64,000 nucleotides of DNA. It comes from an uncultured Treponema sp. (lineage in GTDB: Bacteria; Spirochaetota; Spirochaetia; Treponematales; Treponemataceae). The DNA lies in the NCBI RefSeq assembly GCF_946187725.1, contig NZ_CAMHSK010000003.1, positions 62,001 through 126,000 on the forward strand, read 5' to 3'. Each line of letters begins with the position of its first letter. The first letter of the stretch is position 1. Below the pieces are notes generated by a model. The model did no database searches. It had not been told where the DNA came from and saw nothing but the letters and a program-made list of their open reading frames with translations. The position numbers were made by a program, and so were the translations under genes. Shown here piece after piece: positions 1-64,000 of the stretch.

Positions 1-1
1 A

Positions 2-1156
2 GATCGCTCTATGGTTGAGCTTGGCTTCGTTGACAAAATCACTGACCAGCTCAAACTTCGCCGCGATCCTGTACAGTATCAGCTCTTCTGCGATGTTGAG
101 CCGGATCCATCAATCCAGACTGTACGCGAAGGTGTTGAGCTTATGCGCACATTCGCTCCAGATACAATCATCGCTCTTGGTGGTGGTTCTTCTATGGACT
201 GTGCTAAAGGTATGTGGCTCTTCTACGAGTACCCAGAAGTTGACTTCAACGACCTCAAACAGAAATTCATGGATATCCGTAAGCGTGCATTCCGCTATCC
301 AGACTTGGGCAAAAAAGCTCAGCTCGTTTGTATCCCGACAACATCTGGTACAGGTTCTGAGGTTACTCCATTCGCAGTTATCACAGACAAAACAGAGCAC
401 AAGAAATATCCTCTCGCTGACTACTCTCTCACACCGACAATCGCTATCGTTGACCCAACATTCACTTATGGCTTGCCAAAGAAGATCGTTGCCGATACAG
501 GTATGGACGTTCTTACACACGCAACAGAGGCTTATGTCTCAACAATGGCTAACGACTATACAGACGGTCTCTGTATTCAGGCTATCAAGATGGTGTTCAA
601 GTACCTCGAGCGTTCTTACAACAACGGCGGCGCCGACACAGAAGCTCGCGAGAAGATGCACAACGCTTCTTGTCTCGCAGGTATGGCATTCGCAAATGCC
701 TTCCTCGGTATGAACCACTCTATGGCTCACAAGATTGGTGGTGAATTCCATGTTCCACACGGACGCGCTAACGCTATCCTCTTGCCATTCACAATCCGTT
801 ACAATGGTACACAGCCAGACAAGATCTCAACATGGCCAAAATACAACTACTTCAAGGCTGCTGAGCGATACTGCGAGCTTGCTCGTATGCTCGGTCTCCC
901 AGCAAAAACAATAGAAGAGGGCGTAGAGTCTTATGCTAAGGCTTGTGGTGAGCTCGGTATGCGCTTGGGCATCGTCATGAACTTCAAGGGACAGGGCTTG
1001 GATGAAAAAGAGTATCTCGCAAATGTCGAGAAGCTCGCTTACCTCGCTTACGAGGATCAGTGTTCTCCAGTTAACCCACGCGTTCCACTCGTTGAGGACA
1101 TGAAGAAGATTCTCACAGACGCTTACTACACTGAAGAGTTTGTCGCAAAGAACTAA
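2..1156 (+). CDS. adhE: Bifunctional aldehyde/alcohol dehydrogenase AdhE, C-terminal part (5' truncated by window)
   Basis: The reading frame is open from base 2 and ends at TAA. It matches the iron-dependent alcohol dehydrogenase half of AdhE, which reduces acetaldehyde to ethanol with NADH. Visible landmarks are the nucleotide-binding segment IIALGGGSSMDCAK, the segment TTSGTGSEVTPFAV typical of AdhE, and the metal ligands in GMDVLTHATEAY (Asp, His), NHSMAHKIGG (His) and FHVPHG (His). The upstream acetyl-CoA reductase half, if present, lies outside the window, so a stand-alone Fe-ADH cannot be excluded, but DRSMVELGFVDKI reads like the AdhE linker region. Codon use is strongly biased (ctc, cgc, aca), as in highly expressed genes. 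A terminator follows directly, so this is the last gene of its transcript. Confidence 0.88.
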   Translation, partial: DRSMVELGFVDKITDQLKLRRDPVQYQLFCDVEPDPSIQTVREGVELMRTFAPDTIIALGGGSSMDCAKGMWLFYEYPEVDFNDLKQKFMDIRKRAFRYPDLGKKAQLVCIPTTSGTGSEVTPFAVITDKTEHKKYPLADYSLTPTIAIVDPTFTYGLPKKIVADTGMDVLTHATEAYVSTMANDYTDGLCIQAIKMVFKYLERSYNNGGADTEAREKMHNASCLAGMAFANAFLGMNHSMAHKIGGEFHVPHGRANAILLPFTIRYNGTQPDKISTWPKYNYFKAAERYCELARMLGLPAKTIEEGVESYAKACGELGMRLGIVMNFKGQGLDEKEYLANVEKLAYLAYEDQCSPVNPRVPLVEDMKKILTDAYYTEEFVAKN

Positions 1157-1186
1157 AGAGTAATGTAAAGCAAACTCTGATTAGGG

Positions 1187-1222
1187 AAACTCCGTCGCTC
1201 GTGAGGGTGGCGGAGTTTTTTT
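1187..1222 (+). terminator. Rho-independent terminator of adhE
   Basis: Arms 1187-1200 and 1205-1218 pair over 14 positions (three G-U pairs) around a GTGA tetraloop and run into seven T residues. Confidence 0.85.
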
Positions 1223-1273
1223 GTCCTTTATCATTTTCTGTAAAAAGACTATACTTCCTGCCAAGAGAATTCC

Positions 1274-2587
1274 ATGACAACCAGTGAACTTTTTGGGCGG
1301 GAAAAGGTCAGTCGCCTGCTTTTCAGGCTCGCTCCTCCTGTGATGTTTGCCCAGCTGATTCAGGCTCTTTACAATATCGTTGACAGTTTTTTTATCGGCC
1401 GGAACGGACTTGCGGGGCTTACGGCTCTTTCGATTATTTACCCCTTTCAGCTTCTGATGATTGCGCTTGCGGTTGGGAGTGGAGTTGGAATCAATACGGC
1501 CATGGCTATGAAAATGGGGCGGGGACGAAGGGAAGAAAGTGAGAAATTTGCCCAAATCGCCCTTCCTCTTGCCTTTATTCTTTGGCTTTTGTGCGCGATT
1601 CTGGGATTTTTATTCATGCCCTCTTATGCCAGACTCTTTACCGACTCTGAAGAAGTGATTGGCGAGGTCATCATTTACGGACGAATCTGCTGTATTTTCA
1701 GTTTCGGTCTTTTTTTTGAAAGCGTCTGGACTAAAGTCATTCAGGCTTACGGAAACATGCGGCTTCCCATGCTTGCCCAGATTGTCGGAGCCATTGTAAA
1801 CATAGTCCTGGACCCTTTTTTGATTTTCGGGCTCTGTGGCCTTCCCCGTCTTGGAATCGAGGGGGCGGCAATTGCGACGGTGGCAGGTCAGATTGCGGCG
1901 GCTCTCCTTGTCATGCCAAAGGGCTTTCGTCCACCTCTCCTGCTCAAATTTTTTGCTCCTTATGCTTTTCTTGTCTTTAAGTTGGGGCTTCCCAATATGC
2001 TCATGCAGGCGGCCTATACTTTCTATATTCTTGGCCTCAACCTGATTCTTGAAGGATTTTCTGATGCGGCTGTTACGGCACTGGGCCTTTACTACAAGTG
2101 GCAGACTTTCTTTTTCATTCCTCTTGGAGCCATGCAGACTTGTGTCGTCCCGATTTTGAGCTTCAATTTCGGGGCAGAGAATTTTGACCGCTGCAAAAGA
2201 ATCGTCCGGGACTCAATCATCTTTGGCCTTTCCCTCATGGCTGTGGGAACCCTCTGCTTCGAGTTTATTCCAGGTCCTATGTTCCGCTTTTTTACAAGCG
2301 ATGAAGAAGTCATAAAAATCGGCAGCTGGGGCTTTCACTTTATCGGCGTCAGTTTTCTTCCCATGGTGACTTCCCTTATGTTTCCTGTCGTTTTTCAGGC
2401 TCTTTCTCTTCCAGTCCGAAGCTCCCTTCTGACAATTATCAGGACTGTCATTCTTTTTGTGCCTCTCGGCTGGATTTTTTCCCGCTTCGGTCTGGAATAT
2501 TTCTGGCTTACATTTCCTGTCACGGAAAGCCTGACCACGCTGGCAGGATTTTTTATGTATCGAAGGATTTTCTTAAGGAAACACTGA
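1274..2587 (+). CDS. MATE family multidrug/Na+ efflux transporter
   Basis: A 437-aa integral membrane protein with about 12 hydrophobic segments in two homologous halves. The N-terminus (LFRLAPPVMFAQLIQALYNIVDSFFIG) carries the MATE signature in which a polar helix with NIVDSFFIG follows the first turn, and KVIQAYGNMRLPMLAQ with NIVLDPFLIFG marks the family's conserved loop. Such proteins expel cationic compounds in exchange for Na+ or H+. Length is normal for the family. Start at 1274 is the first ATG; a TATACT box lies at about 1249, giving a short leader with AAGAGA as a weak ribosome site. The stop codon lies inside the first arm of a perfect 15-bp inverted repeat. Substrate cannot be told from sequence. 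Confidence 0.9.
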   Translation: MTTSELFGREKVSRLLFRLAPPVMFAQLIQALYNIVDSFFIGRNGLAGLTALSIIYPFQLLMIALAVGSGVGINTAMAMKMGRGRREESEKFAQIALPLAFILWLLCAILGFLFMPSYARLFTDSEEVIGEVIIYGRICCIFSFGLFFESVWTKVIQAYGNMRLPMLAQIVGAIVNIVLDPFLIFGLCGLPRLGIEGAAIATVAGQIAAALLVMPKGFRPPLLLKFFAPYAFLVFKLGLPNMLMQAAYTFYILGLNLILEGFSDAAVTALGLYYKWQTFFFIPLGAMQTCVVPILSFNFGAENFDRCKRIVRDSIIFGLSLMAVGTLCFEFIPGPMFRFFTSDEEVIKIGSWGFHFIGVSFLPMVTSLMFPVVFQALSLPVRSSLLTIIRTVILFVPLGWIFSRFGLEYFWLTFPVTESLTTLAGFFMYRRIFLRKH

Positions 2588-2711
2588 TTAATTCAATAGA
2601 GAATTAATCAGTGTTCTCATTGAATGTTGCAAATTGTCCGTAACTCAGAAAGTTACGGCAATTTGACGGGAAGTGCGGATTAATCGCATCAAGTGTTAAT
2701 CTGCACTTCCC
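2580..2711. repeat. Three consecutive long hairpins
   Basis: Hairpin 1: perfect 15-bp arms 2580-2594/2601-2615, loop 6, containing the stop codon of the MATE gene. Hairpin 2: arms 2630-2645/2651-2665, one bulge, loop 5. Hairpin 3: 16-nt arms 2668-2683/2696-2711, one mismatch, loop 12. None is followed by a T-run. A fourth, imperfect one lies at 2713-2757. They fill almost the whole gap before the next gene. Confidence 0.85.
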
Positions 2712-2712
2712 T

Positions 2713-2757
2713 AAAAGCCGGACTCTGATTTATTTGAGATTCGGGAGCCTGGCTTTT
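2713..2757 (+). terminator. Imperfect hairpin, possible terminator
   Basis: Arms 2713-2725 and 2745-2757 pair as AAAAGCC..CTC with GAG..GGCTTTT, with a 3-nt internal mismatch, ending in four T residues. Weak as a terminator, but it is the last of four hairpins after the MATE gene. Confidence 0.4.
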
Positions 2758-2802
2758 CATGTTTCGGTTTTCAATTTTCACTTTTTTTTCTATAATATTT
2801 CC

Positions 2803-3570
2803 ATGACTCCAGCCCAGTTCAAGATTTTTTCTGATTTCCGAAGCTCTTTCCGCTCTTATTGCGATGAACTTTCTTCTGCTTACGGCGAAGACTTAAGGCC
2901 CCTGCAGATTGCAGCCCGCTTAAAGGATACGCCTGAATACCCCATTGAAACCCCCGTGGTTTACAACACTTCCCTTGATGAAATCACTCAGGAAAGCGAA
3001 ATCCGCTTGATTGTGATTGGCGACAACCCCGGAAAAGACGAGCAACGAAGCTATAATCAAAAGTATCTCGTGGGTCAGAGCGGGAAGATTGCCTCAGGCT
3101 TCTTTCTGAAAAATCCTGAATTCAATACTGATTTCCGAAAAAATGCCATTATCCTGAACAAAACTCCGCTTCACACGGCAAAGACGAATCACCTAAAATA
3201 TCTTCTGAAAAATGGCGGCCAGAAAATCGCAAAAATCATCTCAGAAAGTCAGATTTACATGGCTCAAAAAACGGCTCAGCTTCATAAAGATTTGTGTGCC
3301 GCGGCCCGTGAAGGCGGAATCGAGCCGGAAGTATGGCTTGTAGGCTATGCGGAGCTTAAAGGGAAGGGGCTTTTCCTTGAATACAGGGACGAGCTGAAAA
3401 AATCTTACGGCGAGAGTAAGGCTTGGGAGAAAGTTTTTGTCTTTCAGCACTTTTCCATGAACCGTTTTTCCATCGATTTGAATAATTTCAAAAAAGAACA
3501 CAGCGATTTTACAATTCTGGAAGCGGCACATGAGCTGGGGCGGATTCACAAAAACGAAATCTTTAAATAG
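2803..3570 (+). CDS. Uracil-DNA glycosylase superfamily-like protein
   Basis: A 255-aa soluble protein. RLIVIGDNPGKDEQ followed by YLVGQSGKIASGFF resembles motif 1 of the UDG fold (family 4 and 5 enzymes have G-E-A-P-G-xx-E-D then FVGRAG), and HFSMNRFS near the end may be the second active-site loop. It could remove uracil or another damaged base from DNA, but the match is distant and the catalytic residue is not certain. A longer frame opens further upstream; I chose ATG 2803 because a TATAAT box lies at 2791-2796, only 6 nt before it, which would put the transcript start at the ATG and leave no room for an upstream start. There is no ribosome site, so the mRNA is probably leaderless. Confidence 0.55.
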   Translation: MTPAQFKIFSDFRSSFRSYCDELSSAYGEDLRPLQIAARLKDTPEYPIETPVVYNTSLDEITQESEIRLIVIGDNPGKDEQRSYNQKYLVGQSGKIASGFFLKNPEFNTDFRKNAIILNKTPLHTAKTNHLKYLLKNGGQKIAKIISESQIYMAQKTAQLHKDLCAAAREGGIEPEVWLVGYAELKGKGLFLEYRDELKKSYGESKAWEKVFVFQHFSMNRFSIDLNNFKKEHSDFTILEAAHELGRIHKNEIFK

Positions 3571-3615
3571 TCTTTTTGCTGTCAACATTACGCTTTCTGT
3601 GTTATAATTTTATTT

Positions 3616-3927
3616 ATGACTTTTCTTATTTATTCAATGATTGCTTGCGGTGTTCTCATAATGGTCACAAATATTGTGCGCTATATCCGATTTTCATTGA
3701 GTTTAAAGGATGTCCTCACCGGCGGCAAAGGCTATGTGTCGATTCTGAAAATTACTGCCCTCATCCTGCTTATATTTTTCCTCGGCGGATATATTTTCAT
3801 CGGATTTTTCAGCAATCCTGATTTGATGATGGCGGGCGTGCTTTTCGGAGGCAGCATTTTTGTCGCGATTATCCTCACTTTGCTTTTCCGCCTTGTCTTT
3901 ACCGTAAAGGAAACTGTCTTTCCATGA
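3616..3927 (+). CDS. Small membrane protein with three predicted helices, coupled to HD-GYP gene
   Basis: A 103-aa hydrophobic protein with segments near residues 2-20, 43-65 and 70-95. I recognise no family. Its stop overlaps the next gene's start as ATGA, so the two are translated together and it is likely the membrane partner or the detached membrane part of the c-di-GMP phosphodiesterase encoded next. A TATAAT box at 3603-3608 ends 7 nt before the ATG and there is no ribosome site, which suggests a leaderless transcript for the pair. Confidence 0.7.
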   Translation: MTFLIYSMIACGVLIMVTNIVRYIRFSLSLKDVLTGGKGYVSILKITALILLIFFLGGYIFIGFFSNPDLMMAGVLFGGSIFVAIILTLLFRLVFTVKETVFP

Positions 3928-4508
3928 CAGAAACTCTGGTCGGCATGATTGAGTCACGAGACCCGAACTTAAACGGACACAGCCGCTATGTGCAGAATCT
4001 TACAATGCTCTTCTATAAATATCTTCCTGCCGAAATGCGAAAAAACATCAATGCCCTGAGTCTTGAATATGCCGCCCTCATGCACGATGTGGGAAAACTT
4101 GGAATCCCGGAAAAAGTGCTGAACAAGCCGGGCAAGCTGGATGATGAGGAATGGAAGATAATGAAAGATCATCCCAATCTCGGCGTAAAATTCATGTCGC
4201 CCATACACTCTTTTGACAATATAATGCCATGGATTTTGTATCATCACGAGCGTATTGACGGAAAGGGCTATTACGGCTTGACGGCGGAGCAAATTCCCCT
4301 GCCTGCAAAAATAATCTCAATCTGCGACACATATTCTGCAATCACCATGCGCCGCTCTTACAAGGAGCCCATGAGCCACGAGACTGCGATGAAAATTATC
4401 AACGAGGTGGCGGGAAGTCAGCTGGACGCGGATTTGGTCAGAATCTTCAACAAAATACCCAAGGAAGAACTTGAAACATGTGTGCCTAATGTCCCGGATT
4501 TAATGTAG
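3924..4508 (+). CDS. HD-GYP domain cyclic-di-GMP phosphodiesterase
   Basis: A 194-aa protein that is essentially one HD-GYP domain. The metal motif MHDVGKLGIP (about residue 54), HPNLGVKFM, HHERIDGKGYYGL (about residue 108) and the following DTYSAIT..RSYK block are all in place and in order. The family hydrolyses c-di-GMP to pGpG or GMP. The name-giving GYP is GYY here; the HD pair and the HHE histidines are intact, so activity is plausible. There is no sensor domain; the upstream membrane gene, overlapping by 4 bp, may supply localisation. Its 3' end overlaps the convergent XRE gene by 23 bp. Confidence 0.85.
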   Translation: MTETLVGMIESRDPNLNGHSRYVQNLTMLFYKYLPAEMRKNINALSLEYAALMHDVGKLGIPEKVLNKPGKLDDEEWKIMKDHPNLGVKFMSPIHSFDNIMPWILYHHERIDGKGYYGLTAEQIPLPAKIISICDTYSAITMRRSYKEPMSHETAMKIINEVAGSQLDADLVRIFNKIPKEELETCVPNVPDLM

Positions 4509-4884
4509 ATGAAGGCTCAAGATTATCAGCAAGTTTTTTTACCATCTGAATTATCGGTTCTTTAATGGAGAGCGGAAGTTTTTCCAGATTTTCAATGAGC
4601 TGCTGATTTTTTTTGTAAAGATTGATGCTTCTCATTTTGATGTTCTCATCTGAGTTTTCTTCTGAGAATGATAGCTGTATCTTTGTTTTTTCTTCGCCAA
4701 CTAGATATTCAATGGGTACATCCAAAACTTTTGAGATTTTTATTGCCGTGTCCGCACCTGGCATACTGTCTCGCTCTAAACCAAGTCCTATTCCCTGATA
4801 TGTAATATTTGCTTTGAATGCCAGTTCTTTTCGAGACAAACCCTGATATTCTCTTTCCTGTTCAACTTTTGCCCAAAAACCCAT
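4486..4884 (-). CDS. XRE/Cro-cI family helix-turn-helix regulator
   Basis: A 132-aa protein with an N-terminal HTH_3 domain: GLSRKELAFKANITYQGIGLGLERDSMPGADTAIKISKVLDVPIEYLVGEE, the usual layout of XRE regulators with the phrase A-x-K-I-x-x-x-L-x-V-x-x-x-x-L. The C-terminal half is charged and helical (KKNQQLIENLEKL) and may dimerise. It is divergent from the SLBB gene, and the gap between them holds two TAGTAG palindromes that are probable operators. A TATAAA box ends 7 nt upstream of the ATG with no ribosome site, so its message may be leaderless. Its 3' end overlaps the HD-GYP gene tail to tail. Confidence 0.85.
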   Translation of the reverse strand: MGFWAKVEQEREYQGLSRKELAFKANITYQGIGLGLERDSMPGADTAIKISKVLDVPIEYLVGEEKTKIQLSFSEENSDENIKMRSINLYKKNQQLIENLEKLPLSIKEPIIQMVKKLADNLEPSSTLNPGH

Positions 4885-4925
4885 GATTAAGTTTATAACA
4901 ATGGTTGTTTTTTGGACTTGATTAG

Positions 4926-4973
4926 CTACTATAGTAGTGATATACTACAGTAGTTTTTAGAATCTTTAGTAGT
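4926..4973. promoter_or_regulatory. Putative XRE operator array
   Basis: CTACTATAGTAG at 4926-4937 is a perfect 12-bp palindrome; ACTACAGTAGT at 4944-4954 is a second dyad; TTTAGTAGT at 4965-4973 is a third half-site. Dyad centres lie about 17.5 bp apart. The array covers the divergent promoters of the XRE gene and the SLBB gene (TAGAAT at 4958-4963). Confidence 0.6.
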
Positions 4974-4979
4974 TTTTGT

Positions 4980-6224
4980 ATGCTGGTTCATTCGCTTAAA
5001 AAAGATATTTCGATTTTCTTATTTATTCTGATTTTTACACCTTTCTCTCATGCGGAAGGATTCTCGCCGCCGGTCACTTCCGTAACAGTGGACGAAACAA
5101 AATCCAAAGAAAGTGTGAATGAGTCCGTTCAGCTTCTTGCAGACCCGCAACTTGCCATGTCAGTTCCGAATTATCCTGTCACGGCGGGCGATGTTTACAG
5201 TCTTGCATTTGCGGCTGGGGCGACTCCTGTTCATTATACAATCCCTGTCGATACAAGTTATAAGATTCGTGTCGCAAATCTTGGTGTCATAAAGTGTGCT
5301 GGTCTTACCTATAATCAGCTGAAGGTGCAGGTCGAATATCTCGTAAGCCAAAATTATCCAATGGCAGGAACTCAATTCGTGCTTCAAAATCCTGCTGTTT
5401 TTCTTGTCAGCATTGTCGGGGAGGTTAGGACGGCTTCGGAGCGAAAAGCATGGGCATTGACGAGACTTTCGGCTTTTATCGCTTCAAGCATGACTTCTTA
5501 TTCTTCGAACCGTTCTGTCACGGTGATTTCAGCCGATGGCAAAAAACGAATTTATGATTTGTTCAAGGCTTCGCGGAGCGGTGATTTCTCCCAAAATCCG
5601 TATTTGCGGCCGGGAGATAAAATATTTGTAGGTCGGTGTGACCGAAAAGTCAGCATAAGCGGCTCTGTTGAGCGACCAGGTGTTTATGAACTTCTTGATG
5701 GTGAAAATTTACGGGATTTGGTGTTTTCGTATGCTTCCAATGCGACGAAAACCGCGAATCTCTCAAAAATTCAGTTGGTGCGAATTTGTGATGAAGATAT
5801 TGTTCTTGAAAAAGTTCTCTACCTTTCAGAGGCAGATTTGGAAAATAATTTCGTTCTTAACGATAAAGACAGAATTTTTATCCCCGATTGGAGCGTGCAG
5901 CAGCCTGTTGTCGAGATAAAGGGAATCATAAAAAATCCGCTCACGATGAAATCTGATTCTGATATACACGCAATCGAAAGCGACAAAATGTATAAGACGA
6001 AAATACACTTTTATATAGAAGAAAGTTACGCTTCCCTTATCAGGCGAATCAGGAATATGTTCACTGATTTTTCTGATTTGGCGGAAATGTATGTTGAAAG
6101 AGAAGATGTCACTTTTAAACTTGATGCGGATAAAATCTTGGAGGATTTTGACTTTGAAAGTCCTTATAAAGTCGAAAAAAACGATGTCATAATCGTGCCG
6201 TATCTGCCGATGTTTGCAAATTGA
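4980..6224 (+). CDS. SLBB-domain polysaccharide export-type protein
   Basis: A 414-aa exported protein with a signal peptide (residues 1-25, cleavage after FSHA). YPVTAGDVYSLAFAAG with VPVDTSYKIRVANLGVIKCAGLTYNQL resembles the Poly_export (Wza N-terminal) domain, and KVSISGSVERPGVYELLDGENLRDLVFSYA is a clear SLBB domain at about residues 222-252, with a further SLBB-like part near VVEIKGIIKNPL. Such proteins form or line outer-membrane channels for exopolysaccharide. No Wzc-like kinase or glycosyltransferase lies next to it, so it is isolated. It is divergent from an XRE regulator across an operator-like array and close to a c-di-GMP phosphodiesterase, which hints at regulated export. Start ATG 4980 has no good ribosome site; TAGAAT at 4958 would give a leader of about 10 nt. 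Confidence 0.75.
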   Translation: MLVHSLKKDISIFLFILIFTPFSHAEGFSPPVTSVTVDETKSKESVNESVQLLADPQLAMSVPNYPVTAGDVYSLAFAAGATPVHYTIPVDTSYKIRVANLGVIKCAGLTYNQLKVQVEYLVSQNYPMAGTQFVLQNPAVFLVSIVGEVRTASERKAWALTRLSAFIASSMTSYSSNRSVTVISADGKKRIYDLFKASRSGDFSQNPYLRPGDKIFVGRCDRKVSISGSVERPGVYELLDGENLRDLVFSYASNATKTANLSKIQLVRICDEDIVLEKVLYLSEADLENNFVLNDKDRIFIPDWSVQQPVVEIKGIIKNPLTMKSDSDIHAIESDKMYKTKIHFYIEESYASLIRRIRNMFTDFSDLAEMYVEREDVTFKLDADKILEDFDFESPYKVEKNDVIIVPYLPMFAN

Positions 6225-6237
6225 ACAGCATTCTGGT

Positions 6238-6306
6238 CTTGCATCAGCCTTGCATGAGACTTGCATATTTTTTCGTAAAACGCTATGATTTTTGCATAAA
6301 TATTCA
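6238..6306 (+). promoter_or_regulatory. argG promoter region with CTTGCAT iterons and ARG box
   Basis: CTTGCAT occurs at 6238, 6249 and 6260, exactly 11 bp apart; the third supplies a -35 (TTGCAT 6261-6266) 17 bp before a -10 (TATGAT 6284-6289). TGCATAAATATTCA at 6293-6306 matches the ArgR/AhrC operator half-pair TGAATWWWWATTCA at 13 of 14 positions and sits on the transcript start. Confidence 0.65.
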
Positions 6307-6335
6307 TTTTTTTTATATTTTAGCGAGGCATTTTT

Positions 6336-7601
6336 ATGGCTAAAGACAAAGTAATTCTTGCTTATTCAGGCGGTTTGGACACGACTGTTATCATTCCGTG
6401 GCTCAAAGAAAACTATGATTATGATGTAATCGCTGTCTGTATCGATGTCGGTCAGGGCGATGATTGGGAACTTATCAAAGGCCGCGCCCTCAAAACCGGC
6501 GCTTCTGCCTGCTATGTCGTTGACGCACGACAGGAATACATCGAAGAATACATCTGGCCGGCCCTCAAGGCTAATGCTGTTTACGAAGACGAATATTTGC
6601 TCGGAACTTCTACAGCGCGCCCTCTCATTGGTAAAATCCTTGTAGAATATGCTCGTCAGGAAGGTGCTGTTGCAATCTGTCACGGTGCTACAGGAAAAGG
6701 CAATGACCAGGTTCGTTTCGAGCTTGCAATCAAGGCTTTTGCTCCGGATTTGCGTGTAATCGCTGCTTGGCGTGACGACAAATGGAACATGGACAGCCGC
6801 GATGCCGAGATTAAATTCCTTGAAGACCGTGGTCTCGAAGTTCCAATGAAGAAAGACCAGTCTTATTCACGCGACGAGAACATCTGGCACATTTCGCACG
6901 AAGGTCTTGAACTTGAGAAGACTGAGAACGAGCCGAATTATCCTCATATGCTCAAAAATACTGTTGTTCCAGAAAAGGCTTCTGATGAAGGCGAGTATGT
7001 AACAATTGAATGGGAAAAAGGCATTCCTGTAAGCGTAAACGGCAAAAAGATGAACGGCCTTGAACTTATGACCGAACTCAACAAAATCGGCGGAAGAAAC
7101 GGCGTTGGTCTCGTTGACATCTGCGAGAATCGCTGCGTCGGCATGAAGAGCCGTGGTGTTTATGAGACACCGGGCGGAGCAATCCTTTACTTCGCTCACC
7201 GCATGATGGATCACATTTGTCTTGACCGCGACACATATCACTACAAGCAGCAGGTTTCTTTGCGTCTTGCAGAATTGATTTATGACGGAAAAGTTTTCAC
7301 GCCGCTTTATGATGCTCTTATGGCTTTTGTTGACTCAACTCAGCAGACTGTTACAGGCTGGACAAAAGTCAAGCTCGTAAAAGGTCAGATTCGTGCCGCA
7401 GGAAGTGGCTCAAAATACAGTCTTTACAATGAAGACATCGCTTCATTCACAACTGGCGAACTTTACAACCACAAGGACGCTCAGGGATTCATCACATTGT
7501 TCGGCTTGCCACTCAAAGTACGCGCTATGATGGAGCAGAAAGTAGGTGAAGGTCAGGCTGTAAAAGAAAGCAAAAACTTGAAGAAACGCCCTACTGAATA
7601 G
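6336..7601 (+). CDS. argG: Argininosuccinate synthase
   Basis: A 421-aa full-length enzyme joining citrulline and aspartate with ATP to form argininosuccinate, the penultimate step of arginine synthesis, in the cytoplasm. The N-type ATP pyrophosphatase loop AYSGGLDTTVII is at residues 9-20; GTSTARPLIGK, HGATGKGNDQVRFE and GLVDICENRCVGMKSRGVYETPGG are family signatures. Start ATG 6336 follows GCGAGG at 6323-6328. No other arg gene is adjacent. A putative ARG box overlaps the promoter, so repression by arginine through an ArgR-type protein is likely, though no argR is in this window. A strong terminator follows. Confidence 0.97.
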   Translation: MAKDKVILAYSGGLDTTVIIPWLKENYDYDVIAVCIDVGQGDDWELIKGRALKTGASACYVVDARQEYIEEYIWPALKANAVYEDEYLLGTSTARPLIGKILVEYARQEGAVAICHGATGKGNDQVRFELAIKAFAPDLRVIAAWRDDKWNMDSRDAEIKFLEDRGLEVPMKKDQSYSRDENIWHISHEGLELEKTENEPNYPHMLKNTVVPEKASDEGEYVTIEWEKGIPVSVNGKKMNGLELMTELNKIGGRNGVGLVDICENRCVGMKSRGVYETPGGAILYFAHRMMDHICLDRDTYHYKQQVSLRLAELIYDGKVFTPLYDALMAFVDSTQQTVTGWTKVKLVKGQIRAAGSGSKYSLYNEDIASFTTGELYNHKDAQGFITLFGLPLKVRAMMEQKVGEGQAVKESKNLKKRPTE

Positions 7602-7608
7602 AGCAATT

Positions 7609-7636
7609 TCCCCGCATCCGTGCGGGGATTTTTTTT
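7609..7636 (+). terminator. Rho-independent terminator of argG
   Basis: Perfect 8-bp stem TCCCCGCA/TGCGGGGA with a TCCG loop and eight T residues. Confidence 0.93.
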
Positions 7637-7697
7637 GCGGATATTTTTGTTTAAAACTTGTTTCTTTCAATAGAAAAATGTGCTAGAATATTCTGGT

Positions 7698-8018
7698 ATG
7701 AATGAAAAAATGAATGAAAATCAGGAGCTTGATGCCGCTGATTTGGAAAATTCTCTTCGCGAGATGTGCAATCTTCTTTCAAAAAACAACGACGCCTCTT
7801 TTATTTATGATTTTTTCGGATGTCTTTTTACTCCAGCAGAATTAAATGATTTTGCAAAACGCTGGCTTCTTGTTCGTGAAATTGACAAAGGTACGACTCA
7901 GCGTGAAATTGCTAAAAAATTCCATATTTCCCTCTGCAAGATTACGCGTGGTTCAAGGGAACTTAAAAAAGAAGATTCTGCTTTCCGAAAATTGCTTGAT
8001 TGTGCTGACCGTATTTAG
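7698..8018 (+). CDS. TrpR/YerC-like DNA-binding regulator
   Basis: A 106-aa protein of the Trp repressor superfamily. The segment FTPAELNDFAKRWLLVREIDKGTTQREIAKKFHISLCKITRGSREL has the helix order of TrpR, with the reading head at TQREIAKKFHISLCKITRGS, the family's most conserved stretch. It probably acts as a dimer; it is closer to the YerC/YecD group than to E. coli TrpR, and its ligand, if any, is unknown. Earlier in-frame ATG at 7680 exists, but TAGAAT at 7684-7689 is a good -10 box ending 8 nt before ATG 7698, so I chose 7698; ATG 7710 is also possible. The stop codon lies at the start of a dispersed repeat. No trp gene is nearby. Confidence 0.8.
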   Translation: MNEKMNENQELDAADLENSLREMCNLLSKNNDASFIYDFFGCLFTPAELNDFAKRWLLVREIDKGTTQREIAKKFHISLCKITRGSRELKKEDSAFRKLLDCADRI

Positions 8019-8100
8019 TTAGCAAGTAGCAGTGAGCAGGTGGCAAAAAAAATTGCTCACTGCACACTGCTATCTGCTAACTTCTAATTGCTCATTACTC
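8015..8100. repeat. Dispersed AGTTAGCA..GCAGTGAGCA repeat, inverted pair
   Basis: Two copies face each other: 8017-8034 pairs with 8065-8082 at 16 of 18 positions, and AGTGAGCA (8031-8038) pairs perfectly with TGCTCACT (8054-8061). Related copies lie at 48871-48889, 54013-54062 and 54620-54647. The TAG stop of the TrpR-like gene is part of the repeat. Confidence 0.75.
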
Positions 8101-8148
8101 ATTTTTTCAATATAATAGCCTCATAATTTTTTTAGAGGTCGTTTTTTT

Positions 8149-10866
8149 ATGCACGCTATTGAATTGGAAAAAGCTTATAATCCAAAGGATTTTGAAGACA
8201 GAATTTACACTCAGTGGGTTGAAAAGGGATTTTTCAAGCCTGCCAGCGATTCTGATTCTCCTGTTCATTCTCAGAAAAAATCTAACATCAAATATACAGT
8301 CGTCATTCCGCCGCCAAATGTAACTGGCGTTCTTCACATGGGGCACGGTCTCAACAACACTTTGCAGGATATCGTTGTCCGCTATCACCGAATGAAGGGC
8401 GATGACACTCTCTGGGTTCCAGGCACTGACCATGCGGGCATTGCTACTCAGAATGTCGTTGAGCGTGCCCTTAAAAAAGAAGGCAAGACACGAAATGACC
8501 TGGGCCGCGAAAAGTTCATTGAGCGCACTTGGGAAGTAACCCACGAGCACCATGACACAATCGTAAAGCAGCAGAAAAAGCTCGGAAACTCTGTTGACTG
8601 GAGCCGCGAGCGATTTACTTATGACGAAGGTCTTTCAAAAGCTGTTCGTGATGTTTTCGTAACTTTGTATGAGCGCGGACTTATGTACAAGGGCCAGCGT
8701 CTTGTAAACTGGTGCCCTCGCTGTGGTACTGCTCTTGCTGATGATGAAGTTGACCATGTTGATACACAGGGCGCAATGTATCACCTTTATTATGAATATG
8801 CAGATGGAAGCGGAAAAATCGAAGTTGCAACAACCCGCCCTGAGACATTCTTTGGTGATACAGCCGTTGCCGTAAACCCTGATGACGAGCGTTACAAGGA
8901 CCTGGTTGGCAAAATGCTCAAACTGCCACTTACCGGCAAAGAAATCCCGATTATTGCAGATTCATATGTAGATAAAGAATTCGGAACGGGTATGGTAAAA
9001 ATCACACCTGCACACGACCCGAACGACTGGGAAGTTGGTTTGCGCCACAATCTTGAAGTCGTAAATCTTTTGAACCCAGACGGCACTTTGAACGACAATG
9101 TTCCTGAAAAATACCGCGGCCTCAAATGTGAGCAGGCTCGTAAGCTCGTAATCGAAGATTTGACCGAGGCTGGCCTTTACAAGGGCGAAGAAAAGATGGT
9201 TCACTCAGTCGGACATTGTTACCGCTGTAAGACAGTCGTTGAGCCGTATTTGAGCTATCAGTGGTTCGTAAAAATGAAGCCGCTTGCCGAAAAGGCTCTC
9301 AAAGCCTGGCGAGACGGTGAAATCGTATTCTACCCTCGAAAATGGGAAAACACATACACTCACTGGATGGAAAACATCCGTGACTGGTGTGTAAGCCGCC
9401 AGATCTGGTGGGGCCACAGAATTCCTGCATGGTACTGTGAATGCGGTGAGACAATCGTTAGCCGTGAGGACGTTAAAAAATGTCCGAAATGCGGAAGCAC
9501 AAACCTCAAACAGGATCCTGATGTTCTTGACACATGGTTCTCTTCTTGGCTCTGGCCGTTCTCAACTTTGGGCTGGCCTTCAGAGACTGAAGACTTGAAG
9601 AAATTTTACCCGACAACAGCTCTCGTAACAGCTTACGACATCATCTTCTTCTGGGTAAGCCGCATGATTATGGCTGGTCTTGAATTCACAGGCAAGGCTC
9701 CTTTCCACGACATTTACATCCACGGTCTCGTTCGCGACAAACAGGGCCGCAAAATGTCAAAATCACTCGGAAACGGAATCGACCCTCTGGACATCATCGA
9801 TCAGTACGGCTCAGACGCCCTCAAATTCACTCTCTCATACCTTGCAGCACAGGGACAGGACGTTCTTGTTGACAACGACTCATTCAAAATGGGAAGCCGT
9901 TTCTGTAACAAAGTATGGAACGCAAGCCGATACATTTTGGGCAACCTTGAAGGCCGCAATTTGATTCCTGTAAAGGACAGCGACCTCAACGAGCTTGATA
10001 AATGGATTTTCACGGCATTGAACAAGGCTGCTCAGGACGCTCGCGCAGCCCTTGACGGCTACCGATACAACGATGCCGCTTCAACAGTTTACGAATTCTT
10101 CTGGAACAATTTCTGTGACTGGTATGTTGAGGCCACAAAACTTTCATTCTGGCACGGCGATGACCACGAGAAAGACCGCGCAGTTTCAGTTCTTCTCAAC
10201 GTTCTTGAAGAATCTTTGCGGCTTTTGCATCCGTTTATTCCATTCGTTACCGAAGAAATTTACTCAAAATTGCCATTGGCAGAAATTATCGAAAACCGCA
10301 AAAAGGCCGGAACTCAGAAAATCATGTCTAACGAAACATATTCTGACCTTCTTGTTGCTGCTCCTTACCCGGAATTTGATTCTAACCGTGAGGATGATGC
10401 GATTACAGAAAGATTCGGTGCTTTGCAGGACCTTATTCGAAGCGTCCGTGGATTGCGCAATGAATGTGGCGTAAATCCGGCTGATAAAATCAACCTTGCC
10501 GTTCTTATCGAAAAGGGCAGTGCAGCAGAAGTTTGCCGCGAAAAGGTTGAGATGATTCAGCTTTTGGCAGGTCTTTCAAAGGTTGAGTTCGTTGATGCCA
10601 AACCAACCAAGTCAATTGGTACAGTTGGTGTTGGATTTGAGGCATTCATCATTCTGGATGAAAATATCAATAAAGAGCAGCTTCTCGTTCATTTCCAGAA
10701 AGACTTGGAAAAGGACCAGAAAGATGCAGAGCGCACAGAAGCTAAGCTTAACGGCAAATTCGCAGAGCATGCACCTGCAGAGGTTGTTCAGGCTGAGCGC
10801 GATAAACTTGCCGAGACAAAACGAAGAATCGAAAAACTGGGGACTTATATTGAAGCGTTGAAATAA
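8149..10866 (+). CDS. valS: Valyl-tRNA synthetase
   Basis: A 905-aa class I synthetase that charges tRNA-Val. The HIGH motif is PPPNVTGVLHMGHG (about residues 52-66) and KMSKS is RKMSKSLGNGIDP (about residue 534). Between them lie zinc-type Cys pairs (CPRCGT, CYRCK, CPKCG) and the editing domain with TTRPETFFGDTAVAVNP and the segment GTGMVKITPAHDPNDWEVG. WFSSWLWPFSTLGWP is the ValS-specific version of the IleS/ValS signature. The C-terminus ends in a coiled-coil tRNA-binding arm (KDLEKDQKDAERTEAKLNGKF). Start ATG 8149 has AGAGG at 8134-8138; a TATAAT box is at 8111-8116, giving a conventional leader. Confidence 0.98.
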   Translation: MHAIELEKAYNPKDFEDRIYTQWVEKGFFKPASDSDSPVHSQKKSNIKYTVVIPPPNVTGVLHMGHGLNNTLQDIVVRYHRMKGDDTLWVPGTDHAGIATQNVVERALKKEGKTRNDLGREKFIERTWEVTHEHHDTIVKQQKKLGNSVDWSRERFTYDEGLSKAVRDVFVTLYERGLMYKGQRLVNWCPRCGTALADDEVDHVDTQGAMYHLYYEYADGSGKIEVATTRPETFFGDTAVAVNPDDERYKDLVGKMLKLPLTGKEIPIIADSYVDKEFGTGMVKITPAHDPNDWEVGLRHNLEVVNLLNPDGTLNDNVPEKYRGLKCEQARKLVIEDLTEAGLYKGEEKMVHSVGHCYRCKTVVEPYLSYQWFVKMKPLAEKALKAWRDGEIVFYPRKWENTYTHWMENIRDWCVSRQIWWGHRIPAWYCECGETIVSREDVKKCPKCGSTNLKQDPDVLDTWFSSWLWPFSTLGWPSETEDLKKFYPTTALVTAYDIIFFWVSRMIMAGLEFTGKAPFHDIYIHGLVRDKQGRKMSKSLGNGIDPLDIIDQYGSDALKFTLSYLAAQGQDVLVDNDSFKMGSRFCNKVWNASRYILGNLEGRNLIPVKDSDLNELDKWIFTALNKAAQDARAALDGYRYNDAASTVYEFFWNNFCDWYVEATKLSFWHGDDHEKDRAVSVLLNVLEESLRLLHPFIPFVTEEIYSKLPLAEIIENRKKAGTQKIMSNETYSDLLVAAPYPEFDSNREDDAITERFGALQDLIRSVRGLRNECGVNPADKINLAVLIEKGSAAEVCREKVEMIQLLAGLSKVEFVDAKPTKSIGTVGVGFEAFIILDENINKEQLLVHFQKDLEKDQKDAERTEAKLNGKFAEHAPAEVVQAERDKLAETKRRIEKLGTYIEALK

Positions 10867-11090
10867 ATTGAATACGGAGAACGGAAAACGGAAAGCTAAA
10901 AACAGCGAATAAGTTGGTTTTGTTTTTACGAAAATGCCGCCCCGCCGTGTAGCACCTGCCGAAGGCAGTTCCGAAGCAAAGCGAAGGAATGAGGGTTACC
11001 GAAGTGCGGAAGGGCGGCAGCAAATAAAATTTGGCGTATAGAAAGAAAACTGAAACTTTCTATTTTCCACTTTCATTTTTTTCGTGTAAC
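10867..11090. repeat. Intergenic stretch with CGGAAA tract and GC-rich palindromic element
   Basis: No gene seen. 10870-10894 holds a purine-rich CGGA(G)AA tandem tract like that at 51012-51056. 10935-11019 is a GC-rich element bounded by TGCCGCCC (10935-10942) and GGGCGGCA (11012-11019), with an inner hairpin CTGCCgaaGGCAG. Similar elements lie at 43543-43617 and 57301-57375. Confidence 0.65.
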
Positions 11091-11101
11091 AGGAGGCTTT
11101 T

Positions 11102-11737
11102 ATGGCTAGTAAGTATGAGATGAAGGTTGATAAGCCGGATCAGATGGATAAGGAGCATATGCATCAGCTCAAACATATCGTTGTTGCGCCTTATATGCAG
11201 CTTGCCACTGGGCTTATCGGAAAAGGTCGTCATGCGGGCGGAAATATGTTCCGTCACCAGATTGACACACTGGGAATTCTGATTGACTACGGTTATATTG
11301 ACTCTGTTCTTCTAAAAGCCTCCCTTGTTCATGATACCGTTGAGGATATTTCTAATTTTGACCGTAACGAGATAATCAATGCTGATTCTGAGGGGCAGGC
11401 TGTTCTTGACCTGGTGCTTGAAGTAACTCGCCGCGAAGATGAAGATAAAATTCAGTTTTTGCGGAGAATAATCGACACGGGCAGCCAGAAAGCCAAAATT
11501 CTAAAATGTGCTGACCGAATTTCCAATATGATTTCGCTCGGATTTGTTACTGATCCGAAATTCATCGAGCGATATTGTGACGAGACTGAATATTTCCTTT
11601 TGCCGATGGCTCTTGAAATTGACTATAACATGTATCAGGAATTGATTGATCTTATTCGTACGCGCCGACGATACCTTGAAGACGGCGGTTATTTCGACAA
11701 TCGTCACAAGGGGTCTTCAAGCGATAAGGCTAAATAA
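11102..11737 (+). CDS. HD-domain hydrolase resembling the RelA/SpoT (p)ppGpp hydrolase domain
   Basis: A 211-aa protein that is a single HD domain. KGRHAGGNMFRHQIDTLGIL, LLKASLVHDTVED and KAKILKCADRISNMISLG follow the order of the SpoT/MESH1 hydrolase (R-H-x-G..HP..A, AALLHDxxED, IKLADRLHNM). In that family the metal ligands are the first His, the HD pair and the late Asp, all present here. No synthetase or TGS/ACT domain follows, so it may be a small alarmone hydrolase acting on (p)ppGpp or a related nucleotide; this is inferred from motif order only. AGGAGG at 11091-11096 fixes ATG 11102. A terminator follows, so it is monocistronic. Confidence 0.7.
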   Translation: MASKYEMKVDKPDQMDKEHMHQLKHIVVAPYMQLATGLIGKGRHAGGNMFRHQIDTLGILIDYGYIDSVLLKASLVHDTVEDISNFDRNEIINADSEGQAVLDLVLEVTRREDEDKIQFLRRIIDTGSQKAKILKCADRISNMISLGFVTDPKFIERYCDETEYFLLPMALEIDYNMYQELIDLIRTRRRYLEDGGYFDNRHKGSSSDKAK

Positions 11738-11754
11738 ACAAATGAATTTTTTAC

Positions 11755-11784
11755 AAACCGTCGTTGCAATAATGACGGTTTTTT
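11755..11784 (+). terminator. Rho-independent terminator
   Basis: Perfect 8-bp stem AAACCGTC/GACGGTTT (11755-11762, 11774-11781) with a T-run. Confidence 0.88.
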
Positions 11785-11907
11785 CTTTTTTAGTGCGGTT
11801 TTGTGCTTTTTCTGTCATTGTTTACTTCAAAAATAATGGAAATTTTGTAATTTTTTCTTAAAAATTTATGACGAATTTCCGAAAATGATTTTTTATCGAA
11901 AAAAAAT

Positions 11908-11937
11908 TTGCTTAATCATTTTTTCACATCGTAAAAT
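11908..11937 (+). promoter_or_regulatory. Sigma-70 promoter of the starch block
   Basis: TTGCTT (11908-11913), 18 bp, TAAAAT (11932-11937). The -10 box ends 9 nt before ATG 11947 and no ribosome site intervenes, so initiation would be at or next to the start codon. Confidence 0.6.
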
Positions 11938-11946
11938 TAAATCATT

Positions 11947-12534
11947 ATGAAAAAAGGTCTTTTTATTGGGTTGTTTGTTATTGTGGCATCGTTCGCTTTT
12001 TCGCAGAACGGTGAGGTTTTTGAAAATGAAGCGCTTGGTGATGCTTTTACCACTTCTTCTGATTACGAATCAAATTCTGTTCAAGAAAAAAAAGTTTCCC
12101 GCTCATCTAATGAATCTTCAAACTACAAATACAGGGTTGGTGCTCAGCTTGGAACAAACATGGAGTCTGCTGACGGTTATGCTTTTGTTGGCGGTGTTCA
12201 TGCCGATTCACTTGTTTTCCCAAATGCAGGAATTTTAATCGGTATGCAGATGGATTTTACCGCTGCTTCAAAGAACTATTCTGCAAATTCATCATGGTAT
12301 TTTGAGTGGCTCATCATGAATGATGCAGTTGTATCTCCTTTTGTGAAAGCAAATCTTGGTATGTATGTCTTGTACGATGATGATGTCGCAGGTCCTCATC
12401 AGGCTGGTGCTTACTTTGCCCTTTCTGCAGGTGCCAACATCTCTTTGAGTGAACATGTTTACATCGCTCCGGCAATTTCCTTCGGTGTTCCATTCCTCTG
12501 GTCTCCGACTTTGAGTGCCGGTTGGAAATTCTAG
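11947..12534 (+). CDS. Exported beta-rich protein, probable outer-membrane barrel
   Basis: A 195-aa protein with a clean signal peptide (MKKGLFIGLFVIVASFAFSQ, cleaved near residue 19), a Ser/Asn/Glu-rich linker to about residue 57, then alternating hydrophobic strands (YRVGAQLGTNM, GILIGMQMDFTAAS, SPFVKANLGMYVLYD, YFALSAGANISL, YIAPAISFGVPF) and a terminal aromatic (SAGWKF), as in small outer-membrane barrels. I recognise no named family. It starts the block that leads into the first amylase gene, with only 56 bp and no terminator between, so it may be co-transcribed and help starch handling. It has a -10 box 9 nt upstream and no ribosome site. Confidence 0.65.
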   Translation: MKKGLFIGLFVIVASFAFSQNGEVFENEALGDAFTTSSDYESNSVQEKKVSRSSNESSNYKYRVGAQLGTNMESADGYAFVGGVHADSLVFPNAGILIGMQMDFTAASKNYSANSSWYFEWLIMNDAVVSPFVKANLGMYVLYDDDVAGPHQAGAYFALSAGANISLSEHVYIAPAISFGVPFLWSPTLSAGWKF

Positions 12535-12590
12535 CCTTCCTTAGTTTATTTTTCACGAGTTTATCAGAAAAAGTTTTGGAGTTAAAAAAA

Positions 12591-15500
12591 ATGAATCGTA
12601 TGAAACAGTCAATCATGCTGGGTACGATTTCTGCAGTTCTTTTGTTCAGTTCATGCAGCAATCTGACCATTGAGGATTCTTCAAAGTCTTTTGGAAACGA
12701 TTCCAAGATTGAAGTCGGAAGCATTACGGTCAATGGGGGAGGAAAGAATCGTGCACTTAATGTTTCTGATATGAAATATGCCAAGGGGTATGTTACTGGT
12801 TCGGGAATCGAAAGTCCAATTGTTTCAAAATGCTCTGAATCTGATGAAGAATATGAATTAGATGGCAAAGGAAAAGGCGAATTAACTATTGAAAATATTC
12901 CTGTTGGAAAAAATCGTATCGTCACGGTTTATGCATATGATGATTCTAAAACTTGTATTTACAGAATTCGTGCGGTAACAGATATTAATGCGGGGGGTAA
13001 TGATGTAAGTGTAGATAAATCGACGACTCTCCTTGGTGAGGTTTTTGAAGCACTTCGTGTGGCTGGGGAAAATCTTTCTAATGTTGATAAAACTGCCGTT
13101 AATTCAAAACTTTCTGGTGCAACAAAGAACTGGTCTTTGTATGATGCTACTGCTATAGCTTCTGATTATCGTACTTCAAATGGAATTAACACTGATATAT
13201 CGGTTTATGAACTTGGGACAGGTTCCATCAGTTTTAAAAACTACTATGACGACTGTACAATTCAGGTTGGCGATCCGGTTTCTTCTATTTCTGAAAATGT
13301 TGTTTCTGGCGAAGGAACTTTAAGCGGTATTGCACCAGGAACATGGCCTGTCTATGTAACAAAGAATGGTCAGCAGGTTGTAAAAACTTATGCAACTGTT
13401 GCATCAGGAAATACAACTAACATCGGCAATTTGGGAACTGTTACGGACAGAATTATTGTGCATTGTCTAGTTTCTAGCGGTTATACAAAAATATATACTT
13501 GGTCTACTACAACTCCTAAGGTTGAATATTTTGGTGCTTGGTCTGGAAAAGCTATGGAAGACAGTGATGGAGATGGCTGGTACGATGTAGAAATACCTGC
13601 AGCAAGTTCTAATTTGATTTTCAATGGCGACGGACAGACTTATGACCTTTCTCGCGAAGCCGGCGAATGGTGGTACAAAGATGGTGCTTGGACGGGTTAC
13701 AATCCAGAGCGACCTGCAACACCTGTTGTAAAGGCTTCTGTTGCCGGTGGTATTTATAACATTGCTCAGTCTGTAACTCTTACAAGTTCAAATAGTTCAG
13801 ATAAAATTTATTACACAACAGACGGTTCTACGCCAAACGCTTCTTCTTCTGTTTATAAAACTGCAATTATCATTTCTTCAAGCTGTACATTAAAGGCAAT
13901 CGGTTATAATGCAGATGCGGCAACACAGTGGGGAGAAGTTCTTTCTGTTTCTTATGTAATCGATGCAGATGCAGACCTTGAAGCACCTGTGATTGTTCCT
14001 GCAAAGGAGCCTGGCCGTTATCAGGATGCAATTTCTGTTTCATTCACATTTACAGATAATAAGGGTGCAAGTGGAGTAACTGCCTATTACACATCGGATA
14101 ATTCTACTCCAAATACAAATTCTTCAAAATATACGGCAGGAACGGCAATTCCTGTTGCAATGGATTCAAATCTTACAATTCGAATTCTTGCTATGGATGC
14201 TGCAGGAAATAAGGCTACGGGAGTGTATTACTATAGTGTTGGAAAAACACCTGAAGCAACTCGCTGGGATCCTAGACAGGAATCAATTTACTTCCTTTTA
14301 ACAGCTCGCTGGTTTGATGGTGATTCTTCAAACTCTATCGGTGATGAAAACTGTTCTTGGACAGAAGCTCGTGCAAATGACAATATTCCTTCTTCTGAAG
14401 ATGGATTTACAGGTCCAGAAGATGTTTCATGGCGAGGTGATTTTAAAGGTCTTGTTGAAAAAATGGATTACATCAAGGCTCTTGGCTTCACTTGTATTTG
14501 GATTACGCCTGTAGTTCAGAACAGAAGTCCGCTTTGTTATCATGGATATCATGCATGGGATATGTACCGCGAGGATGCTCGCCTTGTTTCTCCGGGATAT
14601 GATTTCCAAAGAGTAATAGATGAAGCACATGCTCGTGGAATGAAGATTTGTCTTGATATTGTACTCCAGCATTCTGGTCGCTTTGGTCTTAAGGATTTCA
14701 TTGAGTACAAATATAACCGAGACCCTCTTACATATCCTACTCCAGTAGGCTGGGAAAATTTTACTTATGATGAAGATGCTTATGAATCTGCATATAGAGT
14801 GGCAAATAAAACAGGTGTTACTAGTGTTCAAAAATTCCCGAATGGGTGGGAATATGATGGCTTAACTAGCCCTGGAAAATATCCTGCTGGATATACAATT
14901 AAAATCGGAAATGAAAATGTAGATGTTGGAGGAACAGATATGCCTCCGTATGTATCATTCGTTGGTGATGTTCGTCCATTCCTTCCAATGGATATTCAGA
15001 AATATTCTCAGCTTGCTATGAATGGAACGACTGCCAGCAAATTCCAGTGGCCAACAACTGAAACTTATGTGTTAACAGCTGATACAGGTAATTTTAGTGA
15101 AGTAAATGGAGGAAAAACTTCCGATTATATTTATGACCAGTATGTTAATTCTCCTGAAATGCATGTTCATGCTTGGAGTAACGGATTTAATGACAGCGGA
15201 ATGTTCGATAAGTATCCTGATGCAAATTTGCGAACAATGCATGAAGATTGTCCTGATTTGAATACAGAAAGCGCAGAAGTTCAGGAATATGTAATCAATG
15301 CATATAAGCGATATATCGATATGGGTGTTGATATGTTCCGTGTTGACACAATTATGCATGTTGATAAAAAAACATTGAATGATCATTTCTGGCCTGCATT
15401 TATGGAAGAAGCCGCTACAGCAAATGCAAAAGCTGCTCGCGGAGGTGGTGATTTCTTTATCTTTGGTGAAGTTGCAAACTTTGTGAACAATCTTAGTGAT

Positions 15501-16457
15501 AAACCAAAACCTTTACGCCAGCCTAATTACACATGGGATAATACAGTTGAGCCAGATCTTTATGATATTTCAAACAACCATTTACTGAATGGTAATGAGT
15601 ATCGAATGCCTGATTATTCTCACAAGGTAGAACCTTCAAGTGATTATCATGTTTCTACAATTGATATTATTGCTCATAATGGATTCTGTGATGGTGTTGG
15701 CGGAGCTTATGGCCGGGCATTGGGAAATGATGGTAAATACAATGATGCGACATATTTAACTTGGTATACAGATAGTCACGATTACGGTCCTAATAAGGGG
15801 GAAACTCGCTGGCAGGGAGACTTTGCCGGTGCATGGTCAATGCTCTTTACATTCCGTGGTATTCCTATCGTTTACTATGGCTCTGAAATTCGTTTTGCAG
15901 CTGGTAAGCCAAATGACTGGCCTGGCGGTGGAAGTAATGGCGTAAATATGTCACTCGAAAAGACTGGACGAGCTTACTACGGAGCTCATCTTGAAGGAAC
16001 TGTTAGGGCAACAGACTTCGGAGTTTATTCAGCTAGCGGAGAGGTTGAAAAAACTTTGAGTAAAGATATGTGTAAACATTTGCGTGATTTGAACAAGATT
16101 CGTCTTGCTGTTCCCGCACTTCAGATGGGACAGTATTCAACTTTAGGACATTCTGGTGGTTGGGCTGGTTATAAGAGACGCTATACAGGAACAAACAAGA
16201 TTACAGGAGAGGCAATCGATTCTTATTGTCTTGTTGGTGTTGGTAGCGGAACTCATACTTGGACAGGAGTTTTGGATGGTACTTATATTGATGCTGTTTC
16301 TGGTAAATCAGTAACTGTAAGCGGAGGAACTGCAAGTTTTACTCCTGCAACAGGCGGAGACAGTACAGATGCTGCTTTGGTTGTACTTGTTCATAACGGA
16401 CTTACAACAAAAGCTCCAGGCAAAGTTGCCTGTGAAAGTCCATATTTTGGATATTAA
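12591..16457 (+). CDS. Surface lipoprotein alpha-amylase (GH13) with CBM26-like and CHB_HEX_C domains
   Basis: A 1288-aa lipoprotein (lipobox LLFSSC). Order: N-terminal module shared with the second amylase (about residues 25-280), a starch-binding CBM26-like domain (about 286-365, IIVHCLVSSGYTKIYTW..), two chitobiase-C-like Ig domains (about 373-455 and 465-550, YYTTDGSTPNASS, YYTSDNSTPNTNS), then a GH13 barrel from WDPRQESIYFLLTARWFDG. Catalytic residues read as Asp in MFRVDT (about 919, nucleophile), Glu in FIFGEVAN (about 960) and Asp in YTDSHDYG (about 1064). It hydrolyses alpha-1,4 glucans at the cell surface. Region I reads DIVLQHSG, where most GH13 have N-H, an unusual Gln. Start ATG 12591 (not an earlier frame opening) has GGAG at 12575-12578 and gives a proper lipoprotein signal. 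Confidence 0.9.
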   Translation: MNRMKQSIMLGTISAVLLFSSCSNLTIEDSSKSFGNDSKIEVGSITVNGGGKNRALNVSDMKYAKGYVTGSGIESPIVSKCSESDEEYELDGKGKGELTIENIPVGKNRIVTVYAYDDSKTCIYRIRAVTDINAGGNDVSVDKSTTLLGEVFEALRVAGENLSNVDKTAVNSKLSGATKNWSLYDATAIASDYRTSNGINTDISVYELGTGSISFKNYYDDCTIQVGDPVSSISENVVSGEGTLSGIAPGTWPVYVTKNGQQVVKTYATVASGNTTNIGNLGTVTDRIIVHCLVSSGYTKIYTWSTTTPKVEYFGAWSGKAMEDSDGDGWYDVEIPAASSNLIFNGDGQTYDLSREAGEWWYKDGAWTGYNPERPATPVVKASVAGGIYNIAQSVTLTSSNSSDKIYYTTDGSTPNASSSVYKTAIIISSSCTLKAIGYNADAATQWGEVLSVSYVIDADADLEAPVIVPAKEPGRYQDAISVSFTFTDNKGASGVTAYYTSDNSTPNTNSSKYTAGTAIPVAMDSNLTIRILAMDAAGNKATGVYYYSVGKTPEATRWDPRQESIYFLLTARWFDGDSSNSIGDENCSWTEARANDNIPSSEDGFTGPEDVSWRGDFKGLVEKMDYIKALGFTCIWITPVVQNRSPLCYHGYHAWDMYREDARLVSPGYDFQRVIDEAHARGMKICLDIVLQHSGRFGLKDFIEYKYNRDPLTYPTPVGWENFTYDEDAYESAYRVANKTGVTSVQKFPNGWEYDGLTSPGKYPAGYTIKIGNENVDVGGTDMPPYVSFVGDVRPFLPMDIQKYSQLAMNGTTASKFQWPTTETYVLTADTGNFSEVNGGKTSDYIYDQYVNSPEMHVHAWSNGFNDSGMFDKYPDANLRTMHEDCPDLNTESAEVQEYVINAYKRYIDMGVDMFRVDTIMHVDKKTLNDHFWPAFMEEAATANAKAARGGGDFFIFGEVANFVNNLSDKPKPLRQPNYTWDNTVEPDLYDISNNHLLNGNEYRMPDYSHKVEPSSDYHVSTIDIIAHNGFCDGVGGAYGRALGNDGKYNDATYLTWYTDSHDYGPNKGETRWQGDFAGAWSMLFTFRGIPIVYYGSEIRFAAGKPNDWPGGGSNGVNMSLEKTGRAYYGAHLEGTVRATDFGVYSASGEVEKTLSKDMCKHLRDLNKIRLAVPALQMGQYSTLGHSGGWAGYKRRYTGTNKITGEAIDSYCLVGVGSGTHTWTGVLDGTYIDAVSGKSVTVSGGTASFTPATGGDSTDAALVVLVHNGLTTKAPGKVACESPYFGY

Positions 16458-16494
16458 AATAGCACATCATTCAAGTTGTGGCACGGAGAGTTTT

Positions 16495-16541
16495 TATCAA
16501 AGGATAGTCTTATTAATTTAAGGCTATCCTTATCAAAGGAG
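16495..16541 (+). promoter_or_regulatory. Intercistronic hairpin between direct repeats
   Basis: TATCAAAGGA occurs at 16495-16504 and again at 16531-16540; between and overlapping them AAGGATAG (16500-16507) pairs with CTATCCTT (16524-16531), extended by CTTA/TAAG. The second direct repeat carries the AAAGGAGG ribosome site of the next gene. There is no T-run, so it is more likely an RNA stability or translation element than a terminator. Confidence 0.5.
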
Positions 16542-16585
16542 GCTACAAAATGAAAAAACATATAAACATTCCAAAGGGGGAATAT

Positions 16586-19500
16586 ATGAAAAAAGTTTTG
16601 ATTGCGTTTGCGGGGCTTGCAATGCTGTTTGCATCCTGCAGCAATTCAATGGTTGAGAGCTTAACTTCAGAAGAAACGAAAGTTCCTGTTCCTGAAGTTA
16701 AAGTCGTTGCATCTCCATCTAGCTATACTGTTGGTGATGCTTCTTCGCTCATCGCAACTGTAACTGGAAATGGTAACGGAAAGATAAGCTACCAGTGGTT
16801 CAAGGTGACTAAAGAAGGGGAAGAAACAAAATCTACCGAAATCGAGGGAGCTGCTGACTATATTTATGCCTCGAAAGAATCGCTTGCTGGTGACTATACT
16901 TATTTTGTAAAGGTTACAAATACTCTCGGAAAAGAATCAACGAGTGTTGAATCAGACAAAGTGACGGTTACTGTTACGGAAAAAACTACAGCTTCTGCTT
17001 CTATTAAGGATCTTGTATTGAGTTTTGACAAGAGCGTGTATGCAAAAGATGTTACATTCTCTTTGGTGGCAACTGCAAGTACTGCTAACGGTGGAACTTT
17101 GTCTTATCAGTGGTATAAAAATGGTGTAAAAATTACTGGTGCAACTTCTTTTACTTATGAAGCATGTGAAAATGTTGCTGGTACTTATACATACAAGATT
17201 GAAGTCACAAACACATTGAACGAAACTTCAGATACGAAATCTCTTGAAAAAGAGATTATAATTGTTGATGTTGAAAAGAAAGATGCACAAACTCCTGTGT
17301 TTACAAAAGTTCTTGTTTCTAAACAGTATGATGTTGATGCCGAATCTGTTGAGCCACTTTCAACAAAAGCTGTCGTAACTGATGGTGGTCTTATTACTTA
17401 CAAATGGTATCTGGTCGAAGGTGAAAATGAAACTGCCGTTGCTGGTAATGTAGAAAGCTTCATACCTGCTGTAAATAAAGTTGGAAAATTCACATATAAA
17501 GTAGTTGCTACAAACAACAATGCAGGTGCTACTGGAAAAACAACAGCTGAATCTGCTTTGACAGTTATAATTACTGTTGTTGATCCTTCTAAGGTAAATG
17601 CAAAAGCTCCTGTAATCAATACACAGCCTGTTGCTGGCGTGTACGCTGAAGGTGATGAAAATGTTGTGGCTCTCTCTGTAACAGCAACTTCTCCTGATGG
17701 CGGAAAATTGACATATCAGTGGTATAAGAACAATGCGGTAATTGTGGATGCAAATGAAAGTTCTTATAAACCAGCTGTCGATGCTGAAGGTACTTCAACA
17801 TATTATGTCGTAGTGACAAATACTATTGAAGATAACGGTGACGGCGGACAGAAAAGCGAAACTGCTACTTCAGAAACTGTTGTTATTACGGTAAATCCTT
17901 ATGAGCCTGAAGCACCTGTATTTACTAAGAATCTTCCAATGGGAGCTACATACTTGGTTGATGCTGATGAGGTTGTAACTTTGAGCGTTGCTGCTGAATC
18001 TTCTGATGCTACTCCAACATACCAGTGGTACAAGATTGAAGATTCTGAAGTTCTCCTTGCTGGACAAACAAATAAATTCTATGTTCTTTCTCGTGAAACT
18101 GCTGGAACATTCAAGTACTTCTGTCGTGCAACTGTAACAGTAGAAAGAAACAACAAAACTTATACAGCTTCTACTGACAGTAATGTATATACATTCGTTG
18201 TAAAAAATCCAGAGCTTATCGTTAATGCTGCTGAACCTGTTATTACAGCAACAATAAATAATGTTTCTTATGAACAGAATGCACAGGCTTCTGTAATTGA
18301 TGCAACTGCAACTGTAACAGATAATGGAAAAATCACTTATCAGTGGTTCAAATTTACAACAACATGGGAAGCAATTACTGAGAATAGTGAATCAAATGCA
18401 AAATACACACCTGCTACAACTACTGTTGGATCTGTTCTTTATAAAGTTGTAGTTACAAATACTAACGAAAATGTAAATGGTGAAAAAACTGCAAAAGCAG
18501 AAAAAGAAATTGTTGTGACTATAACAGAACCACTTGTTGCAAAAGAACCTGTAATTTCTTCACAGCCGGCTTCTAAGCAGTATAATCTGAACGATGAAGT
18601 TACTGCTCTTTCAGTAACAGCAACTTCTCCAGATAACGGAACTTTGACTTATCAGTGGTATAAGAACGGTGTTGAAATTTCAGGTGCTAAATCTGCTTCT
18701 TATACTCCATCTTCAGATACAGCTGGTGAATTCAATTATAAGGTTGTTGTAACAAACACAATTCCTAATGGAAGCAAAACAACAAAAACTTCTTCAGTTG
18801 CTATTATCACAGTTGTTGATCCAGCCAAGAAAAATGCTGCTGTTCCAACATTTACAACAAATCTTAGTGAAAATCCTGTTGAGTATACAGTTGGCGCAAG
18901 CAATGTAGCTGCTCTTATAGTTGCTGCTACCTCAACTGATGCAGATGCAGAAATCTCTTATGTTTGGTACAAAAATGGTGCAGTTATTACAGGTGCTAAT
19001 GGAGCTTCTTATACACCGATTGTAACTGAGGTCGGCGAATTTACTTATCAGGTTCACGCAATAAGTACTATTCCTGAAGCTGAAGATGTTGGTAACAATA
19101 CTGCATCAGCAGATTCTAAGATTGCAACAATTGTTGTAAATCCAATCCCTGTAATCGATGCAAAGGCACCTATAATTAATACTGATTTGGCTGTTAAATC
19201 ATCTTATGTTCAGGGTGATGCTCTTACACTTACTGTAGCAGCTGTATCTCAGGACGGTGGTTCATTGAGCTATCAGTGGTATAAGGGAACAGAAAAGGTA
19301 GGAACTGATTCTGCTTCTTACACAGTTAATACAAATGAAACAGGAACAACAGGATATCATGTTGTTATAACTAACACTAACGCAAGTGTAAATGGACAGA
19401 AGACCGCTTCTGTTCCGTCTAAAACAGTCAGCGTTGTGGTTACTGCATTTACAATTCCTGAACCACCTGTAACAGTTGTACCAAGTACACAAACAATCAA

Positions 19501-20782
19501 GCTTGGTTCTGAAGTAACACTTACAGCTCAAGTTGAGAATTACGACTCAGATGCTGATTTAGCATATGCTTGGAAACTAAATGAAAATACTATTGATGGT
19601 GCAAATAGTTCTGTTTTAAAATATACACCAAGTGAAGCAACAACATATGCTTTCTATTGTATGGTAACTGCAAGAAAAAACAACGGAAGTTATACGGCTG
19701 TAAACATGAATACCTCTGAGAATGCTTCAGTAACAGTTGTTGACTGGAACGCAGTAACTCCTGTTGTTGAAACAACTTCAACTGATAAGAACTACAATGT
19801 GGGTGAAGCAAATGCAACAGCGCTTGAAGTTTCTGCAACTGTAACTGACGGTGGTACATTGACTTATCAGTGGTACAAGGCTGCAGACGCTTCTGCTCAG
19901 GGAACTGCTATAACAGGTGCTGGAAATGCAACTTATAAACCAGATACTACATCAGCAGATGATTCATACTATTATGCTGTAGTTACAAATACTGTTAAGA
20001 TTGGAGAAGTTACGCGAACTGCAACAACTGAGTCTAGCCGAATCCATATTCAGGTCATTTCTCAGTACAAGTATGCTGCAACTCCTGTAATCAAGACTCT
20101 TGTATCTGCAAATTACAAACAGGGTGAAACTGTAACCGCTCTTGATGCAACTGCAACTGCTACTTCAAGCGGAATGGCTGTTGGTGGACAAATCTCTTAT
20201 CAGTGGTACAGCAATACTACAGAATCTACAGAGGGTGGAACTGCAATTACAAATGCAACAGATGCAACCTATACACCATCTATCGCAAGTGTGGGCACAA
20301 CATACTACTATTGTATTGCTACAAATACAGTTCCTGCTGGTACAGGAGGTCTTGATCCGGACAGTTCAAAACACTCTGCAACTGCGACTTCAACTGTAGC
20401 TAAGATTGTTGTAACTCAGCTTAAAGCAAAGAAACCTATTGCGGCTATTACTGCTAACAAAACATCATACACGATTGGAGATACTGAACAGGTCGTTCTT
20501 ACAGCAAATTGTACCTATTCTCAAACTGATGACGGCGATGAAGGAACTTTAACTTATCAGTGGTATGAAGTTGATGGTGAAACTTTGGATCCGATTGAAG
20601 GTGCTACTGAATCAACTTACACAGTTCCGTCTTATGTATCTGCCGGAGAACACTCTTACACTGTAAAGATTACAAATACAGTGGGCACAGATACTGCTGC
20701 AACTTCTGATGAAATAACTGCACAGAAAATTACGATTACATCGAGCTACGGTTCTGGTGGAATCACAATCGACTTTAACTAA
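16586..20782 (+). CDS. Large lipoprotein of 13 Ig-like repeats
   Basis: A 1398-aa lipoprotein (MKKVLIAFAGLAMLFASC). After a short linker it is built of about 13 Ig-like beta-sandwich repeats of roughly 90-110 aa, each marked by YQWYK (or YQWF, YKWY, YVWY, YAWK) on the central strand, a SYTP segment, and YxYKVVVTNT near the end. No enzymatic domain is visible; it ends SSYGSGGITIDFN. It lies between two starch-degrading lipoproteins, so a glucan-binding, adhesion or scaffold role is likely, but inferred. Two starts are possible: ATG 16550 (AAAGGAGG upstream) would add MKKHINIPKGEY; ATG 16586 (AAAGGGGG upstream) gives the canonical lipoprotein signal and is my choice. Codon use is AT-rich and simple, like its neighbours. 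Confidence 0.85.
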   Translation: MKKVLIAFAGLAMLFASCSNSMVESLTSEETKVPVPEVKVVASPSSYTVGDASSLIATVTGNGNGKISYQWFKVTKEGEETKSTEIEGAADYIYASKESLAGDYTYFVKVTNTLGKESTSVESDKVTVTVTEKTTASASIKDLVLSFDKSVYAKDVTFSLVATASTANGGTLSYQWYKNGVKITGATSFTYEACENVAGTYTYKIEVTNTLNETSDTKSLEKEIIIVDVEKKDAQTPVFTKVLVSKQYDVDAESVEPLSTKAVVTDGGLITYKWYLVEGENETAVAGNVESFIPAVNKVGKFTYKVVATNNNAGATGKTTAESALTVIITVVDPSKVNAKAPVINTQPVAGVYAEGDENVVALSVTATSPDGGKLTYQWYKNNAVIVDANESSYKPAVDAEGTSTYYVVVTNTIEDNGDGGQKSETATSETVVITVNPYEPEAPVFTKNLPMGATYLVDADEVVTLSVAAESSDATPTYQWYKIEDSEVLLAGQTNKFYVLSRETAGTFKYFCRATVTVERNNKTYTASTDSNVYTFVVKNPELIVNAAEPVITATINNVSYEQNAQASVIDATATVTDNGKITYQWFKFTTTWEAITENSESNAKYTPATTTVGSVLYKVVVTNTNENVNGEKTAKAEKEIVVTITEPLVAKEPVISSQPASKQYNLNDEVTALSVTATSPDNGTLTYQWYKNGVEISGAKSASYTPSSDTAGEFNYKVVVTNTIPNGSKTTKTSSVAIITVVDPAKKNAAVPTFTTNLSENPVEYTVGASNVAALIVAATSTDADAEISYVWYKNGAVITGANGASYTPIVTEVGEFTYQVHAISTIPEAEDVGNNTASADSKIATIVVNPIPVIDAKAPIINTDLAVKSSYVQGDALTLTVAAVSQDGGSLSYQWYKGTEKVGTDSASYTVNTNETGTTGYHVVITNTNASVNGQKTASVPSKTVSVVVTAFTIPEPPVTVVPSTQTIKLGSEVTLTAQVENYDSDADLAYAWKLNENTIDGANSSVLKYTPSEATTYAFYCMVTARKNNGSYTAVNMNTSENASVTVVDWNAVTPVVETTSTDKNYNVGEANATALEVSATVTDGGTLTYQWYKAADASAQGTAITGAGNATYKPDTTSADDSYYYAVVTNTVKIGEVTRTATTESSRIHIQVISQYKYAATPVIKTLVSANYKQGETVTALDATATATSSGMAVGGQISYQWYSNTTESTEGGTAITNATDATYTPSIASVGTTYYYCIATNTVPAGTGGLDPDSSKHSATATSTVAKIVVTQLKAKKPIAAITANKTSYTIGDTEQVVLTANCTYSQTDDGDEGTLTYQWYEVDGETLDPIEGATESTYTVPSYVSAGEHSYTVKITNTVGTDTAATSDEITAQKITITSSYGSGGITIDFN

Positions 20783-20793
20783 TTAAAACACTT

Positions 20794-20866
20794 TCTCCAT
20801 GCGGCGGTTTGCTGTGTGGAGATTTTTCATTGGGAATCTTGATTTTTATTTGGGATTCCCAATTTT
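20794..20866 (+). terminator. Two tandem hairpin terminators
   Basis: First: 20794-20805 with 20811-20822, 12 bp including three G-U, then five T. Second: perfect 9-bp TTGGGAATC/GATTCCCAA (20830-20838, 20854-20862) then TTTT. Only about 24 bp remain before the next gene. Confidence 0.75.
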
Positions 20867-20890
20867 CTATCAAATTTTTAGGATTTGTTT

Positions 20891-23800
20891 ATGAAAAAAA
20901 CATGTATTCGAAAATTGGTAGCAGGAATAGGCATTTTTGCGGCACTCAGTTTTTCTTTCATTTCCTGTGCCAATCTTATTGAGTCAAATAGAGTAGCAGA
21001 ATCTTCTACAGAATATGGTTCGATTACGATAAATGGTGGGAAAACTGCTGATTCTGAAAGCCGCCGGATTGATGTAAGTACAATTACGAGTGCAACTGTA
21101 ATTGTAAGTGGTTACGGAATGCAGGATATGGTTAAGAATAATGTTACAATTTCTAGTGGTCAGGGAAGTGTGACAATCGATAATATTCCTGTTGGTCGTC
21201 GCGTTGTAACTGTTCAGAGTAATGTTACTGGTGTTGTTATTCGCGGATATGCGGATGTCGTGGCTTCTGCTACACCCACTTCATGTACGGTTAACTGGGA
21301 AACTACAAAAATTGCAACTGTATATTATGAACTTATAGAATCTTGTTCAGAAGTTGCTGGAATTGATTCTGCTTCTTTCAGTTCTAAGATTCCTGATGTA
21401 GGTTCATCTTTGTTTAATGCAGAGAAATTTGCCAAAGATTTTAAGACTGCAAACTTTATTTCAACTGGAATGAATCCAGTTGATTACATTTTGGATTTTG
21501 GAACCGTAAGTGTAACAACAACGAATGCTGCCGGATATAAAGTACAGATTACTGATTCTGCAACTGATGTAAAAACGATTTCTGGTGCCGACGATACATT
21601 TACCTTGAAAGCTGCTCCTGGAACTTGGAAAGCTTGGGTTCTGGATTCAACTGGTACAAAAGTAGCAGAAAAAGATATCACCGTAGTTGCCGGCGAAACC
21701 AGCACCGTGGATGTGAAGTATAATGCTGGTAGTAATGTCACTGGAAAAATTGTTGTTCATGTGCCTTCATCTTTAGGCTATAAGTATATTTGGGCATGGG
21801 CTACTTCAGGTAATACTAATTACACTGGTGGTACATGGCCTGGAAAAGAAATGACTTTAAATGGCTCAAATTATGATTACACAATCAATCAGACTGCTTG
21901 TAAAATAATATTTAATAATAATGCTGGTTCAACTGTGGGTACAAACCAGACGAACGACCTTTGGATTACTGAAGGTGAATGGAATTATATTGGTGGAAAA
22001 GCAGGCACAAAAGATACTACAGGAAGCAGTGTTGCTTCTAACTTTGAAGAAGTTCCTTCTGAACCTGGAATTACCCTTACCGTAAACAGTGCCACCCCAC
22101 ATGGTGATGCTGTAAAGATTTATGTTTCCAGTACAAGCGGTGCACCAACACTTTGGGCATGGACAAGCACTTACAACAATATAACTACAGCGGTTTCTTA
22201 TCCTGGAGTTACAATGACGGCTGCAACAGATTTGAACGATAATACTGGCTGGTATGTTGCAGAAATGGATACCGATAAGATTGATACAAACAATACAGAG
22301 ACAATATCGTTTATCCTAAACTCTGGAAGCAATATTGTATCTACCAAAACCACAACCTTCTGGTACGATGCCGCAGGTCTAGTGGGCTCTGCAAATGCTT
22401 ACTATGATTCTGACCAGACAACCGTTCCAGAGCCAGTTGCACCGACATTGGAAATAACTCCAGCAAGCGGAAAGGAAATCGGAACAAGTTCTTCTATTAA
22501 GATTACGGCAAACTTTGGTTACGATACAGCTACTGTAAAAACAGCAACAATCAACGGAACTGAACATACACTTTCTGAAGGTGTAAATACATTCCTTGTT
22601 TCTGATTATGAAACAGAAGCTGGAAAGACAATTACAGTAAGTGCAACTTTGACAAACAGCAAGGGATCTGTTACAAAAGAAGCAACTTATACAACTAAAG
22701 TAACCAAGGAAGACCCATTCACTTGGGATAATGTAAACTGCTACTTTGTTCTTACTGACCGATTCTATAATGGTGATACTGGAAATGACCATAGTTATTA
22801 CCGTCAGAATGCATCAAATAATGCAACGCTTGCAAGCGGTTATAATAATGTTGCAACTTTCCATGGTGGCGATATTAAGGGGCTTACCGCTAAAATGGAT
22901 TACTTCAAGAAACTTGGTGTAAATGCAATTTGGATTACTGCTCCTTATGAACAGGCTCACGGTTGGTGTACAGGTGGCGGTAACGGTTTCCCTCATTATG
23001 CGTTCCATGGATATTATACTCAGGATTGGACCTATATGGATCAGAATATGGGTACTATTGAAGAGTTCAGAACTTTTGTACAGACATGTCATGCAAACGG
23101 AATTCGTGTTGTTATGGACGTTGTTATGAATCATACCGGTTACAATACTGTAGAAGATATGATTAGTTATAACTTCGGAAATTACTCTTTGATTACCAAG
23201 GGGCATGGCTGGTGTGAAAATACAGGTTCTTGGAGTGCAAATCCTGATGCTTCCGACTCAAATGGTTACTGGTCTGGTACTAACTGGGATTTATGGTGGG
23301 GAAAATGGATTCGTTCATTTAATTACTCAACCTGTTTAACTGGTAATGGTGATTGGGATAAATGTGGCAATTCAGGACTTCCTGATGTTCGTTCAGAAAT
23401 GGAGGAAATCGTAGATATTCCTACATTCCTTCAGACAAAGTGGACTAATGAACCTGATGCAACAACTGTTCCAGCAGCTACAGGTAATACACTTGAACAT
23501 ACCTATGGCGATTATAAATTGCCTTCTGTTTCTGATGTTGACTGGTGGAACAAAACTGGAGACTGGCGTGGTAATAAATGTGGCTGCCCTGTAGAATATC
23601 AGATTGTATGGCTTTCAGGTTGGGTTCGAGAATTTGGTATTGACGGTTTCCGCTGTGATACAGCAAAGCATGTTCAGCCTAAGTATTGGGGAATGTTGAA
23701 AGATGCCTGTGAGGATGCTCTTGATAAATGGAGAAATGATTCTAATAAGATAGATGAGTCTGGAGCAAAAGATTGGGACGAAGGTTTCTGGACTACAGGT

Positions 23801-24577
23801 GAATGTTTTACATATTACAATGCAAATGGTGGTCGAAGTGATCCGACATATTTTGGTACAAATGATCAGGGAAAGTTTGACTCAATGATCAACTTTTCTA
23901 TGAATGAAAATCATTCAACACCAACAAATTCAAAGTATCCAAGTACAGAGAACTGGGCTACTTATGCTGCAACATATGCAGCCAATGTAGATTCTGATGG
24001 TAATGGTAATAAGGATAACTCTTTGATGTATCTTTCAAGCCATGATACTTCATTGTGCCGTCCTAGTGACCAGTATGATGTTGGTACGAATTTTGTGCTT
24101 CTTCCGGGTGGAATTCAAATTTACTATGGTGATGAGTCTCTTAGAGGATCTGCATTTACAGATTGTGGTGATAACGATATGACTACCCGTGGAGATATGA
24201 ACTGGTCGGATGGAAGTATTTCTGGTAGTGCAAGCAACGGAACTGCAAATGATTCACTTGTTGCACACTGGGGTAAACTTGGTAACTTCCGTAAGTACAA
24301 TCCTGCTGTTGGTGCTGGTGTTCAGACAGTTAGTGGTTCTACTTATGTACGAACATATTCTGGTGCTGCTGGGGAAAATAAAGTTGCTATTAGTTTGACA
24401 TCTAAAACTGTTACAGGTTTGCCTTATTCAGACGGCACAACCGTCTACAACTGGTACGATGGAAAAAGTGCAATTGTAAGCAATGGTTCTGCTGCATTCA
24501 GTGAATCAAGTGCTTCTACAAGTGCACCTGTTCTCTGTTCTGACAGGAATCCCGCTACTTACGGTGTAACCTTCTAA
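20891..24577 (+). CDS. Surface lipoprotein alpha-amylase (GH13, MalS-like) with two CBM26-like domains
   Basis: A 1228-aa lipoprotein (lipobox SFISC). Order: N-terminal module like that of the first amylase (GSITINGGK, DNIPVGRRVVTV), two starch-binding CBM26-like domains (VVHVPSSLGYKYIWAW and VKIYVSSTSGAPTLWAW starts, about residues 285-385 and 395-510), an Ig-like domain, then the GH13 barrel from NVNCYFVLTDRFYNGD. Region I is DVVMNHTGYN, the nucleophile is in DGFRCDTAKHV, the acid in TTGECF and the stabiliser in LSSHDT. The long insert with DWWNKTGDWRG and FRxDTAKH resembles E. coli periplasmic amylase MalS (GH13_19). ATG 20891 follows AGGA at 20880-20883; an in-frame TTG at 20885 is less likely. 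Two terminators precede it and one follows. Confidence 0.9.
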   Translation: MKKTCIRKLVAGIGIFAALSFSFISCANLIESNRVAESSTEYGSITINGGKTADSESRRIDVSTITSATVIVSGYGMQDMVKNNVTISSGQGSVTIDNIPVGRRVVTVQSNVTGVVIRGYADVVASATPTSCTVNWETTKIATVYYELIESCSEVAGIDSASFSSKIPDVGSSLFNAEKFAKDFKTANFISTGMNPVDYILDFGTVSVTTTNAAGYKVQITDSATDVKTISGADDTFTLKAAPGTWKAWVLDSTGTKVAEKDITVVAGETSTVDVKYNAGSNVTGKIVVHVPSSLGYKYIWAWATSGNTNYTGGTWPGKEMTLNGSNYDYTINQTACKIIFNNNAGSTVGTNQTNDLWITEGEWNYIGGKAGTKDTTGSSVASNFEEVPSEPGITLTVNSATPHGDAVKIYVSSTSGAPTLWAWTSTYNNITTAVSYPGVTMTAATDLNDNTGWYVAEMDTDKIDTNNTETISFILNSGSNIVSTKTTTFWYDAAGLVGSANAYYDSDQTTVPEPVAPTLEITPASGKEIGTSSSIKITANFGYDTATVKTATINGTEHTLSEGVNTFLVSDYETEAGKTITVSATLTNSKGSVTKEATYTTKVTKEDPFTWDNVNCYFVLTDRFYNGDTGNDHSYYRQNASNNATLASGYNNVATFHGGDIKGLTAKMDYFKKLGVNAIWITAPYEQAHGWCTGGGNGFPHYAFHGYYTQDWTYMDQNMGTIEEFRTFVQTCHANGIRVVMDVVMNHTGYNTVEDMISYNFGNYSLITKGHGWCENTGSWSANPDASDSNGYWSGTNWDLWWGKWIRSFNYSTCLTGNGDWDKCGNSGLPDVRSEMEEIVDIPTFLQTKWTNEPDATTVPAATGNTLEHTYGDYKLPSVSDVDWWNKTGDWRGNKCGCPVEYQIVWLSGWVREFGIDGFRCDTAKHVQPKYWGMLKDACEDALDKWRNDSNKIDESGAKDWDEGFWTTGECFTYYNANGGRSDPTYFGTNDQGKFDSMINFSMNENHSTPTNSKYPSTENWATYAATYAANVDSDGNGNKDNSLMYLSSHDTSLCRPSDQYDVGTNFVLLPGGIQIYYGDESLRGSAFTDCGDNDMTTRGDMNWSDGSISGSASNGTANDSLVAHWGKLGNFRKYNPAVGAGVQTVSGSTYVRTYSGAAGENKVAISLTSKTVTGLPYSDGTTVYNWYDGKSAIVSNGSAAFSESSASTSAPVLCSDRNPATYGVTF

Positions 24578-24587
24578 AAAGGGGCGT

Positions 24588-24675
24588 TGCGGGGAAAAAC
24601 GGTAGTTTTGCCCCGCAGAGGGGGTAGCCGATTCTTTAGATGAGGCGTAGGGGGAGACGGCCCCCTCATTTTTTT
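24588..24675 (+). terminator. Double GC-rich hairpin ending in a T-run
   Basis: Hairpin 24588-24600/24605-24617 (12 of 13 paired, GGTA loop), then GAGGGGG..CCG (24618-24630) with CGGCCCCCTC (24658-24667) followed by seven T. It serves the amylase gene and touches the stop of the convergent FAD-subunit gene. Confidence 0.75.
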
Positions 24676-25480
24676 ATGTCAACTGTTCAAGCGAATATTT
24701 CACAAGATTCCAGAATTGTCTTTTTAAAATCAAATCTACATTTTCGTTTTCAACGGCTTTATTGAATGAATCTTCGGCTTCGAGCAGAAATGTTGAGATT
24801 GCGGTCTGCGAAAGGGGCAGGTGCGCACCAATCAGTTTATTTTCCAGTTCAATGTCACGGAATTTGAAGGAACCCGCAAAGGCGATTCTAAGGTCAGAAA
24901 TCTGATTTTTCTGTGAATTTGCAAGAAAAACGAAACTGGCGGAGAGCTTATTCAGTTTGTTTGGCAGGGAGAGCTTTTTGAAGACAGAAACCTCCCATTC
25001 TTCAAGCGGAAGTCGCACTTTTGTAAGGAGCGTTTTGCTTGGCATCGAGACGAATCTTGTTATGTTCTGAAAGAAAATTTCATCTCCGGTCTGGAATTCA
25101 AGTCGCGCGTCCAAAGCGAGCAGTGTGGCGTACAGGGTGCTGTAGAAATCTTTTATGCTTATGTTGCCACCGATTGTCGCTATGTTTCTGATGTTTTGTG
25201 TCGCGATTGATTTGATTGCACTGTACATTGTGGGTGGCAGGTTCGCTTCACCCAAATCTTCAATTTCGGAAAGCGTTACTGCAGAGCCAAAATCGATGTA
25301 TCGTTCGTGCTTGTCGATTATTTTTAACTCTGCTATGTCACGGACGGAAAGTGAATTTTCGGGAAGTTCTTTTTCAACAAAGGATGTGCAGCCCGCAACA
25401 ATCGTCAGGTTTGAGATGGTCTTCATCTGATAAAAAACATCGCTCAGGTTCTTTGCGTAGAAAAAATTTTTAGATGCCAT
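24674..25480 (-). CDS. Xanthine dehydrogenase-type FAD-binding subunit, divergent
   Basis: A 268-aa protein with the layout of the CoxM/XdhB FAD subunit of molybdenum hydroxylases. The two FAD motifs are recognisable: TIVAGCTSFVEKEL (usually AGGT) near residue 31 and ATQNIRNIATIGGNISI (usually A-x-Q-I-R-N-x-A-T-x-G-G-N) near residue 100. After that the usual third motif and charged pocket are weak, and the C-terminal CO-dehydrogenase flavoprotein domain is short. It normally passes electrons from the iron-sulfur subunit to NAD or another acceptor. ATG 25480 overlaps the upstream 2Fe-2S gene by 11 bp and has GGAAGG before it. Last gene of the minus-strand operon. Confidence 0.75.
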   Translation of the reverse strand: MASKNFFYAKNLSDVFYQMKTISNLTIVAGCTSFVEKELPENSLSVRDIAELKIIDKHERYIDFGSAVTLSEIEDLGEANLPPTMYSAIKSIATQNIRNIATIGGNISIKDFYSTLYATLLALDARLEFQTGDEIFFQNITRFVSMPSKTLLTKVRLPLEEWEVSVFKKLSLPNKLNKLSASFVFLANSQKNQISDLRIAFAGSFKFRDIELENKLIGAHLPLSQTAISTFLLEAEDSFNKAVENENVDLILKRQFWNLVKYSLEQLT

Positions 25481-25955
25481 TTTTCCTTCCTTCCCGCTCG
25501 TGTCTGTTTGCCGTTGCGTAAATTACGCCGTTGATGAAGGTTTTTCGGTCGGTGCAGTTGCATTTTATGCAGTCAGCGAGTTGTTCAAGTTCTTCTGAAG
25601 TCGGTCGGTAGACTTTTTTGAGCAGAGCGTAAGTTGAGAAAACCCGTGCACTGTTACAGTAACCGCACATGTTTACTCCGGCCTGTTTGAATCCAGAGAT
25701 AATGTCTTCGCCTTCTTTTGTCATGAGGAAAAATTCCAGCGTTTCGATTGTGGCATTTCTTACGATTCCGACCGGGATTATGCAGCTTGAGACAGGTTTT
25801 TCATCAAGAAGGACGGTGCATGAACCGCAGAGACCCTTTGTGCAGCCTTCCTTTACGGAGAGAAGTCCATTTTTTCTTAAAACATCGAGAAGTGGCTCAG
25901 TTGGTTTTGCGTCCAGAATTCGCTTTTCGCTGTTCAGTATTACTGGAATTTTCAT
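25470..25955 (-). CDS. Xanthine dehydrogenase-type 2Fe-2S subunit
   Basis: A 161-aa protein with the CoxS/XdhC two-cluster layout. The plant-type ferredoxin cluster is intact: EGCTKGLCGSCTVLLDEKPVSSC. In the second domain CGYC and CIKCNC keep the four cysteines, but the family's QCGFCTPGM is NMCGYCNSAR, so the Gln that faces the molybdopterin in known structures is lost. It therefore probably binds both clusters but may not face a normal molybdenum cofactor. ATG 25955 overlaps the stop of the large subunit as ATGA, with GGAG upstream, so the two are coupled. Confidence 0.8.
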   Translation of the reverse strand: MKIPVILNSEKRILDAKPTEPLLDVLRKNGLLSVKEGCTKGLCGSCTVLLDEKPVSSCIIPVGIVRNATIETLEFFLMTKEGEDIISGFKQAGVNMCGYCNSARVFSTYALLKKVYRPTSEELEQLADCIKCNCTDRKTFINGVIYATANRHEREGRKNGI

Positions 25956-28174
25956 TTTTCGTCTCCGGGAATTGTTTTGTTCGAAAGTTCATGCGGTTCC
26001 ATGATTTTAAAAAGTGAATCTGATTGAAGCGGAACTTCGCTCACCGTAACCGCAAGTGCCTGTGAGAGCGCAGAGGTATAGGCCGCCGGGAGCATCGAAT
26101 AGACAAGATGGCCGATTTGCTTAGGTTCTTCTTCGGATTTTGTAAATTGCACCGAAATTGACGGACATTTTAATGTATCTTCGTCAACGAGCGTTGAAAG
26201 ACAGCGCTGGATTGCCCGGTATACGGAATTTTCGGCCGCTTTCGGTGATAAAATCTTTCCGCCGTCAATAATTACGCAGATTTTGCGAAGATTTTCACGG
26301 AAAGTGCAGGTGTCAAGTTCAAGCTCAACCGTGCAGGTTCCGAATGCCGTGTTGTAAAATGGTGCGCCTGTGAATTCTTCCTGATTCCATGCTTTTTTTC
26401 TTGAAACCGGGAGGCTTTTTTTTACGGAAAATGCTGTGCCGTCGATCTTCTTTCGCTTGATGGCTTCAACGCATTTTTTTAAGAGAATTGTCTTTATGCT
26501 TGAAGTTCCAATCAATGTGTCAGGTATTTTGACAGGCGGATTTTTCTTGCCTTCGTTTTCGTTGCTTGCTTCGTTTGTGAAGACGATGTTCCGCTTTTCG
26601 AGTTCAAGGCCTTCCATGATGATTTTGAGCCAGATTTCTTTGATGGAAGGTGATGGCGGATATTCGTTGACTACGATTTTTTTGTCTTCCGTTACGGAGA
26701 TTTGGACAGAGATGTTTGATTTTTCAAAATTTGTGCCCAGATAGCCGCTTCCGTCGTAAGCACAGGCGAGCCCGATTCCGCGCATTGGCGGTGAATAAGA
26801 CAATTTTCCTTCGTTTTCGAAACGATTTTTGCCTGCGAGTCTTGCAACGGCGAATTTTCGTTTGAAGTCACTACGAATTGCCACTGCATTGATTGCGTCA
26901 ATTGAGCGTCCGAATGAAAAACTGAACGGTTTGGTCATTTTCTGAAGGCCGCCGGCTTTGTTCATTTGCCGCAAGTCCACTGGAGAAAAGCCCGTTATGT
27001 CAGCAATTTTCTGAATCTGATTTTCAACTGCAAAAAACGCCTGCGAATCAATCATCGAAAGGTGCAGGGAAGAAGGCGGATTGCTGCTAGAGTATGCTTT
27101 TGCGTCAACTTTCACATTCCTACAGTTGTAGATTCCTGTGCTTGCGATTGCAAGGCGATCGAGTATGTCCGAGGCAAAAGGATTGCAGGAACCGGCATCA
27201 AATTCGATTGAGATGTCCATTGCCGAAATTATGCCGTTTTTGTCCAGAGCCGTTTTATGCGAAATCGTTATGTCTGGCGGGAATTCGATAAGTTCTTCAT
27301 GCGCTTTTCTTGAAAGAGAGAATTTGACGGCCTTTCCTGTTTTGAGGGCGGTGAGTGCGGTAAGGGCTGCGAAAATGCTGTTAATCCAGAGCGAATTTGT
27401 TGTTTTTACGGAAATTCTTGTTCTGGTGACTATGATTTTTTCTTTTGGAAAGCCGGTCACTTCTGAAACTGTCTGCCGTAATTCTGAAATCCAATGGCTA
27501 GGCGTAAAAATGTGAAGATTTCCGCCTTTTTGATAGCAGAGAACGCCGTCTGTTTCTTTGTTTGTTCGATAGTGAATCCGATTTTTCCAAAGCCCCTCGA
27601 TTATGTATGCCGCTTTTTCTTCATCGGCGAAAATTTCACCTGGATTGCCGACGGTATATTTTCTTCGTGCTATGATTCTTTTGCCGTCGCTTTCTGAATA
27701 ATGTTGTAATGGAGCGGGGAAAGCAGGAAGGTCTTGCAAAGACTTTTTTTGCTCCTCTGTGATTGTTGAAAGATTTTTGACAGAATCAGCGAATTTTTCT
27801 TCATGTTCCTCTAAATCTTTTTTATCAAGAGTGATTTGTACTGATTTTTCCAGTTCAAGCAAGGTCTCTTTGTCCGGGCCGGCCAGAATTGCTACCGGTT
27901 CCCCTTTGAAAACAATTTTGCCTGAGCAGAGAATCGGAATGTCGGTTCCGAGAATATTAATCCATTTTTTTTGAGGAAGGTCGTTGTGCGTGATTAGAAT
28001 GCAGTCTTCGGGAACTTTGATTTTTGGGTCAAAGCAGATTGTTGAAATCACGCCGTCGGAAAATGGACTTCTGATTAAAATGGCATGAAGCATGTCCGGC
28101 GCAGTCATGTCGCTGTAAAATTCATCTGAGAAAAGGGTCTTTTTTTTGTCACTTGCTTTTCTCTTAGCGGCCAT
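25952..28174 (-). CDS. Xanthine dehydrogenase-like large subunit lacking molybdenum-cofactor motifs
   Basis: A 740-aa protein with the overall order of XdhA/CoxL: hammerhead domain (about residues 18-130, LHAILIRSPFSDGVIS.., IVFKGEPVAIL), then two MoCoBD-like regions. The key motifs are missing: GGGFGGK is replaced by RISVKTTNSLW, AFRGFGxPQ by SLHLSMIDSQ, and the GVGEP loop with the catalytic Glu by GHLVYSML. Scaffold residues around them (QAFFAVENQIQKIADITGFSPVDLRQMN) still align. It is thus probably not a molybdenum hydroxylase; a structural or other catalytic role is open. ATG 28174 has GGAG 10 nt upstream and overlaps the aminotransferase gene by 11 bp; an in-frame TTG at 28189 is less likely. 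Confidence 0.7.
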   Translation of the reverse strand: MAAKRKASDKKKTLFSDEFYSDMTAPDMLHAILIRSPFSDGVISTICFDPKIKVPEDCILITHNDLPQKKWINILGTDIPILCSGKIVFKGEPVAILAGPDKETLLELEKSVQITLDKKDLEEHEEKFADSVKNLSTITEEQKKSLQDLPAFPAPLQHYSESDGKRIIARRKYTVGNPGEIFADEEKAAYIIEGLWKNRIHYRTNKETDGVLCYQKGGNLHIFTPSHWISELRQTVSEVTGFPKEKIIVTRTRISVKTTNSLWINSIFAALTALTALKTGKAVKFSLSRKAHEELIEFPPDITISHKTALDKNGIISAMDISIEFDAGSCNPFASDILDRLAIASTGIYNCRNVKVDAKAYSSSNPPSSLHLSMIDSQAFFAVENQIQKIADITGFSPVDLRQMNKAGGLQKMTKPFSFSFGRSIDAINAVAIRSDFKRKFAVARLAGKNRFENEGKLSYSPPMRGIGLACAYDGSGYLGTNFEKSNISVQISVTEDKKIVVNEYPPSPSIKEIWLKIIMEGLELEKRNIVFTNEASNENEGKKNPPVKIPDTLIGTSSIKTILLKKCVEAIKRKKIDGTAFSVKKSLPVSRKKAWNQEEFTGAPFYNTAFGTCTVELELDTCTFRENLRKICVIIDGGKILSPKAAENSVYRAIQRCLSTLVDEDTLKCPSISVQFTKSEEEPKQIGHLVYSMLPAAYTSALSQALAVTVSEVPLQSDSLFKIMEPHELSNKTIPGDEK

Positions 28175-29354
28175 GATGCTTTTCTCCAACTTGTTTTACT
28201 GCTTCAATTACGATTTTAGCCTTTTCTTCACCCATGTCAGGATAAAGAGGAAGAGTGATTGTGTTTGCGGTATGCCTTTCTGCGTTCGGAAAATTTTCGG
28301 CCCTGAAATCAGGATATTTTTCTTTCCAATAAGTAAAGTGGAACAGCGCGATAAAATGCATTGAAATTCCGATTCCAAGCGATTGAAGTTCCGAGGCAAA
28401 TGTGTTTCGGTCGCAGTCAAGTTTTTCTGGATTTATCTGAAGCAGATAAAGATGCCATGAATTTCCTTCGCCATCTGGAGGAAGCGTGAGATAATCACAA
28501 TCTTTGAATGCTTCATTGTAGATTTTGACGATTTTTTTGCGTTTTTCGTCAAATGATTTTGCCTTTTTGAGCTGAACCCGGCCGATTGCACTCAAAATGT
28601 CCGGAAGATTTGATTTGAAACCTGGGGCGATAATATCGTATTCCCAGCTTGCTTTTGGATTTGTGTAGCGGTCCCATGCGTCTCTGTTCATTCCATGCAG
28701 ACGCATCTGGCTCATTCTTTTGGCGAGTGCGTCATTGTTTGTAGTCAGCATTCCGCCTTCACCGGTCGTCATTGTTTTTGTGGCGTAAAACGAAAAGACT
28801 CCGACATCGCCAAGCGTTCCCGCGAATCCATTTGCGGTAGGACAAGGGAAAGAATGTGCCGCATCCTCGATGACATAGATTTTGTTTTCTGGAGTGGAAT
28901 ATTTTTGCGCAAGCTCGTTGATTTTTGCCATGTCACAAAGATTTCCTGCGACATGAACCGGAACAATTGCGCAGATTTTATGCTCCGTGTCGTTTTTTAA
29001 GATTTTTTCGATTTCTGAAGGCGAAATTGAGTATGAATCTTTTTCGATATCGGCAAAAAAAACATCTCCGCCCAAATGAACTGCACAGGCTGCTGTAGAG
29101 ACAAAAGTGTAGGGCGTTGTAATGACGGCTTTGCCCGCTCTGACACCGCAGGCTTCCATTGCAAGAATCATTCCGCTGGTGTTTGAGTTGACCGCGAGCG
29201 CATGTTTTGAGCCTACATAAGCGGCAAATTCCTGTTCAAAAGCGTGAGTGACACTGCCTGTCGTGAGCCAGAGTGAATCAATGACATCGCATACGGCTTT
29301 TTTTTCTTCATCATCAAAAGAAGGTCTGAAAAACGGAACTTTTATCTCGGACAT
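28164..29354 (-). CDS. DegT/DnrJ/EryC1/StrS sugar aminotransferase
   Basis: A 396-aa PLP enzyme of the family that aminates nucleotide-linked keto-sugars. PFFRPSFDDEEKKAV at the start, LWLTTGSVTHAFEQEFAAYVGSKHALAVNSNTSGM (phosphate-binding Ser/Thr), VIEDAAHSF (Asp and His stacking on PLP) and FSFYATKTMTTGEGGML (Schiff-base Lys in SFYATKT) are all present. It would use the keto-sugar made by the CapD-like protein encoded just upstream, for surface glycan or flagellin-type glycosylation. TATAAT at 29361-29366 ends 6 nt before ATG 29354 with no ribosome site, so the last four genes of the block can also start from their own, leaderless promoter; an in-frame TTG at 29372 lies inside that promoter. 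Confidence 0.92.
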   Translation of the reverse strand: MSEIKVPFFRPSFDDEEKKAVCDVIDSLWLTTGSVTHAFEQEFAAYVGSKHALAVNSNTSGMILAMEACGVRAGKAVITTPYTFVSTAACAVHLGGDVFFADIEKDSYSISPSEIEKILKNDTEHKICAIVPVHVAGNLCDMAKINELAQKYSTPENKIYVIEDAAHSFPCPTANGFAGTLGDVGVFSFYATKTMTTGEGGMLTTNNDALAKRMSQMRLHGMNRDAWDRYTNPKASWEYDIIAPGFKSNLPDILSAIGRVQLKKAKSFDEKRKKIVKIYNEAFKDCDYLTLPPDGEGNSWHLYLLQINPEKLDCDRNTFASELQSLGIGISMHFIALFHFTYWKEKYPDFRAENFPNAERHTANTITLPLYPDMGEEKAKIVIEAVKQVGEKHHGR

Positions 29355-29417
29355 AGAAATATTATAACGCAAAGCGGAGAAAAGAGAAACTAGAGAATCG
29401 TGGATTAACGCAGATGA

Positions 29418-30920
29418 TTACAGATTCATCGAGTCGTTTTTTTGCGTTACTTTGTAGTATTCGTCCAGAGTCGGAACTGCTTCCCTGAGGATTGAAATGA
29501 GCTTTTCTTTGTTGCGGAAACTTTCTTCATCACCATTGAAACAGCAGATTGGCTCAAGTTTTTTTAGAAGAATATCCAGCTTGTCATCGCCGAATTCGAT
29601 GTTTTTAAGAACCAGAACCTTTTCATAGTCGGTCTTCTGCGGATTTTCTTCTGAAAGCCAAAGCGGCTCGTAAATCCGTTCGCCTTCTCTGGCACCAATG
29701 ATTTTAATTTCGATGTCTTTACCTGGTTCGTGCCCTGAGAATTTGATTATCTGTTCAGCCAAATCGATTATTTTGATTGGCTCGCCCATATCAAGAAGAT
29801 AGGACTTTCCATTTTCACCAACACCGCCGGTTTCAAGTACGAGAGAACATGCTTCTGGAATCGTCATGAAAAAGCGTTCCATTTCTTTGTCAGTTACTGT
29901 CACAGGTCCGCCGGTTTTAATCTGCTGCTGGAAAAGAGGAAGAATTGAACCTCGTGAGCCAAGAACATTGCCAAACCTTACGAACATGAAATCCTGATCA
30001 TAAGAGGCTTTTTTTGAATATTGTAGGATAAGCTTTTCGCAGAGCATTTTGCTTGCACCGTAAACGCTTACAGGACTTACCGCCTTGTCGGTTGAAATCA
30101 AAACGAAACGCTGAACTCCGCATTCAATAGCGGCATCAAGCAGATTTTTTGTTCCAAAAACATTGTTTTCGATTACGGCAACAGGATTTTCTTCCATCAT
30201 TGGAACATGCTTGTAGGCCGCACAGTGGAAAATAACATCAGCGCGGGTTTTTTTGATGATATAACGAACATATTCCCTGTCTTTCATGTCGCCGATGATT
30301 GGAACAACAGTCGCCGCTTCGCCAACACCTTCCTGTTGTAAAACATGAAGTTCACGGTAAATCTGAACGATTGAATTTTCTCCATGCCCAAAAAGATAGA
30401 GACGTTCTGCTCCACCCGAAAGGAGCTGACGCGAAAGTTCTGAACCGATTGAACCGCCTGCGCCTGTAATCAAAACTCGTTTTCCACGAAGATATTGCAG
30501 GCTTTCATGCAGCGGAATGATGATTGGAGTGCGGCCAAGAATGTCGAGAGGGTCAATTTCGCGGGTCTGTACAAAATGCGCCTTTCCGTCAATAATCTGG
30601 CTTACGCTTGGGAGAATTCGGATATGGGCAAAACCGCCCTTTTTTAAGACCTCGTAGATTTCACGGATTTTTTCTGTAGGTGCGGATGGAATTGCAATTA
30701 TTGCTTCATCAAGAGGGCCGCATCTAAGCAGTTTTGCAACTTCGGAAATCGTTCCAAGAACCGGGATTCCGTCAATCTGCGTTCCAATAAGATTCTTGTC
30801 GTCATCCAGAAATGCCGCAACTGTACCGAAGACTTTTTTGCGCCGCAAGTCCTCTGCAATCATTTGACCGGCAAAGCCGGCTCCGATTATGTAAATCTGT
30901 GAATCACTCTTCTGTAGCAT
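29418..30920 (-). CDS. CapD/FlaA1/WbpM-type nucleotide-sugar dehydratase/epimerase, soluble form
   Basis: A 500-aa protein with two Rossmann parts: an N-terminal CoA-binding-like domain (IYIIGAGFAGQMIAEDL, residues 9-25) and a C-terminal SDR domain (RVLITGAGGSIGSELSRQL, about residue 150; STDKAVSPVSVYGASKMLCEK with Tyr and Lys). The four N-terminal membrane helices of PglF/WbpM are absent, so it is cytoplasmic. It likely makes a 4-keto-6-deoxy sugar nucleotide that the following aminotransferase converts to an amino sugar. Its start overlaps the GGDEF gene by 17 bp; its last codons (DSMNL) run into a degenerate copy of the ACGCAGAT repeat. Confidence 0.9.
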   Translation of the reverse strand: MLQKSDSQIYIIGAGFAGQMIAEDLRRKKVFGTVAAFLDDDKNLIGTQIDGIPVLGTISEVAKLLRCGPLDEAIIAIPSAPTEKIREIYEVLKKGGFAHIRILPSVSQIIDGKAHFVQTREIDPLDILGRTPIIIPLHESLQYLRGKRVLITGAGGSIGSELSRQLLSGGAERLYLFGHGENSIVQIYRELHVLQQEGVGEAATVVPIIGDMKDREYVRYIIKKTRADVIFHCAAYKHVPMMEENPVAVIENNVFGTKNLLDAAIECGVQRFVLISTDKAVSPVSVYGASKMLCEKLILQYSKKASYDQDFMFVRFGNVLGSRGSILPLFQQQIKTGGPVTVTDKEMERFFMTIPEACSLVLETGGVGENGKSYLLDMGEPIKIIDLAEQIIKFSGHEPGKDIEIKIIGAREGERIYEPLWLSEENPQKTDYEKVLVLKNIEFGDDKLDILLKKLEPICCFNGDEESFRNKEKLISILREAVPTLDEYYKVTQKNDSMNL

Positions 30921-32292
30921 AATTCTCTTCGTAAATCTCGCAGCCGCGTTTGCCTTTTTCTTTTACGATGTACAGGGCTTTGTCTGCTTTTTTAAATAAT
31001 TCATCATTGTAACCGTTTTTAGAAAATGCAACGCCAACGCTGATTGAAACTGGTTTTATTCCGTCTTTGATGTTGAGGAGTTTTTCATTGACACTCAGAA
31101 TTTTTTGCTTGATTATGTATGCACTCTGTCTTCCACAGTGCGGCATGATTACAGAGAATTCATCGCCACCGATTCTTGCGACATAATCATCAGTTCGGAA
31201 AGTTTCGGTAAGAATGCGTGAAAGCTCCTGAAGTGCAATGTCGCCGCCAGCGTGACCGTAGTTGTCGTTTATGCACTTGAAATTATCCATATCGATGAGA
31301 AGTAGTGCAATCTGCTGTTTTTTATCTGCGGAAGTCTGGCAAATCTGGTCAAAGGCCCGTCTGTTTAAAATGCCTGTGAGTGCGTCATATTCTGCCTTTT
31401 TAAGAAGTGACTGTTCGTTCTGTGCTTTAAGGTCATAAATTTCGTTGTAACTTTCGGCAAGCTGCTTGCATTCCAATGAACCGATAACGCTCAATTTTGT
31501 ATCGTTCTTAATCGAATTCTTGAAATTTTCGAGAGGAAGAATTATGAGGTAAGCGAATGAAATGAAAAGAATTACATTTACGATTAAGAGCAGAAGAAAA
31601 AGGAATCTGAGTCGCTGAATGTTTGTACCGAGTTCGTCAGCATTCATGTTCAGCTCGTCTTTGATTTGATTTTCGATAGCAGCAATTGTGAGACGGCAGT
31701 TTTCGTTGATTCGTGTTTTATAGATGAGGTAGCCTTCGCTGTAAAGGTTGTTGAGGGCTGTTTCCTGAAGTTGTTTGGAAGTTGTGTTTTCATCAATGCC
31801 ACGAATTGGAATTTCTGCGATTTGTGGCGGAATGTTTTCGCTGTTGATAACCTGATATGCCAGTCGGATGGCGTAAAGCTCCATTTTAATAAGGCTGTTG
31901 CACTGTTCGATAGCGATTTTAAGACGCTGCAGTGCAAGGTCTTTTTCGGAACAGACTTTTTCCAGATTTTCGAGAGCCTTTTCCTGCCTTTTGGCAATAT
32001 TGATTTCTTCGAGATAATCCTGAGCGTACATTTCTTTGTGCGTAACGACAAAGAGCCTGGCCCTGTCAGTAAGGTAATTTGAACTTTCCTTGATGAGTTC
32101 TGAACTCTGCTCGCAGATTACGAATTTGGCGATGGCATGTTCAACTGCATGGAAGCGGGAATTTACTGTAGCAGAGATAATAAGAATAAAACCGAATACA
32201 ATTGCCGTGAGAACGATGAAAAAAATGTCGAGAAACTGAATGTTGATTCCTGTTACGGAATGTTGCTTTTCTGAATTCTGCTTGTCCTGCAA
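30904..32292 (-). CDS. Membrane-bound GGDEF diguanylate cyclase
   Basis: A 462-aa protein: membrane helix at about 20-42, a helical extracytoplasmic region to about 235 (four-helix sensor type), second helix at about 236-258, and a C-terminal GGDEF domain from AEYDALTGILNRRAF. The active site is RIGGDEF, intact, and an inhibitory site RTDD lies five residues before it. It should make c-di-GMP from GTP under product feedback. No ATG is available near the N-terminus; the start is TTG 32292, with GGGAGA about 11 nt upstream on the minus strand. It overlaps the CapD gene, so polysaccharide sugar supply and signal are produced from one message. Confidence 0.9.
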   Translation of the reverse strand: MQDKQNSEKQHSVTGINIQFLDIFFIVLTAIVFGFILIISATVNSRFHAVEHAIAKFVICEQSSELIKESSNYLTDRARLFVVTHKEMYAQDYLEEINIAKRQEKALENLEKVCSEKDLALQRLKIAIEQCNSLIKMELYAIRLAYQVINSENIPPQIAEIPIRGIDENTTSKQLQETALNNLYSEGYLIYKTRINENCRLTIAAIENQIKDELNMNADELGTNIQRLRFLFLLLLIVNVILFISFAYLIILPLENFKNSIKNDTKLSVIGSLECKQLAESYNEIYDLKAQNEQSLLKKAEYDALTGILNRRAFDQICQTSADKKQQIALLLIDMDNFKCINDNYGHAGGDIALQELSRILTETFRTDDYVARIGGDEFSVIMPHCGRQSAYIIKQKILSVNEKLLNIKDGIKPVSISVGVAFSKNGYNDELFKKADKALYIVKEKGKRGCEIYEENYATEE

Positions 32293-32364
32293 GATTTATA
32301 AAATCTCCCTACAATGAGTAACTTAAATATTTTATTGCAGGTATCGGAATTTTGCAAGCAAAGA

Positions 32365-33378
32365 TTACTTGTGTTTTGCGTAATTCAGAATTTCACGGTA
32401 AAGGTCAAAATCTTGTGCAGAGCCTTCCTTGATGACTTTTTCACAGGCCTTTTGCCATGGCTCGATGTCGGTCACGCTTGTGAGTGTTGCCCCTGCTGCA
32501 AGAAGTTCTTTTTTAACCTTGTCTTCTTTGGTCTGAGAGATTTTTCGGCAGTATTCGCTGGCGTACTTTCCTGCTTCGATGAGGATACGCTGCTGTTCTT
32601 TTGAGAGTGATGACCAGCATTCTTCGGTGATGATTGTTTCCATTACACCGAGCGTGTGGCCGTCAAGAATCATGTATGGAGCTACAGAATAGAAGTAATT
32701 TGCAAGATAGTTTGCGATTGGCTGTTCTGCCGCGTCAATCAGGCCTGTCTGAAGTGCTGGATAAAGGTCAGCGTAGTTTACGGCTACGGAATTTGCCTGG
32801 AGACCTGCAATCATTCCCTGCATTGCCTTGTCGTTCGTGCCGCGTACATTGAGGCCTTTGAAATCTTCGACTTTTGTGATTTTTTTGGTTGAGAAGAAGT
32901 GTCGGAATCCCTCTTCGCCGAAGAAAAGCCCCCTTAATCCAAGACCGGCTTCAAGCGGTTCATTTAGGATTTTTGCCGCAGTTTCAGAATCAGCGAACTT
33001 CCAGAAATGATTGCGGCTGGAGAAGGTGAATGGAACTGAAAGAAGTGATGTTTTTTTGCAGTTGTACATCGCCATGTTGACGGCTGACATACGGTGAATC
33101 TGAATGGTGGAATTGGGCTTGAGCATGAGTTCCATTACAGAATCAACATCACCCAGAATGCCTGAGCAGTGAAGGTCGATTTTAATCTTGCCGCCTGAAA
33201 GTTCTTCAACCTTTTCTTTGAAGGCATGATCCATCTGCCCCGCGATTGTATCGTCCGGATTGACTTCTGCCATTACTAAAGTGATTTCTTTGATGTCTTT
33301 TGCATTTTTCTCGTTGCACGAAATGAGCGATATAATAGAAAGAAATGATGCAGATAATAATAAATGTTTCCTAAGCAT
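32365..33378 (-). CDS. Orphan TRAP transporter substrate-binding lipoprotein (DctP family)
   Basis: A 337-aa lipoprotein (lipobox SLISC). The DctP fold is clear from FKEKVEELSGGKIKIDLHCSGILGDVDSVMELM, the central GLNVRGTNDKAMQGMIAGLQANSVAVNYADLYPALQTGLIDAAEQP and the conserved Arg in LNVRG that binds a carboxylate. Such proteins deliver small acids to a DctQM permease, but no permease gene is adjacent. It may serve a permease elsewhere or act as a sensor. ATG 33378 follows AGAGG. A 72-bp gap with no terminator separates it from the GGDEF gene, so it can head the operon and might sense a ligand for the cyclase; that link is inference. Confidence 0.88.
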   Translation of the reverse strand: MLRKHLLLSASFLSIISLISCNEKNAKDIKEITLVMAEVNPDDTIAGQMDHAFKEKVEELSGGKIKIDLHCSGILGDVDSVMELMLKPNSTIQIHRMSAVNMAMYNCKKTSLLSVPFTFSSRNHFWKFADSETAAKILNEPLEAGLGLRGLFFGEEGFRHFFSTKKITKVEDFKGLNVRGTNDKAMQGMIAGLQANSVAVNYADLYPALQTGLIDAAEQPIANYLANYFYSVAPYMILDGHTLGVMETIITEECWSSLSKEQQRILIEAGKYASEYCRKISQTKEDKVKKELLAAGATLTSVTDIEPWQKACEKVIKEGSAQDFDLYREILNYAKHK

Positions 33379-33545
33379 TGTGCGAACCCTCTTAAACCGA
33401 TTGTAATGTAAAAATTGAAATTGTCAAATAAAAAAGATTTTTGCAGTAATCTCTTGTAGAATTGTTTCGGCCTATTGATACGATGCTAAAAAACTGTTAA
33501 TATATCCAACACTGTTCGCTTATTTTGCTGACAGTGACTTTGAAA

Positions 33546-33590
33546 AATCAAGCACCTGATTCTACGCGGCTGTTAGAATCTGCCTTGATT
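33546..33590 (+). promoter_or_regulatory. Stem-loop in the rpsD leader
   Basis: AATCAAG (33546-33552) pairs with CTTGATT (33584-33590) and GATTCTA (33558-33564) with TAGAATC (33574-33580), separated by an internal loop. It ends about 13 nt before the AGGAG ribosome site of rpsD. S4 represses its own operons through leader RNA in other bacteria, so this is a candidate site. Confidence 0.5.
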
Positions 33591-33614
33591 AAAATTTATT
33601 TTTAGGAGCTAAAA

Positions 33615-34208
33615 ATGGCTACACGACGCAATCCTCGTTTCAAGGAATGTCGAAGACTTGGTGTTAATGTTTGTGGACACCCAAAGGCAATGGACAGAGC
33701 TGGTGCACCAGCTTTCAAAAAAACAAAGAAATCTTCTGATTATGCTTTGCACTTAATTGAAAAACAGAAGGTAAAGGCTTACTACAACATTCTCGAAAAA
33801 CAGCTTCGCCGCTACTTCGAGAAGGCAGCAAAGTCTAAGGAAATGACAGGTACAGCTCTCTTGGTTTCTCTTGAGACTCGCCTTGATAACCTCGTTTACC
33901 GACTTGGATTCGCTTCTTCAATCCGCATGGCTCGCCAGATGGTAAGCCACAAGCACATTGAAGTTGACGGAAAAGTAATCAACATCCCTTCATACGCTGT
34001 AAAAGTTGGTTCAACACTTTCTTTGGTTGAGAAGATGAGAAAGAGCGAACAGTTCAAGTCTACATACCTCTCAAACAACAGAGCAAAACTTGACTACCTC
34101 GAGCGTGATGATGACAACTTCTCTGGTAAGCTTGCTCGTCTTCCACTCCGTTCAGAAATCCCGGTTCAGATCAACGACCAGATGGTTGTCGAATACTACA
34201 GCAAATAG
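33615..34208 (+). CDS. rpsD: 30S ribosomal protein S4
   Basis: A 197-aa protein that nucleates 30S assembly by binding 16S rRNA. The S4 RNA-binding domain is seen at RLDNLVYRLGFASSIRMARQMVSHKHIEVDGKVINIPSYAVKVG (about residues 90-135), and the N-terminus RNPRFKECRRLGVNVCGHP is the zinc-free type with only two Cys. AGGAG precedes ATG 33615. It stands alone here, away from the ribosomal alpha operon, as in various bacteria, and a strong terminator follows. The leader holds a stem-loop that may serve feedback. Confidence 0.98.
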   Translation: MATRRNPRFKECRRLGVNVCGHPKAMDRAGAPAFKKTKKSSDYALHLIEKQKVKAYYNILEKQLRRYFEKAAKSKEMTGTALLVSLETRLDNLVYRLGFASSIRMARQMVSHKHIEVDGKVINIPSYAVKVGSTLSLVEKMRKSEQFKSTYLSNNRAKLDYLERDDDNFSGKLARLPLRSEIPVQINDQMVVEYYSK

Positions 34209-34227
34209 TAGTTTCTGAACAGCAAGA

Positions 34228-34257
34228 AGCCGCTCCATTCGGGGCGGTTTTTTTTTG
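34228..34257 (+). terminator. Rho-independent terminator of rpsD
   Basis: GCCGCTCC pairs with GGGGCGGT around an ATTC loop, followed by about ten T residues. Confidence 0.9.
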
Positions 34258-34264
34258 TTTATTA

Positions 34265-34340
34265 GACGCGGATGAACGCAGATGCACACGGATTTTATTT
34301 TTTATCCGCGTTAATCGGCGTGTATCCGCGTCTTTTTTTC
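34265..34340. repeat. Inverted ACGCGGAT repeat with T-run
   Basis: Two 29-nt arms (34265-34293, 34304-34332) match at 23 of 29 positions and are followed by eight T. Each arm consists of three GCGGAT/GCAGAT units about 10 nt apart, the widespread bacterial intergenic motif of the type GACGCGGATTAACGCAGAT. It could act as a second terminator between rpsD and clpB. A degenerate single arm lies at 29400-29430. Confidence 0.8.
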
Positions 34341-34400
34341 TTGCCGTTTGATGTATTTCTTATTATTTTCATATTGAAAGATAAAAACAGGGGGTATACT

Positions 34401-36995
34401 ATGAATTACGAGCAGTTTACCTTGAAAACACAGGACGCTTTGCAGGAGGCCAGTGCGCTTGCACAGCAGAATGATCATAGCGAAATTGGCTTGCCGCATC
34501 TTTTGGTCGCCATGCTCGAGCAGAAGGACGGAATCACCGTTCCTGTAATCGAGCGGATTGGTGTTCAAAAAGAAGCCCTTCTTGAAGCGGCAAAAAATCT
34601 TCTTCAGACATATCCGCGTGTCACTGGCAATGTTCAAATGCAGCTTAGTGGCGAGGCTCAGAAGGTTCTTGCAAAGGCCGAAAAGGAAATGTCGGCTCTT
34701 AAAGACCAGTTTCTTTCGGTGGAGCACATTCTTCTTGCGATGGCTCAGAGTGACGGCCGCACCGGGGAACTTCTTCGCCAGTACGGAATCACAAAAGAGA
34801 CGATTCTTGAAGCATTAAAAAGCGTTCGCGGAAACCAGAAAGTTGATTCAAACGACCCTGAGAGCAAAATGCAAGCTCTCGAAAAATATTGCACGGATTT
34901 GACGGCTCGCGCTCGCCAGGACAAAATTGACCCGGTAATCGGCCGTGATGAAGAAATCCGCCGAGTGATGCAGGTTCTTGTTCGCCGGACAAAGAACAAT
35001 CCTGTTTTGATTGGTGAGCCTGGCGTAGGTAAGACTGCGATTGTTGAAGGTCTTGCCCGCCGAATCGCACAGGGCGATGTTCCAGAATCCCTCAAAAACA
35101 AACGGCTTTTGTCGCTCGATATGGGAAGCCTGGTTGCGGGTGCTAAATTCCGCGGTGAGTTTGAGGAGCGATTGAAGGCTGTAATCACAGAAGTTACAAA
35201 ATCAGAAGGCCAGATAATTCTTTTCATTGATGAGCTTCATACGATTGTCGGGGCTGGAGCAAGCGAAGGCAGCATGGACGCGAGCAATTTGCTCAAACCT
35301 GCCCTTGCCCGCGGTGAATTAAAGGCAATTGGTGCTACGACTCTCAACGAATACCGTAAGTATATAGAAAAAGATGCAGCATTGGAGCGTCGTTTCCAGC
35401 AGGTTTATTGTGCTGAGCCGAATGTCGAGGACACGATTGCGATTTTGCGTGGTTTGCGCGACAAGTACGAGATACATCACGGCGTTAAAATCAACGATGA
35501 AGCCCTTGTCGCCGCCGCAACTCTGAGTAACCGCTACATCACGAACAGATTTTTGCCTGATAAGGCCATTGACCTGGTTGATGAAGCCGCAAGCCGCCTT
35601 AAGATGGAAATTGAGAGCGAACCTACTGAGCTTGACCAGCTTGAGCGAAAAATCCTCCAGCTCCAGATTGAAAAACAGTCTCTTTCAAAGGAAGACGATG
35701 CCGCCTCAAAAGAAAGATTGCAGAAGCTTGAAAAAGAGCTTGCCGAAGTCGTTTCAAACCGTGACGCTATGAGGCTTAAATGGCAGAACGAAAAGGCAGA
35801 AATCAATAAGAGCCGCGAGTTAAAAGAAAAACTTGAAGCCGCCCGCTTTGAAGAAGAAAAATACACTCGCGAGGGAGACTTTAACAAAGCCGCTGAATTG
35901 AAGTACGGCACGATTCCAGCTCTTGAAAAGGAACTTGCTGCCTCTCAAAAAGCTGATGAGGAGCGTCATAATAAAGAAGACAATGGCCTTTCTGATTCCC
36001 TTTTAAGGCAGGAAGTCACTGAGGAAGATATTGCCCGCATCGTAAGCACATGGACTGGAATCCCGATTGCAAAAATGCTTACGAGCGAAAAGCAGAAGTA
36101 TATTCAGCTCGAAAATGTTCTTCATAAGCGAGTTATCGGCCAGGATGAGGCGGTTAGCGTTGTAAGCGACGCAATCCGCCGAAACAGGGCAGGCCTAAAC
36201 GACCCAAACCGCCCGCTTGGAAGTTTTATGTTCATTGGACCTACAGGCGTTGGAAAGACGGAGCTTGCGAAAACTCTGGCTGACTTCCTTTTTAACGACG
36301 AAAAGGCTCTCACCCGAATCGATATGTCCGAATACATGGAAAAATTCAGTGTGACTCGCCTTATTGGTGCTCCACCGGGATATGTTGGCTATGACGAGGG
36401 TGGTCAGCTTACAGAGGCCGTTCGTCGCCGTCCTTACAGCGTAATTTTGTTCGATGAAGTTGAGAAGGCTCACCCGGATGTATTCAATGTGCTTTTGCAG
36501 GTGCTTGATGATGGCCGCCTTACAGACGGTCAGGGCAGAGTGGTCGATTTTAAGAACACGATTATCATCATGACAAGTAATCTCGGAAGCGACTTGATTC
36601 TGGATGCGGACACTCCTGATAAGATGACAGCCGTTCGACCGGCAGTGGATGCTCTTTTGAAAAAGACTTTCCGCCCGGAGTTCCTGAACCGAATCGACGA
36701 AATCGTAATGTTCGGTCGTCTCTCAAAGGACTGCATCAGCGGAATCGTAAAGAATCAGCTGGAGCGGGTAAAATCTCGTCTTGCTGACCGCAGAATCACT
36801 CTTGAATTCGACCAGAGTGCCATCGACTTCCTCAGCGATACTGGCTATGATCCGGCATTTGGCGCACGACCTGTTAAAAGGGCGGTTCAGACCTATGTTG
36901 AAAATCCTCTTGCAAAGGAGATTTTGGGCGGTCGTTTTGGGGAGGACTGCACGATTCATGTGAAGGGTGGTAACGGCGGATTAATCTTTGAATAA
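34401..36995 (+). CDS. clpB: ATP-dependent disaggregase ClpB
   Basis: An 864-aa AAA+ chaperone that pulls proteins out of aggregates with DnaK. Order: Clp N repeat domain ([27 protein letters not shown]), AAA-1 with Walker A GEPGVGKT (about residues 203-210) and [12 protein letters not shown], a long M-domain coiled coil (about 400-520), AAA-2 with [15 protein letters not shown] (about 612) and the ClpB-type [31 protein letters not shown], then the C-terminal D2-small domain. The coiled coil separates it from ClpC/ClpA. ATG 34401 follows AGGGGG at 34389-34394; frame opening upstream runs through the repeat and is not coding. No CIRCE element is seen. Confidence 0.97.
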
Positions 36996-37022
36996 AAATT
37001 CTGCTTGTTGCCTTGAATTCAG

Positions 37023-37070
37023 CATATTCCTGCGTCTGATTGTGGATTTGCCGTCAGATGCGGGAATATG
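37023..37070. repeat. 17-bp hairpin after clpB
   Basis: 37023-37039 pairs with 37054-37070 along all 17 positions (two G-U pairs), loop 14, and no T-run on either side. Confidence 0.8.
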
Positions 37071-37115
37071 TAAAATCTCTTCTATATAAAATAGCAAATT
37101 ACTGTAATTATTCAT

Positions 37116-37144
37116 TTTACTTTAAGCGTCTGCTGTGCTACAAT
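37116..37144 (+). promoter_or_regulatory. Promoter of the TIGR03546/TIGR03545 pair
   Basis: TTTACT (37116-37121), 17 bp, TACAAT (37139-37144), ending 6 nt before ATG 37151; no ribosome site. Confidence 0.6.
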
Positions 37145-37150
37145 GGCCGT

Positions 37151-37663
37151 ATGATAGATAAAATAGTAAGTCTGTTCAAAGCGTTGAACGCTAATGTCAA
37201 TCCCGGTGAAATAGCACATGCTTTTTCATGCGGAATTCTGCTTGGTTTCATGCCAAAAAACAATCTTCTTTGGTATATAGTCTTCGTTTTCATTTTCTTC
37301 ATCCGAATCAACAAACCGATGTATCTGATTATGGTGCTGATTGCTTCAACTTTCGCACCTGTCATGGACAATCTGTTTGATAATGTCGGATATGCGCTGC
37401 TCACGGTTCCGTCGCTTGCTGATTTCTTCGGAATGCTGCTTGAAATTCCTTTCGTGGCGTTTACAAAGTTCAATAATTCAGTGGTAATCGGTTCTCTTAT
37501 CGTTGGGCTTATCCTTTACATTCCAATGTATGCTCTTGGGCGGGTTCTTGTCTTTCTCTGGCGTAAACATATCGCTCAGGCAATCCGGCACACAAAGCTT
37601 GCAAAGACAATCGCAAAGCTTCCGCTGCTTTCTAAAATCGCCGGCATGGTAGGAGGTGAGTAA
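37151..37663 (+). CDS. TIGR03546-type membrane protein
   Basis: A 170-aa membrane protein with four or so hydrophobic segments. The start NPGEIAHAFSCGILLGFMPKNNLLWY, followed by INKPMYLIMVLIASTFAPVMDNLFD, matches what I recall of the TIGR03546 family (related to DUF2062), found in bacteria with outer membranes and usually next to a TIGR03545 gene, as here. Function is unknown. ATG 37151 was chosen over an earlier frame opening because the -10 box TACAAT ends 6 nt before it. The stop is two bases before the next gene's ATG, so the pair forms an operon. Confidence 0.8.
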   Translation: MIDKIVSLFKALNANVNPGEIAHAFSCGILLGFMPKNNLLWYIVFVFIFFIRINKPMYLIMVLIASTFAPVMDNLFDNVGYALLTVPSLADFFGMLLEIPFVAFTKFNNSVVIGSLIVGLILYIPMYALGRVLVFLWRKHIAQAIRHTKLAKTIAKLPLLSKIAGMVGGE

Positions 37664-37664
37664 T

Positions 37665-39953
37665 ATGGATAACGAATTTGAGAAGATTGAGAATGAAATA
37701 GTCGGTAAGGGAAAAAAGAAGAGTTCAAAGGCAGAAAAAACGCTTCCTGTCAAAAAATTGCCGGGGCTGTTCAAAAAATCTTACAGCCAGAAAAAATTAG
37801 ACAAGATTCTGAAAAAGATTTATATAGAAGAAGACAAGCAAAATTTCATTGCACTGTTCTCTGAAAAATACACGAAAGGCAAAAAGGAATTGCTTCGGGT
37901 TCCGCTCGATTCCAAATTCTCTAAGAATGAAGTCAAAAAATTAAAGGTGCTTGCGAAGGATATAAAGAACAACAAATCGCGCATCAAATTGGCTCCATTT
38001 ATTGCTGTCGTGGTTCTTATTTCAGGAATCGGAATCACGGTTACGGTCTTCAAAAATGTCGCCGTAAAATGGGGAATTCAGACTGCAATGCAGGGAATTT
38101 TCGGGGCAAAGTGTGATATCGGAAGTGTAAATGTCGAAATCTTTGGAGCTCAGATTACGGTCAATCATCTTGAGCAGGCAAATGCCGATGAGCCGATGAA
38201 AAACCTGTTCCAGTTCGATAAGCTTGATTTGGATTTTAATCTTACTCAGCTTTTGAGGGCACGGTTTAATGCTCAGAATCTTGAAATCTCAGGAATTGCA
38301 CTTGGCACAGAACGAAAAACAAGCGGTGAACTTCCTGTAAAACCAAAATCAGCAAAAGAAAAGGCTGAAAAAAATGATTCGACCGGATTTTATGAAGCAC
38401 TTAAATCAAAAACTGGTGCCGCAACCGAAGATGCGAAGAATTCAATACTCGAAAAGCTTAATGAATATAATCCTGAGACCATAATGACCAACATCAATGA
38501 AAATCTCCAGACAAAAACTGTCGCAAAAGAGGTTGAAGAAGATGTAAAGGCGATGGTCGAGTCCTGGAAGGCAAAACCTGCTGAAATTCAGAATGATGTG
38601 GACAATTTCAGGTCTAGTGCAGAAAAACTCACAAAACTCAATGCAAAAAATCTGAAGACCCCTTCTGATATTAAAAAGGCAATCGAGGATATTCAGAATG
38701 CTCTTGAAAACGGCAAAAAAGTTAAGAGTGGAGTAGATTCAACTCTTTCTTCTTTTGAAACTGATGCCAAAAAGGTCGATGGATTCAAAAACAAACTGGA
38801 AGATGCTGTCAAAGCTGACACTGACATGGTTAAAAATGCCATTCCTGATTTGTCAGTTGAGGAAGCAAAAGGATTCGTTTCTGGAACTTTCGATGAATTC
38901 GCATATTCTACACTCGGAAAATACTATCCGTACTTAAAACAGGCGCTTGCTTATGCCGGAACAATGAAGGCTTCTTCTTCAAAAGATGAGGATGTTAAAA
39001 AAGAAGCTGTCAAAAAGGCAAAAAAACAGGCTCGTGCTGAATCCAAACGCTATGAAGGCCGCAATGTTTATTGGCGTGCAGACCGCGTGCCAAAACTGCT
39101 GATTGAAAACATTCATGGTAGTGGAAGCGGTTCGGATGGAACTTCGCTTGATTTGCGTGTTACGAACATTTCAAGTGATATGGATAAAGTCGGCAAACCG
39201 ATTGTCGGAAAAGGTGTTTATAAGGCAAAAAGCCGCACCCACAATGCGGGATTCACTGTCGATGCCCGTTCTTCAAGTTCTGCTCCGCTTATTTCAGGTG
39301 ACTATTCCGGAAACAATTTCCCGATATTCCTTGATATGGCAGAAAAGACCGGCTCGGCTGGACTTCCTTCGTTCAGTGGAACAACATCGGTTACGGCAAA
39401 TCTTTCTGCTGACTCAGATTTCAGTTTTAAAATCGGCGGAAGTTTCGCTATGAATCCAGTAAAACTTACTGCGCAGCCGCTTTCTTCTGAAATCGCAAAC
39501 CGAATTTATACTAATGCGCTTGCTGCCGTAAAATCGCTGAATGTCAAAGCAAATGTGGGCTTCAGTGAAAAGAGCGGGCTTGATTTGGATATTTCAACTG
39601 ATGCTGACAAAATTATTGCAGCTTCCCTCAAAGAAGCCGCTAAAAAGGAACTTGGAACAGTTCAGGCTGAAGCTGAAGCAAAACTCAAAGAAAAGCTTAC
39701 CGAATATACAGGTGCCAGCAACGAACAGGTGGCAAAATTCACTGAAATTGCTTCAAAGCTTAAAGATTCTAAATCAGCAACTGAAGAACTTAACAAACAG
39801 CTTGAGGCAAAGAAGGATGAACTTCAGAAACAGCTGACTGGAGCTGCAACGAATGCGGCTAAAGATGCTGCTTCAAAGGCCGTCGGAAATTCTGCAGCAG
39901 GAAAGGCCGCTGAAAAAGCTGCCGGTAATGTGCTTAAAAAATTCGGACGATAG
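37665..39953 (+). CDS. TIGR03545-type protein with AsmA-like features
   Basis: A 762-aa protein with a basic cytoplasmic N-terminus (1-105), one membrane helix (about 108-130, APFIAVVVLISGIGITVTVF), then a large exported part: a beta region (GSVNVEIFGAQITVNHLEQANADEPMKNLFQFDKLDLDFNLTQLLRARFNAQNLEISGIALGT) resembling AsmA-like proteins, a long coiled coil (about 220-460), a second beta region, and an Ala/Lys-rich helical tail. That fits TIGR03545, the usual partner of TIGR03546. A role in lipid transport or envelope assembly is possible from the AsmA likeness only. AGGAGG at 37651-37656 fixes ATG 37665. Confidence 0.8.
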   Translation: MDNEFEKIENEIVGKGKKKSSKAEKTLPVKKLPGLFKKSYSQKKLDKILKKIYIEEDKQNFIALFSEKYTKGKKELLRVPLDSKFSKNEVKKLKVLAKDIKNNKSRIKLAPFIAVVVLISGIGITVTVFKNVAVKWGIQTAMQGIFGAKCDIGSVNVEIFGAQITVNHLEQANADEPMKNLFQFDKLDLDFNLTQLLRARFNAQNLEISGIALGTERKTSGELPVKPKSAKEKAEKNDSTGFYEALKSKTGAATEDAKNSILEKLNEYNPETIMTNINENLQTKTVAKEVEEDVKAMVESWKAKPAEIQNDVDNFRSSAEKLTKLNAKNLKTPSDIKKAIEDIQNALENGKKVKSGVDSTLSSFETDAKKVDGFKNKLEDAVKADTDMVKNAIPDLSVEEAKGFVSGTFDEFAYSTLGKYYPYLKQALAYAGTMKASSSKDEDVKKEAVKKAKKQARAESKRYEGRNVYWRADRVPKLLIENIHGSGSGSDGTSLDLRVTNISSDMDKVGKPIVGKGVYKAKSRTHNAGFTVDARSSSSAPLISGDYSGNNFPIFLDMAEKTGSAGLPSFSGTTSVTANLSADSDFSFKIGGSFAMNPVKLTAQPLSSEIANRIYTNALAAVKSLNVKANVGFSEKSGLDLDISTDADKIIAASLKEAAKKELGTVQAEAEAKLKEKLTEYTGASNEQVAKFTEIASKLKDSKSATEELNKQLEAKKDELQKQLTGAATNAAKDAASKAVGNSAAGKAAEKAAGNVLKKFGR

Positions 39954-40052
39954 GCTGGCTGTAGATAGAATTTGTTGAATATATTTACACAAATTCTGAT
40001 TTATGCTATCCTTTATCATTCATTTTGCAAATTTTTTATTTAGGAGTGTTCC

Positions 40053-40796
40053 ATGTCTGGACATAATAAATGGTCTACTATTAAACATGCAAAGGGCGCA
40101 GCAGATGCAAAACGCGGCGCATTGTTCACAAAGTTGATTAAAGAAATTTCTATCGCTGCAAGCATGGGTGGTGGCGATCCAAACGCTAACCCTCGTCTTC
40201 GTGCTGCAATCGTTAAAGCTCGTGCTGCATCAATGCCAAAAGACAATATTGAGCGAGCTGTCAAAAAAGGTACTGGTGAGCTTGGTGGCGGAACATTTGA
40301 AGAATTGGTTTACGAAGGATACGCTGCAGGTGGCGTAGCTGTTTTGGTTGAGGTTCTTACTGACAACCATAACCGTGCTGCTGCAAATGTCCGCAATATC
40401 TTCAACAAAACAGGCGGAAACTTGGGTACATCAGGTTCTGTAAGCCGCATGTTCGACCGCAAAGGCGTTATCGAGTACGATGCAGAAGTTGTTTCAGAAG
40501 ATGAAGTAATGGAAGCTGCTCTTGAGGCTGGTGCAGAGGATGTTGAGAGCGAAGACGGAATCATCACTGTTACAACAGCTCCAAATGATTTCACTGCTGT
40601 TGTTGAAGCTCTCGAACCAAAAGGCTGGACTTCACTTTCTGCAGAAGTTGCTATGGTTCCACAGGCTTATACTGCAGTCGATAAGGATACAGCTGCTAAA
40701 GTTCAGAAACTCATCGATCGTCTTGAAGAAGATGATGATGTTCAGAATGTTTGGACAACAGTTGAATATCCGGATGACTTCGAGCCAGAGGCATAA
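40053..40796 (+). CDS. yebC: YebC/PmpR family protein
   Basis: A 247-aa protein, full length. [32 protein letters not shown] is the family signature, with [21 protein letters not shown] and the acidic C-terminal domains in place. Members act as DNA-binding regulators, and some as translation factors for proline-rich stalls. AGGAG precedes ATG 40053. It sits before ruvC-ruvA-ruvB, a common bacterial arrangement, but a terminator separates it from ruvC. Confidence 0.95.
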
Positions 40797-40866
40797 TTCG
40801 GGCAGAATTACTTCTTGTAATTTTTGACTGCATGGTTGATTCTTGTTAGTCAACCTGATTGCTTTA

Positions 40867-40897
40867 ACCCCACATTCACTTGTGGGGTATTTTTTTT
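40867..40897 (+). terminator. Rho-independent terminator of yebC
   Basis: Perfect 8-bp ACCCCACA/TGTGGGGT (40867-40874, 40881-40888), then eight T. Two smaller hairpins (40807-40822, 40833-40856) lie before it. Confidence 0.92.
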
Positions 40898-40921
40898 GTA
40901 CTATTCAAATTGATAAAAAAG

Positions 40922-41419
40922 ATGCAGAAAAGGCGTGTAATTGGTATTGACCCGGGACTTGCTCATACAGGTTTTGGCGTGATTGATGCAACTGGTAATA
41001 ATATTCGGCTCGTGAGCTATGGCGTGATTGAGACTTCGCCAGATGAGGAGCATGGTACGCGCCTTCTTGCGATTTACAACCGCTTGCTTGCGGTGCTTCA
41101 GGAATTCAGGCCTGTACAGGCGGCAATGGAAGAGCTTTATTTTGCACGAAATGTTACGAGTGCACTATCTGTTTCAGAGGCAAAGGGCGTTGTTACGATG
41201 TGCCTTGCGCAGCACGCAATCCCATTAAACATGTACAGACCAAATCAAATCAAACACGCTGTAACGGGAACAAAGACCGCAGATAAAAAAACTGTCGAGC
41301 AGTATGTGAAAATTCTGCTTAATCTTGAGACTGAACCCAAACCTGATCATGCGGCAGACGCTCTTGCCGCCGCAATTACTCATGTTTTTTCAACAGCTGG
41401 ACTTGATTATATTATTTAG
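40922..41419 (+). CDS. ruvC: Holliday junction resolvase RuvC
   Basis: A 165-aa endonuclease that cuts Holliday junctions brought by RuvAB. Acidic active-site residues sit in IGIDPGLAHTGFG (Asp, start), MEELYFARN (Glu, about residue 64) and DHAADALAAAI (two Asp, near the end). Length is normal. The reading frame stays open upstream through the yebC terminator, so ATG 40922 is the sensible start; no ribosome site is seen, and TACTAT at about 40899 is a possible -10 box. Confidence 0.95.
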   Translation: MQKRRVIGIDPGLAHTGFGVIDATGNNIRLVSYGVIETSPDEEHGTRLLAIYNRLLAVLQEFRPVQAAMEELYFARNVTSALSVSEAKGVVTMCLAQHAIPLNMYRPNQIKHAVTGTKTADKKTVEQYVKILLNLETEPKPDHAADALAAAITHVFSTAGLDYII

Positions 41420-41437
41420 GAAAATGCTGAAATTATG

Positions 41438-41605
41438 TCAGTTTTCTTCTTCAACTTCGCTATGCTGTGTTCCTGCAATGTAAGCGTGCTGAATTAACTT
41501 TCTGAGCATTTTCTGTTTTGAATAGGTGAGCACATCGCTATAGATGTTGTAGCACTCTTTGAAAACGCTTTCCGGGATGGTGATTTCTTTGTTTGTCGGT
41601 GACAT
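41438..41605 (-). CDS. Small 55-aa protein, no recognised family
   Basis: A short gene between ruvC and ruvA on the opposite strand. It encodes MSPTNKEITIPESVFKECYN..HSEVEEEN, a mixed-charge, probably helical protein with no membrane segment. Support for expression is strong: AAGGAG lies 9 nt before ATG 41605, and a near-consensus promoter TTGACG-17-TATAAT (41723-41695) lies about 90 bp upstream, giving a leader of about 80 nt. The ITIPESVFKECYNIYSDVLTYSKQKMLRKLI part could be a small DNA-binding or antitoxin-like helix bundle, but I see no clear motif. It converges on ruvC with 18 bp between stops. Confidence 0.7.
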   Translation of the reverse strand: MSPTNKEITIPESVFKECYNIYSDVLTYSKQKMLRKLIQHAYIAGTQHSEVEEEN

Positions 41606-41694
41606 AAGCTAATACTCCTTTTTGCCTGTTCCGTGAGTGGGCGGAAAGACGGTATATGGTTTATATCAGGGGCAGTGATACTTTTTATACTTAA

Positions 41695-41723
41695 ATTATA
41701 AGTACTATTCATTCATCCGTCAA
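41695..41723 (-). promoter_or_regulatory. Near-consensus sigma-70 promoter of the 55-aa gene
   Basis: On the minus strand TTGACG (41723-41718), 17 bp, TATAAT (41700-41695). The best promoter match I found in the window. It is divergent from ruvA, whose -10 box is at 41753-41758. Confidence 0.8.
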
Positions 41724-41765
41724 TAGTAGTTTCATAATTTTTTCCTTTGTGATACAATTTTTAAT

Positions 41766-42407
41766 ATGTTCAATTCTCTGTCAGGTGTGATTACAGGCAA
41801 ATTTCCTCAGAAACTTTTTCTTGATGTTAATGGAATCGAATGGGACATAATTGTTCCTGACACGACTCTTGATGATTTGCCTAAGCTTGGCGAAAAAGCC
41901 CGTGTTTTTACATGGTTGCAGCACACGGACAGCGCGATGAATCTTTTTGGTTTTGCATCCTCAAAAGACCGAGATTTGTTTTTTGATTTGAATAAGGTCG
42001 ATGGAGTAGGGCCAAAATCTGCTGTCAAAATTATGAGTTCCATTCAGCGCGATCAGCTTATTTCTTCTTTGGAAAATGGTGATTTGGCTGCTCTCGAAAA
42101 AATCCCTGGACTTGGTAAAAAAACTGCTCAGAAAATGCTTCTTACCCTCAAAGGCAAACTTACGCTCGATGATGAACTTCCAGGTGCAAAAATTGTTGTA
42201 AACCGAGGCGGAGAATACGCTGATGTTGTTGCGGCACTTGCGAATATGGGATATGACAAACGGGATGTTGAAACTTGTATATCAAGTCTTGTCGAAGAAC
42301 TGAACAAAGAGCTCGCTCCTGCAGGTGAGGTTCCTTTTAAAAACAAAACCCGCGATGCCAAAGAGGAAATTCTTTTCCGAAAGGCAATCGTGGCACTGGC
42401 TCAGTAA
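41766..42407 (+). CDS. ruvA: Holliday junction helicase subunit RuvA
   Basis: A 213-aa junction-binding protein that loads RuvB. The N-terminal OB fold (MFNSLSGVITGKFPQKLFLDVNGIEWDI), two helix-hairpin-helix motifs (KVDGVGPKSAVKIMS and KIPGLGKKTAQKMLLTLKGKL) and a C-terminal UBA-like domain (EYADVVAALANMGYDKRDVETCI) are in the usual order. TACAAT at 41753-41758 ends 7 nt before the ATG and there is no ribosome site, so the mRNA is probably leaderless. ruvB follows after 21 bp, so the two share a transcript. Confidence 0.96.
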   Translation: MFNSLSGVITGKFPQKLFLDVNGIEWDIIVPDTTLDDLPKLGEKARVFTWLQHTDSAMNLFGFASSKDRDLFFDLNKVDGVGPKSAVKIMSSIQRDQLISSLENGDLAALEKIPGLGKKTAQKMLLTLKGKLTLDDELPGAKIVVNRGGEYADVVAALANMGYDKRDVETCISSLVEELNKELAPAGEVPFKNKTRDAKEEILFRKAIVALAQ

Positions 42408-42428
42408 ATTAAAACGGAAAGTTAAAAA

Positions 42429-43538
42429 TTGAAAGATAATTTTGACAACGAAATAAATGAATTTTCTCAGCTTGCATCGCAGGCAAATATGGCCAGTCAG
42501 GCGGCTGGAAGCCTCAATATTGTGAGGGCTGATGTTCCCAGTGAAGAAGATTCGCAGGATGGCTCTCTTCGTCCGAAAATGCTCGATGAGTTTTTGGGGC
42601 AAAAGGAGATTAAAGAGAATCTGTCCGTATTCATTCAGGCGGCACGCGAACGCCGTGAAGTGCTTGACCATCTTTTTTTGATTGGGCCTCCTGGTCTTGG
42701 CAAGACGACTCTTGCAGAAATTACGGCTCATGAGCTTGGTGCTGATTTTAAAGTGACTTCTGCACCGGCACTCGACAAACCTAAGGATTTGGCCGGCATC
42801 TTAAGCACGATTTCTCCTGGAACTGTGTTTTTTATCGATGAGATTCATCGTCTCAAGCCCGCAATAGAAGAAATGCTTTACATTGCAATGGAAGATTTTG
42901 AGCTTGACTGGGTAATCGGGCAGGGGGCGGCGGCCAGAACTGTGCGTATTCCGATTCCGAAGTTCACGCTTGTGGGGGCAACGACTAAGGCTGGCATGGT
43001 TTCAAAACCGCTTCAGACTCGTTTTGGAATTATTCAGCGGTTCAACTTTTACACAAATGAAGAACTTTCTTCTATTATAAAGCGAAGTGCAGCAATCCTT
43101 AACTGTAAGATTGATGATGATGCGGCATTGCTTATGGCTCGGAGCAGTCGTGGAACTCCGCGCGTGGCAAACAGGGTTTTGCGTCGCATGAGGGATTTTG
43201 CCCAGTTCTATGGTGACGGAAGAATCACTTTGGCTATTACGGAAGACGGTCTTAAAAAGCTTCAGATTGATTCTCTGGGCCTGGAGCGCTATGACAGGGA
43301 AATTCTTCTTTCTATAATAAACAATTTTGGTGGCGGACCGGTGGGTGCTGAAACCCTCGCAATATCAATCGGGGAAGCACAGGACACCCTTGAAGATTAT
43401 TATGAGCCCTATCTGATTCAGTGCGGGCTTATCCAACGCACACCGAGGGGAAGAATCGTGACGGCTAAAGCATATCAGCATTTGGGACTGGATTATAAGG
43501 CAAATGCCTCAAACAGCCAGCCGAGTTTGTTTGAATAG
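42429..43538 (+). CDS. ruvB: Holliday junction branch-migration ATPase RuvB
   Basis: A 369-aa AAA+ motor. [51 protein letters not shown] holds the N-terminal signature and Walker [19 protein letters not shown] is Walker [19 protein letters not shown] is sensor 1 and the arginine finger region; [35 protein letters not shown] is the winged-helix end. The start is uncertain: the frame opens with TTG 42429, preceded by a weak GGAA; ATG 42489 (residue 21) is the alternative and would still leave the whole conserved domain. Confidence 0.95.
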
Positions 43539-43542
43539 AAAG

Positions 43543-43617
43543 TGCCGCTCCGCTATGGAGCAGTGGCGAAGCCAGACGCGAAGCGGCCGAGCGTGAGTGA
43601 GCTGCGGAACAGCGGCA
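43543..43617. repeat. GC-rich palindromic intergenic element
   Basis: Bounded by TGCCGCT (43543-43549) and AGCGGCA (43611-43617), with an inner hairpin GCTCCgctatGGAGC. It resembles the element at 10935-11019 in ends and layout. Confidence 0.65.
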
Positions 43618-43715
43618 GACAGTTGATTTGCGCAAAAAAAATCGTGCAAATCTTTAAAGGCTGGTTTATAATATTACTCAGAAATTTTTAATGAGAAATT
43701 TCAAAGGGGTAATAA

Positions 43716-45803
43716 ATGAAACTTAACAGTCTTAAAACTAAGTTGCTGCTTCTTTTGCTTTTAATTGTCGTGATTTCCAATGTTGTTTTGGGATTGATTG
43801 CCTATACCATGTCAAAATCTTCGCTTGAGGCTTCGGTTGAGCAGACAATCACCACGATTTCAGAGAAAATCGCTTCTCAGGTGGCTTTGGGAAATGAGCG
43901 GGAATTCAAGATGCTTGATTCGCTTGCAAGCATGGCGATTCTGCAGGATCCGGATGTTCCTCTTGCCGAAAAAAGCCAGATGCTGCTGAAAGTTGCAAAA
44001 ATCGATAAAAAATATGAAAACATCGGCTATTACGATGCAGACGGTATGAGCATCACGAGCGACGGTCAGGAAGTTGATTTGTCTGACCGTGAGTATTTCA
44101 AGCGCGCTTTTGCTGGTGAGCATTATGTTTCGGACCCGGTTTTCAGTCCTGTAAACAATCTTTTGCTCATGATGTATTCAGTTCCTGTTTATAATGAAAG
44201 TCGTACAAAAATAATCGGTGTTATCTGTTCTATTTTCCATGGCGCAACGCTTTCTGATATGTGTAAAGAAATTTACATCGGTAAGGAAAGTCATCCTTTT
44301 GTAATCAATATGAAGAGTGGCAAAACTGTTGCTGATGCTGATGTTAAATATGTTGAGGAAGGTCAGGTTCTTAAAGATGCAACTACGGGTGCGATGAATG
44401 AGGCTATCCGGGCTGCAATGAGCGGTGATACTAATTATCGAATCTTCTTTGAGCCGTGGCGCAACAAAGATGTGGTCGCTTCTTTCAGGCCTGTTGGTGG
44501 CGGATGTGACTGGGCTGTTTTCTGTATGGCTCCTGCTGATGAATTCTTTGGTTCAATTACCAGAATGTCTGTTTCAATGCTCATTTCTGTAGCAGTGATT
44601 CTTGTGATTGCCATTGCCCTCAGTGCGTTTATTATTTCAATCAGTCTTAAACCGTTAAAAGCTGTAGAAAATTCAATTACTGAAATCGCGAGCGGAAATG
44701 CTGATTTGACCCGAAGAATTAAGGTTACTACTAATGATGAAATCGGAAATGTCGTTAAGGGATTCAACAGCTTCACTGAAAAACTTCAGAATATAATTGC
44801 AAGTGTCAAACATTCTAATTCAAATCTTGGAAGTGTTGGTTCTGACATGAGTGCGAGCGTTGATGATACTGCAAGTTCAATCACTCAGATTATCGCAAAT
44901 ATTGACAGCATGAAAAAACAGATTGACAGTCAGAATCAGTCGGTAAGCCAGACTGCCGGGGCTGTTAACGAGATTGCTTCGAATATTGAATCTTTGGAGC
45001 GCATGATTGAATCTCAGTCAAGCGGCGTAACAGAGGCAAGTGCTGCTGTCGAAGAGATGATTGGCAATATTTCTTCAGTAAACATGTCGATGGATAAAAT
45101 GGCTCATTCATTCAGTGATTTGCGGTCAAATTCTCAGGTCGGAATTTCAAAACAGAAGGCCGTCAATGACCGAATCAATGAAATCGAAGGTCAGTCACAG
45201 ATGCTTCAGGAAGCAAATGTGGCAATTTCTGCAATCGCAAGCCAGACTAACCTTCTTGCCATGAATGCGGCAATTGAGGCGGCTCATGCTGGTGAAGCTG
45301 GAAAGGGCTTTGCTGTTGTAGCTGACGAAATCCGCAAGCTTTCAGAAACATCAACTGCACAGTCAAAGACAATTGGTGACGGAATCAATAAAATCCGTGA
45401 TTCAATCGGTGCTGTCGTTTCGGCTTCTGGGGAAGCGAGCGTGGCCTTTGAGTCCGTTTCTCGCAAACTTGAAGAAACCGATGCGCTTGTCATGCAGATT
45501 AAGTCTGCAATGGAAGAGCAGAACGAGGGAAGTAAGCAGATTACTGATGCACTGCATAATATGAATGACAGCACTGTTGAAGTACGCAATGCTTCAAGTG
45601 AAATGGCTGAAGGAAACCAGATGATTCTCAAAGAGGTTCAGATGTTGCAGAATGCGGCCATGACGATGACTCAGGGTATGGAAGAAATGTCTATTGGTGC
45701 GAGAAAAATCAATGAGACTGGTGCTGCCCTCAATGGAATTGCTTCAAAAATGAATGAATCGATTTCTGAAATCGGCTCGCAGATTGATCAGTTCAAGGTG
45801 TAA
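43716..45803 (+). CDS. Methyl-accepting chemotaxis protein with dCache sensor
   Basis: A 695-aa receptor. Membrane helix at about 8-30, a periplasmic double-Cache domain (about 35-280; ENIGYYDADGMSITSDGQEVDLSDREYFKRAFAGEHYVSDPVFS is typical), second helix at about 288-312, HAMP (SLKPLKAVENSITEIASGNADLTRRI), then the signalling coiled coil with its tip SQTNLLAMNAAIEAAHAGEAGKGFAVVADEIRKLSE at about residue 507. It would modulate CheA for flagellar motility. No CheR-tethering pentapeptide is at the C-terminus. AAAGGGG precedes ATG 43716. No other chemotaxis gene is adjacent. Confidence 0.95.
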   Translation: MKLNSLKTKLLLLLLLIVVISNVVLGLIAYTMSKSSLEASVEQTITTISEKIASQVALGNEREFKMLDSLASMAILQDPDVPLAEKSQMLLKVAKIDKKYENIGYYDADGMSITSDGQEVDLSDREYFKRAFAGEHYVSDPVFSPVNNLLLMMYSVPVYNESRTKIIGVICSIFHGATLSDMCKEIYIGKESHPFVINMKSGKTVADADVKYVEEGQVLKDATTGAMNEAIRAAMSGDTNYRIFFEPWRNKDVVASFRPVGGGCDWAVFCMAPADEFFGSITRMSVSMLISVAVILVIAIALSAFIISISLKPLKAVENSITEIASGNADLTRRIKVTTNDEIGNVVKGFNSFTEKLQNIIASVKHSNSNLGSVGSDMSASVDDTASSITQIIANIDSMKKQIDSQNQSVSQTAGAVNEIASNIESLERMIESQSSGVTEASAAVEEMIGNISSVNMSMDKMAHSFSDLRSNSQVGISKQKAVNDRINEIEGQSQMLQEANVAISAIASQTNLLAMNAAIEAAHAGEAGKGFAVVADEIRKLSETSTAQSKTIGDGINKIRDSIGAVVSASGEASVAFESVSRKLEETDALVMQIKSAMEEQNEGSKQITDALHNMNDSTVEVRNASSEMAEGNQMILKEVQMLQNAAMTMTQGMEEMSIGARKINETGAALNGIASKMNESISEIGSQIDQFKV

Positions 45804-45850
45804 ATTGCAATAAAGCCTGTTTATCGGTAAAATAAAATCTGGAATTTACT

Positions 45851-46906
45851 ATGAAACTTTCTGATTTTTATTTTGATTTGCCGGAGGAACTTATTGCACA
45901 GAAACCGGCAGGAATCCGCGGCCAAGACAGGCTTATGTACCTTCATCGTGAGACTGGGGAAGTCGAACATTTGAGCATGGATGATTTGCCAAATCTGATT
46001 TCTCCAGACACTCTCATGGTGTTCAATAATTCTAAAGTTCGAAGAAGCCGCTGTTATGGAATCAAAATTTCTGAAACTCCTGGTCAGGGCGGCAGGGAAC
46101 AGGAGTTTATGTTCCTCAATCAGATGACTCCAGATGGAAATCTGTGGCACACAATGGTCAAAGGTGCAAAAAAAGTAAAATCAGGGAACAAATATCGTTT
46201 TACCGATGGTTCTATCGGCACAATCATTGAGCATGAAAATGACATGGGGAGCGAATTTCGCACGATTGAGTTCGAATCCCGTCTTGATGATGAATGGTTT
46301 GGCCGTAACGGTCACATTCCGCTTCCACCATACATCCGTCGCGAAGATGACGACACTGACAGTGAGCGTTACCAGACGGTGTATGCCAAAGAAACCGGAA
46401 GTTCTGCCTGTCCAACAGCGGGGCTTCACTTTACCGAAGATATGTTCCGTCGTCTTGATGAAAAGGGAATTGAGCGGGTTTTTGTAACGCTTCATGTAGG
46501 CTTGGGAACTTTTTTGCCTGTCCGTACCGAAAATATCGAAGAACACAAAATGCACGAAGAAGTGTATACGATTCCTTTTGATGTCGCAGAAAAAATCAAT
46601 CAGGCAAAGAGAGATGGCCGTCCGATTCTTGCAGTCGGTACAACGAGCGTGCGAACTCTTGAGAGTGCCAGCGATGAAAACGGTTTCGTAAAAGGCGGCT
46701 CGTCTGCCACACACATATTCATGTATCCTGGCTACAAGTTCAAGTGCGTCAACCAGATGTTTACAAATTTCCACACCCCCGAAAGCACTCTGATTATGCT
46801 GGTAAGTGCTTTTGCCGGAAGAGAGCATATCCTGAACGCCTACCAAAAAGCCGTAGAGCAGAAATACCACTTCTTCTCATACGGCGACTGCATGTTGATT
46901 AAGTAA
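45851..46906 (+). CDS. queA: S-adenosylmethionine:tRNA ribosyltransferase-isomerase
   Basis: A 351-aa enzyme that transfers the ribosyl part of SAM to preQ1 in tRNA to form epoxyqueuosine. Signatures: MKLSDFYFDLPEELIAQKPA at the start, HIPLPPYIRREDDDTDSERYQTVYA, GSSACPTAGLHFTEDM, THVGLGTF-type segment TLHVGLGTFLPVRTENIEEHKMHEE and TNFHTPESTLIMLVSAFAG. Length is normal. TAAAAT at 45833-45838 lies 12 nt before the ATG, with TGGAA as a weak ribosome site. A tRNA gene follows after 46 bp. Confidence 0.97.
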   Translation: MKLSDFYFDLPEELIAQKPAGIRGQDRLMYLHRETGEVEHLSMDDLPNLISPDTLMVFNNSKVRRSRCYGIKISETPGQGGREQEFMFLNQMTPDGNLWHTMVKGAKKVKSGNKYRFTDGSIGTIIEHENDMGSEFRTIEFESRLDDEWFGRNGHIPLPPYIRREDDDTDSERYQTVYAKETGSSACPTAGLHFTEDMFRRLDEKGIERVFVTLHVGLGTFLPVRTENIEEHKMHEEVYTIPFDVAEKINQAKRDGRPILAVGTTSVRTLESASDENGFVKGGSSATHIFMYPGYKFKCVNQMFTNFHTPESTLIMLVSAFAGREHILNAYQKAVEQKYHFFSYGDCMLIK

Positions 46907-46952
46907 AGTTTCTCTTGCAAAATCCTTTGCAATGTGCTATATTATCTCCCAC

Positions 46953-47027
46953 GAGATTGTAGCTCAGTTGGATTAGAGCATCTGCCTTCTAAGCAGAGGG
47001 TCGCGTGTTCGAATCACGCCAGTCTCA
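46953..47027 (+). tRNA. tRNA-Arg (anticodon TCT)
   Basis: A 75-nt cloverleaf: acceptor GAGATTG/CAGTCTC (one G-U) with A73, D arm GCTC..GAGC, anticodon stem TCTGC/GCAGA with loop CTTCTAA, so TCT reads AGA, and T arm with GTTCGAATC. CCA is not encoded. Confidence 0.95.
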
Positions 47028-47029
47028 GA

Positions 47030-47059
47030 AACGGTTCGTCTTGCGCGGACCGTTTTTTT
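47030..47059 (+). terminator. Rho-independent terminator of the tRNA
   Basis: AACGGTTCG/CGGACCGTT (one G-U), then seven T. Confidence 0.9.
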
Positions 47060-47113
47060 ATGTTATTGAATAAGTGCTTTTTTTTTGCTTTAATATGGGT
47101 ATAGGAGTTTTTT

Positions 47114-47761
47114 ATGAAAGTAACAAAGAATATTTTGAATATGATTGCCGCTTTTTCTGTATCGGCTCTTCTTTTTTCGTGCGGCTCAACTGCCAGCCTC
47201 GAAGATACCTCAAAAAAGCCTGTAAAACCTGCGGTTGAGGATTTTGATGGAGTCGAAGCGACACCTTCTTCAGGCGGAATTAAAACTGTCGGTGCCCGTC
47301 TTCCGGCTGCTCCTGCAAAGGCAACCGAAGCACCAAAATATGATTTTTCAGGTGATTCCCTTAAAATCGAGCTTGAAGAAATGTATTATGACGGTTTTAC
47401 CCTTGTTGGTGACGCAAATGCTTCCAAATCTTATGCCCTCAAATTGAATAATGATTCTTCATGGGCGATTGCTGAAATCAATTTCCCTGCCGGAACTTAT
47501 GAAGGCGTTGTGAATGTCCTCGCACCAGATTCAGAGCACTCAAAATTCAATGTCTGCATCAACAATGATTCATATCTTGTGTTCGGTTCAGAGCCTCCAA
47601 TCTCAAAGTATGAGCTTACAACCCGTTCAGTCGTGAGCTTTACGCTTGACCAGCCGACTACCGTCACTCTCAAGATTCAGCAGAACGACCTTAAAAATCC
47701 TGCAAACAACGGCCAGAGCGGCATGACCATCGACTACATTTCTATCAAAAAGAGCAAGTAA
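47114..47761 (+). CDS. Hypothetical lipoprotein with beta-sandwich domain
   Basis: A 215-aa lipoprotein (MKVTKNILNMIAAFSVSALLFSC). A Pro/Ala/Lys-rich linker runs to about residue 75, then a beta-rich domain (LKIELEEMYYDGFTLVGDANASKSYALKLNNDSSWAIAEINFPAGTYEGVVNVLAPDSEHSKFNVCIN..) that looks like a carbohydrate-binding jelly roll of the CBM6/35 kind: strand spacing and the final GMTIDYISIKK fit that pattern. The assignment is by eye and tentative. AGGAG precedes ATG 47114. A large hairpin terminator follows. Confidence 0.65.
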   Translation: MKVTKNILNMIAAFSVSALLFSCGSTASLEDTSKKPVKPAVEDFDGVEATPSSGGIKTVGARLPAAPAKATEAPKYDFSGDSLKIELEEMYYDGFTLVGDANASKSYALKLNNDSSWAIAEINFPAGTYEGVVNVLAPDSEHSKFNVCINNDSYLVFGSEPPISKYELTTRSVVSFTLDQPTTVTLKIQQNDLKNPANNGQSGMTIDYISIKKSK

Positions 47762-47774
47762 AATCTAAATCAAA

Positions 47775-47818
47775 CTGGGAAAAACGCAAACTTTTACAAA
47801 AGTTTTCTTTTTTCCCAG
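47775..47818. terminator. Long hairpin terminator
   Basis: CTGGGAAAAA (47775-47784) pairs with TTTTTCCCAG (47809-47818), with an inner perfect ACTTTT/AAAAGT hairpin. The T-rich descending arm and following CCCCCTTTTTT fit termination of the lipoprotein gene. Confidence 0.7.
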
Positions 47819-47866
47819 CCCCCTTTTTTCTTTCAAAACTAAGTCAAAATCAGCCGATAATAAGCT

Positions 47867-48889
47867 ATGTCGGTGAACAAAAACAAATTATTCCTTTTCC
47901 TTTTATTCAGAACAACAGCACTATTTTTTGCATCAAACATTCCAACTCAAGATGAAATCCAAAATCAGAAAATACAAGTTTTAGAAGAAGACACAAAGCT
48001 CCGCTTCCGGGAAATCTGGGGCTATGTGATGATTGGCGAAGAAAAATCCTTGCCAGCACAAACCCCGATAACTGATCTTGGCTATTTTGTGAATGCCGTC
48101 AATAATTTCAGTGAGTTCGTTCCTGTTCCGAACCGTCAGGAACGCTTTCCAAATTTCAATGGCAGAATTCACATCGTTTCAAGCGTTGATTCAAAAGCTC
48201 AGACCCATCTTCTCCTTGACCCGAAATTGCCGCTCAGAAATAAAATCATCAAGCAGCTGGTGCATGAGAGCAAAGACTATGATGGCGTTCAGATTGATTG
48301 GGAACTTGTGATGAAAGATGATGACGAGAATTTCTGGTCGTTCCTTAAGACTTTGAAGAAAAAACTCAAAGGAAAAATGCTGACCGTCGCAATTCCTGCC
48401 CGCACAAAAACACTTGAAAAAGATGCCTATAATTACGAAAAACTGTCAGAAATCGTTGACCGCATAATCGTGATGGCTTATGACGAACATTGGTCAACGA
48501 GCGCGCCGGGACCTGTTGCATCAATGGCATGGTGCAAGCGTATTGCTGATTATTCAATGAGCGTAATTCCTGAAGAAAAACTGGTCATGGGCTGCCATTT
48601 TTATGCCCGCGCATGGAATAATGAAGATGTGGGTCGCAAAGCTTACAGAATGTTCAAAATCGACAACATATTGAAAGAAAACAAGGTCACTGCGTTCAAA
48701 AAATCTTCTGACGGCGACCTGAGTTTTTCCTTCGACAAAAAGACAAAAGTTACTGTTTTTTATGACACGATTGATTCCACTGTCGCCCGGTGCAAAATGT
48801 ACCGTGACTTGGGAATCGGCAGCCTCGCGTTCTGGCGTGTCGGTCAAGAAATCCCCGCCTTCTGGAACGAGTTGGCAGTTAGCAATTAA
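47867..48889 (+). CDS. Glycoside hydrolase family 18-type protein (YaaH/chitinase-like)
   Basis: A 340-aa protein with a hydrophobic N-terminal segment (residues 8-24) for export. The GH18 active-site strand is YDGVQIDWELV; the proton-donor Glu and the Asp two before it are kept, but the family's DGxDxDxE has Gln at the second Asp. VMAYDEHWSTSAPGPVASMAW fits the YaaH/SleL-like branch that acts on peptidoglycan or chitin oligomers, and GIGSLAFWRVGQE is the final strand. GATAAT ends 5 nt before ATG 47867; no ribosome site. The last codons (AVSN, stop) lie in a GTTAGCAATTAA repeat copy, and the stop TAA shares TTAA with the convergent helicase gene. Confidence 0.8.
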   Translation: MSVNKNKLFLFLLFRTTALFFASNIPTQDEIQNQKIQVLEEDTKLRFREIWGYVMIGEEKSLPAQTPITDLGYFVNAVNNFSEFVPVPNRQERFPNFNGRIHIVSSVDSKAQTHLLLDPKLPLRNKIIKQLVHESKDYDGVQIDWELVMKDDDENFWSFLKTLKKKLKGKMLTVAIPARTKTLEKDAYNYEKLSEIVDRIIVMAYDEHWSTSAPGPVASMAWCKRIADYSMSVIPEEKLVMGCHFYARAWNNEDVGRKAYRMFKIDNILKENKVTAFKKSSDGDLSFSFDKKTKVTVFYDTIDSTVARCKMYRDLGIGSLAFWRVGQEIPAFWNELAVSN

Positions 48890-50976
48890 AAGCCTGGGAC
48901 TTTTGGGGCGGTGAAGCGTTTTTTCATCTGCTGCAAGATGTCGATTGCGGTTTCTGCATCGACTTCTTTTTGAGGTTCATGATACTGAACCAGATGCGGC
49001 GGAATTTCATCGAGAAATCTTGAAGGCTGGCTTTCGACGGTGGAATTTTGCCTTCTCCGGCTCCGGCAGGCTGAAATCAAAAGTTTATCGCGGGCGCGCG
49101 TGATTGCCACATAAAAAAGCCTTCGCTCTTCTTCGACCGCAGCATCTCCGCCTTCATCAACAGCTCGTCCGTGCGGAATGAGACCTTCTTCTGTGCCTGC
49201 GATGAACACAACCGGGAATTCCAGTCCTTTTGAAGCGTGAATCGTCATCAGGTTCACTTTTCCAAGATTTTCATCATCGTCCATGTCGTCACGGCTCAAA
49301 AGTGTGATTCGGTTGAGATAATTGTAAAGTGTTGCATCACCTGAATCTGGATTGTTTTCCCAGCGCTCAATTGAGCCAATCAGGCTTTCGATATTCAGCA
49401 TTTTGAATCGTGCCGCTTTTTCTGATTTGGGATTTTCGCCAATCAGGTAATCCATGTAATGGATGCTGTCAACCATTGCCCGCACCTTTTTGGAAAGACC
49501 GTGGCCGCCGAGCATCGACTTGTTTCCTTCAATTATATCGACAAAGGCTTTGAGATTCTGTTTTGTGCCTTCTGAAAAATCCTCGTCATCGAAGTCGGAA
49601 TATTTGCTTTCTGAAGAAATCGTGCCGCCTGACATGAACAAATCGGCCTCGTTGTCGCCAACATCAAGCAGGGCATTTATTGCTTCCCATAGCGAGCACG
49701 AAAGATTCTTTGCGATTTCGTTGAGTTTTTCGATTGTTGCCCGTCCGATTCCACGGCGCGGTGTGTTGATAATTCGCAGGAGATTCACATCATCATCATG
49801 GTTTGAGATTACGCGAAGGTAAGAGATGATGTCCTTGATTTCTTTTCGCTGGAAGAATGAAGTTCCGCCGCTCATCGTGTATGGAATGTTTTCGGCCAAA
49901 AAGGCTTCTTCGATTGCCCGTGACTGGGTGTTTGCCCTCATGAGCACGCAGAAATCATCGTATTTACGCTTTTCTGAAATGCAGATTCCCTGAATCGATT
50001 CGACTATGAAAGCTGCTTCGGCTGTTTCGTTGTCGGGCATGTAGATTTCAATCGGCTTTCCGTCACCGTTTCCGCTCCACAGCTCCTTGTCCTTTCGGTT
50101 GGTGTTGTGCTTGATTACGCCGTTTGCCGCCGCCAGAATCGTGCCTGTTGAGCGGTAATTTTGTTCAAGACGAATTTCCTTTACATTCTTAAAATCTTTC
50201 TCGAAATTGATGATGTTTTGATAGTCAGCTCCTCGCCATGAATAAATTGACTGGTCATCGTCACCGACTACGGCAATGTTGTTTTCGGCTAGAAGACGCA
50301 TGAATTCGTACTGCTGATGGCTTGTGTCCTGAAACTCATCAACCATGATGTATTTGTAACGGTCCTTGTATTTTTCGAGAACTTCCGGGAATTCACGGAA
50401 AATTTTGATTGGAAGCGTAATCAGGTCATCAAAATCAACTGCATTGTAAAGTTTGAGCCCTTCCTGATATCCTTCGTAAAGTTCCTTGTACATTTCATTT
50501 TCGCTCGTCCAGTGCTTGCGGCCTGTTTTTATGTCAGAAATCAAAATTCCGACCTGATAAACATCAAGCGCTTCGGGGGAGTAGCGTAATTCGCGGCCAG
50601 TTTCTTTAATCAGCGAATTCCGGTCAGTCTCATCGTAAATTGAAAAATTCTCGCGGTAGCCCAAAAGACCGATTTCCTGACGCAAAATGCGTACTCCAAA
50701 AGCATGGAAAGTGGACACCGTGAGAAGAGGAAGTTTTTTACCTGTGAGTTCCTTGATTCGTTCGGCCATCTCGCGGGCGGCCTTATTCGTAAATGTGAGC
50801 GCAAGAATCGCACTCTGCGGAACTCCTGCGTCAAGCATATGTGCAATTCTGAAGGTGATTACGCGCGTCTTTCCGCTTCCTGCCCCTGCAATGATAAGAA
50901 TCGCGCCGTTGATTGTCATGACGGCTTCGTATTGCTCCGGGTTCAGTTCGTTCTTCAAATCTGATAAATCGGTCAT
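48886..50976 (-). CDS. pcrA: UvrD/PcrA/Rep family DNA helicase
   Basis: A 696-aa superfamily 1 3'-5' helicase for repair and replication restart. Motifs in order: LNPEQYEAV (Q motif), IIAGAGSGKTRVITFRIAHML (Walker A), VSTFHAFGVRILR (Ia), IMVDEFQDTSHQQYEF (II), VVGDDDQSIYSWRGAD (III), LEQNYRST (IV), VNLMTIHASKGLEFPVVFI (V) and EEERRLFYVAITRARDKL (VI). Whether PcrA or Rep is the right name cannot be decided by eye. TATAAT (50990-50985) ends 8 nt before ATG 50976 with no ribosome site; an in-frame TTG at 50982 is less likely. It overlaps the GH18 gene by 4 bp, tail to tail. Confidence 0.94.
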   Translation of the reverse strand: MTDLSDLKNELNPEQYEAVMTINGAILIIAGAGSGKTRVITFRIAHMLDAGVPQSAILALTFTNKAAREMAERIKELTGKKLPLLTVSTFHAFGVRILRQEIGLLGYRENFSIYDETDRNSLIKETGRELRYSPEALDVYQVGILISDIKTGRKHWTSENEMYKELYEGYQEGLKLYNAVDFDDLITLPIKIFREFPEVLEKYKDRYKYIMVDEFQDTSHQQYEFMRLLAENNIAVVGDDDQSIYSWRGADYQNIINFEKDFKNVKEIRLEQNYRSTGTILAAANGVIKHNTNRKDKELWSGNGDGKPIEIYMPDNETAEAAFIVESIQGICISEKRKYDDFCVLMRANTQSRAIEEAFLAENIPYTMSGGTSFFQRKEIKDIISYLRVISNHDDDVNLLRIINTPRRGIGRATIEKLNEIAKNLSCSLWEAINALLDVGDNEADLFMSGGTISSESKYSDFDDEDFSEGTKQNLKAFVDIIEGNKSMLGGHGLSKKVRAMVDSIHYMDYLIGENPKSEKAARFKMLNIESLIGSIERWENNPDSGDATLYNYLNRITLLSRDDMDDDENLGKVNLMTIHASKGLEFPVVFIAGTEEGLIPHGRAVDEGGDAAVEEERRLFYVAITRARDKLLISACRSRRRQNSTVESQPSRFLDEIPPHLVQYHEPQKEVDAETAIDILQQMKKRFTAPKVPGF

Positions 50977-51011
50977 GGCCAAACATTATAAACAGAAAGC
51001 AGAAAAAAATT

Positions 51012-51056
51012 AAGTGGAAAACGGAAAGTGGAGAGCGGAAAACGGAAAACGGAATA
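51012..51056. repeat. ACGGAAA tandem tract
   Basis: Six imperfect units of (A/G)CGGAAA or GTGGAAA, 7 or 8 nt each, between the helicase and protease promoters. A shorter tract is at 10870-10894, and single AACGGAAAG occurs at 42413-42421. Confidence 0.7.
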
Positions 51057-51091
51057 TTCATTTGGTTGAATTTGGAGACTTATGCTGAATC

Positions 51092-51120
51092 TTGCGAACT
51101 GGGGTTTTGAGCATTATAAT
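51092..51120 (+). promoter_or_regulatory. Promoter of the outer-membrane protease gene
   Basis: TTGCGA (51092-51097), 17 bp, TATAAT (51115-51120), 6 nt before ATG 51127. Confidence 0.7.
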
Positions 51121-51126
51121 TGAGTT

Positions 51127-54015
51127 ATGTTTTATCGATTCCGTTCGCTTTTTTTATCGATTTTTGTTCTTATTTTTTGCGTTATCCCTGCTTTTTCTTT
51201 GGGGGGAGCGCTTGCTGATTCTTCTTCGCCGCTTCAGGTGATTCGCACTGAGTTTTTTGACATCATTTTTCCGGCTGAATGTCGCGAATCGGCTCAAAAA
51301 ATTGAGGCTGTCTGCGATGACTATTATCTTGAAATTACGAAGATTCTTGAAACTGAAGCATATCAACGGTTTCCTGTCACAATCACGCGTTCGGTCGAAA
51401 GCCTGAATGCCTATTATGCGGCTGTTCCTTACAATCGTATCGTTCTCTATGATACTTTGCCAGAAGAAAGCCTTGATATGTATGAGAACACGATTCAGAA
51501 AGTTTTTTACCATGAATTGACTCATGCGGTCACTTATAACATGAAGGGCAGAGTCATGAAAAAGCTTTCCTTTATTTCCGACATGGTGACTCCGGCATGG
51601 CTTTCAATTACGACATTCTGGGCTGAAGGTGCGACGGTCTCTTTTGAGAGCAAGGGCAGGGGCGGTCGCTTAAATGACCCTTTTTCTACGCAGATGGTCA
51701 ATCAGTCCGTGATTGAAGGTCATTTTCCATCATGGCGCGATGTTACGGGTACCAGGGACACTTACCCGGGCGGAACTGACGCGTATATGTTTGGCTCCAT
51801 GTTTGCCGCTTATCTTCAGGAAACTTACGGAATGTCAAAATATGCCGAATTCTGGAAAAATGCCGGTTCAAGCCTTTCGTTGAGTTTTGTCGCCGGTGTG
51901 TTCAAAAAGACTTATGGAATCAAAATCACTGAAGTCTGGAAAAATTTTGAAAAGACCTTGAGTGTTCCCGCCGCTAAAAAAAATGCCGCTCTTCTCTCAA
52001 AGAAAAAATCGCGGGTTACGGCTTTAGATTCTTATTCCGACAGCGAAAACGGCGAGTTGAAAATCGCTTATTTTGACACGCCTTCTTCTTCTCTCAGGCT
52101 TTTGACGATTGACGGTGATGGTAAAGTCAAAAAGAATAAAAAACTGCTTGCAATCACGGGAATTAGCCGCGTTTCATTTTCTCCGGATGGCAAAAAACTT
52201 GCCCTGAGCAGAACGATTCTAAAGAAAAATGAAAAGTGTGTGCTTGCCGAATATGATTTGAAAAAAGGCCGTTATAAAGAATATGATTTGAATGCTCACC
52301 GCGACGGATATTTCAGGCTCAAAGACGATAAAATGGAGCTCGCTTCCGTTGAGATTGAAGGTGGATTTGCAAAGGGCGATGCTGCCGTTCTTCTTAAAAA
52401 TGACGAGCTTCCTTTCGGTCCTATTTCAATCGAAAACAATCTTTATGCAGCGATAATCAAGGACAGTCTCAAATGGAAAGTCCGGCTGTTTGATTCAGAA
52501 AATGTTCTTTTTGAATATGATTTTTCTGATTTGCCGGGCGAGAATGAAAGTCGGAATCTGATTCTGCATAATTTGCACTGCGTTAAGGCTGATTCTGAAT
52601 CGATTTTCCTGTCTTTTACATGGGCAGAACTTGGAATGGGCGGAAAGATGCTTTCTCGTGCCGGATTTTTGAAAATTGACCGGAAATCAATGGGTGCGAC
52701 TGCATTTTTGCAAAAAGAAAATGCCTTTGCCGGTGTGATTGATGCCTTTGTTGAAAAATCTGTTGTAAATCTTTTTGATGAGGTAGCTGATTCTGATGAA
52801 GCAGAACGCTCTTTTTGGGTGTATCTCGTTGCCGCTGAATATGAAAAAACTCCGCTCTATCGTGTCGAAATGCGTGCTGATGATTTTGAAGCCGTAAAAA
52901 TCGCTGGAAGGCAAGGGAATGTACAGGCTTCTGCAAGCGATTCTTTAAGCGAAAATCCTTCTGATTCTTTGCAAAATTTGGAAAAATCTCATCAGGAAAT
53001 TTCTTATAATCCTTTCAGATATTACAAACGGGGCGTTTTTTTGCCGCTTTTGGGCTTTGTTCCTTCTTATAGTCATGATTTTAAGACAGATTCGAATTCG
53101 ATTTTCGGCCTGACCTTTGTTTCGACAAATCCATGGGGTGACAGGCAGATTTCTTTTTCAGCGGGCTATGATCCAATTTACTCTAACGGCGGACTTGAAC
53201 TTGGACTTTCGGGCGGAGATGATAGTTTCGGCTATTCACTGAGCGGAACTTGTCTTTTTGACAAAAAAGGATTCATGCAGAGCGTTGAGAATATTCAGCT
53301 TACGAAATATCTTTGGCGCGGAAAAGTCAGCTATTTCGGTGCAGGAACTCAGGGAATGTTCCTTTACGGAAGGCAGATTTGTGATGAGGAGCTTGAGAAG
53401 GGGCGTGATGATTCTGTTGGAAAAAGTGCAGACGGACTTGCTTTCGTTAAGTTTTCAAACATTCACAAAATTTCTACGGGCGTGTTTGATTATGCGGGAT
53501 TTGCCTTGCAGCCATTTGTGCTTTGTTCTTACCGTGATACAGAAAAGCGCATTTTTGCTGACAAATATGTGAATGCGGGTGCGGCGTTGCAGCTTCGATT
53601 CCCGATTTTAGTTCCATTTTCGTTTTCGGCAGAAATTTTCCCGTCACACAAGTATACGGCTGCCACAAGCGTAACGGCCTACCTTGCTGATTTTGAGATT
53701 CACAAGGGAATTCCGGCGGTTTCGCTCTTCATGCAGCGATTTGTTTTGAGCGTGACTTACGCAGGAAAACTTTCGTATACTCATGATGAAATGTGGGATA
53801 TAAAGCGGACTGAAGAAATCTTCAAAAATTCAAAAAAATCAGATTATTCTGACGCAATTCAGTTCTCAGGCGATTTGTATCTCTCTCCGAACACAGGATT
53901 CCTAGCAAACAGCGGATTTCAATTCACGGTCGGATACAAAGTCATTTATCGCCCAAATCCGTCAATAAACGAAAACCGGATTGTGTACGGAATTTCAGCA
54001 GGAACAAGCTTCTAA
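51127..54015 (+). CDS. Exported zinc metalloprotease (gluzincin) fused to propeller and C-terminal beta-barrel
   Basis: A 962-aa protein with a signal peptide (1-24). Residues about 35-270 form a peptidase MA-like domain: zinc site HELTH (129-133) and the downstream Glu in FWAEGATVSFE (167), spacing as in gluzincins. Residues about 290-620 contain propeller-type repeats (GISRVSFSPDGKKLALSRT). From about 640 to the end there are many amphipathic strands ending in aromatic residues (IYSNGGLELGLSGGDDSFGYSLSGTCLF.., VYGISAGTSF), with terminal Phe as in BamA-inserted barrels. It is probably an outer-membrane protein carrying a protease. Leaderless-type start: TATAAT ends 6 nt before the ATG. The stop lies at the edge of a repeat. 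Confidence 0.75.
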   Translation: MFYRFRSLFLSIFVLIFCVIPAFSLGGALADSSSPLQVIRTEFFDIIFPAECRESAQKIEAVCDDYYLEITKILETEAYQRFPVTITRSVESLNAYYAAVPYNRIVLYDTLPEESLDMYENTIQKVFYHELTHAVTYNMKGRVMKKLSFISDMVTPAWLSITTFWAEGATVSFESKGRGGRLNDPFSTQMVNQSVIEGHFPSWRDVTGTRDTYPGGTDAYMFGSMFAAYLQETYGMSKYAEFWKNAGSSLSLSFVAGVFKKTYGIKITEVWKNFEKTLSVPAAKKNAALLSKKKSRVTALDSYSDSENGELKIAYFDTPSSSLRLLTIDGDGKVKKNKKLLAITGISRVSFSPDGKKLALSRTILKKNEKCVLAEYDLKKGRYKEYDLNAHRDGYFRLKDDKMELASVEIEGGFAKGDAAVLLKNDELPFGPISIENNLYAAIIKDSLKWKVRLFDSENVLFEYDFSDLPGENESRNLILHNLHCVKADSESIFLSFTWAELGMGGKMLSRAGFLKIDRKSMGATAFLQKENAFAGVIDAFVEKSVVNLFDEVADSDEAERSFWVYLVAAEYEKTPLYRVEMRADDFEAVKIAGRQGNVQASASDSLSENPSDSLQNLEKSHQEISYNPFRYYKRGVFLPLLGFVPSYSHDFKTDSNSIFGLTFVSTNPWGDRQISFSAGYDPIYSNGGLELGLSGGDDSFGYSLSGTCLFDKKGFMQSVENIQLTKYLWRGKVSYFGAGTQGMFLYGRQICDEELEKGRDDSVGKSADGLAFVKFSNIHKISTGVFDYAGFALQPFVLCSYRDTEKRIFADKYVNAGAALQLRFPILVPFSFSAEIFPSHKYTAATSVTAYLADFEIHKGIPAVSLFMQRFVLSVTYAGKLSYTHDEMWDIKRTEEIFKNSKKSDYSDAIQFSGDLYLSPNTGFLANSGFQFTVGYKVIYRPNPSINENRIVYGISAGTSF

Positions 54016-54062
54016 CTGCACATTGCTAACTGCTACTTGCTCACTGCACACTGCTAATTGCT
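54013..54062. repeat. Dispersed GCAGTTAGCA/AGCAGTGAGCA repeat
   Basis: A tandem, degenerate copy of the element at 8015-8100, read on the minus strand. It contains the stop of the protease gene (TAA 54013-54015) and the stop of the convergent gene (54054-54056). Confidence 0.75.
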
Positions 54063-54602
54063 AATTTTAATTTTCCCTTCACTCCACTTAAAAAATCGGG
54101 GGGCTTTGAAATCGATGTGCCATTCGCCTGTATAAAATCCGTTGTCGTTGATTACAGGCGTAACGAAGATTACTTTTGCGGGATTTTCCGTATCGTATTC
54201 GAAAACATTCGATTCCCACTGATTTTTGTTCGCGATTCCTTCAGTGACTTTGAAACCTTTTTGTCTTTCTGGCGGTGTATAGACTGAAAAACGATATTTT
54301 CCGGGTTTCAGGTTCAGATGCATTGCCATTCCGCCGTCCAGAAAAGGCTGGTTCTTATAATGATTCACAATATTCGGAATCGTTGCCCATTCGTAAGTCG
54401 CCTTGACCTTAGTTTTACTTACATCGTTGCCGTTTTTATCCTCAATACGCAAATAACATCGCACATAATTGAAATCTTCCTTGTTCTCAGGTCGGTAAAT
54501 TATCAACTCCCAGGGATTGTGACGGAGTTTTGTCAAATCAGAATCAGCATAAAGAAGTGTGAGAGAGAACAGTGCGGAAAGAAGGCAAATTATTTTCTTC
54601 AT
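54054..54602 (-). CDS. Hypothetical exported protein
   Basis: A 182-aa protein with a signal peptide (MKKIICLLSALFSLTLLYA, cleaved after residue 19) and a mature part rich in beta strands and aromatics (WELIIYRPENKEDFNYVRCYLRIEDKNGNDVSKTKVKATYEW, GKYRFSVYTPPERQKGF, GEWHIDFKAPRFFKW). Not recognised; overall pattern is of a small beta-sandwich such as a transthyretin-like domain. The C-terminal ISN and stop come from a repeat copy. On the minus strand GATAAT ends 5 nt before ATG 54602 with no ribosome site. Confidence 0.7.
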   Translation of the reverse strand: MKKIICLLSALFSLTLLYADSDLTKLRHNPWELIIYRPENKEDFNYVRCYLRIEDKNGNDVSKTKVKATYEWATIPNIVNHYKNQPFLDGGMAMHLNLKPGKYRFSVYTPPERQKGFKVTEGIANKNQWESNVFEYDTENPAKVIFVTPVINDNGFYTGEWHIDFKAPRFFKWSEGKIKISN

Positions 54603-54619
54603 ATTAAATTATCGGTTAA

Positions 54620-54647
54620 AAAGTTAGCAGGTAGCAGTGAGCAGATA
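54620..54647. repeat. Single copy of the dispersed GTTAGCAGGTAGCAGTGAGCAG repeat
   Basis: Lies in the divergent gap between the 182-aa gene and sufS and matches the first arm of the 8015 element at nearly every base (8019-8039). Confidence 0.75.
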
Positions 54648-54727
54648 TTAGTTTTTCTATAAAAACATAGTAAAATAGTAGGTAAAACCACTTCTCAATT
54701 TAGGCAAAAAATTCTATAATTGTTTCT

Positions 54728-55966
54728 ATGAATAAATACCGAAATGACTTTCCGCTTTTCAAGGCGATTGATGAAAAAAATTCTGCTGATAACTCAGGTC
54801 TAATATATCTCGACACGGCTGCTACTGCTCAACGGCCTTACCTTGTTTTAAATGCGATGACTCACTTTTATGCGACTCAGAACGCAAATCCTCTTCGCGG
54901 ACTTTATTCTTTGAGCGAGAGGGCAACAAAGGCTTATGAGGATGCACGAGAGACCGTTGCCAAATTCATCAATGCTCCGTCAAGCCGAGAAATCATTTTT
55001 ACGCGAAATACAAGCGAGGGCTTGAATCTCATTGCAAATACCTACGGCATGGCGAATGTTAACTCTGGCGATGAAATTGTCATTTCGATTATGGAGCATC
55101 ATTCAAACATTCTTCCATGGCAGTTCGTGTGCCAGACTAAGGGTGCGACCTTAAAATTCATGTATGTCGATAAGGAAACTGGCGAAATCCCAGAAAGTGA
55201 ATATGCAAAAATCACGCCTAAAACGAAAATCGTTTCGCTGACTCATGTTTCAAATGTCTTGGGAACGACAAACCCGATTAAAAAGATTGCCGCAATTGCA
55301 CACGAAAATGGAGCCGTAATGGTCGTTGACGGTGCTCAGTCAACTCCTCATATTAAGGTTGATGTTCAGGATTTGGGCATAGATTTTTTTGCGATGAGCG
55401 GCCATAAACTCTGCGGTCCGATGGGAATTGGTGCCGTGTGGGGAAAAATGGAGCTTTTGGAAGCAATGCCGCCTTTCCTTCGCGGTGGTGAGATGATTGA
55501 ATATGTTACCGAAACTAGCGCGACCTGGGCTGAAGTTCCTCATAAATTCGAGGCAGGAACCGTTAGCGCAGGTGATGCCGTTGGAATGGCTAGCGCAATC
55601 CGCTACATTCAGTCTGTCGGACTCGAAACAATTACCGAGCACGACAACGCACTTGCTGTCCGTCTCATCGAAGGATTCAAAAAAATCCCTCATGTGAACA
55701 TCATCGGCAACAAGGATGGCACAAAGAGATGCGGAATCGTCACTTTTACGGTTGACGGCGTTCATCCACATGACATTGCAACTCTTTTAAGTGAAGAAAA
55801 CATCGCAATCCGTGCAGGTCATCACTGTGCCCAGCCTTTGGGAGCATATCTTGGCGAAACAGCTACCGCACGCGCAAGCCTTTACTTCTATAATACAGAA
55901 GAAGAAATTGACGCGCTGATTAAGAATGTCGCAAAGCTTCGTGAATGGAGCGGATTTAAAGATTGA
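54728..55966 (+). CDS. sufS: Cysteine desulfurase SufS
   Basis: A 412-aa PLP enzyme that takes sulfur from cysteine for iron-sulfur clusters. IYLDTAATAQRPYLVLNAM at the N-terminus, EHHSNILPWQ, FFAMSGHKLCGPMGIGAVWG (PLP Lys in SGHK) and IAIRAGHHCAQPL (catalytic Cys) are all SufS-type. Length matches. SufBCD and SufU are not adjacent, so the gene stands alone here. TATAAT at 54715-54720 ends 7 nt before ATG 54728, with no ribosome site. Confidence 0.95.
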   Translation: MNKYRNDFPLFKAIDEKNSADNSGLIYLDTAATAQRPYLVLNAMTHFYATQNANPLRGLYSLSERATKAYEDARETVAKFINAPSSREIIFTRNTSEGLNLIANTYGMANVNSGDEIVISIMEHHSNILPWQFVCQTKGATLKFMYVDKETGEIPESEYAKITPKTKIVSLTHVSNVLGTTNPIKKIAAIAHENGAVMVVDGAQSTPHIKVDVQDLGIDFFAMSGHKLCGPMGIGAVWGKMELLEAMPPFLRGGEMIEYVTETSATWAEVPHKFEAGTVSAGDAVGMASAIRYIQSVGLETITEHDNALAVRLIEGFKKIPHVNIIGNKDGTKRCGIVTFTVDGVHPHDIATLLSEENIAIRAGHHCAQPLGAYLGETATARASLYFYNTEEEIDALIKNVAKLREWSGFKD

Positions 55967-56056
55967 AATAATAGCGTAGGGGAAAGCCTTCTCCTCGCTC
56001 CCTACCCTTAAAATCCCCTTTTACAATTTTCTGTATTTCGTTAAAATAGTCTTACT

Positions 56057-57280
56057 ATGATTAAACGAAATACTGGATTTGCAAATTTGACCGCAGGTTA
56101 TCTCTTCCCGGAGATTGCCCGCCGCCGCCGTGAATATGTCGCTTCTCATCCTGAAGCAAAAATCATTTCCCTTGGAATTGGAAACACCACTGAACCTCTT
56201 TCAAAACATATTGCTTCAAAAATGAGCGAATATTGTCTTGCTCTTGCCACTCCAGAAGGCTACTCTGGCTACGGAGATGAGCAGGGAAATTCTGCTTTAA
56301 GGGCACGAATTGCTGAAGTCTTTTATCCAGGCCTTGTTGATGCAAGCGAGGTTTTCATTTCTGACGGTGCAAAATGCGATATCGCACGAATCCAGACACT
56401 TTTTGGTCGTGAAGTAAAAGTCGCTGTTCAGGATCCGGCTTATCCTGTCTATGTTGACGGAAGCGTTGTTGTAGGGGCTGCCGGCGAAAACAACGGAACA
56501 GGTTACAATGGAATCACTTATCTTCCATGTTCTCCAGAAAATGACTTTTTCCCTGATTTGAGCAAAGTTGAGCCAAATACGCTCATTTATTTCTGTTCAC
56601 CGAACAATCCAACTGGTGCAGTTGCAACAAAAGACCAGCTTAAAAAGCTCGTTGATTTTGCGAATAAAAATGGCTGTATCATCATTTTTGATGCCGCATA
56701 CTGTGAGTTCATTCGCGACAAAAATCTTCCAAAAACTATTTACGAGATTGAAGGTGCGAAAACTTGTGCAATCGAGGTCAATTCATTCTCTAAGCCGGCA
56801 GGATTCACTGGTGTCCGTTTGGGCTGGTCAATCGTTCCGAACGAGCTTAAATTTGAAGACAGTTCAAGCGTAAACAAAGACTGGAACCGCGTAATGACCA
56901 CGCTTTTCAATGGTGCTTCAAATGTCGCACAGGCAGGCGGTCTTGCAGCCTTGGATGAGCAGGGATTGCAGGACATGAAGGCTCAGGTTGATTACTACCT
57001 TGCCAACGGTCACAAAATCAAGGAAACACTTGACGGCGAGAATTTCAAGAAAATGGGCGTCGAAGCATTCTTTACAGGCAATGGTCCGTATGTATGGGCA
57101 AAATTCCCTGGAAAGAAAAGCTGGGAAGTTTTCGATGCAATTTTGGACAAGTGCCACATCGTAACTACACCGGGCAGTGGTTTCGGTCCTGCCGGGGAGT
57201 CTTTCATCCGTTTCAGCTCATTCGGTCACAAAGCCGACATCGAAGAAGCCTGCAAGCGGCTCAGTAAATTTGAGATGTAG
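56057..57280 (+). CDS. dapL: LL-diaminopimelate aminotransferase
   Basis: A 407-aa class I/II aminotransferase that makes LL-DAP directly from tetrahydrodipicolinate, for lysine and cell wall. FANLTAGYLFPEIARRR, ISLGIGNTTEPLS, TPEGYSGYGDEQGNSALR, SDGAKCDIARIQTLFG, and VNSFSKPAGFTGVRLGWS (PLP Lys in SFSK) are DapL signatures. DapL occurs in spirochaetes, chlamydiae and plants among others. TAAAAT at 56042-56047 ends 9 nt before ATG 56057; there is no ribosome site. Confidence 0.96.
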   Translation: MIKRNTGFANLTAGYLFPEIARRRREYVASHPEAKIISLGIGNTTEPLSKHIASKMSEYCLALATPEGYSGYGDEQGNSALRARIAEVFYPGLVDASEVFISDGAKCDIARIQTLFGREVKVAVQDPAYPVYVDGSVVVGAAGENNGTGYNGITYLPCSPENDFFPDLSKVEPNTLIYFCSPNNPTGAVATKDQLKKLVDFANKNGCIIIFDAAYCEFIRDKNLPKTIYEIEGAKTCAIEVNSFSKPAGFTGVRLGWSIVPNELKFEDSSSVNKDWNRVMTTLFNGASNVAQAGGLAALDEQGLQDMKAQVDYYLANGHKIKETLDGENFKKMGVEAFFTGNGPYVWAKFPGKKSWEVFDAILDKCHIVTTPGSGFGPAGESFIRFSSFGHKADIEEACKRLSKFEM

Positions 57281-57289
57281 TAAATGCGT

Positions 57290-57385
57290 AAGGGATAGAA
57301 GGGGCGGCGAAGCCGTTGCGTAGCAATGTAGTGCGGTTAGCACGGAACCCCGGATAGCCCGACCGCCGCTTGAAAAGCGGTGGTT
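57290..57385. repeat. GC-rich structured intergenic element
   Basis: GGGGCGGCgaaGCCG at 57301 onward, several GCGTAGC/GGTTAGCAC words, and a terminal hairpin CCGCTTgaaAAGCGG near 57366-57380. It resembles the elements at 10935 and 43543 in composition. Confidence 0.6.
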
Positions 57386-57396
57386 ACGCCCAATTA

Positions 57397-58620
57397 TTAC
57401 AATTCTTTTTTATACCCGATGTGGATTTTTACTGCATCGGGTTCATTTTTTGCGAGCTTTGAAAAGCCAATCTGTGGCATTATTTTCAGTTTTCCGCCGC
57501 CTGCTTCAATGTCTGCGAACGGGCAGAGTTTTATTCTGAATGAATCAAGCAAATCTTTGTCTTCAAGGTCATTTATGTGCTTTTCCTCAAAGGTTCCTGT
57601 CAGATTTGCGCCGATGCTGTAATTTGTTTTTTTTGTATGCTGTCGGTCTGAAAAAATACAGAGGTTTGCGCCAAAGGTGTCTTTCTCATCAAGAAAAATG
57701 AGTTTTTTTGCCCTTTTTTCCGGCATATTGAATGCGGTCAAGCGGATTTTGCATTTTTTGAAATTAAATCTTGGTTCAGCAAGAATGTGAATTTTGCTGA
57801 TGTCGGGATATTTCGCATTGTCCGTGTTCCTGACAGGGTAATATTCCAGTCCGTATTGTGAATAAAGTGAAAAAAATGCGTCTTCGTTTCCGAGAAGCAT
57901 GTCGAAACCTGTGTGAAAGTAAAGCGTGTCAATCAGCAGGAATACTTCCCGTTCGTTTTCAGTGCCTTCATTTTCTATCGTGTAAAGAGGGGCGCCTGCT
58001 CCAAAAAGCCAGTCTAGTTTCAGATTTTGATATGCACATGCAAATCTAAAATCTGCGTTCAACTGCTTTGTATCTTCAAAATTCTTCTTGATTTTAGCGA
58101 ACATGAATGCCGCACTGACCGGTTTGTCCTTAAAGGTTGCCGAGTAGCATCCGCCAAGACCGTATGCGGGATAGATGATGGCTCCTGTCTGTCCGAGATA
58201 TGTTTCGGTCAGCATTGATGAGTAGCTTTTGATTCCAAGATGTCTCGTAATGTACTGCTGGCTTCCGATTGTCTCAAAATGGCCGAGAAAAAAACTGAGC
58301 GTATGTGTCATTCCGAGGAAAGATTTAGTTGCCGTTAAAGAAAGTTCGTTAATTTGGAATACTGAATCTTCTGCTTCCTGCGTGATTCCGTTTTTGTACA
58401 TGTCATCTGTATAAAGAGAGAATTCTGCGCGGCCGGAAAATGTGTCTGAAACTGTGAGCTGGCCTGCAAAAAATCCATCTAGATACAGTGCCGGATCAAA
58501 GCCCCTGGAATCTTCGTTTGATAAAGTCGCTGCACCGCCGGTTTCGCCTGAGAAAAATGTTGCGGCAAAGAGGGAAGGGGAGAGAAGTGCGGTCAGTATA
58601 AATGAATGAATTTTCTTCAT
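57397..58620 (-). CDS. Predicted outer-membrane beta-barrel protein
   Basis: A 407-aa protein with a signal peptide (MKKIHSFILTALLSPSLFA, cleaved after residue 19) and alternating strands through the whole length (FAGQLTVSDTFSGRAEFSLYTDDMY, HTLSFFLGHFETIG, DWLFGAGAPLYTI, FNFKKCKIRLTAFNM). I recognise no family. It lies 11 bp after the OmpA gene, so the pair is probably an operon for the cell envelope. GGGG before ATG 58620 is a fair ribosome site. Confidence 0.7.
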   Translation of the reverse strand: MKKIHSFILTALLSPSLFAATFFSGETGGAATLSNEDSRGFDPALYLDGFFAGQLTVSDTFSGRAEFSLYTDDMYKNGITQEAEDSVFQINELSLTATKSFLGMTHTLSFFLGHFETIGSQQYITRHLGIKSYSSMLTETYLGQTGAIIYPAYGLGGCYSATFKDKPVSAAFMFAKIKKNFEDTKQLNADFRFACAYQNLKLDWLFGAGAPLYTIENEGTENEREVFLLIDTLYFHTGFDMLLGNEDAFFSLYSQYGLEYYPVRNTDNAKYPDISKIHILAEPRFNFKKCKIRLTAFNMPEKRAKKLIFLDEKDTFGANLCIFSDRQHTKKTNYSIGANLTGTFEEKHINDLEDKDLLDSFRIKLCPFADIEAGGGKLKIMPQIGFSKLAKNEPDAVKIHIGYKKEL

Positions 58621-58631
58621 AGGCGGCCCCG

Positions 58632-59972
58632 CTAGTATCTTTGAATGTATGTCGCTTTCGGGCGGGCCGTAATTATTACACGACGGTTTTGTGCCCTGCC
58701 TTCAGGGGTTGCGTTCGATGCGATAGGCTGTGTTCCGCCGTAACCTTTGTAGCTGAGTATTGAGCGACTGATTCCGTTTTTAATCAGTTCGTTCACGATT
58801 GTTTCTGCTCGTGCGATTGAAAGATTCATCTGACCTTGCGGTTTATTTACATCTGCCGTGTGTCCTTCAATCAGAATCGTGTATGCTTCATCCCGGTTGA
58901 AGGCTTTGAGTGCTGCTGCGAGATTCTGCATTTTCGGAAGTTCCGATTCGAGAAGCCGTGAACTGTCCGCAACGAATTTCAAATCGTAGAGAATTTCGAT
59001 TTTGTCGCCTCTTGGAAGGATAATCGGTGCTTCTTCGTTATCAGGGAAATAGCTCTTGATTTCAAGGAATGGAGCGTAATAATCCTGACGGGTCTGCTCT
59101 TTTTGTACCGAATACTTGAGGTTCTCTTCATTGAGAAGGATTACAACCTTGCCTTCCTGCAAAAGTTTAAGGTTTTCTGGCACTGAGAGAATTTTAAGGG
59201 CATCTTCCCGTGAGATTACCGGGTCCGTTCTGAGATGACCGTAAACTTTTCGGGCCTTTATTCTGAGCGGATCTGAACCAACTCTGTTGCGATAATAACT
59301 TTCATCGTCACGCCAGTCATATCCAAGCATTCCGTTTTTGAATTCGACTTCAGGGTTCCCCATGTTTCTTTCGTAGATTAAGTTCATGTTTTCATCCCAA
59401 AGCTGCGGGAAAAAACAAGGATATGCTGAATCAGACATGAATTCGCCGTGCACATCCAGCTCTCCCCTTGCGTCGATTATGATTCCTGTGTAGGCGCGTG
59501 AAGCGACATTCTCAATCGGTTTAGCATTTTTGTACGGAAAATGATGCTTAATCATTAATGATGAAATTTCATGCAAATTGATTGAGTGCGTTGTTTTCAA
59601 TGTGAGAGTTCCGTCGGTAAAGAATCCCGGTGATTTCTTGCCTTCATCGATGATTTTTGTGAGCTGATCCAGAGTGATTGCGTCCTGAAGTACCAAATCT
59701 CCGAGCTGCTGGCTTGAATTTACATATAGCGAGAAAAGCGGGTCTTTTATGAGTTCCGGGAGTTTGACTTCAACAAAATTGATGGCCGCCCTTTTTCCGG
59801 ACGGCATACTGATTCCGGCCTTTTCTGTATCGAGGCTTACCTCAGAGACAAAACTGGATTTTGACCAGTCGATTACACTGTTCGAAGAGATGATTTTTCC
59901 ATTGTTTGCGGCAAAACTGTTTCCTGCAAGTGTCGCACATAAAATTAGTGAAGATAAAAATTTACTTCTCAC
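58632..59972 (-). CDS. OmpA-family exported protein
   Basis: A 446-aa protein. The C-terminal 110 residues are an OmpA/MotB peptidoglycan-binding domain (LKFVADSSRLLESELPKMQNLAAALKAF, ILIEGHTADVNKPQGQMNLSIARAETIVNELI, YKGYGGTQPIASNATPEGRAQNRRVIITAR); the middle part is not recognised. GTG 59972 is my start: AGGAAGAG lies just before it and MRSKFLSSLILCATLAGNSFA is a clean signal peptide. The frame opening at TTG 60017 would add a basic stretch that spoils the signal. It probably links the outer membrane to the wall. Confidence 0.88.
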   Translation of the reverse strand: MRSKFLSSLILCATLAGNSFAANNGKIISSNSVIDWSKSSFVSEVSLDTEKAGISMPSGKRAAINFVEVKLPELIKDPLFSLYVNSSQQLGDLVLQDAITLDQLTKIIDEGKKSPGFFTDGTLTLKTTHSINLHEISSLMIKHHFPYKNAKPIENVASRAYTGIIIDARGELDVHGEFMSDSAYPCFFPQLWDENMNLIYERNMGNPEVEFKNGMLGYDWRDDESYYRNRVGSDPLRIKARKVYGHLRTDPVISREDALKILSVPENLKLLQEGKVVILLNEENLKYSVQKEQTRQDYYAPFLEIKSYFPDNEEAPIILPRGDKIEILYDLKFVADSSRLLESELPKMQNLAAALKAFNRDEAYTILIEGHTADVNKPQGQMNLSIARAETIVNELIKNGISRSILSYKGYGGTQPIASNATPEGRAQNRRVIITARPKATYIQRY

Positions 59973-60104
59973 GATTCTCTTCCTTTTTTTAAAGTTCTTC
60001 GTTTTTATTTTCGGCAAACAAAAATTGAAACTTGAAAAATGAGGTGAGAAAAATCGTTAAGAGTGAGCGAGTTGTGCTCTGTGGCGCGTGTTTCGGATGA
60101 GGCG

Positions 60105-61151
60105 TTATTTTCCAATTTCGATGATTGCGTCTTCCGTGGAATTCTTCATGTTCTGCGGGAGCCGGAGTTTATATTCAAAAGGAGGAGTTTTTTCTTTTAG
60201 AAGTGCAGTGTTGAGCTTTTGCAAAACCTCATAGTCGAGCCTGATTTCTGAGGCCAGTCTTTCGAGCGAGAATTCTGTTCTTGTGGTCACATAATCGAAT
60301 GGCGTTGAATGCAGGCTTTCGTTTAAGACCGGGAGTGTTACTTTGTATTCATCTCCGTGCTCTGAAATTTCTGTAATCGCAAGAAGTTTCGGAACATAAT
60401 GAATTGACTCTTCGGGAATCATTTTGTGCTCTGCGAGGTACCAGAAGGTCTTTATTTTTGATTTTGCCAGCGCTCGTTTCATTGCACCGGCTCCGCAGTT
60501 GTAGGCGGCTATTGCGAGCGGCCAGTCCTTGAAAACGCGGAAATTGTCCTGAAGCTTTGAAAGGGCCGCATCAGTGCTCTTCCAAGGGTCAAGCCTCTCA
60601 TCGAACCATTCATTTTTTTTAAGAAAAGGAGACATGGAGTTTTCCATGAATTGCCACATTCCCCTTGCTCCGCTTCTTGATTTTGCGGTCGCCTTGTATT
60701 CGCTTTCGACTACAGGAAGATATTCGAGAAGGGCGGGCATATTCCGTTTTTTAAGCTGTTCCCGCACATACAGACGATAAATTTCGCCTTCATCGAGAAT
60801 TTTATAGAGATTCTGCTTTCCGAAATTCGTCATGTAACGCGCGATATAATCATGAATCATGTTCTGCGCGTATTTTGTGTTCGGAATTTCGATTCCGCCG
60901 GTGTTCCTGATGATTTTTTTTTGTTTTTGCTCCAGAAATCTCTTTTGTCGTTCAAAATCTTCTTCATCAAAAAGTTTTAAAATCTGATGAAGGGGCGAGT
61001 CGTCGATGTAATATTCATCTGCGGGAGGAAGCTCTTCCAGTTCAACTTTTTCAAAGAGTGAAACGAAATCTTCTGGGAGCACGGATTGCGCCTGAAGAAA
61101 AGATGAAAAAATGAATGTAGAGAGAAAAAACAGGGCTTTAGAGCTTTTCAC
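60105..61151 (-). CDS. MltD-like lytic transglycosylase
   Basis: A 348-aa exported enzyme. The SLT domain is complete: YLPVVESEYKATAKSRSGARGMWQFM (catalytic Glu in VVESEY), WKSTDAALSKLQDNFRVFKDWPLAIAAYNCGAG and a late HYVPKLLAITEI, as in MltD. It cleaves peptidoglycan with 1,6-anhydro product. No LysM repeats are clear. GTG 61151 gives a signal peptide (MKSSKALFFLSTFIFSSFLQAQS) and has AGGAA upstream; it overlaps the preceding TPR gene by 14 bp. The longer frame from 61238 would overlap by about 100 bp and lacks a signal. Confidence 0.88.
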   Translation of the reverse strand: MKSSKALFFLSTFIFSSFLQAQSVLPEDFVSLFEKVELEELPPADEYYIDDSPLHQILKLFDEEDFERQKRFLEQKQKKIIRNTGGIEIPNTKYAQNMIHDYIARYMTNFGKQNLYKILDEGEIYRLYVREQLKKRNMPALLEYLPVVESEYKATAKSRSGARGMWQFMENSMSPFLKKNEWFDERLDPWKSTDAALSKLQDNFRVFKDWPLAIAAYNCGAGAMKRALAKSKIKTFWYLAEHKMIPEESIHYVPKLLAITEISEHGDEYKVTLPVLNESLHSTPFDYVTTRTEFSLERLASEIRLDYEVLQKLNTALLKEKTPPFEYKLRLPQNMKNSTEDAIIEIGK

Positions 61152-62187
61152 CGAAGTAAATTCCTGCCCATTCCCAGCGGCCGTGAATTTCAGGGTCGGC
61201 CGGGAAATCGACTTTTCGGAAATAGAGATACCAGACATTTACATAAGAAGTCCAGCCCCAGGTGCGAAGGTATGCTTCGGTTGGTGTGGAACTTTCGTCC
61301 AGCTCGGCGTTGTAGCGGATTCGGTTTCCGAGCATGAAGTTGTGCATCGAGAAGTTTTCGAGCGCGTTCGGGTCAGATTCGCTTGATTTCCAGCTCATCG
61401 CAAAGAAATTGACTTTTGAACGGTAACGGTCAAGGGCACGCCAGTTATATGAAGAAATTGCTTTTTTGACGGCGGATTCAAGCTCGCTCAGGCTTTTGAA
61501 AGTCCAGTCTTTTGTTGATTTTGAAAAATCGACGGTCTGACGGGCCTTTGTGTATGCGTTTGGAAGGCCTGCAATCTGAATTGTTGATGAATCGGGCTGC
61601 TCCAGAAAAAGTGCGTAAGATTTGAGAGCCATGTCCCATTCTCCGGCATTTTCGTATTCAAGTGCGAGCCTTATGTACATTTCGGTGATGCTTACTTTCT
61701 GCGGAAAATTCAAGATGATTCGGTTGAAGTAATTGATTCGGTTTTCAGAGCTTTTGCTGATTTGGATCAAGTGCTGGAGGCAGGTAAAGTGAATTGATTC
61801 GTCGTTTACAAGCAAATCCGGGAAGTTGTTGATGATTCTTTCGTAGTAATATTCGGCGAGAGGTTCCTGCCCGCTTTTGAGGTAATTTGATGCGACCATG
61901 AAAAGCCAGTATGAATCGTATGTGTCTCCCGGATGAGTTTCTACCCAGTCCGTGAGAAAAAGAACCATGTCGTCCGTGCGGCCCTGTGAATAGAAGAGAT
62001 TTGCAATTCTGTTGATGACCGCATATCGTGACTGTGCGGAAATTGTGGGGTCTTCAAGCAGGGAAGTGAGCTGTGAGAGAGTTTCGTTTTCCTTTTTGCC
62101 TTCAGAAGTTTTTGTGCAGCTGAAAAATAATGCCGCTGTGATAACGAAGAGAAATGTCTTTAAGCAAAAAAAATGACGCTTTTTCAT
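61138..62187 (-). CDS. TPR-containing lipoprotein
   Basis: A 349-aa lipoprotein (FVITAALFFSC). The mature part is helical with TPR-like pairs (SRYAVINRIANLFYSQGRTDDMVLFLTDWVETHPGDTYDSYWLFMVASNYLKSGQEPLAEYYYERIINNFPD.., YIRLALEYENAGEWDMALKSYALFLEQP), then a C-terminal domain with several Trp. Such proteins act as scaffolds in the periplasm. It is translationally coupled to the lytic transglycosylase gene. ATG 62187 starts the lipoprotein signal; an in-frame TTG at 62211 is less likely. No ribosome site is seen. Confidence 0.8.
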   Translation of the reverse strand: MKKRHFFCLKTFLFVITAALFFSCTKTSEGKKENETLSQLTSLLEDPTISAQSRYAVINRIANLFYSQGRTDDMVLFLTDWVETHPGDTYDSYWLFMVASNYLKSGQEPLAEYYYERIINNFPDLLVNDESIHFTCLQHLIQISKSSENRINYFNRIILNFPQKVSITEMYIRLALEYENAGEWDMALKSYALFLEQPDSSTIQIAGLPNAYTKARQTVDFSKSTKDWTFKSLSELESAVKKAISSYNWRALDRYRSKVNFFAMSWKSSESDPNALENFSMHNFMLGNRIRYNAELDESSTPTEAYLRTWGWTSYVNVWYLYFRKVDFPADPEIHGRWEWAGIYFGEKL

Positions 62188-62362
62188 AATGATTGAATAA
62201 CGATAGCACAAAAAACTCTCTTTCTCAATCGGAATGAATAAAAATTCAAAAGGTAAAATGCCGGGATTTGGCCTGAAAAAGACTGTCTAGAATCTTATTG
62301 ATTTTTATAGTATCCTATTCTGATTTATTCTCTTTAAATGTTAAAATTAGGGGGCTTTGTTT

Positions 62363-62971
62363 ATGAAAAAAATTACTGTTCCTGTGCTGAACATGCTTCT
62401 TGCCGCCGGAGTGATTCTTATCATTATCGGGCTGCTTCTTGTTTCGCGCTTTTACGGCAGTTTCGTAGCAGATTTTCCTGTCGGTTCGATTTCCCTTATG
62501 ATTTTCGGGGCCGTAATTTTTTATATTGCAATGACTCTTGTTCACTGGGCCTTGTTTTTTTATCTGGGACTTCTTGTTTTCTTCCTCGGTCTTTGCATGA
62601 CCTTCATTTTTACGAATGTACTTCCCTTTGGTCCTGAGCATTTGTGGCCAATCACTGTTCTTTTGAGCGGTCTCTGTCTTATTCTTACCTGTGTTTTCAA
62701 GCATCGAAAGGTGCGCGGAGTGTACTTTTTCCCGGCCTTGTTAATAGAATTTTTAGGCGTATTTTTCCTTCTGTTTTCGATGAAAGTGATAAAGATTTCC
62801 TTTTCTGCTTTTATGGCAAAATGGGGGCCTCTCTTCCTGATTTTTGCGGGGGCTGCCCTTGTCGTAGTGTTTTTCTGGCAGCGTAATTTCAATGATTTCT
62901 TTCCTTACGACAAGGATGAGCTTTCTGATTTAACTGACGAGGAAAATTTTACGGGGACTAACAGGCTTTGA
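62363..62971 (+). CDS. Six-helix integral membrane protein
   Basis: A 202-aa protein with about six hydrophobic segments arranged in pairs (VPVLNMLLAAGVILIIIGLLLV, SISLMIFGAVIFYIAMTLVHW, YLGLLVFFLGLCMTFIF, LWPITVLLSGLCLILTCVF, YFFPALLIEFLGVFFLLFSM, WGPLFLIFAGAALVVVFFW) and an acidic C-terminal tail. No family recognised, though the spacing resembles DUF5668-like small membrane proteins. AGGGGG at 62349-62354 fixes ATG 62363. Its stop overlaps the TTG start of the next gene (TTGA). Confidence 0.75.
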   Translation: MKKITVPVLNMLLAAGVILIIIGLLLVSRFYGSFVADFPVGSISLMIFGAVIFYIAMTLVHWALFFYLGLLVFFLGLCMTFIFTNVLPFGPEHLWPITVLLSGLCLILTCVFKHRKVRGVYFFPALLIEFLGVFFLLFSMKVIKISFSAFMAKWGPLFLIFAGAALVVVFFWQRNFNDFFPYDKDELSDLTDEENFTGTNRL

Positions 62972-64000
62972 GCTGCTTCTGGCGGAGATTTGCCGCGCTT
63001 GCATTTATTTCTTTTCTTTCTCTGCAGTGTTTCTCCGCCAAAAAAAAGACTGATGCGGCGGCCGTGGATGATTATGTCGCCAATCCTTCGGACGCTTCAA
63101 AACTTGCCATGCCTGAACGCAGGACTTATTCTTATTTCAACAGTATTGAGCGAGAGATTCTGGCCAATGTCGAAAAAGGTTCGCCTGACAGCCTCAGAAG
63201 TGCAATCAGCCAGCTAAAGCGCAACAAGGATGAAATGAGTGAAAACGAAAAAGTCCTCCATTATATAGCTGTTTCAATCATGCAGATGTGCTGGAAGTCA
63301 CAGAATTTCGTGGAAACCACTAATGCTCAGGACATAAAAAATGATTATACGGGAGCAGTTTCGTCTTCAAAAAATGGATTTTATGATCCGTCGCAAAATC
63401 CTCAGGACTTTTTGGGTTATGCTGTTCCGGCTCTCGTGCTTGCGGCATCAGATACTCGCAGCGATTATTATGAAGAAGCTGAAAAATCCCTGCTTGCGGC
63501 ATTAAAATTGAATCCAAATTCTGTTTTTGCAAATTATCTGACGGGAATTCTTTACAGGCGTATGTCTGACTTAAAAAAGGCAAATGAATATTTCGGCAGG
63601 GCTTACGATTTGTCGCCAAACTGCTATGAATGCGCGCTTGCCTTTGCAGAGAGTTTTATGAAGCTTTCTGATCCTGATTCAGCATTTGCCCTGTCTGAAA
63701 AACTGCTTCAATCTTATCCTCAGAACAAGGAACTTCTCAAAATTTGTGCTGAAGCTTCTTTTGCTTCCGGAAATACTTCCAGTGCGGAACTTTATGTTGG
63801 CCGGGTTTTGCAGATGGAGCCTGAAAATTCGTACTATCTTCTTTTCCGTGCTCGTATTTTGGTGCAGAAAGGTGAATATATACGAGCGGCTTCACTTTTG
63901 GATGCGTATTCCCGCCGTGATTCATCTTCCCGTGATTATCTGCTTCTGCGATTTGCCGTTCAGAAAAACTGGAATAAAAATATATCGGCGGCTACATCTA
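62968..64000 (+). CDS. TPR-repeat exported protein (3' truncated by window)
   Basis: Frame open from TTG 62968 to the end (344 codons). It starts LSCFWRRFAALAFISFLSLQCFSA, a signal peptide whose end is either an atypical lipobox (SLQC) or a Sec site (FSA). TPR-like helices follow: NPNSVFANYLTGILYRRMSDLKKANEYFGRAYDLSPNCYECALAFAESFMKLSDPDSAFALSEKLLQSYPQNKELLKICAEASFASGNTSSAELYVGRVLQMEPEN. TTG is inferred from the TTGA overlap with the preceding stop; ACGGGG lies upstream. No ATG is near enough to keep the signal peptide. Confidence 0.7.
   Translation, partial: MSCFWRRFAALAFISFLSLQCFSAKKKTDAAAVDDYVANPSDASKLAMPERRTYSYFNSIEREILANVEKGSPDSLRSAISQLKRNKDEMSENEKVLHYIAVSIMQMCWKSQNFVETTNAQDIKNDYTGAVSSSKNGFYDPSQNPQDFLGYAVPALVLAASDTRSDYYEEAEKSLLAALKLNPNSVFANYLTGILYRRMSDLKKANEYFGRAYDLSPNCYECALAFAESFMKLSDPDSAFALSEKLLQSYPQNKELLKICAEASFASGNTSSAELYVGRVLQMEPENSYYLLFRARILVQKGEYIRAASLLDAYSRRDSSSRDYLLLRFAVQKNWNKNISAATS

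Follow-up and report, generated by a model that had tools for sequence, protein, structure and literature searches.

A Treponema complex of the XO family that lacks the molybdenum-cofactor loops and is usually encoded behind amino-sugar genes

What can a three-subunit complex built like a xanthine dehydrogenase be doing when the site for its molybdenum cofactor has gone? This question is raised by a locus in a 64,000-nt stretch of DNA from an uncultured Treponema sp. (the window), in which three intact, overlapping genes occupy positions 24674-28174 of the minus strand, the place and strand at which a reading of the sequence alone (the original prediction) had put them. That prediction described a xanthine-dehydrogenase-like trimer whose losses are concentrated at the cofactor while its frames, overlaps and ribosome sites are intact. 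The genes are indeed whole and overlapping (Table 1), and the large subunit starts with an ATG behind a GGAGA, within the final codons of the gene upstream. All three products score above the Pfam cut-offs: the large subunit for MoCoBD_1 (102.7 bits), MoCoBD_2 (37.7) and Ald_Xan_dh_C (34.4), the Fe-S subunit for Fer2_2 (38.1 bits) and Fer2 (33.9), and the FAD subunit for FAD_binding_5 (89.8 bits). Past the last gene lies a stem whose scored T run is on the plus strand, so that it may be the terminator of a facing plus-strand gene.

Table 1. Features of the trimer locus (positions in the window)
Feature	Position	Strand	Remarks
PglF-type UDP-GlcNAc 4,6-dehydratase homologue	29418..30920	-	gene 1 of a conserved five-gene block
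DegT/ArnB-type nucleotide-sugar aminotransferase	28164..29372	-	11-nt overlap with the large-subunit start
Large subunit, XO-family molybdopterin-binding fold without Mo-cofactor loops	25952..28174	-	740 aa
Two-cluster [2Fe-2S] subunit, eight ligand Cys, MCGYCNSA replacing QCGFCTPG	25470..25955	-	161 aa
FAD-binding subunit, AGCT...TIGGN motifs	24674..25480	-	268 aa
G+C-rich stem immediately past the FAD-subunit stop	24649..24667	+	consensus match only

By sequence, the nearest PDB relative of all three subunits is the nicotinate dehydrogenase of Eubacterium barkeri (PDB 3hrd), in which, as in the trimer, the FAD and FeS subunits are separate. It is also nearest to the large subunit by fold: the AlphaFold model of this subunit, confident only for about residues 23-405, superimposes on 3hrd_A with a Z of 34.6 and an rmsd of 2.9 over 374 residues. 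Pfam, a PDB profile search and the fold comparison all place the large subunit in the xanthine-oxidase (XO) family. The trimer shares its three-subunit architecture with the XdhABC-type xanthine dehydrogenases and pucCDE, which are its top NCBIfam matches, but it scores far under every equivalog cut-off (pucD, 95.7 vs 783.65 bits).

Solved structures and the phylum's other XO homologues served as references for aligning the molybdenum-site motifs. In the window large subunit GGGFGGK falls on SVKTTNS, AFRGFGxPQ on LHLSMIDSQ and GVGE on QIGH, with His in place of the catalytic Glu. The model matches 3hrd_A over its confident region, and therefore loops 1 and 2 fall where the fold is credible; the Glu region falls outside, and its placement is a putative one based on the sequence alignment. 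No cofactor loop was found misplaced elsewhere in the large subunit by these alignments, in which other residues lie across loops 1 and 2.

The predicted absence of the two loop motifs extends well beyond the window, as none of 82 distinct trimer large subunits contains either GGGFGGK or AFRGFGxPQ in full. The predicted loss of the Glu holds for the window but not for the family: the column is E in 29 of the 82, among them members from L096 and L099, and otherwise G, N, H, S, D or others. Glu loss is thus no family trait of the trimer clade, whereas both cofactor-binding loops are gone in 82/82. That the Glu column varies so freely argues that this residue is no longer catalytic. In the non-trimer XO homologues of the phylum, GGxFGxK and the Glu are each present in 13/13, and the Arg of AFRGFG in 12/13. 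No trimer-specific catalytic set of His, Asp or Cys is visible among the trimer large subunits, whose clearest specific invariants are W233, R444 and K445 (745-aa numbering). The trimer is of the XO family by descent, yet it lacks what defines the family's molybdenum site, and the name 'molybdenum hydroxylase' is inappropriate for it; xanthine dehydrogenase activity should not be predicted from such annotations.

The complex is widespread and old. The large subunit was found in 194 of 196 genomes of the genus, including all 84 of high quality, and relatives of the trimer occur across the family, order and class, in several families of the class. One of them, L087, comes from a member of the same family (G244) whose genome is a single contig of 1.14 Mb. 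Candidate matches in other classes of the phylum are weaker (E about 1e-17 and above), and a contig scan beyond the phylum with one single query sequence returned only close relatives. We built a tree from 55 trimer large subunits and 12 canonical XO paralogues, the latter identified with the Pfam model in genomes that belong to the same phylum and in part to the same genus (13 were picked, of which 12 were long enough). All trimers fall on one side of a branch with an SH-aLRT support of 100, and the tree tracks taxonomy, with some long branches. The trimer is a single, vertically inherited clade, separate from the canonical XO paralogues of the phylum.

Most of its hosts also lack the molybdenum-cofactor pathway. 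In the window genome, which is 98% complete, the large subunit is the single MoCoBD_1 protein, and searches for MoaC, MoaA and MoeA found none, while the control genomes were positive. MoaC was detected in 18 of the 196 genomes of the genus (8 of the 84 of high quality) and was absent from 26 of 41 genomes chosen from the class; MoeA was found in 3 of 21 and MoaA in 2 of 27. Together with the missing loops, this sets the trimer apart from nicotinate dehydrogenase, which has both the molybdenum loops and the cofactor.

XO genes without a cofactor pathway have been encountered before: a 2018 survey described orphan proteins of the XO or DMSO-reductase family in several hundred genomes whose pathway is incomplete (PMC6147048). 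It raised a molybdenum-independent form as one option, found nothing in the sequences that marked the orphans, and could not decide if they work without molybdenum (PMC6147048). The trimer clade resembles these orphans in its hosts and differs in that a defining sequence feature is present, namely the loss of both cofactor loops throughout. A defined clade whose molybdenum site is demonstrably gone, and whose protein is under selection even in a 1.14-Mb genome, makes the question of molybdenum independence testable.

Ranking the alignment columns by conservation percentile, in a sample rich in one genus that inflates all values, bears out the predicted concentration of losses at the cofactor. 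The columns of Mo-loop 1 lie at the 3rd-69th percentile and the Glu column at the 41st; four positions of loop 2 are at the 10th-16th, and its new D and new S are at the 83rd and 76th. Seven of the eight Fe-S Cys columns lie at the 90th-98th percentile, the exception being C132 (57th), and the FAD-motif columns are mostly at the 90th-100th, with the main glycines and threonines at the 94th-100th. Constraint is gone from the Mo loops, but most Fe-S cysteines and the FAD motifs remain under it. The genes are under purifying selection: in pairs of relatives with estimable dS, the dN/dS values are about 0.04-0.18 (large subunit), 0.04-0.12 (Fe-S subunit) and 0.03-0.14 (FAD subunit), compared with 0.03-0.26 (aminotransferase) and 0.02-0.09 (dehydratase). 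The fastest-evolving part is the large subunit, the window protein being 22% identical to that of L087 vs 51-60% for the sugar genes.

The Fe-S subunit has fared differently from lineage to lineage. The window retains the ligand residues and motifs for two [2Fe-2S] clusters and FAD (eight Cys, AGCT/TIGGN); as predicted, its Fe-S subunit keeps all eight cluster Cys, out of nine Cys in all, and reads MCGYCNSA. Of 78 distinct Fe-S subunits, 41 have the full set of eight. In a further 29 of the 78 the CxC pair of the cluster that is not beside FAD has become CC, a pair that may or may not still ligate. L087 no longer has the ligands of the N-terminal, FAD-side cluster, and most of them are gone from L088 and L048/L052; L105 and L102 have lost those of both clusters. 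All these lineages retain the complex. In the FAD motif columns the main residue is kept in 71-78 of 78; the AlphaFold model of the FAD subunit is poor (pLDDT 49). In XO enzymes a chain runs between FAD and the cofactor pocket via the Fe-S clusters, and by analogy the erosion of the FAD-side ligands would mean that this chain is broken in several lineages that keep the complex. The clade thereby offers a natural series of cofactor loss, with molybdenum going first, Fe-S next in some lineages and the FAD motifs last.

The genomic neighbourhood links the trimer to amino-sugar genes. The order dehydratase, aminotransferase, large, Fe-S and FAD subunit is kept in most of 47 loci, several of which are duplicate readings of a genome already in the sample. 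The aminotransferase and large-subunit genes are coupled in 43 of 45 pairs, with a median spacing of -8 nt, and the dehydratase and aminotransferase genes in 37 of the 39 pairs where a dehydratase was found. The dehydratase is nearest to PglF/WlaL (5bjy, E 5e-74) and the aminotransferase to ArnB (E 3e-69), with PseC as its best NCBIfam model; both fall below the PseB/PseC equivalog cut-offs (186.8 vs 407.75 and 334.8 vs 423.5 bits). We know of no XO-like trimer as a part of either the PglF/PglE or the PseB/PseC amino-sugar pathway. The DegT protein keeps its lysine region SFYATKTMTTGEGGM, with no His in place of the PLP lysine, and is therefore an aminotransferase; this lysine rules out that the trimer supplies electrons to a dehydrase of the CDP-hexose 3-dehydrase (E1/ColD) type.

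The original prediction had offered a non-molybdenum sugar-modifying enzyme as one role. The usual position of the trimer behind the two sugar genes agrees with this, but one class-level family (f12, with L102 and L106) keeps the trimer while the sugar-gene orthologues are absent or replaced: the search found no aminotransferase match at all in G414 and distant relatives only in the other genomes of this family. The sugar link is therefore strong but not obligatory. Because this family, whose likely members we take to be non-flagellated, keeps the trimer, a flagellin glycan as the sole role is not supported as a general rule.

We propose, with slightly more confidence than doubt, that the trimer descends from an XO-family molybdenum hydroxylase and is maintained as a molybdenum-free flavin/Fe-S complex, in most cases linked to amino-sugar synthesis. 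That it is molybdenum-free we regard as highly probable; that it acts in the amino-sugar pathway in most species is fairly probable, and for a flavin-based redox role the scales are evenly balanced. The large subunit would serve as scaffold and docking site, its former cofactor pocket holding an (I)DSQ stretch that is new and partly conserved. The trimer would most likely work as a flavin-centred oxidoreductase that acts, in most species, on a partner of the 4,6-dehydratase/aminotransferase pathway or on one of its products, with electrons passing between FAD and a partner through the Fe-S clusters. The medium subunit probably still binds FAD, and the small subunit, in most lineages, two [2Fe-2S] clusters; the redox activity and the sugar substrate are likewise inferred. 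A single redox mechanism does not fit all members, and in lineages without clusters a flavin step or a scaffold role alone would remain. An old metal-enzyme scaffold has apparently been turned to a different use in spirochetes. A more specific version, possible but tentative, is that early in Spirochaetia the whole complex became a molybdenum-free flavin/Fe-S enzyme whose former cofactor pocket (marked by the genus-typical IDSQ) hosts a novel reaction or ligand, and that it serves in making a cell-envelope or flagellar sugar.

The main rival to a flavin/Fe-S enzyme is a non-catalytic scaffold, a pseudoenzyme that binds, positions or regulates, for example, the aminotransferase and dehydratase. 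Its appeal is that the three genes stay together although the Mo loops are lost everywhere and Fe-S ligands in several lineages, that no new catalytic residues were seen, and that the large subunit evolves fastest. The FAD motifs and most Fe-S Cys, however, are among the most conserved columns, which is odd for a pure scaffold, and the trimer persists where the sugar-gene orthologues are gone; we therefore consider this reading rather unlikely. Still less probable is an Fe-S/flavin electron carrier whose large subunit has no substrate chemistry, the other role originally predicted. The strong conservation of the Fe-S Cys columns and FAD motifs favours it, and most lineages do keep the Fe-S ligands, but the complex is retained where the FAD-side cluster or both clusters are missing, and 29/78 have a changed CxC in the other cluster.

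A trimer that still works with molybdenum, or another metal-pterin, through an imported cofactor and a rearranged binding site would account for the kept XO fold, the Glu in 29/82 and the MoaC of some hosts. It seems very improbable, as both loops are gone from all 82 large subunits and their columns are unconstrained, and MoaC, MoaA and MoeA are missing from most hosts. That the locus is a decaying remnant or an annotation artefact is suggested by the lost motifs and by an internal in-frame stop in one MAG (L013), but this is already refuted by selection and retention: with dN/dS at 0.03-0.18, not near 1, intact overlapping genes and retention both genus-wide and at class level, it deserves practically no credence, and the claim of a maintained protein stands, in a genome that lacks MoaC, MoaA and MoeA.

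The genes TP0077-TP0081 of T. pallidum are presumably the same operon; the main texts of the literature searched yielded nothing on them. As a separate lead, a SPOR-type gene lies near the block in 31 of the 47 loci. For T. pallidum, interactome data show binding of the SPOR-domain protein TP0297 to a 'capsular polysaccharide biosynthesis protein' (PMC2386257).

In the class-level relatives of the molybdenum-free xanthine-oxidase (XO)-family trimer (loci L098 and L101-L106), the gene for the FAD subunit is followed by a gene of 1136-1243 aa, which was assigned as dnaE by Pfam in L104 and by size only in the other loci. This arrangement suggests that the ancestral gene order was trimer-dnaE. 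At the other end of the five-gene block, near the PglF-like dehydratase, a gene for a SPOR-domain (peptidoglycan-binding) protein (L092:2082-3638, and its relatives) is found in 31 of the 47 trimer loci compared, several of which are the same genome read twice; no convincing relative of this protein was found within the window. The predicted GGDEF-like gene flanking the block (see table) occupies the same position in the nearest relatives (L035, L037 and L043), and is absent there in most others.

Features flanking the block and elsewhere in the window
Feature	Position	Remarks
1410-aa repeat-rich lipoprotein-like and 1230-aa alpha-amylase-like proteins	16550-24577	strand opposite to the block; immediately adjoining it
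GGDEF-like gene (predicted)	30904-32292	overlaps dehydratase start by 17 nt
tRNA-Arg, two genes	44486-44572 and 46953-47027	both TCT anticodon; within 2.6 kb

In the same-genus genome G160 (99% completeness; locus L112), one XO large subunit scores 233 bits and looks canonical, and despite this MoaC was not found in that genome. MoeA_N had no match in G409 (L088, L110 and L122), although this genome carries MoaC and two XO proteins besides the trimer, whose N-terminal, FAD-side Fe-S cluster is mostly lost. The large-subunit frame of L013 is interrupted by an internal in-frame stop in a single MAG (G114), reflecting either sequencing error or decay.
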